A DNA stretch of 64,000 bases, from assembly GCA_030673845.1 (NCBI GenBank), contig JAUTCQ010000013.1:102001-166000 (forward strand). Direction: 5' to 3'. The translations under genes were made by a program, and so were the position numbers. Shown here in pieces: positions 1 to 64,000 of the stretch. Within the stretch, counting starts at the first letter, position 1; the number at the start of each line of letters is the position of its first letter. The stretch comes from Verrucomicrobiota bacterium JB022 (GTDB lineage: Bacteria; Verrucomicrobiota; Verrucomicrobiia; Opitutales; Oceanipulchritudinaceae). A model generated the notes under the pieces. It worked only from the letters and a program-made list of their open reading frames with translations. It was not told the origin of the DNA and made no database searches.

Positions 1-2
1 CC

Positions 3-1007
3 ACCCGCCTGGCCGACACCGGCGAATGGGTGCGCTATGAGGTGGGCCTCATCTTCAACGGCCAGAACCAGTTGCTCGACGGCCAGACGACCTTTTACTT
101 TTACGCGCCCGACGGCACGGCCTACTTTGGCAACGGCCCCGTCATCAGCCCCACCGACCCGACCCGCATGCGCATCTGGCTCTTCGAGGGCGCCGACACG
201 ATCCCCGCCCTCGATACCACGGCTTACCACACCGCCTACCTGCAGCCGTGGGACGCCGAGCGTATCCTGACCCGCCTCAGCAATCAGGGCTACTCGTTCT
301 TTGCCCACGACGAGGCGCTGCGCATCCCTCTCTTTTTCGTGCGCCGCTACCAGCACAGCGTGCCTGCCTGGGAGTTTGGCAACGAGCCCGATATCACCCC
401 GCTCTTCTGGGATGCCTCTGGCGACACCATGCGCGCCGAAGCCCGCGCCGACTTCTTTGCCTGGCTCGACGCGCTCCTGACCGATCCCGCCACCGCCACG
501 CAACACGTCTCCGCCGGTGCCTTCGCCGATGTCTCCAGCCTCATCACCGTCTACGGCGCGCCCGGCGGTGCCTTCCCCACCCTCCTCGACGGCCTGGAAG
601 CCCGTGCGCTCGACGCCCTCAGCTTTCACCACTACTGGCGGGCGGACCGGCAGAACTACCTCAACTTCCTCTCTCGCCTGCAAAACGAAGCGCTCTACCT
701 GCTCGACTATACCACCCGCCCCCTCGTGCTCTCCGAGATCGGCTACCTCGACTATGGCACGCTGGATGGCATTGCCGCGCAGCCTTACCTGATCCGCGAC
801 GTGGACGACCTGGTGGTCGACGCCCCCACCTACGGCGTCCATCACGCCCAGCTCTACGTGGGCAACGGCGAGAACTGGATGATCTACTTCGAGCCCTGGA
901 GCGGCTGGCACGCGAGCGCCCCCTATCAGCTGACCAACGACGGCATCGACATCGTCTCGCAGCCCAACCAGCCCTTCCTCGACCAATTCCTCGATGCGCA
1001 GGATTGA
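3..1007 (+). CDS. Glycoside-hydrolase-like protein (clan A type), 5' end outside window
   Basis: The frame is open to the left edge, so this is the C-terminal part of a longer, probably secreted, carbohydrate-active protein. The first 45 or so visible residues look like the end of a beta-rich region. The rest reads as half of a TIM barrel. The motif WEFGNEPD (Glu at about nt 384) matches the acid/base Glu after strand 4 of clan GH-A enzymes, SFHHYW follows, and LVLSEIGY (Glu at about nt 735) matches the nucleophile at strand 7. This order is seen in families such as GH39 and GH79; I cannot assign the family. A GTG at 30 could be read as a start, but the codons before it stay in frame and look coding, so a start there is unlikely. 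The substrate is unknown. Confidence 0.65.
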   Translation, partial: TRLADTGEWVRYEVGLIFNGQNQLLDGQTTFYFYAPDGTAYFGNGPVISPTDPTRMRIWLFEGADTIPALDTTAYHTAYLQPWDAERILTRLSNQGYSFFAHDEALRIPLFFVRRYQHSVPAWEFGNEPDITPLFWDASGDTMRAEARADFFAWLDALLTDPATATQHVSAGAFADVSSLITVYGAPGGAFPTLLDGLEARALDALSFHHYWRADRQNYLNFLSRLQNEALYLLDYTTRPLVLSEIGYLDYGTLDGIAAQPYLIRDVDDLVVDAPTYGVHHAQLYVGNGENWMIYFEPWSGWHASAPYQLTNDGIDIVSQPNQPFLDQFLDAQD

Positions 1008-1355
1008 GCGGTGCGGCTTGACTTACCGGGCAAAGCGGTCACGGTAGGAAGAAATCGTAGCACTGTAATATGGCATTGGGCGTTCAGATCCGGCGGTGTA
1101 TTTACCGCGAACTGAACCGAGTCGCCTACCGAGGCGTTCCCGGTGTTTGCGGCTAAACGGATTGCAGGCCCATCGCGCCTGACCGAGCCGAGCGGACACC
1201 GGGCTTGACCACGATTCGAGCCGTCCAGAAACCGCGTCCGCCGCACCGATTCCTTACTCGGCGGGCGCAAAGCGACGGCTGGGAACCCTCGATTGCGCCC
1301 CACCTTACGCGGACCACTTCCGCGAGGGGCGCAGGAAGACCGCACCTGCCCTACA
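1008..1355. other. Intergenic region with a possible degraded coding remnant on the minus strand
   Basis: No intact gene is visible in these 348 bases. On the minus strand, roughly 1190 down to 1045, a frame reads IRLAANTGNASVGDSVQFAV and then CHITVL. This resembles the start of a DUF4384-like beta domain (a 'GD.v.f.v..' strand followed by 'C.itvl'). No start codon, partner domain or expected continuation follows, so it is at most a decayed fragment. No promoter or terminator stands out. Confidence 0.3.
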
Positions 1356-2051
1356 GTGAGAATACTTTTCGTTACGGACCTGCATTACCAGCAGCCGTGG
1401 TTTGACTGGATCCGCGATCAGGCCCCCGAGCACGACCTCTTGTGCCTCGGTGGCGACCTGCTCGACCAAAACCACCCGGCGCCCCACCACAAACAAGTCG
1501 ACTGCGTGGGCCAATGGCTGCACGAGCTGACCCAGCCCACCTACCTCTGCAGCGGCAACCACGACCGCCCCTGGGACTCCGCCCGCAGCCGCTGGCTACC
1601 CGCCGACTGGCTACACGCGCTAGGCGACGTCCACCTCTGGGCGCACGCCTCCATTGTGCCCTGTGGCGACTTGCGCCTGCTCATCGGCCACTACCACGAG
1701 CCCCTGCCGCACGGTGAAGCCGACATCTGGCTCGTCCACACCCCACCGGCAGGCAGCTCGGTCTCTCGCCCCGCCCACGGTCGGGATATGGGCGACCGGC
1801 GCCTCGCGATCGAGCTGCACCAACGCCGCCCGGCCCTCGTGCTCTGCGGCCACCAGCACCGGCCCGCCTACTGGTATGCCCGCCTCGGCCCCACCCTCTG
1901 CGTCAACCCCGGCCTCAACTGGGGCGCTCCCTTCCCCAACCACGTCGTCGTCGACACCAGCACAGGCCTCGTGCACTGGCACTCCGCCAGCCGCCCGTAT
2001 GCCGCCGCCACCACCCTCAACCTCCGCCCGCAACTGGCGTCCCTCGCCTGA
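1356..2051 (+). CDS. Calcineurin-like metallophosphoesterase
   Basis: A 231-residue single-domain metallophosphoesterase. The five metal-binding motifs appear in order: TDLH (D-x-H) at residues 7-10, GGDLLD, SGNHDRPW, HYHEP and then CGHQHRP near the C-terminus. It probably hydrolyses a phosphodiester or phosphomonoester with a two-metal site in the cytoplasm; there is no signal peptide. The frame is open back to 1293, but those codons are arginine- and proline-rich and unlike the family. The GTG at 1356 directly precedes RILFVTDLH, the usual first strand. No clear ribosome binding site precedes it. It lies 24 bp upstream of the Rnk-like gene and just before a DNA-damage-type ligase. Ligase-linked phosphoesterases (PdeM) are known, but this protein does not look like PdeM. 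Confidence 0.85.
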   Translation: MRILFVTDLHYQQPWFDWIRDQAPEHDLLCLGGDLLDQNHPAPHHKQVDCVGQWLHELTQPTYLCSGNHDRPWDSARSRWLPADWLHALGDVHLWAHASIVPCGDLRLLIGHYHEPLPHGEADIWLVHTPPAGSSVSRPAHGRDMGDRRLAIELHQRRPALVLCGHQHRPAYWYARLGPTLCVNPGLNWGAPFPNHVVVDTSTGLVHWHSASRPYAAATTLNLRPQLASLA

Positions 2052-2075
2052 TCGGCCACCCACGACTTTACCATC

Positions 2076-2519
2076 ATGAACACCAAGCCCATTTACCTCA
2101 GCCGTCCCGACTACAACCGCCTCAAGGCGCTCGTCAACGCCCTCATCGCCTCCGGCAACAAAGGCGTGGCCCTGCATAACCTCCATACCGAAATCAGCCG
2201 CGCGACCGTGCTAGACCCGGCCAGCATCCCCTCGTTGCTCGTCACCCTGGGCTCCCGCGTGCGTATTCGCGACCTCGATACCGACGAGCGCGAAACCTAC
2301 ACCGTTGTGATGCCGGCGGAAGCCCAAGGCGGCGACCGCATCTCCGTGCTCGCGCCCATCGGGGTGGCGCTGCTCGGCTATGGCGAGGGCGACGAAGTGG
2401 CGTGGCAAACCCCGGGTGGCCTGCGCCGCTTCTGGATCGAAGCTGTTGAACAGCCCGCGCCGGAGGCCAAAGCGCCCTCGCCCGACATCCTGGCGCAAAT
2501 CCTCGGCACGCGCGGCTGA
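2076..2519 (+). CDS. Rnk/GreA-GreB C-terminal domain protein
   Basis: A 147-residue protein with a short helical N-terminal part (starting MNTKPIYLSRPDYNRL) and a GreA/GreB-type FKBP-like C-terminal domain at about residues 50-135. VTLGSRVRIRDLDTDERETY and ISVLAPIGVALLGYGEGDEV match that domain well. It lacks the long coiled coil of true Gre factors. This architecture is that of Rnk, the regulator of nucleoside diphosphate kinase, which binds RNA polymerase without cleavage activity. The C-terminal 20 residues are an alanine/proline-rich extension. It sits between the phosphoesterase and the DNA ligase on the same strand and may be co-transcribed with them. The Gre-type fold is fairly certain; the role is inferred. 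Confidence 0.8.
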   Translation: MNTKPIYLSRPDYNRLKALVNALIASGNKGVALHNLHTEISRATVLDPASIPSLLVTLGSRVRIRDLDTDERETYTVVMPAEAQGGDRISVLAPIGVALLGYGEGDEVAWQTPGGLRRFWIEAVEQPAPEAKAPSPDILAQILGTRG

Positions 2520-2580
2520 TCAAGCTGCCCAAACATTCCGGGATGGTCGCGGGCGGCGCAAATGTCGATAATGTTGCCCC

Positions 2581-4239
2581 ATGCGCCGCTTCACGCAGCT
2601 GTTCATCGAGCTCGACGCCTCCAACAAGACCAACGAGAAGGTGCGCGCGCTACGGGAATACTTCCAGAGCGCGCCGCCGGAGGATGCCGCATGGACGCTA
2701 TGGTTCCTCATCGGCAAGCGCTTCCCGGCCCTCGTGAAGAGCGCCCGCCTGCGCGAGTGGACGAGCGACCTCTCCGGCTATCCCGACTGGCTCGTCGCCG
2801 AGTGCTACGAGCGCGTGGGTGACGGCGCGGAAACCGTCGCCCTGCTCCTGCCGGAGGCCCACCCCGAAGGGCTCGAAGAACCGCTGCACGACGTGGTGCA
2901 AGAGCGCCTGCTGGCCTTGCGCGACTGGGACGACCTCGTGCAATTCCAGCTCCTGCGCGAGACCTGGGCCCAGCTCGACCGCCGCCAGCTCTTCGTCTTC
3001 AACAAGATGCTGACGGGAGCCTTTCGTGTGGGAGTCAGCCGCAGCCTTGTGATCCGGGGCGTGGCGGAAGCGGCGGAGCTCGACCGCGGCACCGTCGCCC
3101 ACCGCCTGATGGGCGACTGGCAGCCCTCGCCCGAGTTTTTCCAGCGCCTCATCGCCAAAGGCGAGACCGATGAAGACGCCTCGCGCCCGTATCCCTTTTA
3201 CCTCGCCAGCCCGACCGACCAGCCAACGACCGAACTGGGTGAGCGCGCGCAGTGGCAGGTGGAGTGGAAGTGGGACGGCATCCGCGCCCAACTCATCAAG
3301 CGCCATGGCCAGCTTTACCTGTGGTCTCGCGGCGACGAACTCGTGACCGAGGCCTACCCGGAGGTGATCCAGGCGGCAGCGCGCCTGCCCAACGGCACCG
3401 TGCTCGACGGCGAGCTGCTCTGCTGGCGCGAGGGACGTCCGTTGGGCTTCAACGCCATGCAGACGCGGATCAGCCGCAAGCAACTGCCCGAACGCATCTT
3501 GCGCGACTGCCCGGTCAGCTTCCTCGCCTACGACTGCCTTGAAGACGGCGGGGACGACATCCGCCCGCTACCCCTGCGCGAACGTCGCGCCCGGCTGGAG
3601 CGCATCGTGGGCCGCTTGCACGCCGGCGAGCGCCTGTTGACCTCCGAAGTGGTCGACGCGCCCGACTGGGAGACGCTGGAGCAGCGTTGGCAGGAGAGCC
3701 GGCAGCGCGGGGTGGAGGGCTTCATGCTCAAGGGGCTCGACTCGCCCTACGAGTCTGGGCGCGTGCGCGGCCAATGGTGGAAGTGGAAGGTGGCGCCCTA
3801 CACGGCCGATCTGGTCATGATTTACGCACAAGCCGGCCATGGCCGCCGCGCCAGCCTCTTTACCGATTACACCCTCGCGGCGTGGGATGGGGACGAGCTC
3901 GTGCCCGTGGCCAAGGCCTACAGCGGCTTGACCGACGCCGAGATCCGCGAGGTCGACCGCTGGGTGAAGCAGCACACGCTCGCCAAACGCGGTCCGGTCC
4001 GCACGGTGCCAGCGCATCATGTGTTCGAAATCGCGTTTGAAGGCATCCGCGCCAGCACCCGCCACAAGAGCGGCATCGCCTTCCGCTTCCCCCGCATCCA
4101 CCGCTGGCGCCAAGACAAAAAGCCCGCCGACGCCGAGCAACTGGAAACCCTCAAGGCCCTCCTGCTTGAAGACGGCGGTCTACCCACCGAACAAAATGGC
4201 GAAGTCGCCAGCGGCCCGCTGCAGCAGGAGATGCTGTAG
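2581..4239 (+). CDS. ATP-dependent DNA ligase (cisplatin damage response type)
   Basis: Seals nicks in duplex DNA through a lysyl-AMP intermediate. At 552 residues it has the full three-domain form. The N-terminal DNA-binding domain (1-200) begins with the family-typical APPEDAAWTL and TGAFRVGVSRSLV segments. The adenylation domain carries motif I EWKWDGIRAQ with Lys230 as nucleophile, LDGELLCW (motif III region), EGFMLKG (motif IV) and WWKWKVAPYTADLV (motif V). A C-terminal OB fold runs from about 420. The N-terminal sequence closely resembles the bacterial ligases encoded with an Lhr-like helicase, an MBL-fold exonuclease and PdeM, which are linked to crosslink-damage tolerance. Here the helicase and exonuclease are not adjacent. 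The gene converges on the DUF3108 gene with 5 bp between stops. NAD-dependent LigA must lie elsewhere. Confidence 0.93.
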   Translation: MRRFTQLFIELDASNKTNEKVRALREYFQSAPPEDAAWTLWFLIGKRFPALVKSARLREWTSDLSGYPDWLVAECYERVGDGAETVALLLPEAHPEGLEEPLHDVVQERLLALRDWDDLVQFQLLRETWAQLDRRQLFVFNKMLTGAFRVGVSRSLVIRGVAEAAELDRGTVAHRLMGDWQPSPEFFQRLIAKGETDEDASRPYPFYLASPTDQPTTELGERAQWQVEWKWDGIRAQLIKRHGQLYLWSRGDELVTEAYPEVIQAAARLPNGTVLDGELLCWREGRPLGFNAMQTRISRKQLPERILRDCPVSFLAYDCLEDGGDDIRPLPLRERRARLERIVGRLHAGERLLTSEVVDAPDWETLEQRWQESRQRGVEGFMLKGLDSPYESGRVRGQWWKWKVAPYTADLVMIYAQAGHGRRASLFTDYTLAAWDGDELVPVAKAYSGLTDAEIREVDRWVKQHTLAKRGPVRTVPAHHVFEIAFEGIRASTRHKSGIAFRFPRIHRWRQDKKPADAEQLETLKALLLEDGGLPTEQNGEVASGPLQQEML

Positions 4240-4244
4240 GCCCC

Positions 4245-5141
4245 CTACCGTCGCCGGCGCGGGAGATCGGTTTCCTTTTCGATCACCGTGTCATCCGGCA
4301 GCACGACTTTTTCCAGCTCGACCCAGAAGCTGCCGACCGCCACTTCGCTTTCCATGCGCAGGGGCAGTTGGCGTTTGTCGTCGGAGAACCAGAAATAGAT
4401 GCTCGCGCCGTCGCTCTTTTTGAAGACGCCGCCGAGGTCCTTTACATTGGGCTCGACCAGTACCGTATCGTATTTGCCGATGCGGAACTTCTTTTCTTCC
4501 TTCTTCGTCACCTCCACCGTACTGAGCATCACTTCCTTGCCGTTGGTGGTCGGCGCGCTCAGCTCGGCTCCCAAATCCAGCGGCAGGGTGCGGAGCAGGA
4601 AGGTGAGGCCGATGACGTCGTAAATATGGTCCGGCACGGCAATCCATTCGCGGATGGTGCCGTCGGTCACGTTCTGGTAGCGCACGCGGTTCTCGTCCCA
4701 ATCGAACTCGAAAAGCGTGTCCTTTTCGCTGCCACCCTCGCGCTGCGAATTGACGTAATGCAGGCTACGGGTCAGCCCCAGATCGGTATAGGAAGTGGCC
4801 TCGTTGCGCACCTTGTAAAACTTGTCGGCAAAGCTGTTGGTACGGGCCTGCATGGTGAATTTCCACGCGGGCTGGCCCTCCCATTCGGCCTTCTCGGTCT
4901 TGATCACGGCCGTGCCGACGGCAAAGATGCCCCAGCCGATCTTGTAATGCAGCTCTTCCCCGGCCTTGAAGGGGATGGGCCGCTCCCCGAGCAGCGGCGC
5001 CAACTCGTCCGAGAGCTGGCGCGCGGCAGGGTCGAGCACCGGTTGCGCCCCGGCAGAAATGCACAGGGCGAAGACGGCGCACAAGAGCCCCCAGAGGCGG
5101 TGCCGCTGAGGGCTGAACATCATGAAACAGGCGGGAGACAC
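4245..5141 (-). CDS. DUF3108 domain-containing exported protein
   Basis: A protein of up to 298 residues with an N-terminal hydrophobic segment (RLWGLLCAVFALCISAGAQ) that looks like a cleavable signal peptide ending at an A-x-A-like site. The body matches DUF3108. It has PFKAGEELHYKIGWGIFAVG at the start, the FADKFYKVRNEATSYTDL segment, and a C-terminal part ending FWFSDDKRQLPLRMESEVAVG. DUF3108 proteins are periplasmic or outer-membrane-facing with a LolA-like beta half-barrel, but no function is established. Start alternatives lie at Met7 and Met8, closer to the signal peptide; the first ATG is 13 bp from the end of glgP, suggesting co-transcription with it. The last residues (LPRRRR) are basic. 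Confidence 0.75.
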   Translation of the reverse strand: MSPACFMMFSPQRHRLWGLLCAVFALCISAGAQPVLDPAARQLSDELAPLLGERPIPFKAGEELHYKIGWGIFAVGTAVIKTEKAEWEGQPAWKFTMQARTNSFADKFYKVRNEATSYTDLGLTRSLHYVNSQREGGSEKDTLFEFDWDENRVRYQNVTDGTIREWIAVPDHIYDVIGLTFLLRTLPLDLGAELSAPTTNGKEVMLSTVEVTKKEEKKFRIGKYDTVLVEPNVKDLGGVFKKSDGASIYFWFSDDKRQLPLRMESEVAVGSFWVELEKVVLPDDTVIEKETDLPRRRR

Positions 5142-5154
5142 TACCCGTTTAGAG

Positions 5155-7635
5155 CTATTTGACGCGCATGGCGTTCAAATTCCAGATCTCCTTGGCGTAT
5201 TGTGCGATCGTGCGGTCGGAAGAGAACTTGCCGACGCGGGCGGTGTTGTAGATCGCCATGCGGGCCCAACGCTTCTTGTCGGCGTAGGCATCGTTGGCCT
5301 GGCGCTGCGCCTCCACGTAGGCGCGGAAGTCGGCCAGCGCGAGGTAGGGGTCGCCGCCTTGCAGCAGGCTGTCCTTGATCGGCTTGAGCGCTTCCGGCTC
5401 GGAGGGGGTCCAGTAGTTGCTGCCCACCCAGTCGACCACCGCGCGCAGGTCCTCGTCCTGGTAATAGACGTCCCACGGGTTGTAGCCACGAGCGCGCAGG
5501 GCTTCGACTTCCTCGACCGTGAGGCCGAAGATGAAGATGTTTTCCGGGCCCACTTCTTCGCGGATTTCCACGTTCGCGCCGTCGAGGGTGCCGACGGTCA
5601 GCGCGCCGTTGAGGGCAAACTTCATGTTACCCGTACCGGAGGCTTCCTTGCCTGCGGTGGAGATCTGCTCGGAGATGTCGGCGGCAGGGATCATGCGCTC
5701 GGCCAACGTCACGCGGTAGTTGGGCATGAAGAGGACCTTCAGCTTGCCCTTGATCCGGTCGTCGTGGTTGATCTTGGCGCCCACCGCGTTGATCGCGTGG
5801 ATGATGCGCTTGGCCAGGTAATAGCCCGGCGCGGCCTTGGCACCAAAGAGGAACACGCGCGGCTGCATCTCCATATCCGGATTTTGCAGCAGCTGGCGGT
5901 AAAGGTGCAGGATGTGGAGCAGGTTGAGGTGCTGGCGCTTGTATTCGTGCAAGCGCTTGATCTGCACGTCGAAGATCGCATGCGGGTCCACCTTTTCGCC
6001 CGTGCGATCGAGGATGATCTGGGCGAGGTGCTCCTTGTTGCGGTGCTTGATCTCCATGAACCGCTCGCGGAACGAGCTGTCGTCGGCGTATTTGTCGAGG
6101 CCGCGCAGCTTGTCGAGGTCGAACTGCCAGCCGTCGCCAATGCTGTCGGTAATGAGGGACGACAGCTCGGGGTTGCAGCCCTGCAGCCAGCGACGCGGGG
6201 TGATCCCGTTGGTCTTGTTCTGGAGCTTGCCCGGGTAGAGCTCGTCGAAGTCCTTGAAGAGGTCTTCCTTCAGCAAGCGGGTGTGCAGCGCGGCCACGCC
6301 GTTGACGGCGGTGGAGCCGATGACCGACAGGTAGGCCATGCGGATCATCTTGGGGCTGCCTTCCTCGATCAGCGAGAGGCGTTGCTTCATCTCGTTGTTG
6401 CCGGGCCACTTGGCCTCGACTTCTTCCTCCAGGAAGCGGCGATTCAGCTCGTAAATGATTTGCAGGTGGCGCGGCAGCACCTTTTCGAACAGCGGCACGC
6501 TCCACTTTTCCAGCGCCTCGGGCATGAGGGTGTGGTTGGTGTAGTTGAACACCTTGCGCGTAATCGACCAGGCTTCGTCCCAGGCGATTTCCTCTTCGTC
6601 GACGAGCAGGCGCATCAGCTCGGCCACGGCCACGGCCGGGTGCGTGTCGTTGAGCTGGATGGTGTTCTTCTCGTGGAACTTGGCCCAGTCGCTGTTGTGC
6701 TTGCGCCAGCGGCGGATCACGTCTTGCAGCGAGCAGCTGACGAAGAAGTATTGCTGCACGAGGCGCAGCTCCTTGCCGCTCTCCGAATTGTCGTTCGGGT
6801 AAAGGACCTTGGAAATAGTTTCGGCGATCGCCTTCTCACGCACGGCCTCCACGTAGCCGCCGTCGTTGAACACATCGAGGTTGAAGTCCTGCGAGGCACG
6901 GCTCTCCCAGAGGCGGAGGAAGTTGACCGTTTCGGCGCCATAGCCGCAGATCGGGATGTCGTAGGGCAGGCCCATGATCTCCTGCGTGTCGATCCACTTC
7001 GGGCGCGGGTTGCCGAATTCGTCGAACTGCATGTCGACGCGGCCGTAGACGCGCACGCTCTTCATGTACTCGGGGCGGCGGATCTCCCAGGGGCAGCCAA
7101 AGCTGCGCCAGCTGTCGGGGCGCTCCACCTGCTTGCCGCCGATGATCTCCTGGCGGAAAAGGCCAAACTCGTAATAGATACCGTAGCCCACCGCCGGGAG
7201 GTTGAGCGTGGCGAGCGAGTCGAGGAAGCAGGCGGCGAGGCGGCCCAAGCCCCCGTTGCCGAGGCCCATGTCGTGCTCTTCGTCGAGGATCTCTTCGAGG
7301 TCGAGCCCGAGGTCCTTCATCGCCTTTTCCACCGCCTTGTGCAGGCCGCTGTTCCAGATGTTGTTGTTCAGCATCCGGCCCATCAGGTATTCCAGGCTCA
7401 GGTAGTAGACGCGGCGGGCGTTACCCTCGTGGTGGGTACGCATGGTGGCGTTGAAGCGCTCCAGGATCCGGTCGTGGATCGCGTGGCAGGTAGCAATCCA
7501 CCAGTCGCGCTTGGTCGCGGTTTCGGTATCGCGCGCCAGCGTAAACTTGAGGTGGTTGAGGATCGACTGCTTCAACCCTTTCGCGTCGGTATTGATGTTG
7601 AAATTAAAGTTCTTTTCAGCCTGGGCAGAGCTCAT
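5155..7635 (-). CDS. glgP: Glycogen/starch phosphorylase
   Basis: Releases glucose-1-phosphate from the non-reducing ends of alpha-1,4-glucans using pyridoxal phosphate, in glycogen breakdown in the cytoplasm. The 826-residue length is normal for GT35. Diagnostic segments are [13 protein letters not shown] near the N-terminus, [20 protein letters not shown], the active-site region [32 protein letters not shown], and the PLP site [17 protein letters not shown] with the Schiff-base lysine at about residue 672. It is followed 13 bp later on the same strand by the DUF3108 gene. No other glycogen genes are adjacent. The start ATG directly gives [12 protein letters not shown], the usual short N-terminal extension. 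Confidence 0.97.
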
Positions 7636-7794
7636 TACGACTTAGGTTCGAGTGTTATGCGGTAGAGATTCCTTCGGAGGAAATTGCTCATTGGGCGCCA
7701 TTTAGCAAAACCGAATCGGAAAAAAAGCGTCCGTTTCGCCGCCCGCCCGCTCTCCGGGCAAAACGCATCTCCACCACATACGACTTCGATGTCG

Positions 7795-11874
<4,080 letters not shown>

Positions 11875-12005
11875 GGGGTTTACGTTATCTTAGAAGAAGG
11901 GAATTCGAAATGAAACTAGTGTTTTTCCTTCAAATTCGGCTTTTACTGCGGAAAGTTTACTCTTACCGCGGTCAACAATCCTTTACTCAGCACCGATAAC
12001 GTCTC

Positions 12006-13946
12006 CTACAGCCCCAGCCGCTGGTCGATCTCGCCCTTGCGTAGCTCAAAGAAAGTCGGCTGCCCCTCCGGGTTGGTCAACGGCTGGCGACAGCGCAACA
12101 AGGCTTCGGCCAACGGCAATACCTCTGCCTCGGTCGGCAAAGGGGAGAGCCGCACCAGCCGCTTGACCGCCAGCCGATGCGCTGAAGCCCGGGCATCCTC
12201 CGCCCGAAACGAGCGCGCGCCCTGCTCGCGCACCAGCCCGATCAAATCGTGCAGATAATCGACCGCCGCCTCCGGCTCGAACCAGCCCGGGATGCTCGAC
12301 ACGCGGTAAAAATTCTTGCCGAAAGGCTCCAGCGTAAAGCCTAGCTCCTCCCAGAACCCCGGGTGCCGCTCCACCGTATCCACCTCCAGCGGCGAGAGCT
12401 CCAAGGAAAGCGGGAAAAGTAAAGTCTGGCTCGACTGCTCGGCCTGTGCCCCCTGCGCCTCGATCCGCTCAAATGTCACCCGCTCCTGCGCCGCCCGCAG
12501 GTTGAGGCACACCACACCCTCCCGCGATTCCAGCCAGGCCAGCCGATCCTGCACGATCCCCAGCACCTTCCAGCTCAACTGCGGGGCCGGGGCAGCGGTC
12601 GGCTTCGCCGCCAGCGGACGCGCCACCGGGGGGCTTGCCCGGGGCGGAGCAGGCTGAGGCGCTGCCGTTTCTTTCTTTGGCAACGGCGCAACGCGGATTG
12701 GCGGACGCGGCGCGGCTTTGGCGATCGGGGCCGGGCGCAAGGCAGGCTTGGGCGGCTCGGGGGGCGCCGCTGGCGGAGTCTCGGTCGCTTTGGCGGGGGG
12801 CGACGTCGGCTCCTCGGCGGGCGGCAACGGCTGCGCGGCAGGCACATCGTCGGCTTCCACCTCTTCCTCGGCCTCATCCTCTATCGGCTCGGGCTCCGGC
12901 GCAAAGTCCTCCACCCGCTCAGCTCGCTTCAAGGTATGCCGCGCCGCCTTGCGCAGCGTCTCCAGCACCGCCTCCATGATAAAGCGGCGCAAAAAACCCT
13001 CTTCGCGGAAGCGCACCTCGCGCTTGGCCGGGTGCACGTTCACATCCACCGTCGCCGGCGGCACGTCGAGAAACAAATACGCCACCGGGTAACGCCCGCT
13101 CGGCAAATAGCTGTGGTAGGCCTCGACCAACCCGTACTGGACCAGACGGCTGTCCACCGGGCGGCGATTGACGTAGGCCAGCATGTCGGCCCGGGTCGCC
13201 CGCCCCACCCCCGGCTCGCCCAACAGGCCCCAAACCCGGTAATTGCCGCCGTTGTGCGTCTCCTCCGCCAGCTCCAGCTCGACCAGCTCTTGCCCCAGGC
13301 GCGCGCCGTAGATCTCCTGCACGCGCTCGCGCAAAGTCGCGCACTCCGGACTGCGAAACACCTCCCGCCCGTCTTCGATCAACGTAAAGGCCACCTCCGG
13401 GTGCGCGACCGCCAAGAGGCGGCACAGGTGCGTGATGTGCGCCGCCTCCGTGCGGTCGGTCTTCAAAAACTTGCGGCGCGCCGGCACAGCGTTAAACAGC
13501 CGCGCCACCTCGATATGCGTGCCCTGACTCATGCCGCAGCCGCTCGGCGCGCTCCGGCGGCCCCGCGTCACCTTCACCTCCGTGCCCAACTCGGCCTCGG
13601 CCGGGCGCGAGCGCAGCAGGAAATCGCTCACGCTCGCGATACTGGGCAACGCCTCACCCCGAAAGCCGAAGCTCGCGATCCGGCTCAAATCATCTGCACT
13701 GCGGATCTTGCTCGTGGCGTGCCGCTCCAGGCAATTGACCACGTCCTCCGGGTCCATGCCGCAACCATTGTCGGTCACGCGGATCAGGCGTTTGCCGCCC
13801 TGGCGGAACTCGATCTCGATGCGCGTCGCCCCCGCATCCAGCGAATTCTCGACCAGCTCCTTCACGACAGCCACCGGGCGCTCGACGACTTCCCCGGCCG
13901 CGATCTGGTTGGCCACATGGTCGGGTAGTTGTACAATCCTCGGCAT
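12006..13946 (-). CDS. mutL: DNA mismatch repair protein MutL, lacking the DQHA endonuclease motif
   Basis: Couples MutS mismatch recognition to strand processing. Of 646 residues, the N-terminal GHKL ATPase is complete: IAAGEVVERPVAVVKELVEN, SLDAGATRIEIEF, DNGCGM, ATSKI and SFGFRGEALPSIASV. A proline/alanine-rich linker spans about 335-445. The C-terminal dimerisation domain follows. Endonucleolytic MutLs read DQHAAQER there, while this one reads NLRAAQERVTFE, so the metal-ligand D, Q and H are replaced. The usual CPHGRP element near the C-terminus is also altered to CRQPLTNPEGQPTFFEL. This suggests a non-cutting MutL like that of enteric bacteria. Start: the frame is open back to 14126, but MPRIVQLPDHVANQIAAG is the conserved beginning. 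Confidence 0.95.
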   Translation of the reverse strand: MPRIVQLPDHVANQIAAGEVVERPVAVVKELVENSLDAGATRIEIEFRQGGKRLIRVTDNGCGMDPEDVVNCLERHATSKIRSADDLSRIASFGFRGEALPSIASVSDFLLRSRPAEAELGTEVKVTRGRRSAPSGCGMSQGTHIEVARLFNAVPARRKFLKTDRTEAAHITHLCRLLAVAHPEVAFTLIEDGREVFRSPECATLRERVQEIYGARLGQELVELELAEETHNGGNYRVWGLLGEPGVGRATRADMLAYVNRRPVDSRLVQYGLVEAYHSYLPSGRYPVAYLFLDVPPATVDVNVHPAKREVRFREEGFLRRFIMEAVLETLRKAARHTLKRAERVEDFAPEPEPIEDEAEEEVEADDVPAAQPLPPAEEPTSPPAKATETPPAAPPEPPKPALRPAPIAKAAPRPPIRVAPLPKKETAAPQPAPPRASPPVARPLAAKPTAAPAPQLSWKVLGIVQDRLAWLESREGVVCLNLRAAQERVTFERIEAQGAQAEQSSQTLLFPLSLELSPLEVDTVERHPGFWEELGFTLEPFGKNFYRVSSIPGWFEPEAAVDYLHDLIGLVREQGARSFRAEDARASAHRLAVKRLVRLSPLPTEAEVLPLAEALLRCRQPLTNPEGQPTFFELRKGEIDQRLGL

Positions 13947-14005
13947 CGCAAACAGGATGCAAGCTCGCGCCCGCTTGGCAAGAATGGGAGCGAAGCCGAA
14001 TCTTC

Positions 14006-14035
14006 GGCCGCAGATGGACGCAGATTTACGCGGAT
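14006..14035 (+). repeat. Dispersed 'CCGCAGATGGACGCAGAT' repeat, copy 1
   Basis: The segment contains CCGCAGATGGACGCAGAT followed by TTACGCGGAT. A related copy occurs in the opposite orientation at 31957-31981 (reverse complement GCCGCAGATGAAGCGCAGAT). It lies between the mutL start and the small-peptide gene. Related short sequences are scattered between genes in many environmental genomes; the function is unknown. Confidence 0.5.
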
Positions 14036-14114
14036 AGGAGTAGAGTGATCCGTGGACAGCGTAAACGTAAGCTTCCGAGCTTGTCCTTCCCGTGGGATTC
14101 TTCGGATATAAAAG

Positions 14115-14140
14115 AATCGGAGGCAATTACGCCTCCGATT
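14115..14140 (+). promoter_or_regulatory. Perfect 10-bp hairpin just upstream of a small-peptide gene
   Basis: Arms AATCGGAGGC (14115-14124) and GCCTCCGATT (14131-14140) are perfectly complementary around the loop AATTAC. No T-run follows on the plus strand, so it does not look like a terminator there. It ends five bases before the AAAGGA ribosome binding site of the gene at 14158. It may be a 5'-leader structure controlling translation or stability. A TATAAA at 14107-14112 is a possible -10 element, but no well-spaced -35 is evident. Confidence 0.5.
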
Positions 14141-14157
14141 AACAGAAAGGACATCAG

Positions 14158-14223
14158 GTGAATCGGTACGAACTGATCCTGATTCTGGCCATTATCCTCA
14201 TGATCTTAGCCGTTCTGAGGTAG
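14158..14223 (+). CDS. 21-residue hydrophobic membrane peptide
   Basis: GTG-initiated frame of 21 codons ending in TAG. The product begins MNRYELILIL and ends MILAVLR: a short polar head with Arg3 and Glu5, about 15 uninterrupted hydrophobic residues and one terminal Arg, so a single membrane helix. A good ribosome binding site AAAGGA (14146-14151) sits six bases before the GTG. A stable hairpin precedes it and a strong terminator starts six bases after the stop. The arrangement of hairpin leader, tiny hydrophobic peptide and own terminator resembles type I toxin genes such as ibs or tisB and other small membrane regulators, but I recognise no family. No antisense RNA promoter could be identified with confidence. 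It might also be a subunit-like accessory peptide. Confidence 0.55.
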   Translation: MNRYELILILAIILMILAVLR

Positions 14224-14228
14224 CCAGA

Positions 14229-14254
14229 GGGGGCCGCAAGGCCCCCGTTCTTTC
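14229..14254 (+). terminator. Intrinsic terminator of the small-peptide gene
   Basis: Stem GGGGGCC (14229-14235) and GGCCCCC (14240-14246) around a GCAA tetraloop, followed by GTTCTTTCC. Its position six bases after the TAG supports a discrete short transcript. Confidence 0.75.
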
Positions 14255-14376
14255 CATCTTGTATCCGACAATTCCTGCAAAATTGCAAGCCGATTGCCAA
14301 CCCGCATCGGCGCACCTCCTCACACCTCGCCTTCCCCTATTCTTGCAATCTGGCCGGGTTCCGCCACGGTACAGAC

Positions 14377-16401
14377 ATGCCGAATCGCCTGGCGCACGAA
14401 AAGTCCCTTTACCTCCGTCAACACGCCGACAACCCCGTGGACTGGTTCCCGTGGGGAGAAGAGGCCCTGGAGAAGGCCCGCAACGAAAACAAGCCGCTGC
14501 TTGTCTCCATCGGCTACAGCAGCTGCCACTGGTGCCACGTGATGGCACACGAGTCGTTTGAGAGCGTCTACATCGCGGAGCTGATGAACCGCCACTTCGT
14601 GTGCATCAAGGTGGACCGCGAGGAGCGGCCCGACCTCGACCGCCTTTATCTGGAGGCCGTGCAGATGATCAACGGCCACGGGGGCTGGCCGCTCAACGTC
14701 TTTTGCCTGCCCGACGGTCGCCCGTTTGCCGGCGGCACCTACTTCCCGCCCGAAGACCGCAACCAGGGCATCGTGCCGTGGCCGCAGTTGCTCATGCGCG
14801 TGTCCGACTACTTCAAGCGCAACCGCGCCGATCTCGAAGAAAACGCCACCGCCATCATCGGCAACCTCAAGCTGGCCAACGACCCGGTGGGCGCCACCGG
14901 CGACGGCTTTGAAAACGCCGCGCTGGTCGAGGCCCTGCAGCACCTGCAGCCCGGCTACGACAAGGAATACGGCGGCTTTGGCAGCGCGCCCAAGTTCCCG
15001 CCCACGGGCCTGCTCGAGTTCCTCTTCTCCATGCGCAACACGGCAGCGATCGATGACCGCCAGCCCCAGTTGCGCCAGGCCATCGACCAGATCGTGCCCC
15101 ACACGCTGGAGGCGATGGCGCGCGGCGGCATCTACGACCAGGTGGGCGGCGGCTTCTGTCGCTACAGCGTCGACCGCTACTGGACGATCCCGCACTTCGA
15201 AAAGATGCTCTACGACAACGCGCTGCTCATCCAGGCCTACACCGAAGGCTGGCGGCGCTACCGCAACCCGCTCTTTGCCGCGGTGGTCGACGAGACCTGC
15301 CAGTGGCTGGAGCGCGAGATGATGCTGCAGCCGGGCGTCTTTGCCGCCAGCCTCGATGCCGACAGCGGGGGCGAAGAAGGCAGCTACTACGTGTGGACGC
15401 CCCAGCAGATCGAATTCGTGCTCGCCAACTTGCCCCGCAAGCAGACCGTCGACGCGGAAGACTTTTGCCGGGCCTACGGTGTGACCGAAGAGGGCAATTT
15501 TGAACACGGCACCACGCAGTTGACCCTAGTTGAGCGCGATTTTGACCAGCGCCAGTTGTACGAAAATGCGCGTCGCCTGCTTTTGGAAGATCGCCAAAGC
15601 CGTGTCGCCCCGGCGCGCGATGACAAAGTGCTCGTCTCGTGGAACGCGCTGCTCTGGAAATCCCTCGCCGAGGCCGCTTTCACCTTTGGCCGCTGGGATT
15701 GGATGAACTGGGCCAAGGCTGGCGTGGATTGGATGTGGGAGCACCAGATGCGCGACGCGGACAGCGACACCCCCCGCCTCTACGCGGTCAACTACGCCGG
15801 CGAGGCCCGCCAGAACGCCTTCCTCGACGACTATGTGGCCGCAGTCGAGGCCCTGCTGGCGGTCGCGAGCAAGGTCGAGTGGCTGGAGACGGAGAGCGCC
15901 GACACCTACCTCTACCGCGCCAAGCGACTCACCAACAGCATCTTGAAGCACTTCCGCGACCCCAACGCGGTCGGCTACTTCTTCACCAGCGACGACCACG
16001 AAGGCATCCCGCACCGTGCCAAGGAGTGGTTCGACACGGCCACCCCCGCCGGCAACAGCGGCCTCGTCTCTATCCTCTCCCAACTCTACACGCTCACCGG
16101 CGACGCCCGCTACGTGCAGGAGCTGGAGCGCCAACGCGTCTGCTACACCGGACTCATCGATCAGGCGCCGCAGGGCGTCGGCCACGCGATGGCCCACTGG
16201 GCGCAGGACGCCGTCGGCATCGCCGTGCTCAAGGCTGGCCGTGGGGTGAATTGGGAAGACGTCCGCCTCGCGCTGGAGACTCGCCCCTGGCGACCGCTCT
16301 TCCTCCAAACGGTAGAGGATCTGGAAGGCTACCAGCTCTGCGTGGGCACCCAATGCCTTGCACCGGAACGAGATTTGGACGCTCTAGTCGGAAAATTCTA
16401 G
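14377..16401 (+). CDS. YyaL/DUF255 family thioredoxin-domain protein
   Basis: A 674-residue cytoplasmic protein of the YyaL (human SPATA20) family. The N-terminal 170 residues are a thioredoxin fold (DUF255) opening with [20 protein letters not shown] and carrying the CxxC-type motif [14 protein letters not shown] at about residue 50. The rest is an (alpha/alpha)6 barrel like that of N-acylglucosamine 2-epimerases, with segments such as [20 protein letters not shown] and [17 protein letters not shown]. The reaction is not established for the family. The length is typical. It stands alone between the small-peptide gene and the efflux operon. Confidence 0.92.
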
Positions 16402-16510
16402 ACACCCGGCGTTCTACCCTCAGAAAATCAGATACTCGCAACGTTAATGCTGGACGTGCGGGTATTTGCACGCAACTTTGAGAGCGTAAGCGTGTTTGAA
16501 ATACTGATCT

Positions 16511-16522
16511 AAACGAGCGTTT
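16511..16522. promoter_or_regulatory. Candidate TetR-family operator
   Basis: AAACG-AG-CGTTT is an inverted repeat whose last base lies 12 bases before the ATG of the TetR gene. A second, longer dyad lies further upstream, ATACTCGCA and TGCGGGTAT separated by 16 bases at about 16431-16464. Autoregulation of the tetR-efflux operon from one of these is plausible. No binding evidence exists in the sequence itself. Confidence 0.35.
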
Positions 16523-16534
16523 ATCCCCTGAACG

Positions 16535-17185
16535 ATGTCCAGTGATACCAAGGAAAACATTCTGCAGGCGGCGGAGAGCCTCTTTGCGGAGCGCGGCTTT
16601 AACGGCACGAGTGTGCGCGACATAACCGACCGCGCAGGAGCGAATGTCGCCGCCGTCAATTACCACTTTGGCAGCAAGCACGACCTGTTTGTGGAGCTGA
16701 TGCGCCGCCACGTAGAGCCGATCAACCGCCTGCGCCTTTCCTACCTGGAGGAACGCCGCGAGCGCAGCGGCGGCCTGCCCCTCACCGTCCAGCAGATTTT
16801 TGAAGCCTTCTTCGAGCCGATGGGGGAAACCCTTGTCGATGAGAACGGGCGCCCGAAACTGACCGCAATTCGATTGGCTTTTCGCGCCTTCCATGAAACT
16901 CCAGAGCTCCTCCAAGCGTTAAAGAGTGAGTGTTTTCGCGAGGTCTGCGACACCTTTGGTGCAGAACTCGCTAAGACCGTCCCGCACCTCTCATTCGACG
17001 ATCTACTGATCCGCTTCAATTTCGCCCTGAGTACCATGGTCGGCACACTTCTGCACCTCCCGGATATGCCCTGCTTCTGCGCAGGCAAGACGGACGCGGC
17101 GGCGTTCCGGTCGATTATCCGGCAAATGACGCTCTTTGTCGCCGCCGGCTTTGTCTACGATCAGGCGGAAGTCACCCAGCGGTGA
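16535..17185 (+). CDS. TetR/AcrR family transcriptional regulator
   Basis: A 216-residue regulator with a TetR-type helix-turn-helix at residues 1-50: ENILQAAESLFAERGFNGTS then VRDITDRAGANVAAVNYHFG, the canonical recognition-helix signature. The C-terminal ligand-binding part resembles the CecR/YbiH type. It is first in an apparent operon with the outer membrane factor, adaptor and RND pump (13 bp to the next start), so it probably represses that operon and is released by a pump substrate. Cysteines 187 and 189 (MPCFCAG) near the C-terminal third are unusual and could matter for sensing; that is speculation. Confidence 0.92.
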   Translation: MSSDTKENILQAAESLFAERGFNGTSVRDITDRAGANVAAVNYHFGSKHDLFVELMRRHVEPINRLRLSYLEERRERSGGLPLTVQQIFEAFFEPMGETLVDENGRPKLTAIRLAFRAFHETPELLQALKSECFREVCDTFGAELAKTVPHLSFDDLLIRFNFALSTMVGTLLHLPDMPCFCAGKTDAAAFRSIIRQMTLFVAAGFVYDQAEVTQR

Positions 17186-17198
17186 TCCTTCCACCCAC

Positions 17199-18650
17199 AT
17201 GCCTCCCGCTCCGCCTCAGCTCACCACTCGCACACTTGTTTGTTTGATTTCCCTCGCGGGGCTCGCCGGTTGCTCGATCGGCCCGGCCCCCGATGTTGCT
17301 GAATTTGCACCCGCGTCCCCACCCTCCTGGGCCGGCACGGAAGTCCCTGAAACGGAGCCCGCCCAGCCCGTGGAGCTCCAATGGCTGGAGCAATGGCACG
17401 ACCCGCAGCTCGCGGAGCTGATCCAGGAGGCACTTCGCTACAACCGCGACATTCTGGCCGCCGCCTCTCGCATGGAGGCCGCCGCCGCCCGGGCTCGCCG
17501 CGCCGGAGCCAACCTCTGGCCCAGTCTCGATGCCGACGCCAGCTTCAACCGTGGCGCGGGCGCTCAGGCCCAAGGCAACAACGCCACGACCAACCGCTTC
17601 GACGCCGGCCTTACCGCCAGCTGGGAAGTCGACCTCTGGGGTCGCCTGCGCCTCGCCCGCGACGCCGCCCGCCTCGACTACCAGGCCGCAGAGGCCGATT
17701 ACGCCGCCGCCCAGCTCTCCATCGCCTTCCAGGTCTCCCAACTGTGGTTCGACTTGATCGAGGCCAACCAGCAGGTGCTGCTGGCCGAAGACACGCTGCA
17801 AAGCTTTCAGGCTGGCCAGAACATCATCCGTCAGCGCTTCGAGCGAGGCCTGAACGAGGCGCTCGACCTCCGCCTCGCCCGAGCCAATGTCGCCAGCGCC
17901 CGCAACCAGCTGGCCCAGCGCAACCTCCAGCGCGATACGATCGTCCGCAGCCTCGAAGCCCTGCTGGGGCGCTACCCCGGCGGTGAGCTCTCCACGCTGA
18001 AGGACCTGCCCACCCTGCCCCCGGCACTGCCCGCCGGCCTGCCCGCGCAGATCCTCGAACGTCGGCCCGACCTGGCCTCGCTCGCCCGGCAGCTCCAGTC
18101 TGCCGCGCGCGAGGTGGGCGTGGCCGAAAAAGCCTTCCTGCCCAGCCTGCGCCTCACCGCCAGCGGCGGCTACGTGAGCAGCGAGTTCGACCGCTGGCTG
18201 CGCGACGATGCCGGGCAATGGTCGATCGTCAGCGGCCTCACTGCGCCGATCTTCGACTCTGGTCGCCTGAAGGCAGACGAACGCCTTGCGCGCGCCAACT
18301 TTTCCCTCGCCGCCGCCACTTATCAGGACGCGGCCCTCAACGCCTTCCGCGAAGTCGAAACCGCCCTTGTCTCCCAACAATGGCTTTCGGAGCGCGAAGA
18401 CGCCCTGCGCCTCGCGGCCGAAGAAAACGACCGGGCCGAAGAGCTGGCCTGGGATCAATACCAGCGCGGCCTCACCAACATCATCACCGTGCTGGAAAGC
18501 CAACGGCGCGCCTTCAACAGCCGCAGCGATTACCTCACCGTCCGCAACGCGCGCCTGCAAAACCGCCTCGACCTCTATCGGGCGCTTGGCGGCGCGCCCT
18601 TCGCGTGGGAGCAGATGCCCACCGTCCCGCTCGTCCAACTCGAACGCTAA
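17199..18650 (+). CDS. RND efflux system outer membrane lipoprotein, NodT/OprM type
   Basis: A 483-residue outer membrane channel component. A lipoprotein signal (TTRTLVCLISLAGLAGCSIG, lipobox LAGC) is followed by two OEP repeats. Typical segments are [46 protein letters not shown] and, in the second repeat, RRPDLASLARQLQSAAREVG and APIFDSGRLKADERLARANF. It forms the trimeric TolC-like tunnel for the adjacent adaptor and pump. The frame is open upstream to 17136, inside tetR, but the ATG at 17199 gives the correct lipoprotein signal. The gene is in the middle of a tetR-OMF-MFP-RND operon. Confidence 0.93.
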   Translation: MPPAPPQLTTRTLVCLISLAGLAGCSIGPAPDVAEFAPASPPSWAGTEVPETEPAQPVELQWLEQWHDPQLAELIQEALRYNRDILAAASRMEAAAARARRAGANLWPSLDADASFNRGAGAQAQGNNATTNRFDAGLTASWEVDLWGRLRLARDAARLDYQAAEADYAAAQLSIAFQVSQLWFDLIEANQQVLLAEDTLQSFQAGQNIIRQRFERGLNEALDLRLARANVASARNQLAQRNLQRDTIVRSLEALLGRYPGGELSTLKDLPTLPPALPAGLPAQILERRPDLASLARQLQSAAREVGVAEKAFLPSLRLTASGGYVSSEFDRWLRDDAGQWSIVSGLTAPIFDSGRLKADERLARANFSLAAATYQDAALNAFREVETALVSQQWLSEREDALRLAAEENDRAEELAWDQYQRGLTNIITVLESQRRAFNSRSDYLTVRNARLQNRLDLYRALGGAPFAWEQMPTVPLVQLER

Positions 18651-18664
18651 ACGCCTCTCTTTCA

Positions 18665-19936
18665 ATGTCCCGCGCCAGTAAAATCGTTTCCGCCGTCCTC
18701 GTGACCGGCGGCATCCTCGCTGCCACCGGCGGCTTCGCCTGGTATTTGGTCAACTCCAAGCCGGAGGTCGCACCGGTCCCGCAACCCCGGAAGATCCCGC
18801 AGGTCGAGTATGTGACCGTGCAGCCGGAAGACTGGCAGCTGTGGGTCGATACGCAGGGCAACGTCACCGCCCGCACCGAGACTTCGCTCACCTCCGAGGT
18901 GGCGGGTCGGATCCTCCGCATCAGCCCCAGCTTCAAGCCCGGCGGCTTCTTCGAAGCGGGCGACGTGCTGCTGGAGATCGACCCGCTGGATTACGAGGCC
19001 GCCCTCGCCAACGCCCGCGCGCAACTGGCCCAGGCCCGCCTTGCCCTCGCGCAGGAAGTCGCCCAGGCCGAGCAGGCGCAGCAGGACTGGAGCGACCTCG
19101 GCCAAGGCGACACCCCTACCGAACTCGTCTTGCGCGAGCCTCAGCAGGCCATGGCCCGTGCCAATGTCGCTGCCGCCGAAGCCCGCGTAAAGCAGGCCGA
19201 GCGCGATCTGGAGCGCACCAAAGTCCGCGCCCCCTACGCCGGCCGCATCCGCGACAAGATGGTCGACATCGGCCAAAACGTCTCCGGCAGCACCACGCTC
19301 GCCTCCATCTACGCCGTCGACGTGGCCGAAGTGCGCTTCCCCCTTTCTCCCTTCGAGCTGAGCTACCTCGACCTGCCCGAAGCCTACCGCGACGACGAGA
19401 ACTCCGAAGCCGCCCCGCGCGTGAAGCTGACCCAGACCCTCGGCAACGAGACCTACTCCTGGGACGGCTACCTCGACCGCACCGAAGGCACGGTCGACAT
19501 GCGCTCCCGACTCACCTACGCCGTCGCCCGCGTGCCCGACCCCTACGGCTCGCCCGGAGGCGACCAGCCGCCGCTCAAGATCGGCTCCTTTGTGCAAGCC
19601 CACATCGCGGGGCGCTACCTGCAAGGTATCTACGTGGTGCCCCGCAAGGCGCTGATCGACCAGGACACGCTCTACGTGATCGAGCCCGAGAACGCTCTCA
19701 CTGCCCGCGACGTCAGCGTCTATTGGTCGGACAGCGAGCGCGCCATCATCTCCGGCGGGCTCCAACCCGGCGAACGCGTCTGCCTCACCCCGATCATTTA
19801 CTTCCTCGAAGGCATGCCCGTCCAGCCGCTCACGCCCGACCCGCTGGCCGAGGCCGAATCGCCCGTCGACGGCCCCAAGCCTGAAGCCTCCACCGCCAAG
19901 AGCGAACCTGCGGCGGAAAAGCGAGGTGATGCATGA
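18665..19936 (+). CDS. RND efflux periplasmic adaptor subunit (membrane fusion protein)
   Basis: A 423-residue HlyD/AcrA-family adaptor. An N-terminal membrane anchor (IVSAVLVTGGILAATGGFAW) has no lipobox. Then come the first lipoyl half (ARTETSLTSEVAGRILRISP), a short alpha-hairpin (ANARAQLAQARLALAQEVAQ and on to about residue 190), the second lipoyl half (RTKVRAPYAGRIRDKMVDIG) and beta-barrel and membrane-proximal domains. Its last four bases overlap the start of the pump gene (ATGA), indicating translational coupling. The frame is open well upstream, but MSRASKIVS directly precedes the anchor. Confidence 0.93.
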   Translation: MSRASKIVSAVLVTGGILAATGGFAWYLVNSKPEVAPVPQPRKIPQVEYVTVQPEDWQLWVDTQGNVTARTETSLTSEVAGRILRISPSFKPGGFFEAGDVLLEIDPLDYEAALANARAQLAQARLALAQEVAQAEQAQQDWSDLGQGDTPTELVLREPQQAMARANVAAAEARVKQAERDLERTKVRAPYAGRIRDKMVDIGQNVSGSTTLASIYAVDVAEVRFPLSPFELSYLDLPEAYRDDENSEAAPRVKLTQTLGNETYSWDGYLDRTEGTVDMRSRLTYAVARVPDPYGSPGGDQPPLKIGSFVQAHIAGRYLQGIYVVPRKALIDQDTLYVIEPENALTARDVSVYWSDSERAIISGGLQPGERVCLTPIIYFLEGMPVQPLTPDPLAEAESPVDGPKPEASTAKSEPAAEKRGDA

Positions 19937-22900
19937 GCGGCCTGATGGAGTGGTTTACGCGCAACGGCGTCGCGGCCAACCTCGTGATGTTCGTCGTGAT
20001 CGTGGGCGGCATCTTTGCCATCCCTTCGCTCAATCTGGAGATGTTCCCCAAGATGACGCCCGACACCATCCGGGTGAACCTCTCCTACCCCGGCGCCACC
20101 CCCTCCGAAGCCGAAGAAGGCCTCGTGATGCGGGTCGAGGAAGCCATTCAGGGCCTGCAGGGCATCAAGGAAATCGACTCCATGGCCTGGGAAGGCGGCG
20201 GGCGCGTCTCGGTCGAGGCAGCGGACGGCTTTGACCTCAACCGCCTGAAGGAAGACATCAAAGGCCGCGTCGACGCCATCAGCTCGTTCCCGGCCGACGC
20301 CGAGCGCCCCACCGTCGAAGAACAGATCTGGACGCGCGACGTGCTCGAAATCGCCGTGTATGGCGATATGGACGAGAAATCGCTCCGCCGCGTGGCCGAA
20401 AAGGTGCGCGACGACCTCCTGCGCACCCCCGGCATCAGCCAAATCGAATTTCAAGGCGCTCGCGACTACGAGATCGCCATCGAGATCGACGAAGAGACCC
20501 TGCGTAAATACGGCCTCACGCTTGAACAAGTCGCCGCCAGGGTCAACGCCGCCTCGCGCGACGTGCCGGGCGGCTCCGTCAAGGCAACCAGCGGCGAGCT
20601 GCTCCTGCGCACCCTCGGCCAGGCCTACCGCCACGACGACTTTGCCGACATCACGCTCTTGACCCGCGAAGACGGTACCTCGATCAAGCTGGGCCAGATC
20701 GCCACCATCCGCGACGGCTTTACCGACGACGACATCATCAGCTACTTCAATGGCCACCCGGCGATCTTCGTCGAAGTCTTCGAAGTCGGCAACGAGAGCC
20801 CGCTCGACATCGCCTCCAAGACGCGCGCCTACATCGAGAACCAGAAAGACCAGTTCCCGCCCGGCGTGCACCTCGAGATCTTCAGCGACTCGTCGTTCTA
20901 CCTCAACGCGCGCCTCAGCATGATGCTGACCAACGGCATGCTCGGCCTCCTGCTGGTCATGTGCGTGCTCACGCTCTTCCTGCGCCCCGCCCTCGCTTTT
21001 TACGTCGCGCTCGGCATCCCGGTCTCGTTCCTCGGTACGCTGATGGTCGCGCCGTGGGTCGACCTCTCGATCAACATGGTGTCGCTCTTCGCCTTCATCC
21101 TCGTGCTGGGGATCGTGGTCGACGACGCCATCGTAGTCGGCGAAAGCGTCTTTACCGAGTACCAGCACCGCAAGCCAAAGGACAAGGAAGGCCGCATCGT
21201 CGCCGCCATCCACGGCTCGCACCGCGTGTCGGTGCCGATCATCTTCGCCGTGCTCACCACGATGGTGGCCTTCGCGCCCGTATTCTTCCTGCCCGGCCCC
21301 GCTGGCGACCGCTTCCGGCCCATCCCATACGTGGTGATCCTCACGCTCGCGTTCTCACTGATCCAGAGCAAGCTGGTGCTGCCCTACCACCTCTCGACCC
21401 TCAAGGTGGGCACGGGCGACCGCAAGAAGCTGGGCCTGCTCACACGCATCCAGCGCAAGGTGGCCGATAGCCTCGAGCACTTCGTCACCCGCTTTTACCA
21501 ACCGGTGCTCAGCTTTTGCCTGCGCCACCGCTATGCCACCTGCGCGGCCTTCATCGGCGTGCTGCTCATCACCATCGGCCTGGTGCGCGGCGGCCACATG
21601 CGCTATCAGCCCTTCCCCCGCGTGCAGAGCGACACCATCAACGTCTCGCTCGAATACCCCGACGGCACCGCACTGCCCACCACCATTGCCGGCCTCAACC
21701 AGCTGATGGACTCGTGGGAGAAAGTCGTCGACGACGTGATGGCCGAAGGCCATGCCGACCCGGTCAAGAACATCGCCATGAACTCGCGCTACAACGTGAG
21801 CCAGGGGCGCATCCAGATCGAGCTGACCAAGAGCGAAGACCGCGACATCACCACCCAGGAGATGGTCAACCGCTGGCGCCAGAAGCTGGGGCCGATGCCT
21901 GGCGTGCAAACCCTGAGCATGAGCGGCGAAATCGGCGGCGGCAGCTCGCGCCCGATCAACGTCCAGCTCGTCGGCGAAGACTTCGAAGAAATGGAAGTGG
22001 CGGCGCAGGAGATCAAGGACATGCTCGCCACCCTGCCCGACCTCTACGACATCTCCGACTCGTTCACCAGCGGGCGGCGCGAGATCAAGCTGTCGCTCAA
22101 GCCACGCGGCGAAGTGCTGGGGATCACCACCAACGACCTCGGGCGGCAAGTGCGCCAAGCCTTCTACGGCGCCGAAGCCCAGCGCATCCTGCGCGGGCGC
22201 GACGAAGTGAAGGTGATGGTGCGCTACCCGCGCGCCGACCGCGAGAGCCTCGCCGCGCTGCACAACCTGCGCATCCGCCTCGCCGACGGCAGCGAAGTGC
22301 CCTTCGACGAAGTCGCGGAGGCCGACATCGGCCATGGCTTTTCCTCCATTACGCGGATCGACCGCCAGCGCGTGATCAACGTGACCTCCGACGTCGACAA
22401 GACCTCGGCCAACATGACGACGCTGAACGCCCAGATCGAAAACAACGTGCGCGGCATCCTCGCCAAATACCCCGGCGTCTCCAGCTCGCTCGAAGGCGAG
22501 GCGAAAGACACCCGGGAGTCCAACCAGGCGCTGCAGATGGGCTTCTACTTCGTGCTCTTCCTCATCTACGTGCTGCTCGCGATCCCCTTCAAATCCTACT
22601 TCCAGCCGCTGATCGTGATGTCCGCGATCCCGTTTGGCATCGTCGGAGCAATCTGGGGCCACTTCGTCACCGGCACCTGGGGCGCCAGCGGCTACACGCC
22701 TCAGCCCATCACCCAGATGTCGATCATGGGCATCATCGCCGCCATCGGCGTGGTCGTAAACGACAGCCTCGTGCTGGTCGACTACGTCAACGACGAGCGC
22801 CGCCAGGGCAAGGACGTGGTGCAAGCCGCCCACGACGCCGGGGGTCAACGCTTCCGCCCGATCTTACTAACGTCGCTTACCACATTTTTCGGGCTTGTAC

Positions 22901-23133
22901 CGATGCTGTTGGAGCGTAGTCTACAAGCACAGTTCCTGATCCCGATGGCCACCTCCCTTGCCTTCGGCGTGCTCTTTGCCACCTTCATCACCCTGCTGCT
23001 TGTCCCGGGGCTCTACGTGATCCTCGAAGACTGCAAGTGGGCGACCAAGAACTCCGTGCGCTGGCTGCGCGGCAAGCCCTTGATGCCCGTCCCCCGCCGC
23101 GACCTGAATCAGGAACCGGTCGTGATGACCTGA
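19933..23133 (+). CDS. RND efflux permease, AcrB/HAE1 family
   Basis: A 1066-residue proton-driven inner-membrane pump. The predicted topology is 12 helices with two large periplasmic loops. Helix 1 is VAANLVMFVVIVGGIFAIPS. The proton-relay Asp pair is in LGIVVDDAIVVGES (helix 4). Helix 10/11 carries IGVVVNDSLVLVDYVNDERR and the typical FRPILLTSLTTFFGLVPMLL. It works with the adaptor and outer membrane factor encoded just upstream. The C-terminal 30 residues are cytoplasmic and basic. Substrate class cannot be read from the sequence; the TetR regulator suggests a xenobiotic or a membrane-active compound. Confidence 0.95.
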   Translation: MSGLMEWFTRNGVAANLVMFVVIVGGIFAIPSLNLEMFPKMTPDTIRVNLSYPGATPSEAEEGLVMRVEEAIQGLQGIKEIDSMAWEGGGRVSVEAADGFDLNRLKEDIKGRVDAISSFPADAERPTVEEQIWTRDVLEIAVYGDMDEKSLRRVAEKVRDDLLRTPGISQIEFQGARDYEIAIEIDEETLRKYGLTLEQVAARVNAASRDVPGGSVKATSGELLLRTLGQAYRHDDFADITLLTREDGTSIKLGQIATIRDGFTDDDIISYFNGHPAIFVEVFEVGNESPLDIASKTRAYIENQKDQFPPGVHLEIFSDSSFYLNARLSMMLTNGMLGLLLVMCVLTLFLRPALAFYVALGIPVSFLGTLMVAPWVDLSINMVSLFAFILVLGIVVDDAIVVGESVFTEYQHRKPKDKEGRIVAAIHGSHRVSVPIIFAVLTTMVAFAPVFFLPGPAGDRFRPIPYVVILTLAFSLIQSKLVLPYHLSTLKVGTGDRKKLGLLTRIQRKVADSLEHFVTRFYQPVLSFCLRHRYATCAAFIGVLLITIGLVRGGHMRYQPFPRVQSDTINVSLEYPDGTALPTTIAGLNQLMDSWEKVVDDVMAEGHADPVKNIAMNSRYNVSQGRIQIELTKSEDRDITTQEMVNRWRQKLGPMPGVQTLSMSGEIGGGSSRPINVQLVGEDFEEMEVAAQEIKDMLATLPDLYDISDSFTSGRREIKLSLKPRGEVLGITTNDLGRQVRQAFYGAEAQRILRGRDEVKVMVRYPRADRESLAALHNLRIRLADGSEVPFDEVAEADIGHGFSSITRIDRQRVINVTSDVDKTSANMTTLNAQIENNVRGILAKYPGVSSSLEGEAKDTRESNQALQMGFYFVLFLIYVLLAIPFKSYFQPLIVMSAIPFGIVGAIWGHFVTGTWGASGYTPQPITQMSIMGIIAAIGVVVNDSLVLVDYVNDERRQGKDVVQAAHDAGGQRFRPILLTSLTTFFGLVPMLLERSLQAQFLIPMATSLAFGVLFATFITLLLVPGLYVILEDCKWATKNSVRWLRGKPLMPVPRRDLNQEPVVMT

Positions 23134-23183
23134 GCCACTTTTTCGAGGCCAGACTACAAACCTAAGACCATCCCCTAGAAAAT

Positions 23184-23223
23184 AATGGGAGCGGGCCCTG
23201 ACCAAGCCCGCTCCCATTTTTTT
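23184..23223 (+). terminator. Terminator of the RND efflux operon
   Basis: A 13-bp perfect stem, arms AATGGGAGCGGGC (23184-23196) and GCCCGCTCCCATT (23206-23218), with a T-run to 23223. It lies between two converging genes and may also stop transcription arriving from argH, although the run on that side is weaker. Confidence 0.85.
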
Positions 23224-23242
23224 GTTTAAAGCATCGTAGCGT

Positions 23243-24637
23243 CTATGCCAGCTGCTGGCGCCATTGGGCGATCTGCCCTGCGACCTGCTTCGGGCCGGGC
23301 ATACCGGGCCGCTCACGGGCCTGCAGTGCGCGCTCGACGTTGAAGACGTCGCGCCAGTCGCTCTCGAAAGCTTCGTGGATGGCCTGCACGTCGGAGTCGT
23401 CGAGCTGGTTGATCGCCACGCTCTTTTCCTCGGCCTTGGCCACAATGGCACCGATCACGTGGTGCGCCTGGCGGAAGGGGATGCCCTTGCGCACGAGATA
23501 GTCGACGAGGTCGGTCGCGAGCAGCGCGGCATCGGCCACGGCGGCATCGCAACGGGCCTTTTTCGCCTTCATGCCCTCGACGGTGCCAGCCAGCACGCGC
23601 AGGCAGGCCTGGAGCTGATCGAAGGCATCGAAGACCGGCGGCTTGTCTTCCTGCAAGTCGCGGTTGTAGGTGAGCGGCAGGCCCTTGACCATCGTGTAGA
23701 GCGCAGCCACGTGCCCGTGCAGGCGACCAGACTTGCCCCGCACCAGCTCGGCAGCGTCGGGGTTCTTCTTTTGTGGCATCAGGCTGGAGCCGGTGGTAAA
23801 GGTATCGGGCAGCCACACAAAGCCAAACTCGGCGCTGTTCCAGAGGATCAAGTCTTCCGAGAGACGCGAGAGGTGGATGCCGCAGAGGCCGCAGGCATGG
23901 GCGAAATCGAGGAACAAGTCGCGATCGCTCACGGCGTCCATACTATTGCGGGTGACGCGAGGGCGACCGTCGGCATCGACGAAGCCCAAGGCCCGGGCGG
24001 TGAACTCGCGGTTGATCGGCAGCGTCGTACCGGCGATGGCACCGGAGCCGAGCGGGCACCAGTTGGCGTCGTCGTGGATGCGCTCCAACCGCTTGGCATC
24101 GCGGCCGAGCATCTCGACATAGGCAAGGAGGTGGTGGGCAAACGACACCGGCTGAGCACGCTGCAGGTGCGTGTAACCGGGGATGTAAACCTGCTGGAGC
24201 GCCTCGGCCTGGGTGAGCAGCACGCGCATGAAGGCGTGCACGTCTTGCACCAGCTCCTGCGTGGCCCACTTGAACCAGAGGCGCATGTCGGTCGCCACCT
24301 GATCGTTGCGGCTGCGGGCCGTATGCAGCTTGGCCGCCGCCGGCACCCGCTGGGTCAGGGCCTGCTCGATGTTCATGTGCACGTCTTCGAGCGCGGTCTG
24401 CCACTCGAAGCGACCGGCGGCGATTTCTTCGCGCAGCTCGTCGAGGCCGGCGACGATCGCCTCGGCCTCATCGGTCGTGAGGATGCCCACGTGGGCCAGC
24501 ATCCGCGCGTGGGCCTGGCTGCCCTGGATGTCGAACCGCGCCAGCCGCTGGTCGAAGCTGACGGATTCGCTGAAGTGCTGCATGAGTTCGGCCGGCCCGC
24601 TGGAAAAACGGCCGCCCCAGGTTGCTTGAGTCTGCAT
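23243..24637 (-). CDS. argH: Argininosuccinate lyase
   Basis: Cleaves argininosuccinate to arginine and fumarate, the last step of arginine synthesis, as a cytoplasmic homotetramer. The 464-residue length is normal. Signature segments are the start [57 protein letters not shown] and the fumarase/lyase signature [12 protein letters not shown]. Longer in-frame sequence exists upstream to 24859, but it overlaps the neighbour's end and its terminator, and [11 protein letters not shown] is the conserved start. No other arginine genes are adjacent. Confidence 0.97.
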
Positions 24638-24678
24638 GGGCAGGAGGCTGGAGGCCCTTTGCCCAGCTGGCAACTGAC

Positions 24679-24711
24679 AAAAAAGGCCAGCCGCGGTTTG
24701 CGGCTGGCCTT
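24679..24711 (-). terminator. Terminator of the OmcB-like gene
   Basis: A 12-bp perfect stem, AAGGCCAGCCGC (24683-24694) and GCGGCTGGCCTT (24700-24711), with a T-run in the minus-strand transcript. It separates the OmcB-like gene from argH. Confidence 0.85.
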
Positions 24712-24744
24712 CTCTCAAAAGGGACGGCGGGCGTCCGGAAGCGA

Positions 24745-26319
24745 CTAGTATTGGTTGGTCGCTTCGGTTTCGCGCACGATCCGGGTGATCTGGTCGCTCT
24801 CCATCGTGACCTGGAAGCGGACGTCGTCGGCTTCGAGGGCTTGGACAGTGACTTCCCACACCGCTTCGTCACCCGGGGCGATCGAGGGCACCGGATTCAG
24901 GACGATCGTCTGGCCATTGGCCGAGGAGACCGTGGTGCGGCCTTGGGCGTTCACGAAGCGCTGGCTGTCTTCGAGTTCGATCGTCACGCGGACGTTCGTG
25001 CCCGGAGCGGAACCTTGGTTCGTCACGGTGATTTCGTAGGTGACGTTGGAGCCGACTTCAACCGGGTCGTCGAGGTCGATCACCTCAAGCAGGATCGCCG
25101 GGATACCGGTCACGTTGGTCGTGCAGGTAGTGGAGATCGGGTTGGCGCAGAAGCCTTGGGTGGTGGCGGTGAAGGCCACGGTGCCGGCTTGCGAAGCGGT
25201 GAAGGTAGCGGTGATCTCGCTGGAGGCGCCCGGGGCGACATTGGCGAGGTTCCACACCACTTGGTTGCCTTCGACACGGCCGCCAGCGGTCGCACCTTGG
25301 AAGGTAACGCCAGCCGGGATCGGCAGGGTCACAACGGCGTCGCGGGCAGCGGCATCACCCACATTGCCAACCGACAAGGTCACGTTGATCGGGCGACCGA
25401 TAAAGCGTTCTTGCGGGGCTTCGCAGGCGATCTGCAGTTGCGGGGCGCTGACGACGGTGGTCATCACATCTTCCGCGCTCACACCTTGGGCGCTGTTGGC
25501 CGTGGCGGTGTTTTCATACGAGCCGGCGCCATTGGCCTGCACGTCGACGGAGTAGGTCTGGGCCTGGCCCGGGGCGAGGTTACCCACATCGATGGTCACA
25601 TTGCTGCGGCCGTCGGTGGTGGTCATGCCTTGGGGCAGCGGGTCGTTGATCACGACGCCGGTCAGCTGGCTGGAGCCGGTGTTGGTGATCGTAAAGGTGT
25701 AGGGGATCACGTCGCAGGGCAGCGCGGTGTCCGGACCGGTCTTGGTCAGCTGCAGGTCAGCACGCACCACGCGGATGGTTTCGCACAGCACGGGGCTGAA
25801 GGTGGCGATGCCGCAGAGCTCGATGATGCCTTCTTCCGGGGCGGTGCCGCGGACGGTGATCGTCTTGGTCTGGCCGGGCTCGAGGTCGCCGAGGGTCCAG
25901 ATGGCGACGCCGCCTTCGACGGAGTCAGCCGCCGGGGAGGCGTCGGAGATGTCGAAATTGGAAGAGACCTGGTCGCGAACCGTCACATCGGTGATGCGGA
26001 AGTCGCTGGTATTGGTCGCGGCGAGGGTATACTGGAAGGGCGAGCCAACCATGACCTCCTGCGGGACGGTCTTCTCCAGCAACAGCACGCTGCTATCCTG
26101 GTCGCCCGTGGGGAATGCCATGGAGCCCTTCACGTAGGTAATGCCACCTTGCTGGAAGGTGGAGTGCGAGGGACCGTAGCCGCCCGTCGAGCGAGCGGAA
26201 CGCTCGGCAGTGGGGGTGCCAGTGGGCGATTGTTGCTGGCTTGCGCAACCTGCGAGGAAAAGCACGGCAGACAGCAAAAGCCCAGCAGCACTCAAGAGGT
26301 GTTTCGGCCGATTGTTCAT
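24745..26319 (-). CDS. OmcB-like DUF11 repeat lipoprotein
   Basis: A 524-residue envelope protein. A lipoprotein signal ends at LFLAGC (Cys25). The mature part is four DUF11-type Ig-like repeats (about 74-180, 186-290, 293-400, 407-520), each with a [13 protein letters not shown]- or [20 protein letters not shown]-like core. Six mature cysteines (169, 179, 202, 299, 391, 399) sit at repeat edges, as in the disulphide-linked chlamydial protein OmcB, but are far fewer. Proteins of this kind occur in other PVC bacteria and are thought to lie at the outer membrane. It is a single-gene unit: its own terminator lies downstream and the sdhB terminator upstream. Its role, structural or adhesive, is inferred. 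Confidence 0.82.
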
Positions 26320-26540
26320 AGCTGGATACTTAAGAGACGTTGAGTTGACTGGTTATGAAATACGCGCGCAGCCACTGCAAGCAAATGTTTCTCCTGCAGC
26401 GACAAGCGAGGCATGTGGTCGGTTGATGCCCTTCAACGTGGGGCTACTGTGACAGAAAAAGCGATTCTGACCAGTTTTAAGCGCAAATAAGTATGCACCC
26501 TCCCAACGTGGCGGGGCGTTCAAGCCTTTCTGGGCCAAGG

Positions 26541-26574
26541 AAAAAAAAGCGGCCGCCCCGGGCAGGGCGGCCGC
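26541..26574 (-). terminator. Terminator of the sdhCAB operon
   Basis: Stem GCGGCCGCCC (26549-26558) and GGGCGGCCGC (26565-26574), followed on the minus strand by eight T residues. It lies 30 bases after the sdhB stop. The remaining bases up to 26320 hold the leader of the OmcB-like gene, with no further gene seen. Confidence 0.85.
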
Positions 26575-26603
26575 CGTATATAAAAAGCACAGGCAACTGC
26601 GTT

Positions 26604-27377
26604 TTACGCAGCGCCGAAGAAGCTCTTGACGCGGGCCACGGCGTAATCGCGGTTCATCATGGCGATGAAGTCCATGCTGATGCCCTTGGGGCAGGCTGCG
26701 GAACATTCGCCGATGTTGGTGCAGTTGCCGAAGCCTTCGGCATCCATCTGCCCCACCATCTTGAGGCTGCGGCGGTCTTTCTCCGGGCGGCCCTGCGGCA
26801 GCATGTTGAGCTGGCTGAGCTTGGCGGAGGTGAAGAGCATGGCGCTGGCGTTGGGGCACACGGCCACGCAGGCGCCACAGCCGATGCAGGCGGCGGCGTC
26901 CATCGCGCGGTCGGCCACGTCCTTGCCGATGGGCAGGGCGTTGGCGTCTTGCGCCGCACCGATGCGCTGGTCGACAAAGCCGCCCGACTGCATGATGCGC
27001 TCGAACGAGCTACGGTCGACCGCCAGGTCGCGCAGCACCGGGAAGGGCGCGGCACGGAAGGGCTCGATCGTGATCGTGTCGCCGTTGCCAAAGCTGCGCA
27101 TGTGCAGCTGGCAGGTGGTTTGCAGGGCGTTCTTGCCGTGCGGGATGCCGTTGATCGTGAGCGAGCACATCCCGCAAATGCCTTCGCGGCAGTCGTGGTC
27201 GAACGCGACGGGCTCCTTGTCTTCGCTGATCAGCTTTTCGTTGAGCAGGTCGAGCATTTCGAGGAACGACGAAGAGGTGGACACCTCGTTCATCTGGTAA
27301 TCTTCGAAATGACCGCCTTCCCCGGCGCTCTTTTGGCGCCAGACCTTCAGCTTAACGGAAATGGTACCTTCGGACAT
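26604..27377 (-). CDS. sdhB: Succinate dehydrogenase/fumarate reductase iron-sulfur subunit
   Basis: Carries electrons from the flavoprotein subunit to quinone in respiratory complex II. In its 257 residues the N-terminal ferredoxin domain holds the 2Fe-2S ligands in [18 protein letters not shown] plus a downstream Cys (QTTCQLHM). The C-terminal domain holds the 4Fe-4S and 3Fe-4S ligands in [12 protein letters not shown] and [15 protein letters not shown]. Last gene of sdhCAB, 36 bp after sdhA and directly before a strong terminator. The sequence resembles the SdhB of single-cytochrome-b (b558) complexes, consistent with the sdhC gene here. Confidence 0.96.
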
Positions 27378-27413
27378 GGGTCTCGGTAGTTAAGGTTTTG
27401 AATCCGGGCGCGC

Positions 27414-29375
<1,962 letters not shown>

Positions 29376-29397
29376 GGCTTGCGGTGTCCCTGCGAAA

Positions 29398-30195
29398 TTA
29401 GTGGTTGGCTTCCGAGGCGGCATCGGCGTGGGCGCCGAAGTAGTGCTCGTACTGCGCGTTGATATGGTCCTGGTGCGGGAGGGCCTGCAACAGGCCGGCG
29501 GTGGGCAGGCTGGCAAAGCCGAGGAACACGACCCAGCCGATCACGGCGGCGAGCACGCGCAGGCGCGGCGTCCACACGCTGTTACGCAGGCCCAGGCTCT
29601 GGAACATGCTGGCCACGCCGTGGCTCAAGTGCAGGGCGAGCAGCGCCATCGAGACGATGTAGAACACCGACACGTACCAGAAGTGGGGGCCGAAGCCGAT
29701 GCCCACCATCGCATACACGTCGTGCTGCTCGGTATGGCCCAGCGGCAGGAGCTTGTCGTGCACGCCCCACAGGGTGGAGGTGCCGGTAATCTCCGTGTGC
29801 AGCTCCTTGAACTCCGGGTGCACGCTCTGCACCGTGAAGTGCAGGATGTGGAAGATGATGAACGCCAACAGCACCAGGCCGGTGTAGCGCATCGTCTTGC
29901 TCGCAAGGGTCGCCTGCAGCTTGGCTTTGGCGGAGTAGCCGAGAGGGCCACGCGCGCGACGATTTTCCAGCACGAGCTGGACCGCCACCACGACGTGTAC
30001 GACTACCGCCGCCAGGAGCACCAGGCGGACGACCCACAGAGACCCGTAAGGCAGGTGCTGCAGCTTGTAAGCATATTCGTTAATCCAGTCCGGGTGCAGG
30101 AACATCTGCAGGTTACCCAGCATGTGGCCACAAACAAAGCCTACCAGTACAAAACCAGTCAGGGCCATGAGGTATTTCTTGAACAACGAACTCAT
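29398..30195 (-). CDS. sdhC: Succinate dehydrogenase cytochrome b558 subunit
   Basis: A 265-residue membrane anchor with five predicted helices that bind haem and quinone in complex II, of the single-subunit b558 type found with epsilon-proteobacterial and Bacillus-like enzymes. Visible helices include [74 protein letters not shown] and [17 protein letters not shown]. Conserved histidines in GHMLGN, VVHVVV, FHILHF and LHLSHG are candidate haem ligands. First gene of the operon, facing an AT-rich regulatory region. Confidence 0.93.
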
Positions 30196-30655
30196 GGAAA
30201 GCGGTAATTAGAAGCAGTTGCAGTCAAAATTCAGGATTTTGTGCTAATGAACGGGGCAAGTACAGTAAAGCTTATTGAATTGTATTGGATAATTCAATCC
30301 CGCTTATAACAGAAATACGCCCCTCCCTTAAGCATATCTAATCGACCTCTTTCGAGAATATGTTAGCCCGCCGTATCTTTGGCTTGAACAGCCCTGTCGG
30401 GCAGGATTAAAAAACATGGGAAACACCCCAACGCGCCCCTGAGGCAAACCACGCCATTATCTACCGGCGGTTTCTCTCCGGCGCATCAGGCGGTCGGCTC
30501 GGCAACCCGCTCTTCCCCTCCCTTTGCGCCCCCACCCGGCGGCGCAAAAGGAAAAAACGCTGCTCATTTGAAATGCGTAGCGGGATAGAGTCTTGCCTTT
30601 CCTCCGCAAACCTATTGACTGAACCCAGCGACCAACCGCCAGCCCACGCGCGTCC
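30196..30655. promoter_or_regulatory. Divergent AT-rich control region of sdhCAB and the coiled-coil gene
   Basis: No gene is visible in these 460 bases. The sdh-proximal half is markedly AT-rich against the surroundings. It contains a perfect 8-bp inverted repeat, ATTGAATT (30274-30281) and AATTCAAT (30291-30298), spaced by nine bases: a dimeric-regulator-like site about 80 bp upstream of sdhC. Promoters for both genes should be here, but no convincing -35/-10 pair could be chosen by eye. The half nearest 30656 returns to high GC. Confidence 0.45.
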
Positions 30656-31747
30656 ATGCTGTCCAGCACGCCTACTGTCACCTCCCAGCCGACGATCACC
30701 GATGCCATTTCGGCCATCGATACGGCTCAGCGGTCCGCCCGCCAGCAGCAAGGGCTGATGGACGACTTCGTCACGACGGCGGAAAAACTCCTCGTCGAAG
30801 CCGAGCAGATCCTCGACAAGGCCGAGCGCATCCAGGACTCCGGCAGCACGGTCGACCTGCTCATCGTCGAGAGCAGCACCAAATTTGAAGGCATCGTCTC
30901 GCTGACCGAGAAGGTCTCCAACCAGGTCCAGAACTTCTCGATGCTGGTGGAAAACCTGCAGGACAACCTGCGCCAGATCATCAACATCCTCGACCACCTG
31001 CAGGACTCGATCAGCAGCAGCGGCGAGCTGAGCGGGCGACGCAGCCACGAAGACGAAGACGAGGAAACCGGCGCCGGCGTGCACATGTTTGGCGACGAAG
31101 GGGAAGACGACAACACCTCCCTCACCAACCCGTCCAAGATCCAGGCCATCATCAGCGAGACGACGAAGGACATCGACAGCCTGCACGAGACCGTCCTCCT
31201 CGTCTACGAAGACACCCAACTCGCTCAGGAAGCTTCCGAAGACCTGCGCCTGCGCATCAGCGAAGTGCGTGGCCACATCGAAAACCTCAAGGGCGACTAC
31301 GCCGCCAACAGCCGCCTGATCGAGCAGTTCAAAAGCCTCAGCGAGCACATCCACCGCCTGACCGATCCCATCAGCCACAATCGTACGCAGATCGAGATGG
31401 GCCTCGAGGCCGTGGCACGCCTCAGCGACGGCTCCAGCAAGTCCAAGGCGGCCCTCAAGCGCTATTTCAAGAAGGTCAACAAGGAGACGGAGCGCCAGCA
31501 CAACCCCGTCACCTTCTCCCAGGCCGCCAGCAGCAAGCCCGTCATCGTGCGCAGCTTCCTCTCCTCCCTGCTCGTGGGAGGCGTGGCTGCAGTGATCAAC
31601 CTCGCTCTGCCCATCGCCCAAGGCCTGACCGTCGAGCCCCTCGCGCTGGGCCAGGTGCTCTTCATCGGCCTCGCCACCTACCTCGTGGCCACCATCGCCA
31701 GCGCCCAGGCCATCACCAACGCCGAGCACGAAACCGCTGGCGAATAA
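30656..31747 (+). CDS. Coiled-coil protein with C-terminal membrane hairpin, function unknown
   Basis: A 363-residue protein I do not recognise. Residues about 20-130 are heptad-rich helices (for example LLVEAEQILDKAERIQDSGS and VSNQVQNFSMLVENLQDNLR). They are followed by an acidic linker at about 133-155 and a second long helical stretch to about 265. Two hydrophobic helices end the chain (SLLVGGVAAVINLALPIAQG and LGQVLFIGLATYLVATIASA). There is no signal peptide, so the long helical part is probably cytoplasmic and tethered by a C-terminal hairpin. The layout is reminiscent of chemoreceptor-like or membrane-organising proteins, but no signalling tip is seen. It is monocistronic with its own terminator. 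Confidence 0.7.
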   Translation: MLSSTPTVTSQPTITDAISAIDTAQRSARQQQGLMDDFVTTAEKLLVEAEQILDKAERIQDSGSTVDLLIVESSTKFEGIVSLTEKVSNQVQNFSMLVENLQDNLRQIINILDHLQDSISSSGELSGRRSHEDEDEETGAGVHMFGDEGEDDNTSLTNPSKIQAIISETTKDIDSLHETVLLVYEDTQLAQEASEDLRLRISEVRGHIENLKGDYAANSRLIEQFKSLSEHIHRLTDPISHNRTQIEMGLEAVARLSDGSSKSKAALKRYFKKVNKETERQHNPVTFSQAASSKPVIVRSFLSSLLVGGVAAVINLALPIAQGLTVEPLALGQVLFIGLATYLVATIASAQAITNAEHETAGE

Positions 31748-31775
31748 GCGCGGCCAGCAGGATGTTATTTTACGA

Positions 31776-31812
31776 GCGCCGGAAGTGATTCCGGCGCTTT
31801 TTCGCGTTTTTT
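31776..31812 (+). terminator. Terminator of the coiled-coil gene
   Basis: Perfect 9-bp stem GCGCCGGAA (31776-31784) and TTCCGGCGC (31789-31797) with loop GTGA, then TTTTTCGCGTTTTTT. Confidence 0.88.
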
Positions 31813-31827
31813 GGGCAGAGGATTTGG

Positions 31828-31985
31828 TCTCACGCCAAGCCGCGAAGGCGCAAAGGAAATTCAGTCCTTCGCCTTAAAGCAGGGCCTACCCTTTCTATCC
31901 TCTACAAAACTCTCTGCGTCTTTGGCGCCTTGGCGTGAGGCCCATCTTCTTCAGTCCTTATCTGCGCTTCATCTGCGGCTAAAAT
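31828..31985. repeat. Composite inverted repeat of dispersed 'CACGCCAAG' and 'CCGCAGAT' elements
   Basis: A left arm at 31828-31856 contains CTCACGCCAAG and GGCGCAAAGG. A right arm at 31912-31940 is its near inverted copy, with CTTTGGCGCC and TTGGCGTGAGG, some 55 bases away. Directly after, 31957-31981 holds the reverse-oriented relative of the repeat at 14006-14035. The element lies after a terminator, between converging genes, and has no coding potential. A related sequence with ACCAAGAACACAGAGGCAC starts at 53284. Confidence 0.6.
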
Positions 31986-32002
31986 ACCCTCTTTCTTTTT
32001 GC

Positions 32003-33007
32003 TTAAGGCAGCTCCTGCCCGCGACCTGCCAAAAAGAGGCGGTACCAGTCTTCGCGGCCCAGCTCGATTTTCTGGGCGGCGGCGCAAGCCTTGATCCGCG
32101 CAGGGTCGCGCGTCCCCACCACCGGCTGCACGCCGGCGGGCAAGCGTAGCAGCCAACCCACTACGATCGCTTCCGGCGCCACGCGGTACTTCTGCGCCAG
32201 CTCGCTGACCAGGGCGCTCGTGGCCTCGATCCGCGCCTTCACCTCCGAGCCCTGCTTAAACTCGTCCCCTACCCGGCGACCGGAAAGATAGCCGTAAGCC
32301 AAAGGTGCCCAGGCCTGGGTGCGAATCTTGTGCAACTGATGAAAATCGAGCGTCCCATCTGCCACCGTGCCCACCATCGGCTGGCGATCGGCCCCCGAGA
32401 CGACCGCGCAATCGAGCAAGCTGCTCTTGATCAGACTCAGCTCGATCTGGTTGACGACGAGCGGCTGGTCGAGCGCGGCCTGCAGACGCATGATCTGCCA
32501 CGGGGTATGGTTGGAGACGCCGAAATGCCGCACCCGCCCCTGCGCATGCAGCTCGCGAAAAGCCTGCGCCACCTCGTCGATCTCCATCAGCAGATCGGGC
32601 CGATGGAGCAGGAGGCAGTCGAGATAATCCGTCTGCAGGCGCTCCAGCGAGGCGTTGACCGTGCGCATGATGTGCGCGTAGGAAAAATCGAAACGCTTGG
32701 GCGCGCCCGCCTCCGGCTCGTCGGCAAAGCGGATGCCCACCTTGCTCTGCAGCACATAATCGCGCCGCTTCAGGCCCAGCTCGCGCGCCAACTCCCCGAA
32801 CAGGCGCTCGCTGCGGCCCCGACAATAAATGTCGGCGTGGTCGAAGAAGTTGATGCCCGCCTCTTGGGCCGCGACCAGCGCCGCGCGCGCCTGCCGACGG
32901 GCATCTTCGGAAATGTCCGTCCCCGGGGCCCAGTCGCCGCCGAAGTGCATACACCCCAGCGCCAACCGGCTCACGCTCTTGCCTTGGAAATCGATCTCGC
33001 CGCTCAT
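32003..33007 (-). CDS. Aldo/keto reductase
   Basis: A 334-residue NADP-dependent oxidoreductase with a TIM-barrel fold, close to the YdhF-like branch. The catalytic tetrad is visible: Asp and Tyr in NFFDHADIYCRGRSE, Lys in VLQSKVGIRF, and His in LLLHRPDLLMEIDEVA. GVSNHTPWQI and the C-terminal cofactor segment VQPVVGTRDPARI follow the family pattern. YdhF-like proteins have no firmly known substrate. It is monocistronic, oriented away from pyrG on the same strand, and its end faces the repeat region. Confidence 0.93.
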   Translation of the reverse strand: MSGEIDFQGKSVSRLALGCMHFGGDWAPGTDISEDARRQARAALVAAQEAGINFFDHADIYCRGRSERLFGELARELGLKRRDYVLQSKVGIRFADEPEAGAPKRFDFSYAHIMRTVNASLERLQTDYLDCLLLHRPDLLMEIDEVAQAFRELHAQGRVRHFGVSNHTPWQIMRLQAALDQPLVVNQIELSLIKSSLLDCAVVSGADRQPMVGTVADGTLDFHQLHKIRTQAWAPLAYGYLSGRRVGDEFKQGSEVKARIEATSALVSELAQKYRVAPEAIVVGWLLRLPAGVQPVVGTRDPARIKACAAAQKIELGREDWYRLFLAGRGQELP

Positions 33008-33092
33008 GCCGCCAGCTTATCGCCTACCGGCGGGCTGACAACCATTTGCGACCGATTAACGGTGCGGAGCGTATATCATAGCGTTGAGGACC

Positions 33093-33125
33093 AAAAAAAA
33101 GCTGAGGCCATCGACGGCCTCAGCT
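33093..33125 (-). terminator. Terminator of pyrG
   Basis: Perfect 10-bp stem AGCTGAGGCC (33100-33109) and GGCCTCAGCT (33116-33125) with a run of eight T residues on the minus strand. Confidence 0.88.
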
Positions 33126-33152
33126 GAAAGGTTTTTCTCTGCAGCCCCTCAA

Positions 33153-34760
33153 CTAGCGATGAGCCTTGCGGCGCTCGAGCGAGGCCTTGATGAAGGCGGC
33201 GAAGAGCGGGTGCGGCAGGCGGGGCTTCGACTGGAACTCGGGGTGGAACTGCACGCCCACAAACCACGGGTGGTCGGGGTTTTCGACGATTTCCACCAAG
33301 TCGCGCTGCGGATTGACGCCCGCCAGACGCAGACCCGCCTGTTGCAAGGCCTCGCGGAACTGGTTGTTGAACTCGTAGCGGTGGCGGTGGCGCTCCGACA
33401 CGGTCGGCTTGCCATAGGCCGCGCGCGACCAGCTGCCATCGAGCAGAGCACACTCGTAGGCCCCCAGGCGCATGGTCGCACCCTTGTCGCGCACGTCGCG
33501 CTGGTCTTCCATCAGGTTGATCACCGGGTAGGCCGTCTGCGGGTTGAACTCCATGCTGTTCGCGCCCTCGAGGCCGGCCACGTTGCGGGCAAACTCGATC
33601 ACCGCGATCTGCATCCCCAGGCAAAGACCAAAGTAAGGGATCTTCTGCTCGCGGGCAAAACGGGCGGCCTGCACCTTGCCCTCGATCCCGCGCGAGCCGA
33701 AGCCGCCAGGCACGAGGATGCCGTCGTATTTCGCCAGCTCGGCGACCGCTTCGCGGGCCTCCAGATGCTCGGAGTCGATCCGGTGGACCTCCACCGCGCA
33801 GTCGTGAGCGATACCGCCGTGGGTGATCGACTCGTAGACGCTCTTGTAGGCGTCCTGCAGCTCGATGTACTTGCCCACCACCGCGATGTCGATCCGGTGC
33901 TTGGGGTATTTGAGGATGCGCACCACTTCCGGCCACGCGTCTTCCTTCACCTCAAGATTGCCGAGGCCCAGCTGGTCGAGCACGAGCTGGTCGACGCCCT
34001 CGTTTTCGAGCATCAGCGGCACTTCGTAAATCGAAGTCTCCACGTCGCGCTCTTCGATCACGGCCTTGACGGGCACGTTGCAGAAAAGGCTCAGCTTTTG
34101 GCGCAGGTCGCGGGCCAACGGCTTTTCCGTACGGCAGACGAGGATATCGGGCTGGATGCCGATCTCGCGCAGCTTGGCCACGCTCATCTGGGTCGGTTTG
34201 GTCTTCAGCTCACCGGCGGCGGCGAGGTAGGGCACCAGCGTCACGTGGATCGTGACCACATTTTGGCGCCCCTGCTCGAGCACGAACTGGCGGATGGCTT
34301 CCATGAAGGGCAGGCCCTCGATGTCGCCCACCGTGCCGCCGATCTCGGTGATGCACACGTCGACCTCTTCGTCGTTCGGGTCGAAGCGGCTCTTGATCTC
34401 GTTCGTCACGTGCGGGATCACCTGGATCGTCTGGCCCAGGAAGTCGCCCCGGCGCTCGCGGCGGATGATCGTGTCGTAGATCTGGCCGGAGGTCAGGTTG
34501 TTGTGGCGCGAGAGGTTGCCGTTGGTAAAACGCTCGTAGTGGCCGAGGTCGAGGTCGGTCTCCGAGCCGTCGTCGAGCACGTAGACTTCGCCGTGCTGGA
34601 AGGGGTTCATCGTCCCCGGGTCGACGTTGAGGTAGGGGTCGAACTTCTGCAGCTTCACCCGCAGCCCGCGCTGCTCAAGCAGAGCGCCGAGCGCGGCCGC
34701 CGTGAGGCCCTTGCCCAAGGATGAAACTACGCCACCGGTGACAAAAATGTATTTGGTCAT
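33153..34760 (-). CDS. pyrG: CTP synthase
   Basis: Aminates UTP to CTP with glutamine and ATP. Of 535 residues, the N-terminal synthetase domain starts [17 protein letters not shown] and contains [20 protein letters not shown] and [17 protein letters not shown]. The C-terminal class I glutaminase domain has the nucleophile Cys380 in [14 protein letters not shown] and the His/Glu pair in [11 protein letters not shown]. The open frame extends five codons upstream (MFFWI), but [10 protein letters not shown] is the conserved start. Its upstream neighbour is a toxin-antitoxin pair on the same strand 124 bp away; no operon is implied. Confidence 0.97.
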
Positions 34761-34884
34761 GATCCAGAAAAACAATCGCGCCGCGCGTACGCACGGAAGT
34801 GGATACGGTCGTGGAAACAGACATCTAAGGGGTCACAAGGCGCGGCAGGCAAATGAAAATTCCACCGACTCGCCACCTCATGTC

Positions 34885-35193
34885 TCAAGCCCCGCTCCCA
34901 CGCCGGTTCAGTTGGCGCCCGATACGGTCGGGATCACGGCGACAATCGATAACCGCATAGATCGAAACCACCCCGTCTTCTACCCGGTAATAAATCGCAT
35001 AAGGGAAGCGCCTGGAGAGCATCCAGTGAAAGCCCGCCTTCAACCGGTGGACGCCAGCGATATGGTTCAGCCGGTCAATATCGGAATAGAGAGTATTCAG
35101 GAAGTAGTCACCCAACTTGGGTTCCCTAAACTCATAGAAGCGATACCCCTCCAGCAGGTCAGCCCTGGCTTCCTCAAGAATCCTGATCTTCAT
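34885..35193 (-). CDS. RelE/ParE family toxin
   Basis: A 102-residue toxin of the RelE/ParE fold. It opens MKIRILEEARADLLEGYRFY and carries the conserved core HRLKAGFHWMLSRRFPYAIY followed by YRVEDGVVSIYAVIDCRRDP. Such proteins act either as ribosome-dependent mRNA endonucleases or as gyrase inhibitors; which one cannot be told. Its start overlaps the end of the antitoxin gene by 20 bp, a usual toxin-antitoxin coupling. It looks intact at full length. The C-terminal GRQLNRRGSGA tail is basic. Confidence 0.85.
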   Translation of the reverse strand: MKIRILEEARADLLEGYRFYEFREPKLGDYFLNTLYSDIDRLNHIAGVHRLKAGFHWMLSRRFPYAIYYRVEDGVVSIYAVIDCRRDPDRIGRQLNRRGSGA

Positions 35194-35407
35194 GAGCAGC
35201 GCGCCTGATCTCTACCTTTGCAATCTCCCAGTCCGAAAATGAAGAAGCCCCCGTAGCCGCTCTTCGCTCACGCTCCCGCAGCACGTCTTCATGCCACGCC
35301 GGGGGACTGAACGTGCTCTCCTCGCCACTGATGTCGGCCCAGAGGGTTTCCATCACTTCGAGTTTCTCCGCCAAGGTCATCTCCTCTAAAGGAAGCACGA
35401 CTTTCAT
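35174..35407 (-). CDS. Addiction module antitoxin (short, acidic)
   Basis: A 77-residue protein of the TIGR02574-type addiction module family. It opens MKVVLPLEEMTLAEKLEVME and continues TLWADISGEESTFSPPAWHE, with ERERRAATGASSFSDWEIAK near the end, a very typical pattern. It should bind and neutralise the RelE/ParE toxin encoded downstream and probably represses the pair's own promoter. GAGG lies just upstream of the ATG but very close to it. Confidence 0.85.
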   Translation of the reverse strand: MKVVLPLEEMTLAEKLEVMETLWADISGEESTFSPPAWHEDVLRERERRAATGASSFSDWEIAKVEIRRAAHEDQDS

Positions 35408-35845
35408 AGCCTCAGGTTGCCTTCAGTCGGGCGAGATCGCAACTTCGTTTTTCGAGCACCCAAACGATCTCAAACCTCCTCAAGACCTGTAATTTGGCCG
35501 ATACGCTCAACAGCTTAAATTCAGAAAACTCTTGGCCGAGCTGGGCGATAAACTGGCAGAGGAGGCCAATGCCAAGCCCAAACCGAAGACGTCTCTCTGA
35601 AGCCTTGGAACAGCAGATTGATCGGACAAAATTTGGCGGAAAGACAAAGCCGGCTTAAGCTCCTGATGGGATGAAGACAGCTCCTCTTGCCCCGCCCAAT
35701 TCGATGGCGTTTGTAAAAAGCCGGTGACGGCCTTTTTACAGCAGGGGCTTCCCTTCAGTCTTTTCCGCAAGTTGTTCTAAACCGGGGCGCGCTAAAACCG
35801 TATTTTACCGTTGCCAGAGGCCATCCGGCCCCTAGCGTCTGCCCA
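35408..35845. other. Intergenic region with a short plus-strand coding remnant and a hairpin
   Basis: No complete gene is visible. Plus-strand 35493-35600 reads, after a TAA, a startless frame FGRYAQQLKFRKLLAELGDK continuing LAEEANAKPKPKTSL to a stop, which looks like the C-terminal remnant of a protein. A hairpin at 35712-35740 (TGTAAAAAG and CTTTTTACA arms with CCG/CGG inside) has no T-run beyond the stem and its role is unclear. The promoter of the downstream gene at 35846 must also lie here. Confidence 0.3.
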
Positions 35846-36229
35846 ATGGCAACCGTACCCCAACTCCTCGCTTGGCACATCTGTGACAACGTCCACGTCG
35901 ATCCTTCGACGGGCAAGACCTTCTTGCTCGGCTGTTTCTCGGCGGTTCGTTCCCGACAGTTCCCGGCGACACACCCTCGCATGATCTGGTTCCTCACGAT
36001 TGGGGACGTCGCGCAGGGCAAACACATGCTTCGCATCTCCATGGGCTTGGAGATGGACAAGCTGGAAAAGCTCGTAGAGCGCGAATTCGAGTCTCCCGGC
36101 CCCCAGCAGCAAATCAACCTCATCAATCAGATGCAAAACCTGCAGTTCGAAACTCCGGGCAATTACCAGATTCTGATCGAGGTCGATGGCGAACCGCTGT
36201 TGGTGACGAGCCTCATCATTGCGGAATAG
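35846..36229 (+). CDS. Conserved hypothetical protein, DUF6941-like
   Basis: A 127-residue soluble protein without signal or membrane segment. MATVPQLLAWHICDNVHVDP, TGKTFLLGCFSAVRSRQFPA and MIWFLTIGDVAQGKHMLRIS suggest a small beta-rich domain like the poorly characterised DUF6941 family (an initial strand, 'CD.v..d..gk..l.G.f', then alternating strands). The C-terminal half has FETPGNYQILIEVDGEPLLV. The assignment is by pattern only. It lies 13 bp before the PfkB kinase gene on the same strand and may be co-transcribed. Confidence 0.6.
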   Translation: MATVPQLLAWHICDNVHVDPSTGKTFLLGCFSAVRSRQFPATHPRMIWFLTIGDVAQGKHMLRISMGLEMDKLEKLVEREFESPGPQQQINLINQMQNLQFETPGNYQILIEVDGEPLLVTSLIIAE

Positions 36230-36242
36230 CCATCACCTGAAT

Positions 36243-37256
36243 ATGGATAATCACGAGAAGCATACCGAATTTGACCTGATCGGCGTGGGTTCTCCCATCG
36301 TGGACACGCTGGTCCATATCGACGAAGCCTTCCTCACCTCCCGCCAAGCTGAAAAGGGCGGGATGGTGCTGATCGACGAAGAGAACATGCAGGAGCTGCT
36401 CAAGGCCGTGCCCGCGGGAGCGGACATGCCCGGCGGCTCCTCCGGCAACACAGCCTACACCTGCTCCATCCTGGGCTTGAGGACGACCTTCCTCGGCAAG
36501 CTCGGGTCGGACGAAGGCGGCAAGTTCTACCGCAAGAGCTTCCAGGAAGTTGGGGGTAATGACGAACGCTTCAAGGTCGGCCGTATGGCCAACGGGCGTT
36601 GCCTCTCGCTGATCACGCCCGATGGCGAGCGTACCATGCGGACCCACCTCGGGGCCGCCGCCACGCTCAACCCCGCCGATCTCTCGCCGCTTGACTTCGC
36701 GGGCTGCCGCCACGCCCACATCGAAGGCTACCTCGCCTTCAACCCCGACCTGCTGGAGGCCGTGCTCCTCAGCGCTCACCGCGCCGGTTGCACGATCAGC
36801 CTCGACCTCGCCTCGTTTGAGGTGGTGCGTGCCGCGCGTGAAACGCTGCCCCGCACCCTGCAGCACTATGTGGATGTGGCCCTCGCCAACGAAGAAGAGG
36901 CGGAAGCCTTTTTCGGAGCCGGCAAGACCCACGCCGAGATGGCCCTCCAACTCGCCAAGTACTGCCGCATCGGCATCGTCAAGGCGGGCAAGGACGGCGC
37001 TTACCTCGCCGAAGGCAGCAGCGTCGTGCACGTGCCCGCCGAAGTCGTGGCCAAGCCGGTCGACACCACCGGCGCGGGCGACATCTGGGCCGCAGGCTTC
37101 CTCTACGCCTGGCTCAACGGCGAATCGCTCGAGGTGGCCGGCCAATACGGCTCGATCCTCGGCTCCGCCATCGTCCAGCACCTCGGGCCCCATCTGCCCG
37201 CAGACGCCTGGCCAGCCGTCCAAGAGCGCCTGAAGGCCGTCAAGGCCATCGCCTAA
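36243..37256 (+). CDS. PfkB family carbohydrate/nucleoside kinase
   Basis: A 337-residue ribokinase-fold kinase. The N-terminal motif LIGVGSPIVDTLVHIDEAFL and GGSSGNTAYTCSILGLRTTF match the substrate-binding part. The C-terminal PfkB signature KPVDTTGAGDIWAAGFLYAW contains the catalytic Asp and anion hole. The pattern is closest to the adenosine kinase or sugar kinase subgroup, but the substrate is not determinable. A TTG at 36219 would give eight extra residues, yet the ATG at 36243 opens directly before the first strand. A strong terminator follows. Confidence 0.92.
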   Translation: MDNHEKHTEFDLIGVGSPIVDTLVHIDEAFLTSRQAEKGGMVLIDEENMQELLKAVPAGADMPGGSSGNTAYTCSILGLRTTFLGKLGSDEGGKFYRKSFQEVGGNDERFKVGRMANGRCLSLITPDGERTMRTHLGAAATLNPADLSPLDFAGCRHAHIEGYLAFNPDLLEAVLLSAHRAGCTISLDLASFEVVRAARETLPRTLQHYVDVALANEEEAEAFFGAGKTHAEMALQLAKYCRIGIVKAGKDGAYLAEGSSVVHVPAEVVAKPVDTTGAGDIWAAGFLYAWLNGESLEVAGQYGSILGSAIVQHLGPHLPADAWPAVQERLKAVKAIA

Positions 37257-37285
37257 GCGCCCTGCATCAGGTCCCGCACATTTTC

Positions 37286-37322
37286 ATCCCCGCCCGGCAT
37301 GCTTCCCGGGCGGGGATTTTTT
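37286..37322 (+). terminator. Terminator of the PfkB kinase gene
   Basis: Stem ATCCCCGCCCGG (37286-37297) and CCGGGCGGGGAT (37306-37317) followed by six T residues. It abuts the end of the converging toxin gene. Confidence 0.88.
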
Positions 37323-37524
37323 ATAGATACCTCTCCACATCCATGCGCTGATGCAGGATGCGGACAACCTCAAGCGCATCGGGCTGCACGCGATAGTAAA
37401 TCACATGACGCCCGACCGGGTATTTACGATAACCAACCCGGACATATGCGCAGGAAAACCCGAGATCCGGAAAGCGCTCAAGATCCTTGATCGCCTTGGG
37501 ACGGAGCTTCAGGCTGCGGCTCAT
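37321..37524 (-). CDS. ParE-type toxin, apparently internally shortened
   Basis: A 67-residue product. The first 15 residues [15 protein letters not shown] match the ParE N-terminus. The last 45 ([18 protein letters not shown], then [13 protein letters not shown]) match the C-terminal core very well. The central segment of roughly 30 residues, normally the long helices (family pattern 'DIWDYTAERWG..'), is absent. The frame is intact, so this looks like an in-frame internal deletion rather than a frameshift. The toxin is probably inactive, while the antitoxin gene remains. Its ATG overlaps the antitoxin stop (ATGA). Confidence 0.7.
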
Positions 37525-37766
37525 GCTCGCCTGCCAGCGCGACAGGTCGCCAGAAAAGACTGGAAGTCAAACGCCACCGCTTCCCCACTCTGCTCGCCCT
37601 CTTCAAGGGCTTGGCGGAGTGCATCCAATCGCGTGGATTCCTGCGTCAACATCTCGAGGCCGGCGTCCACCACATCCAACTCGGAACGAAAGCGACCGCT
37701 GGCCACTTCTTTTTGCGCCAAGGTAGCTTGTGCGGATGTCAGGTGAATGTGCGGAGGGTGTTGCAT
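37521..37766 (-). CDS. ParD-type antitoxin
   Basis: An 81-residue antitoxin of the ParD/CopG ribbon-helix-helix group. [40 protein letters not shown] and [20 protein letters not shown] follow the ParD pattern, with the acidic C-terminal half that wraps the toxin. It overlaps the toxin gene by four bases. With a shortened ParE partner it may be retained as a neutralising or regulatory protein. Confidence 0.82.
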
Positions 37767-37865
37767 CGACTTCTTTCTTTCAGCATAGGCACTCTTCGCT
37801 CCTCTTCAAGCCAGATCACGCCTGCCCTTGACTCCGGGCGGACCGAGTTGTTCACTGATGGGATC

Positions 37866-39155
37866 ATGAGCGCAACCGCCGAAGTCTCCCTCGAAGCAAC
37901 GATCCAGCAGCTAGCCCGGCAGGCCTACGCCGCCTCTCTCAGCCTGGCCACGCTGCCGACGGAGACGAAGAACGCCGTGCTCGAAACCCTCGCCGGGCTG
38001 ATCGAAAGCCGCGCCAATGACCTACGTGCAGCCAACGCCAAGGATCTGCAGGCCGGGGCCGCCGCCGGGCTGAGCAAGCCCATGCTCGACCGCCTGGAGC
38101 TGACGCCCAAACGCATCGCCGGCATGACCCAAGGCGTCCGCGAAGTCGCCGCCCTGCCCGACCCCGTAGGCCGCGAGCTGGACACCTACCAGCACCCCCA
38201 AGACTTTACCATCCGTAAGGTTTCGGTCCCGATCGGCGTCGTGGGCATCATCTACGAATCGCGCCCCAACGTGACGATCGACTGCGCGGCCCTCTGCCTC
38301 AAGAGCGGCAACGCCACCATTTTGCGCGGCGGCAAGGAAGCCTTCCATAGCAACGGCGCGCTGGCGGAGCTGATCCAGGAAGCCCTGCGCCAGCACGGCG
38401 TAAATCCCCACGCCGTGCAGCTCGTCCCCACGACCGACCGCGCGGCCCTCAACATCCTGCTGAAGCTCGACGACTACATCCACTGCATCATCCCCCGCGG
38501 TGGTGAGTCGCTGATCCGCTTTACGGCCGAGCACGCCCGGATGCCCGTGATCAAGCACTACACCGGCGTCTGCAACGTTTACGTCGACGCAGCAGCGGAA
38601 GCCGAAATGGCCGCCAAGGTAGCGGTCAACGCCAAGTGCCAGCGCCCCAGCGTCTGTAACGCGGCGGAAAACCTCATCGTCCACTCCTCGATCCTCGACA
38701 CCACCTGGCTCGTCGTGGCCAAGGCCCTGGCTGACGCAGGCGTGGAGCTGCGTTGCGACGAGGCGAGCGCGGCGGCCCTGCAAAAGGCCGGCATCCCCCA
38801 TGCCCCCGTCGACCCCGAGACGGATTACGACGAGGAGTACCTCGACCTGATCCTCGCGGTCAAGACGGTGGACAACGCCGACGAGGCGATCGACTTCATC
38901 AACGAGCACGGCTCGGCCCACAGCGACGCCATCGTGACGGGCGACGCAGCTACCGCGCAGCGCTTCCTCAACGGCGTCGACTCGGCCACCTGCTACTGGA
39001 ACGTCTCCACCCGCTTCACCGATGGCTACGAGTTTGGCCTCGGCGCGGAGATCGGGATCTCGACCGACAAGCTGCACGCCCGCGGGCCCATGGGCCTCAA
39101 CGAGCTGACGACCTACAAGTACCAGATCGTCGGCAACGGGCAGATTCGCGGCTAG
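37866..39155 (+). CDS. proA: Gamma-glutamyl phosphate reductase
   Basis: NADPH-dependent second step of proline synthesis, reducing gamma-glutamyl phosphate to glutamate semialdehyde. The 429-residue length is typical of this aldehyde-dehydrogenase-fold enzyme. Diagnostic segments include [45 protein letters not shown], the catalytic Cys region [20 protein letters not shown] and [20 protein letters not shown]. The frame is open upstream to 37611 across the antitoxin gene, but the ATG at 37866 is the family start. proB is not adjacent. Confidence 0.97.
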
Positions 39156-39256
39156 AGCGTTTCGCTGCTTCAGATTAAAACGGAACGGCTCTCAAGTCTA
39201 ACCTTGCGGCGCTTTACAGGCTCGCCTCTCCCGGCTGGATGCTTTAGCCCGGGGAC

Positions 39257-40180
39257 ATGAGTGCTGCATTTGCTTCCGACTGGAGCCAACAGATTACTTG
39301 GGCCGAGCTCGACCCCGCCTCGCTGCGCGAACTGATCGCACGTGCGCGCGATGAAGACCTCGCGGGAGCCGGGCTGCGCGAAGCCCCCCGCTACCGGTTC
39401 GATGTGACCAGCGCCCTGTTGCCGCACGAGAAGCAAGGGCGTGCGGCCGTCGTGGCCCGGGAGGAAATCGCCGTCGCCGGCCTCCCCCTGATCCCTCTGC
39501 TGATCGAAGCCTACGGCGCCCAATGCGCGTGGACGCCCTATGTGCAAGACGGCGCGGTGGCCCAGCCCAAAGACGAGCTGGGGCTGCTCGAAGGCAGCGC
39601 GCGCGACATCCTGCAGCTCGAGCGCTTACTGCTCAACTTCCTCCAGAAGCTCAGTGGCGTCGCCACCGAGACCCGCGCCTACGTCATCGCGCTCGGCGAC
39701 AGCCCCACCCGCCTGCTCGACACCCGCAAGACCACCCCCGGCTACCGTTTGCTGGAAAAATACGCCGTTGCCCAAGCCGGAGGTTGGAATCATCGCCTGG
39801 GCCTCTACGACCGGGTGATGCTGAAGGATAACCACCTGGCAGCAACCGGGGCCACCGCCGGCGCCTCCCTCACCGACGTCGTGCGTCAGGCACGCGAACG
39901 CTATCCGGATTTGCTCATCCAGGTGGAGGTGGATGCGGTGGAACAAATCCAGCCTGCCCTCGACGCAGGGGCTCACTGGTTCCTGCTCGACAATTTTTCC
40001 ACTTCGGAACTCGCCCAGGCTGTCGATCTGATTGGGGTGAAAGCAGCGACCGAAGCCAGCGGCGGCATCACGCTCGCGAGACTGGCGGAACTGTCCACGT
40101 TGGGCCTCGATTTTATTTCCACCGGGGCCACCGTGCACCAAAGTCGTTGGAAAGATATCGGTCTGGACTGGAGAATATAG
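39257..40180 (+). CDS. nadC: Nicotinate-nucleotide pyrophosphorylase (carboxylating)
   Basis: Converts quinolinate and PRPP to nicotinate mononucleotide in NAD synthesis. The 307 residues show the QPRTase layout: an N-terminal open-faced sandwich (LIARARDEDLAGAG, RAAVVAREEIAVAGLPLIPL) and an alpha/beta barrel with LLNFLQKLSGVATETRAYV, LLDTRKTTPGYRLLEKYAV, GGWNHRLGLYDRVMLKDNHL and ASGGITLARLAELSTLGLDF. RKTTPG and KDNH hold quinolinate- and PRPP-binding residues. nadA and nadB are not in this window. An AT-rich gap follows before birA. Confidence 0.96.
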   Translation: MSAAFASDWSQQITWAELDPASLRELIARARDEDLAGAGLREAPRYRFDVTSALLPHEKQGRAAVVAREEIAVAGLPLIPLLIEAYGAQCAWTPYVQDGAVAQPKDELGLLEGSARDILQLERLLLNFLQKLSGVATETRAYVIALGDSPTRLLDTRKTTPGYRLLEKYAVAQAGGWNHRLGLYDRVMLKDNHLAATGATAGASLTDVVRQARERYPDLLIQVEVDAVEQIQPALDAGAHWFLLDNFSTSELAQAVDLIGVKAATEASGGITLARLAELSTLGLDFISTGATVHQSRWKDIGLDWRI

Positions 40181-40344
40181 GAATTTACCTAAAGGAAGAT
40201 ACTTAAAGCGCCGTTTTATACACTTGATATGATAATTTCATCTTAATATCGTCAGTTTGTTTACATCTTACACCCTATATTTACACTAAGGTATTCCACC
40301 CATCGAACGATTTACCATGTAGGAAGCAACCCCTCCTTTACCAC

Positions 40345-41382
40345 ATGTCACAGACCGACGTCATCATCCTCAAATCCCTCCTCACGGCCAAAGGCGACTT
40401 TGTCTCGGGCAACGACCTTGCCCAGCAACTCGGCATCTCGCGGGTCGGAGTCTGGGCGCGGCTAGAAAAGCTGCGGGAGAGCGGCTTCGCGGTAGAAGCG
40501 ATCCGCCACCGCGGTTATCGCCTGCTCGAGGAGCCCCGCCGCCTCAACGAACCCCTGCTCCAGGCCTATCTGGAGTTGGCTGAGGCCCGGATCCCGGTCT
40601 TTTTCCACGAAACCCTCGACAGCACCAACAGCGAAGCGGAACGCCGCCTCGCCAATGGCCAGGCCGCCCCGTTTGTAGTCGTCTCCGGCTCGCAGACGCG
40701 TGGCCGCGGTCGCCTCGGTCGCCGCTGGTACAGCCCGGAAGAAGGCAACCTCTACGCCAGCTTTGCCTTCCGCCCCGAGACGAGCCACGCCCGCATGCAG
40801 GCCATCACCATCTGGCTCGGCCTCTGCGTGTGCCATTACCTGCACGAAGCCCACGAGATGCCCGTGCGCATCAAGTGGCCCAACGATTTGATCCTCGAAG
40901 GCAAGAAGGTGGCCGGCATGTTGACCGAAGCCCGCATCGACGCCGACCGCACGCGCGACCTCGTTTTCGGCCTCGGCCTCAACGTCTCGGGCGACCTGGT
41001 CGACTGGCCGAGCGACGTGGCCGAAGTTGCCACCACCCTCAGCGCCCACGCCGGCAAGCAACTCAGCATCAACCAGCTGGCCGCCGGCCTCGTGAAGTGC
41101 TGCGCCGAAGCCTACGATGCTTTTCTGCAAGGCACCCACCTCCCGGCCATGCTCGAGCTGTGGCAGCAATACGACGCCTTCGAAGGCCAGATCATCCGCG
41201 CCGAATACCGCGGAAAGATGATCGAAGGCCGCGCCGAAGGCATCGACGAGACGGGCGCGCTCAAGGTACGCCTCGACAGCGAGACCCTGATCAGCGTCAA
41301 CTCGGGCGAAATTACCATCGGCACTTCTGCCTGGGCCCGCCAGCGCGCCGCCGAGGCCGAGCAGGCTGCCGAGCGCAGCTAG
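40345..41382 (+). CDS. birA: Bifunctional biotin ligase / biotin operon repressor-type protein
   Basis: Attaches biotin to the lysine of AccB via biotinyl-AMP. Of 345 residues, 1-65 form a winged helix (GNDLAQQLGISRVGVWARLE, then KLRESGFAVEAIRHRGYRL), so this is the class II form that can also repress. The catalytic domain carries SGSQTRGRGRLGRRWYSPEE (biotin/ATP loop), IKWPNDLILEGKKVAGML and a C-terminal SH3-like domain. Its substrate, AccB, is encoded at 49477. The upstream AT-rich 160 bases probably hold its promoter. A perfect hairpin overlaps its stop codon. Confidence 0.95.
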   Translation: MSQTDVIILKSLLTAKGDFVSGNDLAQQLGISRVGVWARLEKLRESGFAVEAIRHRGYRLLEEPRRLNEPLLQAYLELAEARIPVFFHETLDSTNSEAERRLANGQAAPFVVVSGSQTRGRGRLGRRWYSPEEGNLYASFAFRPETSHARMQAITIWLGLCVCHYLHEAHEMPVRIKWPNDLILEGKKVAGMLTEARIDADRTRDLVFGLGLNVSGDLVDWPSDVAEVATTLSAHAGKQLSINQLAAGLVKCCAEAYDAFLQGTHLPAMLELWQQYDAFEGQIIRAEYRGKMIEGRAEGIDETGALKVRLDSETLISVNSGEITIGTSAWARQRAAEAEQAAERS

Positions 41383-41405
41383 TGTCTGTTTTCGCCAGAC
41401 ACTAG
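41379..41405 (+). terminator. Hairpin overlapping the birA stop codon
   Basis: Perfect 10-bp arms CTAGTGTCTG (41379-41388) and CAGACACTAG (41396-41405) around TTTTCGC. No T-run follows, so termination is uncertain; it may be a stability or attenuation structure before the ABC operon. Confidence 0.4.
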
Positions 41406-41481
41406 GGGAAGGAGTGCGGGCAAACCGCTATCCTTCCTTTACAGCGCGCGTCGCACCTGCACACTGGAGCAGGTATTTGCG

Positions 41482-42489
41482 ATGCCAAAAGCGACGCCGG
41501 AGTTCAGTATCGTGGCCGAGGGCCTCAGCAAGACCTATGGCCGCGCCAAGGTCCTCCACCAGCTGAGCTTCTCCGTGCGCCCGGGAGAAGTGGTCGGCTT
41601 CCTAGGGCCCAATGGGGCCGGGAAAAGCACGACCATGCGGATCCTCACCGGGCTCATCCGGGCCGACTCCGGGGAAGCCTTCGTGGACGGCATCTCCGTG
41701 GCCCGCGAGCCGCAAAAAGTGCAGGAGCGGCTCGGCTACATGCCGGAGAACAACCCGCTGCCCGAAGACCTGCGCGTCAAGGACTACCTGCGCTTCCGCG
41801 GGCGCCTCAAAGGCCTGCACGGCAAGAAGCTGCGCACCCAGGTCAGCCAGTCGCTGGAGTGGTGCGACTTGCACCGCAAGCACAGCCGCCGCCTGATCGG
41901 GCAACTCTCCAAAGGCCTGCGCCAGCGCGTGGGCATTGCCGAGGCCGTGCTCGCCAACCCGGCCGTCACCATCCTCGACGAGCCCACCATCGGCCTCGAC
42001 CCGCACCAGATCCTGCTCATCCGCCGCCTGATCGAGCAACTACGCGGCAAGACGACCGTCATCCTCTCCAGCCACATCCTGGCCGAAGTCGAAGTCTCGT
42101 GCGACCGCGTGCTGATCATCAACCAGGGGCACCTCGTCGCTGCTGGCACGCTGGAAGAGCTGCGACACGAATTCGTGCAGGGCGAAGCCTTCGAGCTGGT
42201 CTTCAAAGGCACGCCGGAAGACCTTACGGCCGTCCTCGCCGAGCACTTCCCCACCATGCAGGTGACTCAGCACGAACCGTTGGAAGGTGACTGGCACGAG
42301 GCCCACCTCAGCGCAGGCGAGCAAGGCACCCCGGCAGAAGAGGTCCTGCGCCGCCTGCAGGAGCACCCCAACATTACCGTCCGCGAGTGGCGCGAACGCC
42401 GGGCACGCCTGGAAGACATCTTCCTCGCCGCCACCCGCCGCAGCTGGGACCTCGAAAACGCCAACCCGCACACGCACGCCGACGCCTGA
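41482..42489 (+). CDS. ABC transporter ATP-binding protein, GldA-like
   Basis: A 335-residue ATPase. Walker A is VVGFLGPNGAGKSTTMRILTG, followed by a Q-loop region (RLGYMPENNPLPEDLRVKDY), the signature IGQLSKGLRQRVGIAEAVL, Walker B AVTILDEPTIGLDP and the switch His in SSHILAEVE. A C-terminal extension of about 110 residues follows, typical of GldA and other drug/polysaccharide-type ABC-2 ATPases. It overlaps the permease gene by one base. It energises the ABC-2 permease in an operon with GldG-like, DUF4340 and AsmA-like proteins. Confidence 0.95.
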   Translation: MPKATPEFSIVAEGLSKTYGRAKVLHQLSFSVRPGEVVGFLGPNGAGKSTTMRILTGLIRADSGEAFVDGISVAREPQKVQERLGYMPENNPLPEDLRVKDYLRFRGRLKGLHGKKLRTQVSQSLEWCDLHRKHSRRLIGQLSKGLRQRVGIAEAVLANPAVTILDEPTIGLDPHQILLIRRLIEQLRGKTTVILSSHILAEVEVSCDRVLIINQGHLVAAGTLEELRHEFVQGEAFELVFKGTPEDLTAVLAEHFPTMQVTQHEPLEGDWHEAHLSAGEQGTPAEEVLRRLQEHPNITVREWRERRARLEDIFLAATRRSWDLENANPHTHADA

Positions 42490-43250
42490 TGCGCCTCTTT
42501 ACCCTCATCCACCACGAGGCCCGCAATCTCTACGCCAGCGCCTCCACCTATGTCGCCGCCGTGCTCACCCTGATGGTGATGGGCATCTGGTACAGCGTGG
42601 TGCTGTTCGACTTGGCGGCGCAGGAGCAGGAAGCGGCCCCCGCCACGCTCTTTTTCGGCTTTTTCTTCATTCCCGCGCTCGTTTTCGTGCCCCTGCTCAC
42701 CATGCGCAGCGTAGCGGAAGAGCGGCGGCTTGGCACCCTGCAGTCGCTCCTCGCCACCCCCGTCACCGCGCTGGAGGTGGTGTTTGCGAAGTTTGTGGCC
42801 GCGTATGCCTTTTACATCTTCGTCTGGGCGCTCTCGCTGGCCTTCCCGCTCATTACCGTCAATTATTTCGACCAGCCCGATGTGACGCAGCGGCTGCTGG
42901 AGACAGGGCCCCTCATCGGCGGCTACACCTTCATCGCACTTTCCGGCGCACTCTTTGTGGCGGTGGGCATCTTCAGCAGCAGCCTCACGCGCACGCAACT
43001 TGTGGCCGGGATGCTGTGTTTCAGCATTATCTTCATCCTCCTCGTCGGCGTGCCCGTGATCCAGAATACCGGCTTTGCGCCCGACCTCAACCTGCTGGTG
43101 CCCGACAGCCTGCTGGCCTACCTGCAAGTGACGCATCACTTCAACGATTTCGTGCGCGGCGTGATCGACACCCGCCCCGTCGTCTACTACCTCAGCAGCA
43201 CCCTCGTGGTCCTGGGCCTGGCCGTGCTCGTGGTGGAAAGCAAAGTGTAA
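42489..43250 (+). CDS. ABC-2 type permease, GldF-like
   Basis: A 253-residue membrane protein with six predicted helices, including YVAAVLTLMVMGIWYSVVLF, LFFGFFFIPALVFVPLLTM, VAAYAFYIFVWALSLAFPLI, GYTFIALSGALFVAVGIFSS, MLCFSIIFILLVGVPVI and YLSSTLVVLGLAVLVV. RSVAEERRLGTLQSLLATPV is the conserved coupling-loop pattern of the ABC-2/GldF group. The start ATG shares its first base with the end of the ATPase gene's stop codon. The frame is open upstream, but that part is antisense-like. The substrate is unknown. Confidence 0.92.
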   Translation: MRLFTLIHHEARNLYASASTYVAAVLTLMVMGIWYSVVLFDLAAQEQEAAPATLFFGFFFIPALVFVPLLTMRSVAEERRLGTLQSLLATPVTALEVVFAKFVAAYAFYIFVWALSLAFPLITVNYFDQPDVTQRLLETGPLIGGYTFIALSGALFVAVGIFSSSLTRTQLVAGMLCFSIIFILLVGVPVIQNTGFAPDLNLLVPDSLLAYLQVTHHFNDFVRGVIDTRPVVYYLSSTLVVLGLAVLVVESKV

Positions 43251-43254
43251 CCCC

Positions 43255-44724
43255 ATGCCCGCGCTCGACCAGTTTCGCATGACCAACCTGGGGCGGCGGG
43301 CCAACCGCCTGCTCCAGACGGCGCTGATCCTGTGCCTGCTCGGCGGGATCAACTACCTGGCGATGAACCACTACCATCGCCAGGACCTCAGCCAGCGCCA
43401 CCTCTACGCCCTCTCGCCCGAGACCCGCGCCTACCTGCGCGAGCTGGAAAACCCGGTGCGCGTGATCGTCACCTTTACCGGCAACCCGGAGACCGGCAGC
43501 GACCGCCTCAAGACCTACCTCGAAGGCCTCCTGCGCGAATACCAGGAAGCCGCCCGCATGGGGCCCAACGACATCGAAGTCGAATTCGTCAACATCTTCC
43601 AAGACCTCGCCCGCGCCGAGCAACTGCAGCAACGCTACGGCCTCCAGCAGCCCGAGGCGATCCTCGTCGTCTCCGACCAACGCCAGCGCATCCTCCTGCC
43701 GCCCGACCTCGCGGAATTCGACGGCGAAGACACCCCGACCGCGTTCAAGGGCGAGCAGGCGCTGACCAGCGCCATCCTCGAAGTCACCGCCCCCCGCCAG
43801 CCCACGATCTACTTTACCTCCGGCCACGACGAGATGCGACTCGACGACGTGAGCCCGAGCCGCGGCCTCTCCGTCGTCGCCGGGGCCCTGCGCGAGCGGA
43901 ACTTTGCCGTCGGCACCCTCGACCTCACGCAGGTCGAAAACGTGCCCGAGACGACCGACCTTGTGGTGATTGCCGGCCCGCGCGGCCCCTTTACCCGCGC
44001 CGAGCAGGAAAAGCTGCGCCGCTACCTCAACGATGAGGCGGGCCGCGTCATGCTCCTCCTCGGGCCGGGGCGCGACTACGGGCTCGACGAGCTGATCGCC
44101 AGTTGGGGGATCCGGATGGACGACATGATGGTGCTCGAAGACAGCAGCGACTTCCTCGTCGACTCCGGCAGCTACCTCATCCGCCAGTTCGCGGAGCACC
44201 CCATCACCCAGTTTCACATCAACAACGAAGTCTACGTCGTCGGCGGGCTCAGCCGGCCTGCCCGCGCCTCCGGTCAGCCCATGGGCGACGAGCGCCTGAC
44301 GGTGACCAACATCATGGGCAGCTCGGCCACCAGCTGGGGCGAGCGCGCCTACCGCACCGGCCCCGCCCGCTACGATGCCGGCGTCGACCTAGCCGGGCCC
44401 GTGCCGCTGGCCGTAGCCGCCGAGCGCCGCACCTCCTCACAGCTGCAGATCAACATCCCCGGGGGCCGCGTGGTCGCCTTCGGCTGTGGCGAGCTGTTTG
44501 CCAACCAGCGCATGAGTGCGCCCGGCAACCAGGCCCTGCTGCTGCAATCCATCAACTGGCTGCTCAACCGCGACCAGTTCCTCGCCATCCCGCCGCGCCC
44601 CGTCGACTCCTACCGGCTCACCGCCAGCCGGGGCGAGCTGCAAGAGCTGTCCCTTTACTTCCTGCTGGTGCCAGGCGCGGTTGGCCTCGCCGGCTTCATC
44701 CTCTACTGGCTGCGCCGCATCTAG
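43255..44724 (+). CDS. GldG-like ABC auxiliary protein
   Basis: A 489-residue protein with an N-terminal helix (LLQTALILCLLGGINYLAMN), a large periplasmic region and a C-terminal helix (LYFLLVPGAVGLAGFILYWL). The periplasmic part matches the ABC-type uncharacterised auxiliary (GldG/IFT52-like) domain. It opens DLSQRHLYALSPETRAYLRE and has AFKGEQALTSAILEVTAPRQ, IYFTSGHDEM, and ADLVVIAGP-like TTDLVVIAGPRGPFTRAEQE. The C-terminal AFGCGELFANQRMSAPGNQA closes it. It starts 4 bp after the permease gene. In Bacteroidota GldA, GldF and GldG belong to gliding/secretion; here the role is not established. Confidence 0.9.
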   Translation: MPALDQFRMTNLGRRANRLLQTALILCLLGGINYLAMNHYHRQDLSQRHLYALSPETRAYLRELENPVRVIVTFTGNPETGSDRLKTYLEGLLREYQEAARMGPNDIEVEFVNIFQDLARAEQLQQRYGLQQPEAILVVSDQRQRILLPPDLAEFDGEDTPTAFKGEQALTSAILEVTAPRQPTIYFTSGHDEMRLDDVSPSRGLSVVAGALRERNFAVGTLDLTQVENVPETTDLVVIAGPRGPFTRAEQEKLRRYLNDEAGRVMLLLGPGRDYGLDELIASWGIRMDDMMVLEDSSDFLVDSGSYLIRQFAEHPITQFHINNEVYVVGGLSRPARASGQPMGDERLTVTNIMGSSATSWGERAYRTGPARYDAGVDLAGPVPLAVAAERRTSSQLQINIPGGRVVAFGCGELFANQRMSAPGNQALLLQSINWLLNRDQFLAIPPRPVDSYRLTASRGELQELSLYFLLVPGAVGLAGFILYWLRRI

Positions 44725-44736
44725 GCCTTCCTCGCC

Positions 44737-46647
44737 ATGCGCTTCCGACTCACCCTCTTTCTCCTGCTGGCCAACCTGGTCGTCTTCGGCACCATCCTGC
44801 TGCTCGAGCAGCGAGGCGAAGTCGTCTCCGCCGAGTCCATCCACCGGCGCGTGCTGCCCGTTGGATTCATCGAGCAGCTGGAAGCAGTCGAGCTGAGCGG
44901 CAACCAGGCCAACCGCACCTGGACGCTCGAACGCCAGGACCGCGACTGGTGGGTGCAGGCCCCCGTGCGCTGGCCCGCCAACCGCTTTGCCCTCGAGCGC
45001 CTGCTCGACCAACTGCTGCACCTGCGTTGGGAGACCCGCTTTTCCATGCGCGAACTGGAGTCGAGCGGTCGCAGCCTCGGCGAATACGGGCTCGACCCGG
45101 CGCAGGCCACCCTCGTCCTCACCACCCCCAAGGACACCCTGCGCCTGCACATCGGCTCCCCCACCGAGTTGGGCGCCAAGCTTTACCTGCAGCTCGAAGG
45201 GCGCGACGAAGTGCTGGTGGTCGACCGTCAGCTGCTCGCCAGCCTCTTTCTGGAGCTCGACAACCTCGTCGACCACCGCGTGCTGCAGATCCACCCCAGC
45301 GAGGTGCGCCTGCTGAGCCTGCAGGAAAACGGCACCCGCGTGCGCCTGCGCGCCCAACAGGGCGAGTGGCAGCTCGAAGCCCCCGTGCAGGCCCCCGCCG
45401 ACGAGCTGGCCGTGCAGCGCGCCATCGAAGCGCTCTACCAGATGGAGGCCGCCGAATTTGTGACGCCCGACCTCGGCGAGCAGGGGCTGAACAACCCCGA
45501 CCTGCGGATCGCCCTCGAAAGCGCCCAACGCAACCAGAGCCTGCTGGTGGGCAGCCAGGTGCCAGGCAACGACCTGCCGCGCCGCCGCTTCGCCAAGCTC
45601 GAAGACCGCGACGCCGTCTTCACTGTCGCCGCCGATAACTTTGCCCTCATCGCCGGCGCCCAGGAGACGCTGCGCCAAAAACGCCTGCTCTCCTTCTCGC
45701 CCAGCCGCCTCAACACGATCGAGATCCGCCTCGACGAGCAGAAAACCACGCTGCAGAAGCTCGAAAACGGCACCTGGCAAGTCCTCTTCGATCAGCCGCA
45801 AGACGGCCTGCAATCGTCCACGGCCGATCCGCAGATCCTCAACCGCGTGATCGACGCGCTCGAAGAGCTGGAAGCCGTCTCGTTTGTGACCGACGCGCCC
45901 GCCGAGTCCGACCTGCAGCGCTTCGGGCTCCAGCAGCCGCAGCGCATCGTGACTTTGCGCCGCGAAGGCAGCGACCAGCCCCTCGTCTTGCGCCTGGGTA
46001 CCCTCGCCAGCGACCGCAACGTGATCTACGCGCAGACCAACCAGGCAGCGACCGTCTACCAAGTACGCCCGGCCATCCTTTACAACCTGCCGCTCTCCCC
46101 GCTCTTTTACCGCAACCGCATCGTTCAGACCCTGCCCAACTCGGTCGAAATCCGCCGGATGCGACTGGTCAAGGACGCAACCAACGAAGTGATCTTCGAG
46201 CGCGCCTTGGGCGAGCAACCGAGCTGGGAAGCGCTGGAGGTGCTCGAAAACGAGCCCGACCGCACGCTGATCGAGACCCTGCGCCACCAACTGCGCAACT
46301 TCGAGGTGCGCAACTATCTGCGGCGCGGCTTTACGCGGCCCTTCCAGCTCGACCCGCAGACGAGCATCCCGTGGGACTTCCGCCTCGAAGCCGATGTAAC
46401 GCAGCCGGGCTCCGCCGAAGCCCCCACACGCACCATTGTCTACTTCCTGAGCCAGCGCCGGGGCGGCATGACCCAATACGCCGCCTCGCCCGAGGCCGAC
46501 CTCGTCTTTACGCTGCCCCACTTCATGATCGAAGCGCTCGAGCCCTTCCTCGGGCCGCTCGACCAGGCTCGCGGCCCCGCCGCCATCCCCCCTGCGGCCT
46601 CCGCACCCGAAGCCGAAGCCGAGGCCGCGCCCGCCAGCGCCAACTGA
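44737..46647 (+). CDS. DUF4340 domain-containing protein
   Basis: A 636-residue envelope protein with a single N-terminal helix (LTLFLLLANLVVFGTILLLE) and a long periplasmic part. At least three repeats of the DUF4340 pattern are visible: 'v..ie.r..g...l.r....W.l..P...pad...v..ll..L' (for example WVQAPVRWPANRFALERLLD and WQLEAPVQAPADELAVQRAI). Each is followed by a 'LGE(Y/Q)GL..P...l.l' segment. DUF4340 proteins commonly follow GldG-like genes in ABC operons of diverse bacteria. The C-terminus is alanine/proline/glutamate-rich. Function is unknown; it may contact the transported polymer or lipid. Confidence 0.9.
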   Translation: MRFRLTLFLLLANLVVFGTILLLEQRGEVVSAESIHRRVLPVGFIEQLEAVELSGNQANRTWTLERQDRDWWVQAPVRWPANRFALERLLDQLLHLRWETRFSMRELESSGRSLGEYGLDPAQATLVLTTPKDTLRLHIGSPTELGAKLYLQLEGRDEVLVVDRQLLASLFLELDNLVDHRVLQIHPSEVRLLSLQENGTRVRLRAQQGEWQLEAPVQAPADELAVQRAIEALYQMEAAEFVTPDLGEQGLNNPDLRIALESAQRNQSLLVGSQVPGNDLPRRRFAKLEDRDAVFTVAADNFALIAGAQETLRQKRLLSFSPSRLNTIEIRLDEQKTTLQKLENGTWQVLFDQPQDGLQSSTADPQILNRVIDALEELEAVSFVTDAPAESDLQRFGLQQPQRIVTLRREGSDQPLVLRLGTLASDRNVIYAQTNQAATVYQVRPAILYNLPLSPLFYRNRIVQTLPNSVEIRRMRLVKDATNEVIFERALGEQPSWEALEVLENEPDRTLIETLRHQLRNFEVRNYLRRGFTRPFQLDPQTSIPWDFRLEADVTQPGSAEAPTRTIVYFLSQRRGGMTQYAASPEADLVFTLPHFMIEALEPFLGPLDQARGPAAIPPAASAPEAEAEAAPASAN

Positions 46648-46651
46648 GCCC

Positions 46652-49387
46652 ATGCGCAAGCGGCCCACCTTCCGGTTCTGTTGCCTCGTCTGCTGGCGCG
46701 GCTGCTGCCTCACGGCCAATTGCATCCTCACCGGCATCCTCGCCATCCAGGCCGTCATCGCGATCCTGTTGCTGACCTCGCCCGACCTGCCGGTCCCGAA
46801 GTTTCTCGAAAGCCGGATCAACCGCTCCTTCGAATCCCACGAACTGACCGCGAGCTGGGAGAATGCCTACATCGACTTGCGGGGCCGCCTCAGCGTCGAC
46901 GGGCTGGCGCTGCACCACCGCTTTGATCAGGACCAGCTGCTCCGCATCGGCACCGCCCGCATCGACATCAACTGGCTGGCCCTGCGCGACCGCGAAGAAG
47001 TGCTCATCGAGTCGGTCCTCGCCCGCGACATCCGCCTCTATGGCCGCAACTCGCTCGACCCGGTGCTGCGCCTGAGCAACCTGGAGCTGGACCACGGGCG
47101 CACCTGGCACCTGCAGGAAGCAGCCGGGCGCTGGCAAGGCATCAACTTTTTTGCCGCCGGCCCCATCCCCACCGAGCTGCCGCAACAGGAGCCGCAACCC
47201 GACCAGCCTCTCGCCCAGCGCCTGCGCCAAGCCGCCGAAAAAATCGAAAGCATTGCCGCCCAGCTGCCTCCTATCGAGGGCGCGGGCCTCCAAGTGCGCC
47301 TGCTGCCCGCCACCGATTCCCTGCCCGAATGGCAGGCGCAGGCCTACCTGAGCAGCGTCCAGTTCCCCGAGCCCGCAGTGCGCGTCGACGGCCTCCTGCT
47401 CGACGCCAGCGGCTGGATCAACCCCGCCTACGCCTGGCGCGAAGCGGCCCTGCACGTCCGCAACCTCCAGTATCAGGACGCGACCGCCCACCATCTTGAG
47501 CTGACTGCCCTGCCCGGCGACCCCGAGTGGCTCGCGACCGGCACCCTGCGCGTCGAAGACCTCGCCCAGCGCGACATCCGCCTGCAAAACACCCTCCTGC
47601 ACTGGCAGGCGCCCCGGCTGACCGAAGGCGAAAGCACCTGGCAACTCGAAGCCGTCACCAATGCGATCGGCGGACTCTGGACCGCCTCCGGCCAGTTCGA
47701 CACCGCCCGCAAGAGCGGCTCCATCGACCTTTTTACCGAGATCGATCCCGACAACATCCTCGGCCTCCCCCGCCTCAACCTCGAAAAGGCGCAAAAGGAA
47801 GTGCGTTTCGAAGGCACTTCGCGGGTGGAAGCGCAGATCGAGCTGCTCGAAGACGCCCAACTCGGCCCCATCGACCTTCAGGTGCGCCTCGACGGCCTCA
47901 CCGTGCGCGACGTGACCTTCGACTGGGGCGTAGCCCATGGCCGCATGGCCGACGGCTGGCTCCACCTCGAAGACATCCAAGTCACCTCGGGCGACGGCCA
48001 ACACGCCGTCGGCGCCTTCGGGCAGAGCCTCGACAGCCGCGATTTTTACCTCCGCTTCGAAGGCAACCTCTACCCCCAGTCGCTCAACCCCATGTTTGGC
48101 AACTGGTACGACAGCCTCTGGGAAGGGCTTAACATCCCTGGGCCGCCTCCCTGGGCCAGCATCCAGGTCCGCAGCAGCTGGGGCCTCGACTACGCCCACC
48201 GCCACCAGCTGGCGCTGGATATGCGCGACATCCTCTACCGCGACCAGCCGCTGGAAGTGGTGGACCTGCGTATCCGGCAAAACGACGACCAGATCCAGCT
48301 CGTACACCTCGACGCGCGCAGCGGCCCCGGCCGCGCCATCACCGGGCAAGTCTCGTGGCAGCTCGACCCGGCCGACCCCGCCTATCGCGTCCAGCGGGTC
48401 AACATCCGCAGCACCCTGCCGGTTCCCGCGCTCGAAGCCGCCCTCAAGCTCGCCCCCGGCACCGTAAGCGAGCGCCTCCAGAGCCCCAACAAACCGCCGC
48501 GCGTCGCCTTCAGCGGCCAGATTCGCACCGAGATCGAGAGCCGCACCCAAACGCCTTACATCGACTTTTCTTTCAGCAACGACACGCCGTTCACCACCTT
48601 CACCCTGCCGGTCGACTCCCTGGTGATGGAAGGCTCCCTGAAGGACAAACTGATAAGCCTGACGAAGGTAAAAGGCCAAGTCTTCGGCGGAGCGGCCGAT
48701 GCCACCGCCAACCTGAAAATGCAGCCCGAGGCCGGCCCGATCTTCGACCTGCAGCTGACCCTCAAAGACGCCAACTACACCCGCGCGATCACCTGGATCC
48801 AGAACCGAGGCAAGGACGCGCCCGAAGCCACGCCCGCCAACCCCGACGCGCCGCCCGGCCTGCTCAACCTCAGCACCACCCTCCACGGCCAGGGCGCGCA
48901 AACGGAGACCTACTCTGGCCAGGGCCACCTGAAAATTTCCGAGGCCGAGCTGCAACGCGTGCGCCTGCTCGGCGGCCTCTCCCGCCTGCTGGAGGAAGTG
49001 GGCATCACCATCACCACCTCCCCCCTGCGCGAGCTGGAGACGGAGCTGCAACTGACCTCCGGCGACCTCACCCTGCCCGATGTGAGCATCAGCGGCCCCG
49101 GCCTGCGCATCCGGGCCGACGGCACTGTATCGCTGCCCACCCAGGCGCTCGACTTCAACGTGCGCGCGTCCCCCGGCGTCATGCGCGGCACCATCGTGGG
49201 CAACGTCGTAACGGGCCTGCTCTCGCCCCTTGGCGGCGTGCTGGAGATGCGCGTGACGGGCACCCTGTCCGATCCCGACTGGGGCTGGAAATGGAACCCG
49301 TTTCGCGGCAGCGGCTCTCCCCCCGCCGAAAAAGCTAAAGAAACGGCACCTGCCCCTAAAAGCGGACCTGCAAATCGCGAACCGTAA
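46652..49387 (+). CDS. Large AsmA-like protein
   Basis: A 911-residue protein anchored by one N-terminal helix (TANCILTGILAIQAVIAILL). The remainder is a long beta-rich periplasmic chain typical of AsmA/TamB/YhdP proteins, which form bridges moving lipids between membranes. Evidence is the N-terminal FLESRINRSFESHELTASWE, many 'idl..l.l....l.g.g' strands, and a C-terminal AsmA-like segment GQGHLKISEAELQRVRLLGG, LSRLLEEVGITITTSPLREL, then GDLTLPDVSISGPGLRIRAD. Unusually, six cysteines precede the helix. It starts 4 bp after the DUF4340 gene, the last member of the ABC operon. A lipid-transport role is inferred. Confidence 0.82.
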   Translation: MRKRPTFRFCCLVCWRGCCLTANCILTGILAIQAVIAILLLTSPDLPVPKFLESRINRSFESHELTASWENAYIDLRGRLSVDGLALHHRFDQDQLLRIGTARIDINWLALRDREEVLIESVLARDIRLYGRNSLDPVLRLSNLELDHGRTWHLQEAAGRWQGINFFAAGPIPTELPQQEPQPDQPLAQRLRQAAEKIESIAAQLPPIEGAGLQVRLLPATDSLPEWQAQAYLSSVQFPEPAVRVDGLLLDASGWINPAYAWREAALHVRNLQYQDATAHHLELTALPGDPEWLATGTLRVEDLAQRDIRLQNTLLHWQAPRLTEGESTWQLEAVTNAIGGLWTASGQFDTARKSGSIDLFTEIDPDNILGLPRLNLEKAQKEVRFEGTSRVEAQIELLEDAQLGPIDLQVRLDGLTVRDVTFDWGVAHGRMADGWLHLEDIQVTSGDGQHAVGAFGQSLDSRDFYLRFEGNLYPQSLNPMFGNWYDSLWEGLNIPGPPPWASIQVRSSWGLDYAHRHQLALDMRDILYRDQPLEVVDLRIRQNDDQIQLVHLDARSGPGRAITGQVSWQLDPADPAYRVQRVNIRSTLPVPALEAALKLAPGTVSERLQSPNKPPRVAFSGQIRTEIESRTQTPYIDFSFSNDTPFTTFTLPVDSLVMEGSLKDKLISLTKVKGQVFGGAADATANLKMQPEAGPIFDLQLTLKDANYTRAITWIQNRGKDAPEATPANPDAPPGLLNLSTTLHGQGAQTETYSGQGHLKISEAELQRVRLLGGLSRLLEEVGITITTSPLRELETELQLTSGDLTLPDVSISGPGLRIRADGTVSLPTQALDFNVRASPGVMRGTIVGNVVTGLLSPLGGVLEMRVTGTLSDPDWGWKWNPFRGSGSPPAEKAKETAPAPKSGPANREP

Positions 49388-49476
49388 CTCGCTAGTAAAA
49401 GAATTTGCATTGCACCGTCTTAGGTGAATCCTCTTCATTATTCTCCCAACGCGTAAACCTTACCCAGGAGCTGGCT

Positions 49477-49923
49477 TTGGATATCAAGGAAATTAAAACC
49501 ATCGTCGATCTGATGAAGCGGTCCGACCTGACCGAATTTGAGATCGAAGAAGAAGGCCTGCGGCTGCGTATCAGCCGTAAGGGCACGACCGAATACACGG
49601 TGGCAGCTCCCCTGCCCGCCGCCGCCTATGCCCAACACATGCCGGCCCCCGTGGCTGCGGAAGCCCCCACCGCGCCCAAGGAAGAAATCGGCCGCGTGAT
49701 CAAGAGCCCCATGGTCGGCACGTTCTACGGCGCGCCGTCTCCCGACAGCCCTTCGTTCGTCAAGGCCGGCGACACCGTCAACCCCGAGTCCGTCGTGTGC
49801 ATCATCGAAGCCATGAAGGTGATGAACGAGATCAAGGCTGAGCTTTCGGGCACGATCACCGAAATCCTCGCCAAAAACGGCGAACCGGTCGAATACGGCC
49901 AACCCCTCTTCCGCGTGAAGTAG
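49477..49923 (+). CDS. accB: Biotin carboxyl carrier protein of acetyl-CoA carboxylase
   Basis: A 148-residue carrier. The N-terminal helix IKEIKTIVDLMKRSDLTEFE and EIEEEGLRLRISR is standard, followed by an alanine/proline hinge and the biotinyl domain IGRVIKSPMVGTFYGAPSPD. The biotin lysine is Lys114 in CIIEAMKVMNEIKAE. The start is a TTG at 49477, preceded by AGGAG (49466-49470) at six bases' spacing. The open frame extends to 49405 but has no comparable binding site and adds non-family sequence. It is 18 bp upstream of accC. Confidence 0.95.
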   Translation: MDIKEIKTIVDLMKRSDLTEFEIEEEGLRLRISRKGTTEYTVAAPLPAAAYAQHMPAPVAAEAPTAPKEEIGRVIKSPMVGTFYGAPSPDSPSFVKAGDTVNPESVVCIIEAMKVMNEIKAELSGTITEILAKNGEPVEYGQPLFRVK

Positions 49924-49941
49924 CGCGCCACCGCTGGCCTC

Positions 49942-51333
49942 ATGCTGAAAAAGATCCTCATCGCCAATCGCGGAGAAATCGCGCTCCGCATCATCCGCGC
50001 CTGCCGCGAACTCGGCATCGAGACGGTTGCCGTCTATTCCGAGGCCGACGAGCAGTCCCTGCACGTGCAGCTGGCCGATGGTGCCATCTGTATCGGGCCC
50101 GGGCCGTCGGGTGAAAGTTACTTGCGCCCCGAGCGCATCATCTCCGCCGCCGAAATCGCCGACGTCGATGCCATTCACCCCGGCTACGGCTTCCTTGCGG
50201 AAGACGAAGACTTCGCCGAGCAGTGCGAGGAGTGCAAAATCAAGTTTATCGGCCCCCGCTCCGAGACCATCGCGCTGATGGGCAACAAGGCCCGCGCGCG
50301 CGAAACGGTCAAGAAAGCAGGCGTGCCCACCGTGCCCGGCAGCGCCGGCGCGATTGAAGACCCCAAGGAAGCCGTGAAGGTGGCCGAGGAAATCGGCTTC
50401 CCCGTCATCATCAAGGCGGTGGCAGGCGGTGGCGGGCGCGGAATGCGCCTGGCCCACAACGCCATCACCTTCCAGAAGGAATTCAACGCCGCCAGCAACG
50501 AAGCGGCCAAGGCCTTCGGCGACGGCTCGGTCTACATCGAGAAGTACATCGAAGAGCCCCGCCACATCGAGTTCCAGATCCTGGCCGACGAGCATGGCAA
50601 CGTGATCCACCTCGGCGAACGCGACTGCTCCGTGCAGCGCCGCCACCAGAAGGTGATCGAAGAAGCCCCGAGCCCCTTCCTCACGCCCGAGCTGCGCGAA
50701 GAGATGGGCAAAGCCGCCATTGCCGCCGCCAAGGCCTGCAATTACTGGAACGCGGGCACGATCGAGTTCCTCGTCGACAAGAATCGGAACTTCTACTTCA
50801 TCGAGATGAACACGCGCATCCAGGTGGAGCACCCCGTGACCGAAGAGGTGACCGGGATCGACCTGATCAAGCAGCAGTTGCGCGTGGCGGCGGGCGAGAA
50901 GCTCCAGTACAAGCAGGAAGACGTGCAGATCAAGGCCCACGCCATCGAGATCCGCGTCTGCGCCGAAGACCCGGCCCGCAACTTCGCCCCCAGCCCGGGC
51001 GAGATCACCCTCTACTACCCTCCGGGTGGCCACGGGGTGCGCGTCGACAGCCACGTCTACGGCGGCTACCACATCCCGCCCTACTACGATAGTATGATCG
51101 CCAAGGTCATCGCCTACGGCCCCACCCGCCAGGTGGCGCTCGACCGAGGCTACCGCGCCTTGAGTGAATACTTGATCCGCGGCATCAAAACGAATATCAG
51201 TTTCTGCCGGGCAATCTTGCGAGACCCCGTGTTTGTGGAACAAGGTGCCACGACGCGTTTCATTGAAGATTTCTTCAAGCGCGCGCCCAAAGACCTCCTC
51301 GAACCGCCGCAAGGCCCCAGCGCTAACGTTTAA
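49942..51333 (+). CDS. accC: Acetyl-CoA carboxylase biotin carboxylase subunit
   Basis: ATP-grasp enzyme that carboxylates AccB-bound biotin in fatty acid synthesis. In 463 residues it has [33 protein letters not shown]-like [18 protein letters not shown] loop [16 protein letters not shown], and [40 protein letters not shown] and [20 protein letters not shown] complete the site. The length is standard. It follows accB in an operon with the Asp23-family gene 9 bp downstream. Confidence 0.97.
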
Positions 51334-51342
51334 GCCGTCGCC

Positions 51343-51801
51343 ATGAGCCCAGACGATAACGAAAATACCTACACCGATCCGCAGGACTCCTTCGATCACT
51401 ACCAGGAACACGATACCGGTTCCGGTGCGATCAAGATTGCCCTCGGCGTGGTCCAGAACATCGCCACCCTCGCTGCCGAGGAGACCAAAGGCGTGCTCAG
51501 CGTCAGCCAAGGCGGGATCCCCCTCTTCGGCGGGCGCGGCGGCAGCGGAGTCGTCGTGGAGCATGACGACCAGGAGCGCTACATCATCGATGTGCACGTC
51601 GTGCTCGTGCTCGGCGTAAAGCTCCACCAGGTGGCCCAGGAAATCCAGATCCGCGTGCGCGACGAAGTCGAAAACATGACTGGCAACGAAGTCGCCCAAG
51701 TCAACGTATTCGTCGAAGCCGTGCGCAAGCCCGAGGCCAAGCCCACCCACTCCGAAGGCGAACGCCGCGAGAAGCCGGCGGCCAAGACCCCGCGCGATTA
51801 A
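51343..51801 (+). CDS. Asp23/Gls24 family envelope stress protein
   Basis: A 152-residue protein. After an acidic N-terminus, the Asp23 domain begins GAIKIALGVVQNIATLAAEE, TKGVLSVSQG and continues YIIDVHVVLVLGVKLHQVAQ, EIQIRVRDEVENMTGNEVAQ, VNVFVEAVRK. Members in Firmicutes coat the inner membrane via AmaP; in Gram-negative bacteria the function is unclear. The following gene, past a terminator, encodes an AmaP-like anchor, so the pair is probably functional. The C-terminus is charged. It lies directly after accC. Confidence 0.85.
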   Translation: MSPDDNENTYTDPQDSFDHYQEHDTGSGAIKIALGVVQNIATLAAEETKGVLSVSQGGIPLFGGRGGSGVVVEHDDQERYIIDVHVVLVLGVKLHQVAQEIQIRVRDEVENMTGNEVAQVNVFVEAVRKPEAKPTHSEGERREKPAAKTPRD

Positions 51802-51829
51802 CCCGATCGCGGCACTTGCCTCCATTTCA

Positions 51830-51854
51830 GCCACCGCTCGTCGGTGGCTTTTTT
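51830..51854 (+). terminator. Terminator of the accBC-Asp23 operon
   Basis: Stem GCCACCG (51830-51836) and CGGTGGC (51842-51848) with loop CTCGT, followed by six T residues. Confidence 0.82.
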
Positions 51855-51890
51855 GTATCCCCAAACCCCGCCAGCATGTCCGCGTAGGAC

Positions 51891-51919
51891 TTGCTGAAGC
51901 CGCTTTTTCGTGGTTTAAT
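51891..51919 (+). promoter_or_regulatory. Sigma-70-type promoter of the AmaP-like gene
   Basis: TTGCTG at 51891-51896 and TTTAAT at 51914-51919 are separated by 17 bases. A ribosome binding site AGGAA (51926-51930) precedes the ATG at 51934. It gives the anchor gene its own promoter after the terminator. Confidence 0.5.
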
Positions 51920-51933
51920 AAACTCAGGAACCT

Positions 51934-52587
51934 ATGGAAACTTACTGGCAATCAATCGTGGAATGGCTCCAGGACCCGGTGCACCTCGCTATCCTTGGCG
52001 CCGCACTGATCGTGGCCATCTTCCTCCTCGTGACCCTCGTCAAGTGGCGCCGCAACCACGCCCCCATCGTGCCCTTCCGGGCCCAGGGCGGCCGCGTCGA
52101 GATTGCCCCTCGCACCCTGCGCAACCTTATCAACCATGCGGTGATGGGCGTGCCCGGGGTGGAGAAGCTGCACAGTAAGTTTGGCACCCGCCGCCGCAAG
52201 CTGCACATCCACTGCTACCTCGACCTCATGGCCACGGCCAAGCTGCCCGAGGTGGAAGCCGAGTTGAAGCACCGCATCCGCGAAGCCCTGCGTAACCAGT
52301 TCGGCCTCGAAAACATCGGCGATATCGATGTGACGGTGAAAAAGATCGTCGGCGACCCGCCCGTGGCCCCCCGCACGCCCCTGCTCGAAAGCCGCCGCGA
52401 CACCACGACCAAAACGAGCAGCCCCTCCCATCTGGTCTCCCATTCCGAGACGGAGCCCCAGCGCAACGCCAGCGCCACCAAGACCTACGAGACGACCAAG
52501 GTGGACGAAGCTGGTGCCTACGACGAAACCGACAACCTCGAAGCGCGCGAAGCCGAAGAGGAAGAGTCGAAGAAGCGACTTGGCTAA
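51934..52587 (+). CDS. AmaP-like membrane anchor with Asp23-type domain
   Basis: A 217-residue protein with one N-terminal helix (VHLAILGAALIVAIFLLVTL). The cytoplasmic Asp23/AmaP-like domain (about 48-135) includes RVEIAPRTLRNLINHAVMGV, GVEKLHSKFGTRRRKLHIHC and REALRNQFGLENIGDIDVTV. A disordered, charged tail rich in Thr, Ser and Glu follows. In Staphylococcus AmaP holds Asp23 at the membrane. The partner here is probably the Asp23 protein at 51343. It has its own promoter and is followed by thiE 28 bp later. Confidence 0.82.
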   Translation: METYWQSIVEWLQDPVHLAILGAALIVAIFLLVTLVKWRRNHAPIVPFRAQGGRVEIAPRTLRNLINHAVMGVPGVEKLHSKFGTRRRKLHIHCYLDLMATAKLPEVEAELKHRIREALRNQFGLENIGDIDVTVKKIVGDPPVAPRTPLLESRRDTTTKTSSPSHLVSHSETEPQRNASATKTYETTKVDEAGAYDETDNLEAREAEEEESKKRLG

Positions 52588-52615
52588 CCCGCCCCTGCCC
52601 GCCTAACCTGCGTGC

Positions 52616-53251
52616 ATGCAAGACCTCTCCGCCGCCCGCTTTTACGGCATCCTCGACACCGGCTACGTCGCCCCCGCCGATTGGGAGCGCAAGTGCCAGG
52701 CCCTCATCGAAGGTGGTGCCGACATTATCCAACTGCGGGCCAAGCGAGAAACGCCTACCGAACGCCAGGCCCTGCTCGAGCGCATCCTGCCCTTGTTTGA
52801 CGGGCTCGACATCCCGCTGGTGATCAACGACCACCTCGAGCTGGCCCTCGCCTATCCCCGCCTCGGCCTGCACGTGGGGCAAGACGACCTCTCGGTGGCC
52901 GAAGCCCGCGCAAAGCTCGGGCCCGACCGCGTGCTCGGCCTCTCCACCCACTCCCCGCAACAGGCAGCCGACGCAATGCTCCAGCACCGCGAGCATCTAG
53001 ACTACTTTGCCGTCGGCCCCGTCTACGCCACGCAGACCAAGCCCACTTACGAACCCGTTGGGCTGGAACTCGTCCGCCACGTAGCGAGCCTGAACGCTCC
53101 GCTCCCGTGGTTCGCCATTGGAGGCATCAACCGCCGCACCGTCGCCGAAGTTAAAGCTGCCGGTGCCCGCCGCGTCGTCGTCGTGTCCGACGTCCTGCAG
53201 GCAGATGATACGCCCGCCGCCGTCCAGGAAATCCGGCAGGCGCTGGGATAG
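52616..53251 (+). CDS. thiE: Thiamine phosphate synthase
   Basis: Joins HMP-PP and THZ-P to thiamine phosphate. The 211-residue TIM barrel has FYGILDTGYVAPADWERK, IQLRAKRETPTERQAL, PLVINDHLELALAYPRLGLH, VGQDDLSVAEARAKLG, STHSPQQAADAML, YFAVGPVYATQTKPTYEPVG and PWFAIGGINRRTVAEVKAAG. These follow the QLR.K, ND, H.GQ.D, GP...T.TK and GGI pattern of the family. No TPP riboswitch or other thi gene is nearby; it stands last in the plus-strand series before the hairpin array. Confidence 0.95.
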   Translation: MQDLSAARFYGILDTGYVAPADWERKCQALIEGGADIIQLRAKRETPTERQALLERILPLFDGLDIPLVINDHLELALAYPRLGLHVGQDDLSVAEARAKLGPDRVLGLSTHSPQQAADAMLQHREHLDYFAVGPVYATQTKPTYEPVGLELVRHVASLNAPLPWFAIGGINRRTVAEVKAAGARRVVVVSDVLQADDTPAAVQEIRQALG

Positions 53252-53281
53252 GATCGACCGTCGCGGTTGGGCGGGATTACT

Positions 53282-53340
53282 CTCACCAAGAACACAGAGG
53301 CACAAAGATCCCTAAACGAATCTCTGCGCTCGCTGCCTGA
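53282..53340. repeat. Partial dispersed repeat related to the 31828 element
   Basis: Contains CTCACCAAGAACACAGAGGC and then CTCTGCGCTCGCTGCC, resembling the outer arms of the composite repeat at 31828-31940, with lower similarity. It lies 30 bases after the thiE stop. Confidence 0.35.
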
Positions 53341-53415
53341 GATTATAGCGTCTCATGGAGTGGACAAAGCCGGATGTTAGTGCTCTTTATTCGAGCGTTG
53401 GCAGGTCTGATGGTG

Positions 53416-53594
53416 GCACCCCGCCGGGGTGCATTCTTGATCCTGAAGAACCCGGGGTGCCGGTCCGCTGGAGCGGACCTCAACCCCGCGCTAAGAGCTG
53501 GCAAGCCTCTGGCTTGCTGGATGATGCAGCATCCCGAAGGGATGCCATCCCTTAGCCTGCAGTTGAGGTTCGCAAAGCGAACCGACACTGCAGG
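53416..53594. repeat. Array of five short perfect hairpins
   Basis: Five stem-loops with 7-bp perfect stems and 3-4-base loops occur within 180 bases. They are GCACCCC/GGGGTGC (53416-53432), GGTCCGC/GCGGACC (53462-53479), GCAAGCC/GGCTTGC (53501-53517), GCATCCC/GGGATGC (53529-53545) and GGTTCGC/GCGAACC (53567-53583). The second is enclosed by CGGGGT/ACCCCG (53453-53458, 53483-53488). The fifth is enclosed by CCTGCAGT/ACTGCAGG (53556-53563, 53587-53594). The arms differ in sequence between units while geometry is constant, so structure seems to be what is kept. There is no coding frame, T-run or transposase. It lies between converging thiE and prmA, with about 55 bases left before prmA. Confidence 0.75.
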
Positions 53595-53650
53595 TAACCG
53601 TCCGAAGAAGGTGCTGTTTCCAGCGCCTCGTTACAGCTCTCGCGCTCCTC

Positions 53651-54541
53651 TTACTCGCCGCGGCGAAGGAGCACGTCGGCCCAGTCGTTTTCGGTGCGCT
53701 GGTCGATGTAGACCGCGCCTTCGGGCCAGGCCTTTTGGGCGGCAGCTTCGAAGAACGCGCGCACTTCGTCGACTTCCTTGGCCAGAATGCCGCTCAAGGC
53801 GAGGTCGCCACCGGGCTTCACCGTGGCCAGTAGCTGGTCGGCGTAGGCCATGAGCACGTTGGCGAGGATGTTGGCCATCACGAGGTCGGCCGGGCCGCGC
53901 TCGAGGCCTTCGGTCAACTCCATCCAGAGGAATTCCACCTCGTCCTTCACCTCGCACAGCTCGGCATTTTCGATGCTGATGCGGACGGATTCAGGGTCGT
54001 TGTCGAAGCCGAAGACAGGCTGGTAGCCCAGCTTTCGGGCGGAAATCGCGAGAATGCCCGAGCCGCAACCGGCGTCGATCACGTTACGCTGGGCCACGGT
54101 ATCGCCCCAGCGGTCGCGCGCATCAATCAGGCGGCGGATGCAAAGGCGCGTCGTCTCGTGATTACCGGTGCCGAAGGCCATGCCCGGGTCGAGGTAGACG
54201 ATCTGATCGCCCGCTGGCAGCGGATAAGTATCGCGCTCCCACACCGGCACGAAGTGCAGCCCCCGGTCGCTCCAGGCCTTGAAGTGCAGCTTGTAGGCGT
54301 CCTTCCAGTCCTGATCGTCGAGCTGGCGCACCTCCGACGGCTCGGGCAGGCTAGGCACGGCAGAGCGCAAGGCGGCTTGTTGCTCGGCGGCTTCCTCCTC
54401 GGAGGCGAAGAAGCCACGCAGCTCGTTCTGCTTGGTCTTGTCGTTTTCGTAGAGCATCCAGAAGGTCTGATACTCTTCGCAGAAGTATTCTTCGAGCCGA
54501 TTGGCCTGCTCGGCCGAGACGGGGAAACGCAATTCGATCAT
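53651..54541 (-). CDS. prmA: Ribosomal protein L11 methyltransferase
   Basis: SAM-dependent methyltransferase that trimethylates L11. The 296 residues comprise an N-terminal substrate-recognition domain (LRFPVSAEQANRLEEYFCEE on) and a Rossmann methyltransferase domain: YLDPGMAFGTGNHETTRLCI, VIDAGCGSGILAISARKLGY (motif I), FGFDNDPESVRISIENAEL, DLVMANILANVLMAY (NILA) and GGDLALSGILAKEVDEV. An in-frame extension to 54730 is not family-like and overlaps vapC. It is the minus-strand neighbour of the vapBC pair. Confidence 0.93.
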   Translation of the reverse strand: MIELRFPVSAEQANRLEEYFCEEYQTFWMLYENDKTKQNELRGFFASEEEAAEQQAALRSAVPSLPEPSEVRQLDDQDWKDAYKLHFKAWSDRGLHFVPVWERDTYPLPAGDQIVYLDPGMAFGTGNHETTRLCIRRLIDARDRWGDTVAQRNVIDAGCGSGILAISARKLGYQPVFGFDNDPESVRISIENAELCEVKDEVEFLWMELTEGLERGPADLVMANILANVLMAYADQLLATVKPGGDLALSGILAKEVDEVRAFFEAAAQKAWPEGAVYIDQRTENDWADVLLRRGE

Positions 54542-54569
54542 GTGATTGGCAAAGGGTTGGGTATGGAAT

Positions 54570-54950
54570 TCAGGCGGGCAAGGCGGCACGCACATCGGTC
54601 TGACCGAAATCGTTGCCCTTGTAGAGCAGCGGGGCCGCCTTGTCTTGCGCCAGCGCATAGGCAAAGCAATCGCCAAAATTGAGCGAGGAAAATCGTCGGT
54701 AAGCTTCGCGCGCCAACAGGGCCTGGTCATGGGTCAGCGGCTCGATCTGCACCCCTACTGCGGCTAGCAAGCGGTCAACGATCTGCCCCGCCGCCTCGCC
54801 TCGCTTACGGATCATCACGGCCGAAAGCTCGACCAGTGTGGCGGCCGACATCACGGGAAGCTCTGCCGCCAGTAGCGCCTGCAAAAACCGCTCGGCCTCC
54901 GGCTCCTGCTCCAGAATCGCCACTATGGCGGAGGTATCGACCACGATCAT
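54570..54950 (-). CDS. vapC: VapC-type PIN domain toxin
   Basis: A 126-residue PIN ribonuclease. It opens MIVVDTSAIVAILEQEPEAE with the first catalytic Asp5. ATLVELSAVMIRKRG carries the acidic residue of the second motif. LNFGDCFAYALAQDKAAPLL supplies the third, and YKGNDFGQTDV the last acidic site. VapC toxins cut tRNA or rRNA. Its ATG overlaps the antitoxin stop by four bases. All four acidic residues are present, so it should be active. Confidence 0.9.
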   Translation of the reverse strand: MIVVDTSAIVAILEQEPEAERFLQALLAAELPVMSAATLVELSAVMIRKRGEAAGQIVDRLLAAVGVQIEPLTHDQALLAREAYRRFSSLNFGDCFAYALAQDKAAPLLYKGNDFGQTDVRAALPA

Positions 54951-55225
54951 GCGCGGGAACGAGGCAAACCCTCGGCGTCGTAAAGAATCTCGTCGGCAGG
55001 GCGTGGATCCACCACCGGCAAGCGTTGAAACTCCGCCACCAGCGTCTGCACTGCGGTGCGACGATTACCCTCCAGAGCCCGCCGTTGCTCGCGCTCACGT
55101 TCCAGACGCTCAGCGATGGCCTCCGTCACGGCCTCGGTCAGGCTCTCACCGGTCAACTCGGTCAACTCCCGGGCCAAACGGTGGGCGCGCTCGCTTTTGA
55201 TGTTGATCTGCATGGACGGCGGCAT
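54947..55225 (-). CDS. vapB: VapB-type antitoxin (Rv0623-like)
   Basis: A 92-residue antitoxin. The N-terminal MQINIKSERAHRLARELTEL and TGESLTEAVTEAIAERLERE are a typical DNA-binding VapB/PSK-type segment, followed by a flexible C-terminal toxin-binding part (PVVDPRPADEILYDAEGLPR). The start could be ATG at 55225 or, four codons later, at 55213; the second gives the commoner family N-terminus. No Shine-Dalgarno sequence is seen at either. A palindromic site lies immediately upstream. Confidence 0.85.
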   Translation of the reverse strand: MPPSMQINIKSERAHRLARELTELTGESLTEAVTEAIAERLEREREQRRALEGNRRTAVQTLVAEFQRLPVVDPRPADEILYDAEGLPRSRA

Positions 55226-55249
55226 GTTCTAGTTGGTATTCTAGAATGC
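55225..55249. promoter_or_regulatory. Candidate VapBC autoregulatory operator
   Basis: ATTCTAGAAT at 55238-55247 is a perfect 10-bp palindrome. A related half-site, TTCTAG, lies at 55228-55233, ten bases away centre to centre. Toxin-antitoxin pairs usually bind such paired palindromes at their own promoter; this one lies directly before the vapB start. Confidence 0.5.
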
Positions 55250-55273
55250 ACACGCCGCCCGCAGAGGTCAAGC

Positions 55274-55855
55274 CTACTGCCCCCACTCGTCGGCCAGTTG
55301 GCGGACGACTTGGGGGAGCAGGCGGTGTTCGGCCGCGTGGATTTTGGCGGCAAGGTCTTCAACCGTCTCGCCGCGCTCGATGCGCACCGGCTCCTGGTCG
55401 AGGATGGGGCCGCCATCGAGCTCGCCCGTGACCCAGTGGACCGTGCAGCCGGTCACTTTGACACCATAGTCGTAAGCCTGCTGGATGCCGTTGAGGCCCT
55501 TGAACGAGGGCAGGAGGCTCGGGTGCAGGTTGATGATGCGGCGGGGAAACGCGGTCAGGAAGCCCTCCTTGAGCACGCGCATGTAGCCGGCGAGCACCAC
55601 CAGCTCTGCCCCGGTGGCGCGAATGGCGGCGATCAGATCCTGCTCGGCCTCGTCGGTCAGCTTGGTCTTGAACTTGCCGGGGTCGACGAAGCGGGAGGGC
55701 ACGCCGAAGCTCTCGCCGAGCTGGAGGATGCGCGCGTCGGGCTTGTCGCTGAAGATGGCCACGGGCTCGGCCTTGCCGAGTTGCCCTTGCTGCCAGGCGC
55801 GCAGCAGAGCCTCGGCATTCGAGCCGCGACCGGATCCGAGCATTACGAACTTCAT
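55274..55855 (-). CDS. purN: Phosphoribosylglycinamide formyltransferase
   Basis: Transfers a formyl group from 10-formyl-THF to GAR in purine synthesis. The 193 residues start KFVMLGSGRGSNAEALL, with LVVLAGYMRVLKEGFLTAFP and the active-site IINLHPSLLPSFKGLNGIQQ, then TVHWVTGELDGGPILDQEPV. Asn, His and Asp of the catalytic triad are present in INLHPSL and ELDGGP. It starts 6 bp after dnaJ ends and is probably co-transcribed with the grpE-dnaJ pair. Confidence 0.96.
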   Translation of the reverse strand: MKFVMLGSGRGSNAEALLRAWQQGQLGKAEPVAIFSDKPDARILQLGESFGVPSRFVDPGKFKTKLTDEAEQDLIAAIRATGAELVVLAGYMRVLKEGFLTAFPRRIINLHPSLLPSFKGLNGIQQAYDYGVKVTGCTVHWVTGELDGGPILDQEPVRIERGETVEDLAAKIHAAEHRLLPQVVRQLADEWGQ

Positions 55856-55861
55856 GTGGGC

Positions 55862-57025
55862 CTATTCGAAGATTTTCTTGGCCTTTTCCCAGAAGCTTTC
55901 TTCGACCGGCTGATCGGCGTCGCCACTGGCGCGGGCGAAGGCTTCGAGGTGTTTGCGCTGCTCGGTGCTCAGCTTCTTGGGCACTTCGATGTGCACGCGC
56001 ACATACTGGTCGCCATGGCCGCCGCCACGCAAGTGGGGCATGCCGCGGTCGCGCAGCTTGAAGACGGTGCCGCTCTGGGTGCCGGCGGGGATCTTGAGGG
56101 CCACCATACCGCTCTCGTTGGAGAGCGTGGGCACCTCGATCTGGCCGCCGAGGGCTGCAAGGGTAAACTTGATCGGCACATCGCAGTAGAGGTCGTCGCC
56201 CTGGCGCTCGAACACCGAGTGAGGCTTGACCTGGATGACGACGTAAAGGTCGCCCGCCGGGCCACCCATCATGCCCGCCTCACCGTTGCCGGTGGAGCGC
56301 AGGCGCTGCCCGGTGTCGATACCGGCAGGGATGCGGAGCTTTACCTTGCGCTGCTCCAGTACGCGGCCTTCGCCGCTGCACTTCGTGCACTTGCGCTCGG
56401 GCACGCGACCGGCACCGCCACAGGTGGGGCAAGTCTGCTGCACCTGGAAGAAACCGCGCGAGGTCACGACGCGGCCCGCACCGCCACAGGTCGGGCAAGT
56501 GATGACGCTCGAGCCGGGCTCCGCTCCGTCGCCGTGGCAGCGATCGCAGGCGACCGCCGAACGGTAGGTGATCTCCTTTTCGACGCCCTTGTAGGCTTCG
56601 ACGAGCGAGATTTCGAGGTTGTAGCGCAGGTCGGCACCGCCACGCGCGCCACCGGCCCCGCCGCCACCGCCAAAGAGGTCGTCAAACGGGCTGCCACCAC
56701 CGCCTCCGCCGCCGCCGAAGACTTCGCGGAAGAGGTCGAAGGGGTCGACGTGTGGGCCGCCGCGGAAGCCACCCATGCCGCCGGGGCCACCGCCGCCGTT
56801 TTCGAAGGCCGAGTGGCCGTAACGGTCGTAGGCGGCGCGCTTGTCGGCGTCCTTGAGCACCTCGTAGGCTTCGGAGATTTCCTTGAACTTCTCCTCCATG
56901 GCCTTGTCCCCCTTGTGCTTGTCGGGGTGGTACTTCAAGGCCTGCTTGCGGTACGCCTTCTTGATGTCTTCTGCAGAAGCGTCGCGGGCGACGCCGAGCA
57001 ATTCGTAATAGTCGGTCTTTGCCAT
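55862..57025 (-). CDS. dnaJ: Chaperone protein DnaJ
   Basis: DnaK co-chaperone of 387 residues. J domain: [20 protein letters not shown] with HPD in [11 protein letters not shown] glycine/phenylalanine-rich region follows. The zinc domain has four CxxCxGxG repeats, [24 protein letters not shown] and CTKCSGEG. C-terminal substrate-binding domains end in a Glu-rich tail. It lies 28 bp after grpE on the same strand. dnaK is not in this window. Confidence 0.97.
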
Positions 57026-57053
57026 GGTGAGATGCGTCAGGGCCGGCGGTCAA

Positions 57054-57680
57054 TTAACCTTGGCTGGCTTCTCCTTCCGACTTTTGGGCGGGGCCGCTGG
57101 ACACCACCACGGAGGCGGGGCGCAGCAGGCGGTCGTGCAATTGATAACCGACGCGGTGGACGGCGATGACGTTGCCCTCCTCCACTTCCTCGCTCGGCTG
57201 GTAGGCCAGCGACTCGTGGCGGTGGGGGTCGAAGGCTTCGCCCACGGGGTTGATCGACTGGATGCCGTTGCTTTCGAGCACCTGGCGGATCTGGGTCTGC
57301 ACCATGGCAAAGCCTTCGGCAAAGACCTTGCCGGCCTCGTGCTGGCTCGCGGCCTGGAGGCCGAGCGTAAAGTTGTCGAGCACGGGCAGCAGGTCGCCGG
57401 CGAGGTTTTCGGCCCCATAACGGCGGGCTTCGTCCTTTTCGCGCATGGCGCGCTTGCGGTAATTCTCCAGATCGGCCACCGCGCGGAGGTAGCGGCGCTG
57501 GTTTTCTTCGGCCTCGGCCGTTACTTGCTCCAGTTGCTGGAGCAGCTGGCTATGTTCTTCGGCCGACACCGCGCTGGCGTTCTCCGTCGTTTCGGGTTCT
57601 GGTTGATTCACAGTAGGTTCCGGCGCCGATTGGGCGCTTTCGGGTTGGGAGGATTGCGTCTTTTTCGCTTCTTCCGCCAT
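57054..57680 (-). CDS. grpE: Nucleotide exchange factor GrpE
   Basis: Releases ADP from DnaK. Its 208 residues start with a disordered Glu/Gln-rich tail, then the long coiled coil (AEENQRRYLRAVADLENYRK, RAMREKDEARRYGAENLAGD, LLPVLDNFTLGLQAA) and the C-terminal beta domain with PVGEAFDPHRHESLAYQPSE and GYQLHDRLLRPASVVVSSG, the family signature. An in-frame extension to 57767 lies upstream, but MAEEAKK is the natural start. It is co-directional with dnaJ. Confidence 0.95.
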   Translation of the reverse strand: MAEEAKKTQSSQPESAQSAPEPTVNQPEPETTENASAVSAEEHSQLLQQLEQVTAEAEENQRRYLRAVADLENYRKRAMREKDEARRYGAENLAGDLLPVLDNFTLGLQAASQHEAGKVFAEGFAMVQTQIRQVLESNGIQSINPVGEAFDPHRHESLAYQPSEEVEEGNVIAVHRVGYQLHDRLLRPASVVVSSGPAQKSEGEASQG

Positions 57681-57770
57681 AGGAAAAACAGTTTTGAATA
57701 ACGTTTTTATACGTCGATAGACAAGCCGACGACCTTGGTGGACGCCGGCTGACCAAACCTTAAACATGGG

Positions 57771-58571
57771 CTACTCCGCCCTCTTTTCAAAGAGATTCTG
57801 CAAACCTTGCTCGAGTTGGCCGCGCACGCCTTCTTCGACGCCCGCATCATCGAGCAGGTCGTTCATCGAATTGCGCAGGTAGGGCATGGCTTCCTGCAGG
57901 CCACGACGCGAGAGCTCGTTGAGCACCTGGCGGTAGACGCTTTCCAGGTCGGTCACGTCCTTCAGTTCCAGCGTGTAGTTCACTTCCTTCACCTGATCTT
58001 GCTGGCCCACGTAGGGGATGCGGCCCGAGTCGTCCTTGAAGCGCACGCTGCCGATGCGGAGCTTGAGGTCGCGGATCAGGTAATCGAGCGGCTCGCCTGC
58101 TTCGCTGGGCTGCTCTTCGGGCTGGGGCGCCGTCTGCCCGCTGGCCATGGCCTCATCAATCCGGTCGCTCAACTCCTTGAAGTTGTTCACCCCGTCCTTG
58201 TTCGTCAGCACCGAGATTTGCTCGATGTCGAGCACCACTTGTTCGACGACGACGCGGTTGATGCCTGAGACGCTGATTTCGCTGTCTTCCTCATTCACAT
58301 CGACGAGGAACTGCTTGATCACGATCATCTCGGGGATGTCGAAGAGCTCGGGCGGGTTTCCGATCGTAGTGCCGTCTAGGCGCACAAAGAGGTCGGTGAG
58401 CTTCAGCTCGGAATCTTCAACCGTGATCGGATAGCCGGTTTCCTTGCTCAGCGCTTTAGCAAACTGGTCCACCCCCTTGGCTTCAACAAACCAGATGAGG
58501 CCGAAGGCGAGGGCGAGCAGCACGACGATCAGCGAAACGAGGCCGATCAGAAATTTGACAAAGCAACCCAT
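57771..58571 (-). CDS. AsmA-like membrane-anchored protein
   Basis: A 266-residue protein with an N-terminal membrane helix (FLIGLVSLIVVLLALAFGLI), then KALSKETGYPITVEDSELKL, a pattern seen at the start of AsmA-family periplasmic domains. IPEMIVIKQFLVDVNEEDSE, VVVEQVVLDIEQISVLTNKD and FKELSDRIDEAM continue the AsmA-type 'v..i.l....v.....g..n' run. The C-terminal 60 residues are helical (RQVLNELSRRGLQEAMPYLR). It is much shorter than the AsmA-like protein at 46652. It probably belongs to the same transcript as grpE, whose start lies 90 bp downstream of its end. Function is unknown. Confidence 0.7.
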   Translation of the reverse strand: MGCFVKFLIGLVSLIVVLLALAFGLIWFVEAKGVDQFAKALSKETGYPITVEDSELKLTDLFVRLDGTTIGNPPELFDIPEMIVIKQFLVDVNEEDSEISVSGINRVVVEQVVLDIEQISVLTNKDGVNNFKELSDRIDEAMASGQTAPQPEEQPSEAGEPLDYLIRDLKLRIGSVRFKDDSGRIPYVGQQDQVKEVNYTLELKDVTDLESVYRQVLNELSRRGLQEAMPYLRNSMNDLLDDAGVEEGVRGQLEQGLQNLFEKRAE

Positions 58572-58620
58572 ATGAAAACGAGATTGAGGTTTGTGCGGGT
58601 AGTCGAGAGAGAGGGGCCAG

Positions 58621-59583
58621 TTACGCTTGAGCGGCGGAGCCGGCAAAACGGTGCGTGATGAGCACGACGGCGGATTCCTCCGCCACAAAGGAGAATTTAC
58701 CCGCGTAGGGCAAGAGCGCATTGTCGCCCGCGTTGAGGGCCATTTCGCTCGTCTCGTCGTGCAGGCGGCCGCTGACGACGCTGATGATGCGCGGCTCGTC
58801 CCCGGCGGCAAAGGCCAGGTTGTCGCCGCCGTCCAGCTCGATACGGTCGAGGTGGAATTCCTTGGCCTGGACGAGCTTCGTCACCTTACCCTGGGGCTTG
58901 GTGAGGGTCGGCGAAAAGTCGTTAAAGTCGATCGAGCGCATGCTTTGCTCGACGTGGAGCTGGCGGGGCTTGCCGTCGAGCCCCACGCGGCCCCAGTCGT
59001 AAACGCGGTAGGTGGTGTCGCTGTTTTGCTGGATCTCGAGGATCAGGTTGCCGCCGTCGATGGCGTGCAGGCGGCCGCTGGGCACAAAGAGGGCGTCACC
59101 AGGCTCGGTCTTGAGGCGGCAGACGAGGGGCTCCAGCTCGTCCTTTTTCAGCGCGTCCTCAAACTGTTCGCGCGTCACGCCCGGGTTGAGGCCGGCGAGC
59201 ACCGCGCTGTCGCCCTCGGTCGCCACGACGTACCAGTTTTCGGTCTTGGGCTCGCCCTTCAGCTCATCGGCCACGCTGGCCGGGGGGTGCACCTGCAGAC
59301 TGAGGCGCTCGGCGCAGTCGAGCCACTTGACGAGGATGGGGAAGGGTTGCTCGGCCTTCCAGCCGGGCCCCATGATATCCTGCGGCTGCTCTTCGATCAG
59401 CTGACGCAGCGTCTGGCCGGAGAAAGCGCCGCTGGCCACTTCGGAATTGGCCTCGGGGCGGTCCACGATCTCCCAGCTTTCGCCGATGACACCTGCGGGT
59501 AAGTTGCGCCCGAGCGCGGTCTCGAAGCGGCGGCTGCCCCACACACGCTCCTGGTAGATAGGATTGAAGAGTAGAAAATTCAT
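58621..59583 (-). CDS. manA: Mannose-6-phosphate isomerase, class I
   Basis: Interconverts mannose-6-phosphate and fructose-6-phosphate with zinc. Its 320 residues have the short class I cupin layout. It opens MNFLLFNPIYQERVWGSRRF, with IGESWEIVDRPEANSEV, LSLQVHPPASVADELKGEPK (Gln/His zinc ligands), TENWYVVATEGDSAVLAGLN and VPSGRLHAIDGGNLILEIQQ (His ligand, family signature). An open frame of over 1300 codons runs on upstream, antisense to ftsK; it is spurious and the ATG at 59583 is correct. Confidence 0.94.
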   Translation of the reverse strand: MNFLLFNPIYQERVWGSRRFETALGRNLPAGVIGESWEIVDRPEANSEVASGAFSGQTLRQLIEEQPQDIMGPGWKAEQPFPILVKWLDCAERLSLQVHPPASVADELKGEPKTENWYVVATEGDSAVLAGLNPGVTREQFEDALKKDELEPLVCRLKTEPGDALFVPSGRLHAIDGGNLILEIQQNSDTTYRVYDWGRVGLDGKPRQLHVEQSMRSIDFNDFSPTLTKPQGKVTKLVQAKEFHLDRIELDGGDNLAFAAGDEPRIISVVSGRLHDETSEMALNAGDNALLPYAGKFSFVAEESAVVLITHRFAGSAAQA

Positions 59584-59703
59584 GGTCAGGAGTTTCCGAT
59601 AGCCGGATGAGAGAGATGAAACAGGACTCTGGAGCGTAGCTGCCAATCTGCCCTTGTCAAACCAGCCTCGCCAGCGCATCCTTTGCTGTTTACTGTATTC
59701 GCA

Positions 59704-62574
59704 ATGGCATCCAAAGGAAAGGACAAGGCGAAGCCTTCGCCCAAGTTCAAGCCCCGTGGCGCGCGTCCTCGCCCGCTGGTGGGCGTCGTCTTCCTGATTT
59801 TCGCGCTTTTGGCCCTCGTGGCCTTCGTGGACTATAACCCCGCGCAACTGCCCCGGCAGTTCGATACCCGCAGCGCGGAGACCAACCTCGTCGGCGCCTT
59901 TGGCGTCAACCTCGTCTACTATGCCTACATGCTGGTGGGCCTGGCGGGGTGGTGCGTGCCGGCCTTTTCGCTGTGGCTCTCGTATCTGTTTTTCCGCGGG
60001 CAAGGCTACGTGATCAACCTGCCCAAGGGCTTCAGCATGCCGGTCTTTGCCGTCTGCATGAGCGTTTTTGCCGCGGTGCAGCAGGAGGAAGTCTGGCACG
60101 ACTTCGATCACAACACCTTTCCCTCTGGCTTGGGCGGGATCACCGGCAGCGCCCTGTACCAAGACTTCCTGCGCGACTTTCTGGGCATGGTGGGCACGCT
60201 CGTCGTCTTCGGCGTATTCACGGTCTTCCTCAGCTTCAACCTGTTTTACGACAACGTTTTCAAAGACTTGGGCAGCTCCAGCTTCAAGGGGATGTCTGCC
60301 TGGTGGGCTGAGCGTGAAGCCAAGAGCCGCCAGCGCGCTCAGGAAAAGAAGCAGGCCAAGGAGCGCCTGAAGAAGGAAAAAGGCCGCATCAAGGAGCTGA
60401 AGGCCGAGCTGGCCCAGGAAAAGAAGAAGCTGCGCGCCAGCGAAAAGCAGGCCGAGAAAGCCGTCGCCGCCGCCTCCACCCCGGCCCCGCGCGAAAAGCC
60501 GGCCAAGGTGGAGAAGGAAAAGGTGGTCGCGCCCGTCAACACCGGCGGCTTCAGCCCCCTCAAGGACGACGCGCTGGAGCGCCTGCAGGCCAAGACCGGC
60601 AAGCTCAACGGCGTGACCGACATTCCAGAGCCGGAGCCAGAGGAAAAGCGCGGGCTCTTCGGGCGAAAGAAGAAGGAAGCGCCCAAGGCCGAAGCCTCCC
60701 CCGTCGCCTCCGAGCCGGAGACGCCAATGGACGAGTTCGACGACGCCCTGACGCCTTTTGACGACACCCTCGACCGCGAGCTCGACCCCCGCTCGATGGA
60801 TCCCGAGCGCGCGCTGGAAGCCCTCGACGAGCCGGTCGAGCCCGAGCCGCCCGTGCGCCGCCGCACCCTGCCCCCGATGGAGAGCCCGCAGACCGGTAAC
60901 GACTGGAACCCCTCCGTGCCGCCCCCGCCTGCCGCCATCGAAGAACCGCCGGCGGACAGCCTGCGCATCATCGCCAGCGAGCGCACCCGCCGCGCCAGCG
61001 AGCCGCTGCCCGACCGCAAGGGCGACTACCGCTTCCCGCCGCGCGACCTGTTGACCGAGCCGACTGAGACCGATAACAGCGGCGACACCGAATTTCACCG
61101 CACCACGGCCGACGCTCTCAAGCAGACCCTCGACGAGTTCAACGTGAAGGTAGAGCTGGGCGAGGTGCACGCCGGCCCCGTGATCACCCGCTACGACGTG
61201 CACCCGGCCCCGGGCGTACGCGTGGAGAAGATCCAGAGCCTGGACAAGAACCTTGCGCTCAACCTCAAGGCCCTGTCGGTCCGCATTCTCGCCCCCGTGC
61301 CCGGCAAGGGCTGCGTGGGCGTCGAAGTGCCCAACAAGAACCCGCAGGCCGTCTTCATCCGCGACATCCTCGACAGCGAAGACTGGGCCAAGACCAAGGC
61401 GGAGATCCCGATCGCGCTCGGCAAGGAAGTCAGCGGCAAGCCCCTGATCGCAGACCTGACCAAGATGCCTCACTTGCTCATCGCCGGCTCCACCGGCTCG
61501 GGCAAGACGGTGTGTATCAACGCGATCATCACCTCGCTGCTTTATCGCGCCACGCCGGACGACCTCAAGTTTGTGATGGTCGACCCCAAGATCGTGGAAA
61601 TGCAGGTCTACAACAGCCTGCCGCACATGCTCATCCCGGTCGTGACCGACCCGAAGAAGGTGCCCAACGCGCTCAAATACCTTCTCGGCGAGATGGAACG
61701 CCGCTACCAGATGTTTGCCAGCATCGGCGTGCGTAACATCGCCGGCTTTAACGGCAAGATGGCGAAGGACAAGGCCGAGCGCAAGGAGGCCGAAGCGCGT
61801 GCGGCCGAGATGGACGCCGCCATGAGCCCCGAAGAGCGTGCGGCCCTCTCCAACCGCGACATCTCCGTGCGCCGCGAGCTGGACTTTGAAGACGGTGGCG
61901 AGCTGCCCGAAAAGCTGCCCTACATCGTCTGCATCGTCGACGAGCTGGCCGACCTCATGATGGTGGCCCCGGCCGACATCGAGACCGGCATCGCCCGACT
62001 CGCCCAGCTCGCCCGTGCCGCCGGCATCCACCTGATCCTCGCCACGCAGCGCCCGTCGGTGAACGTCATTACGGGTGTGATCAAGGCCAACCTGCCGAGC
62101 CGGATCGCGTTCAAGGTGGCCTCGAAGGTCGACAGCCGCACCATTCTCGACACCGGCGGCGCCGACCACCTCATCGGCAAAGGCGACATGCTCTTCCTGC
62201 CGCCCGGTAGCGCCGACCTGCTGCGCTCGCAAGGCGCCTTCGTGGGCGACGACGAGATCAACGGCATCGTGGAGTGGATCAAGCAGGAGAACGGCGAGCC
62301 GGAGTTCGACGAAGCCTTCCAGCGCCAGGTGGAAGCCCCGGACGAAGAAGGTGGCGACGACGAGGAAGACGGCGACTTTGGCGACAACCTCACCAACAAG
62401 GCCCTCGGCGTGATCAAGGCCGAGAAAAAGGCCTCCACCTCCATGCTCCAGCGTCGCCTCAAGATCGGCTATACCCGAGCCGCCCGCATCATGGACGAGC
62501 TGGAAGAGAAAGGCTACGTGGGCCCCGACAACGGACCGCCCGTCGGTCGCGAAATCCTTTTCGACGTCGATTAG
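59704..62574 (+). CDS. ftsK: DNA translocase FtsK/SpoIIIE
   Basis: Septal DNA pump that resolves chromosome ends at division. Of 956 residues, the N-terminus has four membrane helices (PLVGVVFLIFALLALVAFVD, YMLVGLAGWCVPAFSLWLSY, MPVFAVCMSVFAAVQ, GMVGTLVVFGVFTVFLSFNL). A Lys/Glu- and Pro-rich linker follows to about residue 450. The RecA-like motor has Walker A LLIAGSTGSGKTVCINAIIT and Walker B VCIVDELADLMMVAPADIET. The C-terminal gamma winged helix is LQRRLKIGYTRAARIMDELE. Seven codons of upstream frame are possible; MASKGKDKAK is preferred. gmk lies downstream, past a hairpin. Confidence 0.96.
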   Translation: MASKGKDKAKPSPKFKPRGARPRPLVGVVFLIFALLALVAFVDYNPAQLPRQFDTRSAETNLVGAFGVNLVYYAYMLVGLAGWCVPAFSLWLSYLFFRGQGYVINLPKGFSMPVFAVCMSVFAAVQQEEVWHDFDHNTFPSGLGGITGSALYQDFLRDFLGMVGTLVVFGVFTVFLSFNLFYDNVFKDLGSSSFKGMSAWWAEREAKSRQRAQEKKQAKERLKKEKGRIKELKAELAQEKKKLRASEKQAEKAVAAASTPAPREKPAKVEKEKVVAPVNTGGFSPLKDDALERLQAKTGKLNGVTDIPEPEPEEKRGLFGRKKKEAPKAEASPVASEPETPMDEFDDALTPFDDTLDRELDPRSMDPERALEALDEPVEPEPPVRRRTLPPMESPQTGNDWNPSVPPPPAAIEEPPADSLRIIASERTRRASEPLPDRKGDYRFPPRDLLTEPTETDNSGDTEFHRTTADALKQTLDEFNVKVELGEVHAGPVITRYDVHPAPGVRVEKIQSLDKNLALNLKALSVRILAPVPGKGCVGVEVPNKNPQAVFIRDILDSEDWAKTKAEIPIALGKEVSGKPLIADLTKMPHLLIAGSTGSGKTVCINAIITSLLYRATPDDLKFVMVDPKIVEMQVYNSLPHMLIPVVTDPKKVPNALKYLLGEMERRYQMFASIGVRNIAGFNGKMAKDKAERKEAEARAAEMDAAMSPEERAALSNRDISVRRELDFEDGGELPEKLPYIVCIVDELADLMMVAPADIETGIARLAQLARAAGIHLILATQRPSVNVITGVIKANLPSRIAFKVASKVDSRTILDTGGADHLIGKGDMLFLPPGSADLLRSQGAFVGDDEINGIVEWIKQENGEPEFDEAFQRQVEAPDEEGGDDEEDGDFGDNLTNKALGVIKAEKKASTSMLQRRLKIGYTRAARIMDELEEKGYVGPDNGPPVGREILFDVD

Positions 62575-62583
62575 ACGAAGCAC

Positions 62584-62618
62584 CCCCTCCCCCACCCCAG
62601 CGGAGGGGTTCTTTTTTG
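62584..62618 (+). terminator. Likely terminator of ftsK
   Basis: CCCCTCC (62584-62590) and GGAGGGG (62602-62608) form a 7-bp stem over an 11-base loop, followed by TTCTTTTTTG. Confidence 0.6.
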
Positions 62619-62705
62619 TCCAAACGATGCGGCAGCAGCCTTCCACGATGTGCTCATGTCGCGCTTTCAGGTTGTGGCGCGGCGCAGGTTCCCTTGAATG
62701 GGGGG

Positions 62706-63296
62706 ATGCCGCGTACCATCATCCTGATCATTTCCGGGCCCGCCGGTTCGGGCAAGACGACGCTCTGCGAAGCCTTGCTCGGGTACTACCCTGACCAGGT
62801 GGAGCGCATCGTCACCACCACTACGCGTGCGCCCCGCGAAGGCGAAATCAACGGGCTCGACTACCACTTCCTGGAGCGCGAGACCTTCCAGAAGCGCGTC
62901 GAGGCGGGCGAGTTCCTCGAATGGGCCGAGATTCACGGCAACCTTTACGGCAGCCAGAAGCGCCACCTCGTCGACAAGCTGCGGTCGGATGTCGACCTGC
63001 TGCTCAATATCGACGTGCAGGGCGCCGCCACCTTCCGTGAGGCCGCCCAGAGCGAGCCCTACCTGTCCGAACGCCTCGTCTCCATCTTCGTCCGCCCCAG
63101 CAGCCTCAGCCAGTTGCGCGACCGCCTGCAAGGCCGGGGCAGCGAAAACCCGGAAACCCTCGCCCGCCGCCTCAAGACCGCCGAAGAGGAAATCCCCCGC
63201 GCGGCCGAGTTCGACTACGTGATCGAAAGCCAGAGCCGTGAAGACGACTTCAACCGGCTCCTGCAATTCTACCACCGGGCCAAAGGTCTGGAGTAG
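62706..63296 (+). CDS. gmk: Guanylate kinase
   Basis: Phosphorylates GMP to GDP. The 196 residues start RTIILIISGPAGSGKTTLCE (P-loop), followed by VTTTTRAPREGEINGLDYHF and FLEWAEIHGNLYGSQKRHL, the guanylate kinase signature region, and DLLLNIDVQGAATFREAAQS. The ATG at 62706 is used; a TTG four codons earlier is possible. It lies 131 bp after ftsK with a hairpin between, so it may have its own promoter. Confidence 0.96.
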   Translation: MPRTIILIISGPAGSGKTTLCEALLGYYPDQVERIVTTTTRAPREGEINGLDYHFLERETFQKRVEAGEFLEWAEIHGNLYGSQKRHLVDKLRSDVDLLLNIDVQGAATFREAAQSEPYLSERLVSIFVRPSSLSQLRDRLQGRGSENPETLARRLKTAEEEIPRAAEFDYVIESQSREDDFNRLLQFYHRAKGLE

Positions 63297-63301
63297 GCAT
63301 G

Positions 63302-63328
63302 AAAAAACCTGCCCCAAGACGGGACAGG
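63302..63328 (-). terminator. Terminator of the PEP-CTERM gene
   Basis: Arms CCTGCCCC (63308-63315) and GGGACAGG (63321-63328) pair over eight bases with one G-T wobble on the minus transcript, followed by six T residues. Confidence 0.75.
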
Positions 63329-63360
63329 CGTTCAGGCAAAGGCTGCTGCAAAACCGACCT

Positions 63361-63939
63361 TTACGCGCGACGGCGGCGCCACGCGGCAAAGCCGAGGGCA
63401 GCCACGCCACCCAGCAGGGCATAGGTTGTGGGCTCGGGTACGACCGGGGCAGGATTGCCCACCGTCAAGATGATCGAATCCGTGTTTTCGCCGGAGCCGA
63501 AGGTCCAGGTGTAGACGCCTTCGCTGAGGCCGATATCGGCAAACGCAGCGTCGGGAAAAGTCGTCGAGCCGGAGAGCGGAGCGCCGGAAGTGTAACCGAC
63601 GGGCACCACCAGCCGGTTCGAATCGAGCATAATCCCAAAGTGATCGCCTGTGCCATAAGGGTTGGCGATCACGCTACCGGCACCGAAGGAAGGACCACTC
63701 ACCACCGTGTAATAATCGAACAACGTGGCTGGTCCCAAAATCAGCCAACCCCAGTCCGGGTAAATGACGCCGGAAACGCTGCTCGGCGAGCTGCCGGAAG
63801 ATACCGCCCCCGTAAGGTCGATGCTGCCGGAGCCTACGAGCAGGATGTCGCCATCGACCTCCTGCGCATTGAAGTAGATGATCGCGTGCGCGGCAGGCGA
63901 GAGCAACGCCGCCAAAAGAAGAGAGATAGAGTGCCTCAT
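63361..63939 (-). CDS. PEP-CTERM sorting domain protein
   Basis: A 192-residue exported protein. The signal peptide is RHSISLLLAALLSPAAHA. The central part is a Ser/Gly-rich beta domain without recognisable catalytic motifs. The C-terminus is a textbook PEP-CTERM sorting signal: VPEPTTYALLGGVAALGFAA followed by WRRRRA. An exosortase (EpsH type), encoded elsewhere, should recognise it and fix the protein at the envelope or in an exopolysaccharide matrix. It is a single gene with its own terminator, starting close to the window edge. Confidence 0.9.
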   Translation of the reverse strand: MRHSISLLLAALLSPAAHAIIYFNAQEVDGDILLVGSGSIDLTGAVSSGSSPSSVSGVIYPDWGWLILGPATLFDYYTVVSGPSFGAGSVIANPYGTGDHFGIMLDSNRLVVPVGYTSGAPLSGSTTFPDAAFADIGLSEGVYTWTFGSGENTDSIILTVGNPAPVVPEPTTYALLGGVAALGFAAWRRRRA

Positions 63940-64000
63940 GATTAGGTGGAGAAATCCTCCATACCAGAAGCCCTAACCCTGTCTACACTCTTCTCTCGCT

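Follow-up and report, generated by a model that had tools for sequence, protein, structure and literature searches.

A hairpin array between thiE and prmA as a candidate REP/BIME-like repeat with an HUH-Y1 transposase partner

The hairpin array that separates thiE and prmA in Verrucomicrobiota bacterium JB022 is likely a dispersed, non-autonomous element of the REP/BIME kind: an inverted dimer of a three-hairpin unit that would be mobilised in trans by an HUH-Y1 transposase. We observed directly its structure, the covariation of its arms, its dispersal and the frame that its units form around the transposase gene, and from these we infer its mobilisation.

Anatomy of the array

The array lies in a window of 64,000 nucleotides (the whole stretch of DNA that was analysed), in the gap between the convergent genes thiE (PF02581, 52616-53251, + strand) and prmA (PF06325, ~53651-54535, - strand). 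A preliminary description of this DNA had pointed out five perfect 7-bp stems in a row with loops of 3-4 nt, two of them enclosed by outer stems, and all of these are present (Table 1): the loops measure, in order, 3, 4, 3, 3 and 3 nt, and in the outer stem around hairpin B, six of seven positions pair, the remaining one being C-C. The same description took the hairpins for five units of equal geometry, which they are not; two kinds of hairpins, simple (A and C) and bulged (B), are arranged as a mirrored dimer, A-B-C/C'-B'-A', from which A' is missing.

When reverse-complemented, the second half of the array aligns with the first, and the array is thus an inverted dimer: its five hairpins are five-sixths of a dimer of a ~105-nt unit, A-B-CTA-C. 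The unit opens with hairpin A, which is simple and has a GTGG foot. A spacer of 18 nt in the window copy (by eye, roughly 15-30 nt elsewhere) separates it from hairpin B, whose 7-bp outer stem encloses an internal loop (TGTC/TCAA) and an inner stem of 6-7 bp. The linker CTA follows, and then hairpin C, which is again simple. Dimers of the window's own genome have the order A-B-C/C'-B'-A'. Compared by eye with other copies, the element is longer than the five-hairpin stretch first noted, and homology to copy L002 stops near the right end given in Table 1 (also by eye). The right-hand A (A') is gone from the window copy, which is why five hairpins were noticed instead of six. The site expected for A', 53610-53627, holds an unrelated hairpin (GGTGCTG-TTTC-CAGCGCC, with one G-T pair), which may belong to the prmA 3' end.

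Table 1. Coordinates of the element and its parts within the window
Feature	Position	Strand	Remarks
Whole element as kept in the window	~53346..53607		left outer arm and inverted dimer, truncated on the right; by eye against copies L002-L020
Left outer arm TAGCGTCTCATGGAGTGGAC	53346..53365	+	one of the inverted outer arms common to many copies
Hairpin A with GTGG foot (53413-53416)	53413..53432	+	perfect 7-bp stem at 53416-53432 (53416-53422/53426-53432); counterparts in other copies and beside transposase genes
Hairpin B, alpha arms	53451..53490	+	outer stem 53451-53457/53484-53490, internal loop, perfect 7-bp inner stem at 53462-53479 (53462-53468/53473-53479)
CTA linker beside B	53491..53493	+	TAG foot when read on the - strand; conserved in unit alignments
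Hairpin C	53501..53517	+	perfect 7-bp stem GCAAGCC/GGCTTGC
Dimer centre	53518..53528		palindromic in some other copies
Hairpin C', right half	53529..53545	-	perfect 7-bp stem GCATCCC/GGGATGC
Right-half linker	53553..53555	-	TAG on the + strand, CTA on the - strand
Hairpin B', right half, beta arms	53556..53594	-	outer stem 53556-53562/53588-53594, perfect 7-bp inner stem at 53567-53583 (53567-53573/53577-53583)
Start of right spacer	53595..53607	-	A', expected beyond as in copy L002, is missing; based on L001 against L002

Since G+C-rich intergenic DNA favours stems, an array of this kind might reflect chance or base composition. Counting non-overlapping stems of at least 7 bp, of which the real 191 nt carry five, we found none in 4848, one in 150 and two (the maximum) in 2 of 5000 dinucleotide shuffles, and among 191-nt samples taken across the 64-kb window in steps of 20, every sample with two or more such stems overlaps the array. 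Folding z-scores were -6.4 and -5.5 for RNA on the two strands and -7.1 for DNA on the + strand. Shuffles and z-scores together rule out chance or composition, to which, given also the existence of copies and of covariation, we assign a negligible probability.

In both RNA and DNA folds of the + strand, each half is folded locally, and on the - strand C pairs with C' in the middle. A stable fold on both strands, placed 3' of both genes, would suit a bidirectional terminator or 3'-end protector of thiE and prmA that acts at the RNA level and is kept for that role. However, inspection of the sequence revealed no clear T run after the hairpins, and such a role leaves unexplained the dozens of copies in unrelated places, the fixed mirrored architecture and the flanking of transposase genes (see below). 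A terminator or insulator is superfluous for explaining the anatomy, and we consider it improbable that the array is kept as one; termination or protection of mRNA 3' ends at thiE-prmA may be a later use of it.

Dispersed copies in the same genome and in a congener

When 201 bp of the array served as query against the window's own genome (4.35 Mb in 25 contigs), 49 rows came back at E<=1. Eight of them repeat a place already matched on the opposite strand, so that the distinct places number 41, of which 38 reach E<=0.0014; the best match besides the window itself shows 93% identity over 194 bp. The flanks of these copies are mutually unrelated, excepting outer arms of the type TAGTGTCTCGTTGAGTGGAC, which are common to many copies and form inverted repeats that often start with CTAG. 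Several copies are without outer arms. In copies L003, L005, L016, L020 and others, the initial CTAG seems to be, or to abut, the stop codon of the neighbouring gene, a position that may hint at the target or cleavage site.

Inverted-repeat arms starting with CTAG, found at many copies in this genome, are what one would look for if the array were cargo of a MITE belonging to some other transposon family (e.g., IS630-like, with a CTAG target) and the arms were its terminal repeats. But the outer-arm consensus, with up to three mismatches allowed, occurs at only three places in this genome, all of them beside arrays, and at none in the congener; the several copies that have no arms, and the units beside transposase genes elsewhere, which by eye show none, also speak against such a MITE, and we regard it as very improbable.

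A second genome of the same genus (the congener) contains at least 136 units, out of 137 scored candidates. In the stretches of it that were examined, 25 of 27 close '-+' unit pairs are spaced 100-107 bp apart, which is the frame C'-B'-A'/A-B-C without a gene. On one contig (C27:1-16000, locus L084), dozens of units surround a single transposase gene, as '-+' pairs at intervals of 300-700 bp. Integron-like cassettes were considered for these clustered units and rejected, as close neighbours alternate in orientation (27 '-+', 14 '+-' and 4 '--'). The congener's thiE-prmA gap holds a shrunken relic of the element and no clean empty site.

Compensatory change in the hairpin arms

The B arms of the window's own genome fall into three sets: alpha (CCCGGGG/GGTCCGC), beta (CCTGCAG/GGTTCGC) and gamma (CCGGTGG/GGACGC). 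Across 59 of its 67 units (eight degenerate ones being omitted), 94.6% of alignment cells pair, 12 of 21 pairs have changed on both sides, and 167 cells carry double changes; the covariation score of 0.341 was reached by none of 500 shuffles, with slid versions scoring 0.025-0.041. For 50 units of the two species aligned with MAFFT, 93.8% of cells pair and the score is 0.400 (slid versions, 0.014-0.078), a single position being occupied by C-G 15 times, G-C 14 times, U-A 7 times and A-U 3 times. The alignment of the congener used 41 of 86 units, picked by hand. An additional alignment, A3, agrees on covariation, but had been fitted to the structure beforehand.

The number of further pair types did not rise above that in shuffles (427 of 500 for the own-genome set, 161 of 500 for the two-species set and 17 of 500 for A3). 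In the own-genome set, this fits the existence of few arm sets. The covariation cells are not independent events; both they and the sampled genomes are related. Covariation in the three sets supports the selection for pairing that the preliminary description had proposed.

The two halves of a dimer differ in their arms. Both halves could be classified in 21 of the 26 close dimers of the window's own genome (five remained unclassified), and these comprised 8 alpha-beta and 13 alpha-gamma combinations and no dimer with like halves. With different arms, each half would fold on itself and not into one long hairpin, and unlike arms might in this way avoid long cruciforms, a matter that Di Nocera et al. 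discuss for REP heterodimers (PMC3733652). In copy L014, the outer stem of one B has an alpha arm on the left and a beta arm on the right, and is broken as a result; this chimeric hairpin is a sign of exchange between units.

Units flank transposase genes of one type

The window's own genome contains three Y1_Tnp places (C6:35003, C3:223256 and C13). All three proteins match PF01797 above its cut-off, and those of C6 and C3 also match NF033573 above cut-off; the C13 protein matches a REP-transposase model below cut-off, and its gene is without a unit. The C6 and C3 proteins, together with those of the congener, carry DHVH, WQ and Y---Q--HH, and Y---Q--HH is present at all 70 loci. The associated protein is an IS200-like HUH-Y1 transposase of ~150 aa, whose nearest solved structures are ISHp608 and related transposases. 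As judged from its motifs (DH[IV]H, WQ and Y---Q--HH) and a length near 148, it would belong to TnpA_Y1 subclass 1.2, for which the same signature, a median length of 148 and 1.7 copies per genome have been reported (PMC6006769). At E<=1e-20, the gene was found in 92 of 286 genomes sampled from the window's class, in 1-7 copies per genome among the best 13 candidates of each. Some genes of this type (at L138, L143 and others) contain one in-frame stop, mostly TAG, and are probably decayed. A genome of the same family (G003) has 49 Y1_Tnp matches, many of them partial or within longer proteins, against 2 to 13 in four other genomes compared.

The congener has three genes of the subclass 1.2 type (C27, C14 and C2). 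On C27 and C14, the gene has C'-B'-A' immediately upstream and A-B-C immediately downstream, such that the units face outward; on C2, the matches on either side of the gene are weak and have this same orientation. In the window's own genome, the C6:35003 gene is not in the outward frame, having one direct unit upstream and two direct units plus one inverted unit downstream, and only weak matches surround the C3:223256 gene.

A model built only from units of the window's own genome (R1) was run on 30 transposase loci, which included this genome's C3 gene and one gene of the congener and of which five were cut by contig ends. At E<=0.01, 22 of the 30 genes had a match no more than 250 bp away and the other eight had none in that range; at 12 loci the nearest elements on both sides face outward, and nearest elements overall were outward in 33 cases and inward in 5. 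At L129 and L140, an outward pair rests on an element that is not the nearest, and these are not counted among the 12. A second model (R2), built from matches at transposase loci, was applied to a held-out set of 40 other loci, one per genome, with thresholds of E<=0.01 for R2 and E<=0.1 for the Rfam family RF01687 (Acido-Lenti-1 RNA). One or the other matched within 250 bp at 32 of these 40 genes and neither at eight, with an outward pair at 19, and nearest elements within 150 bp faced outward in 45 of 47 cases and inward in 2.

The association also holds by genome. R2 matches were present in 64 of the 92 genomes with the gene versus 18 of the 194 without it (at most 18 candidates scored per genome; p = 2.6e-25, ignoring relatedness), an association that is partly circular because some of these genomes supplied training loci for R2. 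RF01687 is free of this circularity: at E<=1e-4, it was found in 76 of 92 genomes with the gene, the other 16 having none, versus 20 of 194 without (at most 20 candidates scored per genome; p = 3.0e-34, likewise uncorrected for relatedness).

Among control loci, 80 prmA loci (439 kb) yielded no R1 match at E<=0.01 and one at E<=1 (E = 0.73), which is the relic in the congener. Seven loci of Y---NP (class-2) genes had no R2 match at E<=0.01; within the same control set, R2 matched at three of five Q--H-type loci and at none of six unclassified loci. Three plasmid-borne IS200/IS605 loci showed no unit match.

Beyond the phylum, a plasmid of Persicobacter sp. JZB09 (Bacteroidota) carries a gene with the motif YIQNQKFHH and, on both of its sides, A, B, CTA and C in outward orientation; the flanks score 31.7 and 29.2 bits with R2, and one of them 35.7 bits with RF01687, just under that family's cut-off. 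A gene on a plasmid of Bernardetia (L301, also Bacteroidota) has no unit match. It lies amid repeated, simpler GCAGCTAYGCAGCT palindromes, which are possibly another repeat partner of subclass 1.2.

RF01687 covers part of the unit

The preliminary description knew of no family with this layout, and on this point it has to be corrected, as RF01687 already describes the B-C part of the unit, under the heading of a small RNA. It is the best Rfam match on the window array, at 25 bits versus a gathering cut-off of 37 (best in the window's own genome, 27.5 bits). Being below the cut-off, the window copy is not assigned to the family, whereas cognate units elsewhere pass. The only other Rfam family matching the array was mir-266 (19.4 bits versus a cut-off of 80).

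The RF01687 alignment spans a short hairpin B, CTAA and hairpin C. The family scores above its cut-off on both sides of the gene at seven of 70 genes (L141, L144, L231, L234, L241, L262 and L268; locus L122 was covered through L050, which is the same place), and at the held-out genes, 18 of 38 RF01687 matches fall on an R2 match of the same strand. In RF01687 copies from less closely related genomes of the phylum (L271, L272 and L276), a hairpin resembling A can be seen by eye in front of B. On these alignments, we take RF01687 to be a model of the B-CTA-C part of this kind of unit. Of the best 30 copies of RF01687 in the phylum, only two lie within 1.5 kb of the gene, which is as expected of dispersed repeats and by itself no support for the association.

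RF01687 was put forward as a candidate RNA (PMC2864571). A 2026 paper describes its function as little known and suggests a role, in Tannerella, in regulating protease genes upstream of it (PMC13298647); copies in a Vibrio genome were listed in 2023 (PMC10059132). If the units were genes of such a trans-acting small RNA, which the transposase merely spreads or neighbours, the family's place in the RNA catalogue would be accounted for, and covariation fits RNA and DNA equally. Yet outward pairs around one type of transposase gene, mirrored dimers and high copy number fit the end of a DNA element better, and we judge the small-RNA reading quite improbable; RF01687 may instead be a mark of mobile DNA. 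Our search, outside of which lay most subscription journals, found no published link of RF01687 to a transposase, or of REP to subclass 1.2.

We lean towards a broader statement, namely that Acido-Lenti-1 would be not an RNA family but part of a DNA recognition unit that crosses phyla, and that subclass 1.2 would have a compound, three-hairpin REP. The arms of this REP would drift freely, though in compensation, so that the enzyme reads geometry and a few unpaired letters, and its mirrored heterodimers would be amplified in Verrucomicrobiota and occur in Bacteroidota.

Comparison with known repeat-transposase systems

Among the options listed in the preliminary description was a REP/BIME-like mobile element, and this was right in kind; the check on copies elsewhere that it had called for found pairing kept, copy number high and a transposase associated. 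As in the GTAG kind of REP/BIME (REPIN) with its class-2 RAYT and REPtrons, there are intergenic palindromes in high copy number, dispersed singly or as inverted dimers (often heterodimers), with foot letters beside the stem and repeats around a single-copy HUH-Y1 gene. A GT[AG]G foot directly 5' of a stem is present as GTGG at A of the window, and [N]TAG stands beside B on the other strand, with other copies varying. The unit described here, however, has three hairpins, and its protein has Y---Q--HH versus Y---NP; because the Y---NP motif is absent, we do not place the array in the GTAG/class-2 RAYT kind.

The associated protein resembles TnpA_Y1 subclass 1.2 in motifs, length and low copy number. 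The 2018 survey by Corneloup et al. tabulates that subclass with REP as 'no' and Cyanobacteria and Bacteroidetes as main hosts (PMC6006769), in contrast to the gene described here, which occurs widely in the window's class and in most cases is accompanied by a repeat. RF01687 resembles the unit in covering B-CTA-C, and differs in being catalogued as an sRNA and in a model without A, the inner stem of B or the dimer. IS200/IS605 elements (IS608 and ISDra2) share the transposase superfamily with the associated gene, though not with the array, whose units are inverted and compound and far outnumber the gene. In TIRtrons/TIRYT, tyrosine transposase genes are flanked by inverted repeats, some of them amplified in the genome (Di Nocera et al., 2013; PMC3733652). 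By their description, on which this comparison is based, they share the inverted repeats flanking a tyrosine transposase gene; there may be overlap with them, and also with the GTAG-17, -19 and -20 families of O. terrae, and part of the repeat-transposase link may already have been drawn in that paper.

By analogy, the element would work like a REP/BIME with its REPtron. In single-stranded DNA, the hairpins would fold; the transposase would recognise their shape together with conserved unpaired letters (the GTGG and TAG feet and the TGTC/TCAA loop), and by HUH-Y1 chemistry would nick and rejoin the DNA, such that units are copied or moved in trans. IS608/ISDra2 and the REP/RAYT systems provide precedents for folded single-stranded recognition and for movement in trans (PMC6006769).

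An HUH-Y1 subclass that was tabulated without a REP in 2018 thereby gains a repeat partner, making a direct test of cutting possible, and RF01687 gains an explanation; if the latter is true, RF01687 matches are to be read first as mobile repeats. The element also offers a natural experiment on how single-stranded DNA is recognised by shape, its arms differing from half to half and from species to species under a constant geometry.

Open reading frames and neighbouring genes

Two open reading frames run through the array, 53343-53588 (- strand, 81 aa) and 53374-53853 (+ strand, 159 aa), and neither has a Pfam match at E<=0.01; such arrays may give rise to spurious annotated proteins. Beside prmA, at 54570-55225 on the - strand, lies a VapBC-like pair consisting of a PIN-domain toxin-like gene (PF01850) and, directly upstream of it, an Rv0623-type antitoxin-like gene (PF07704).
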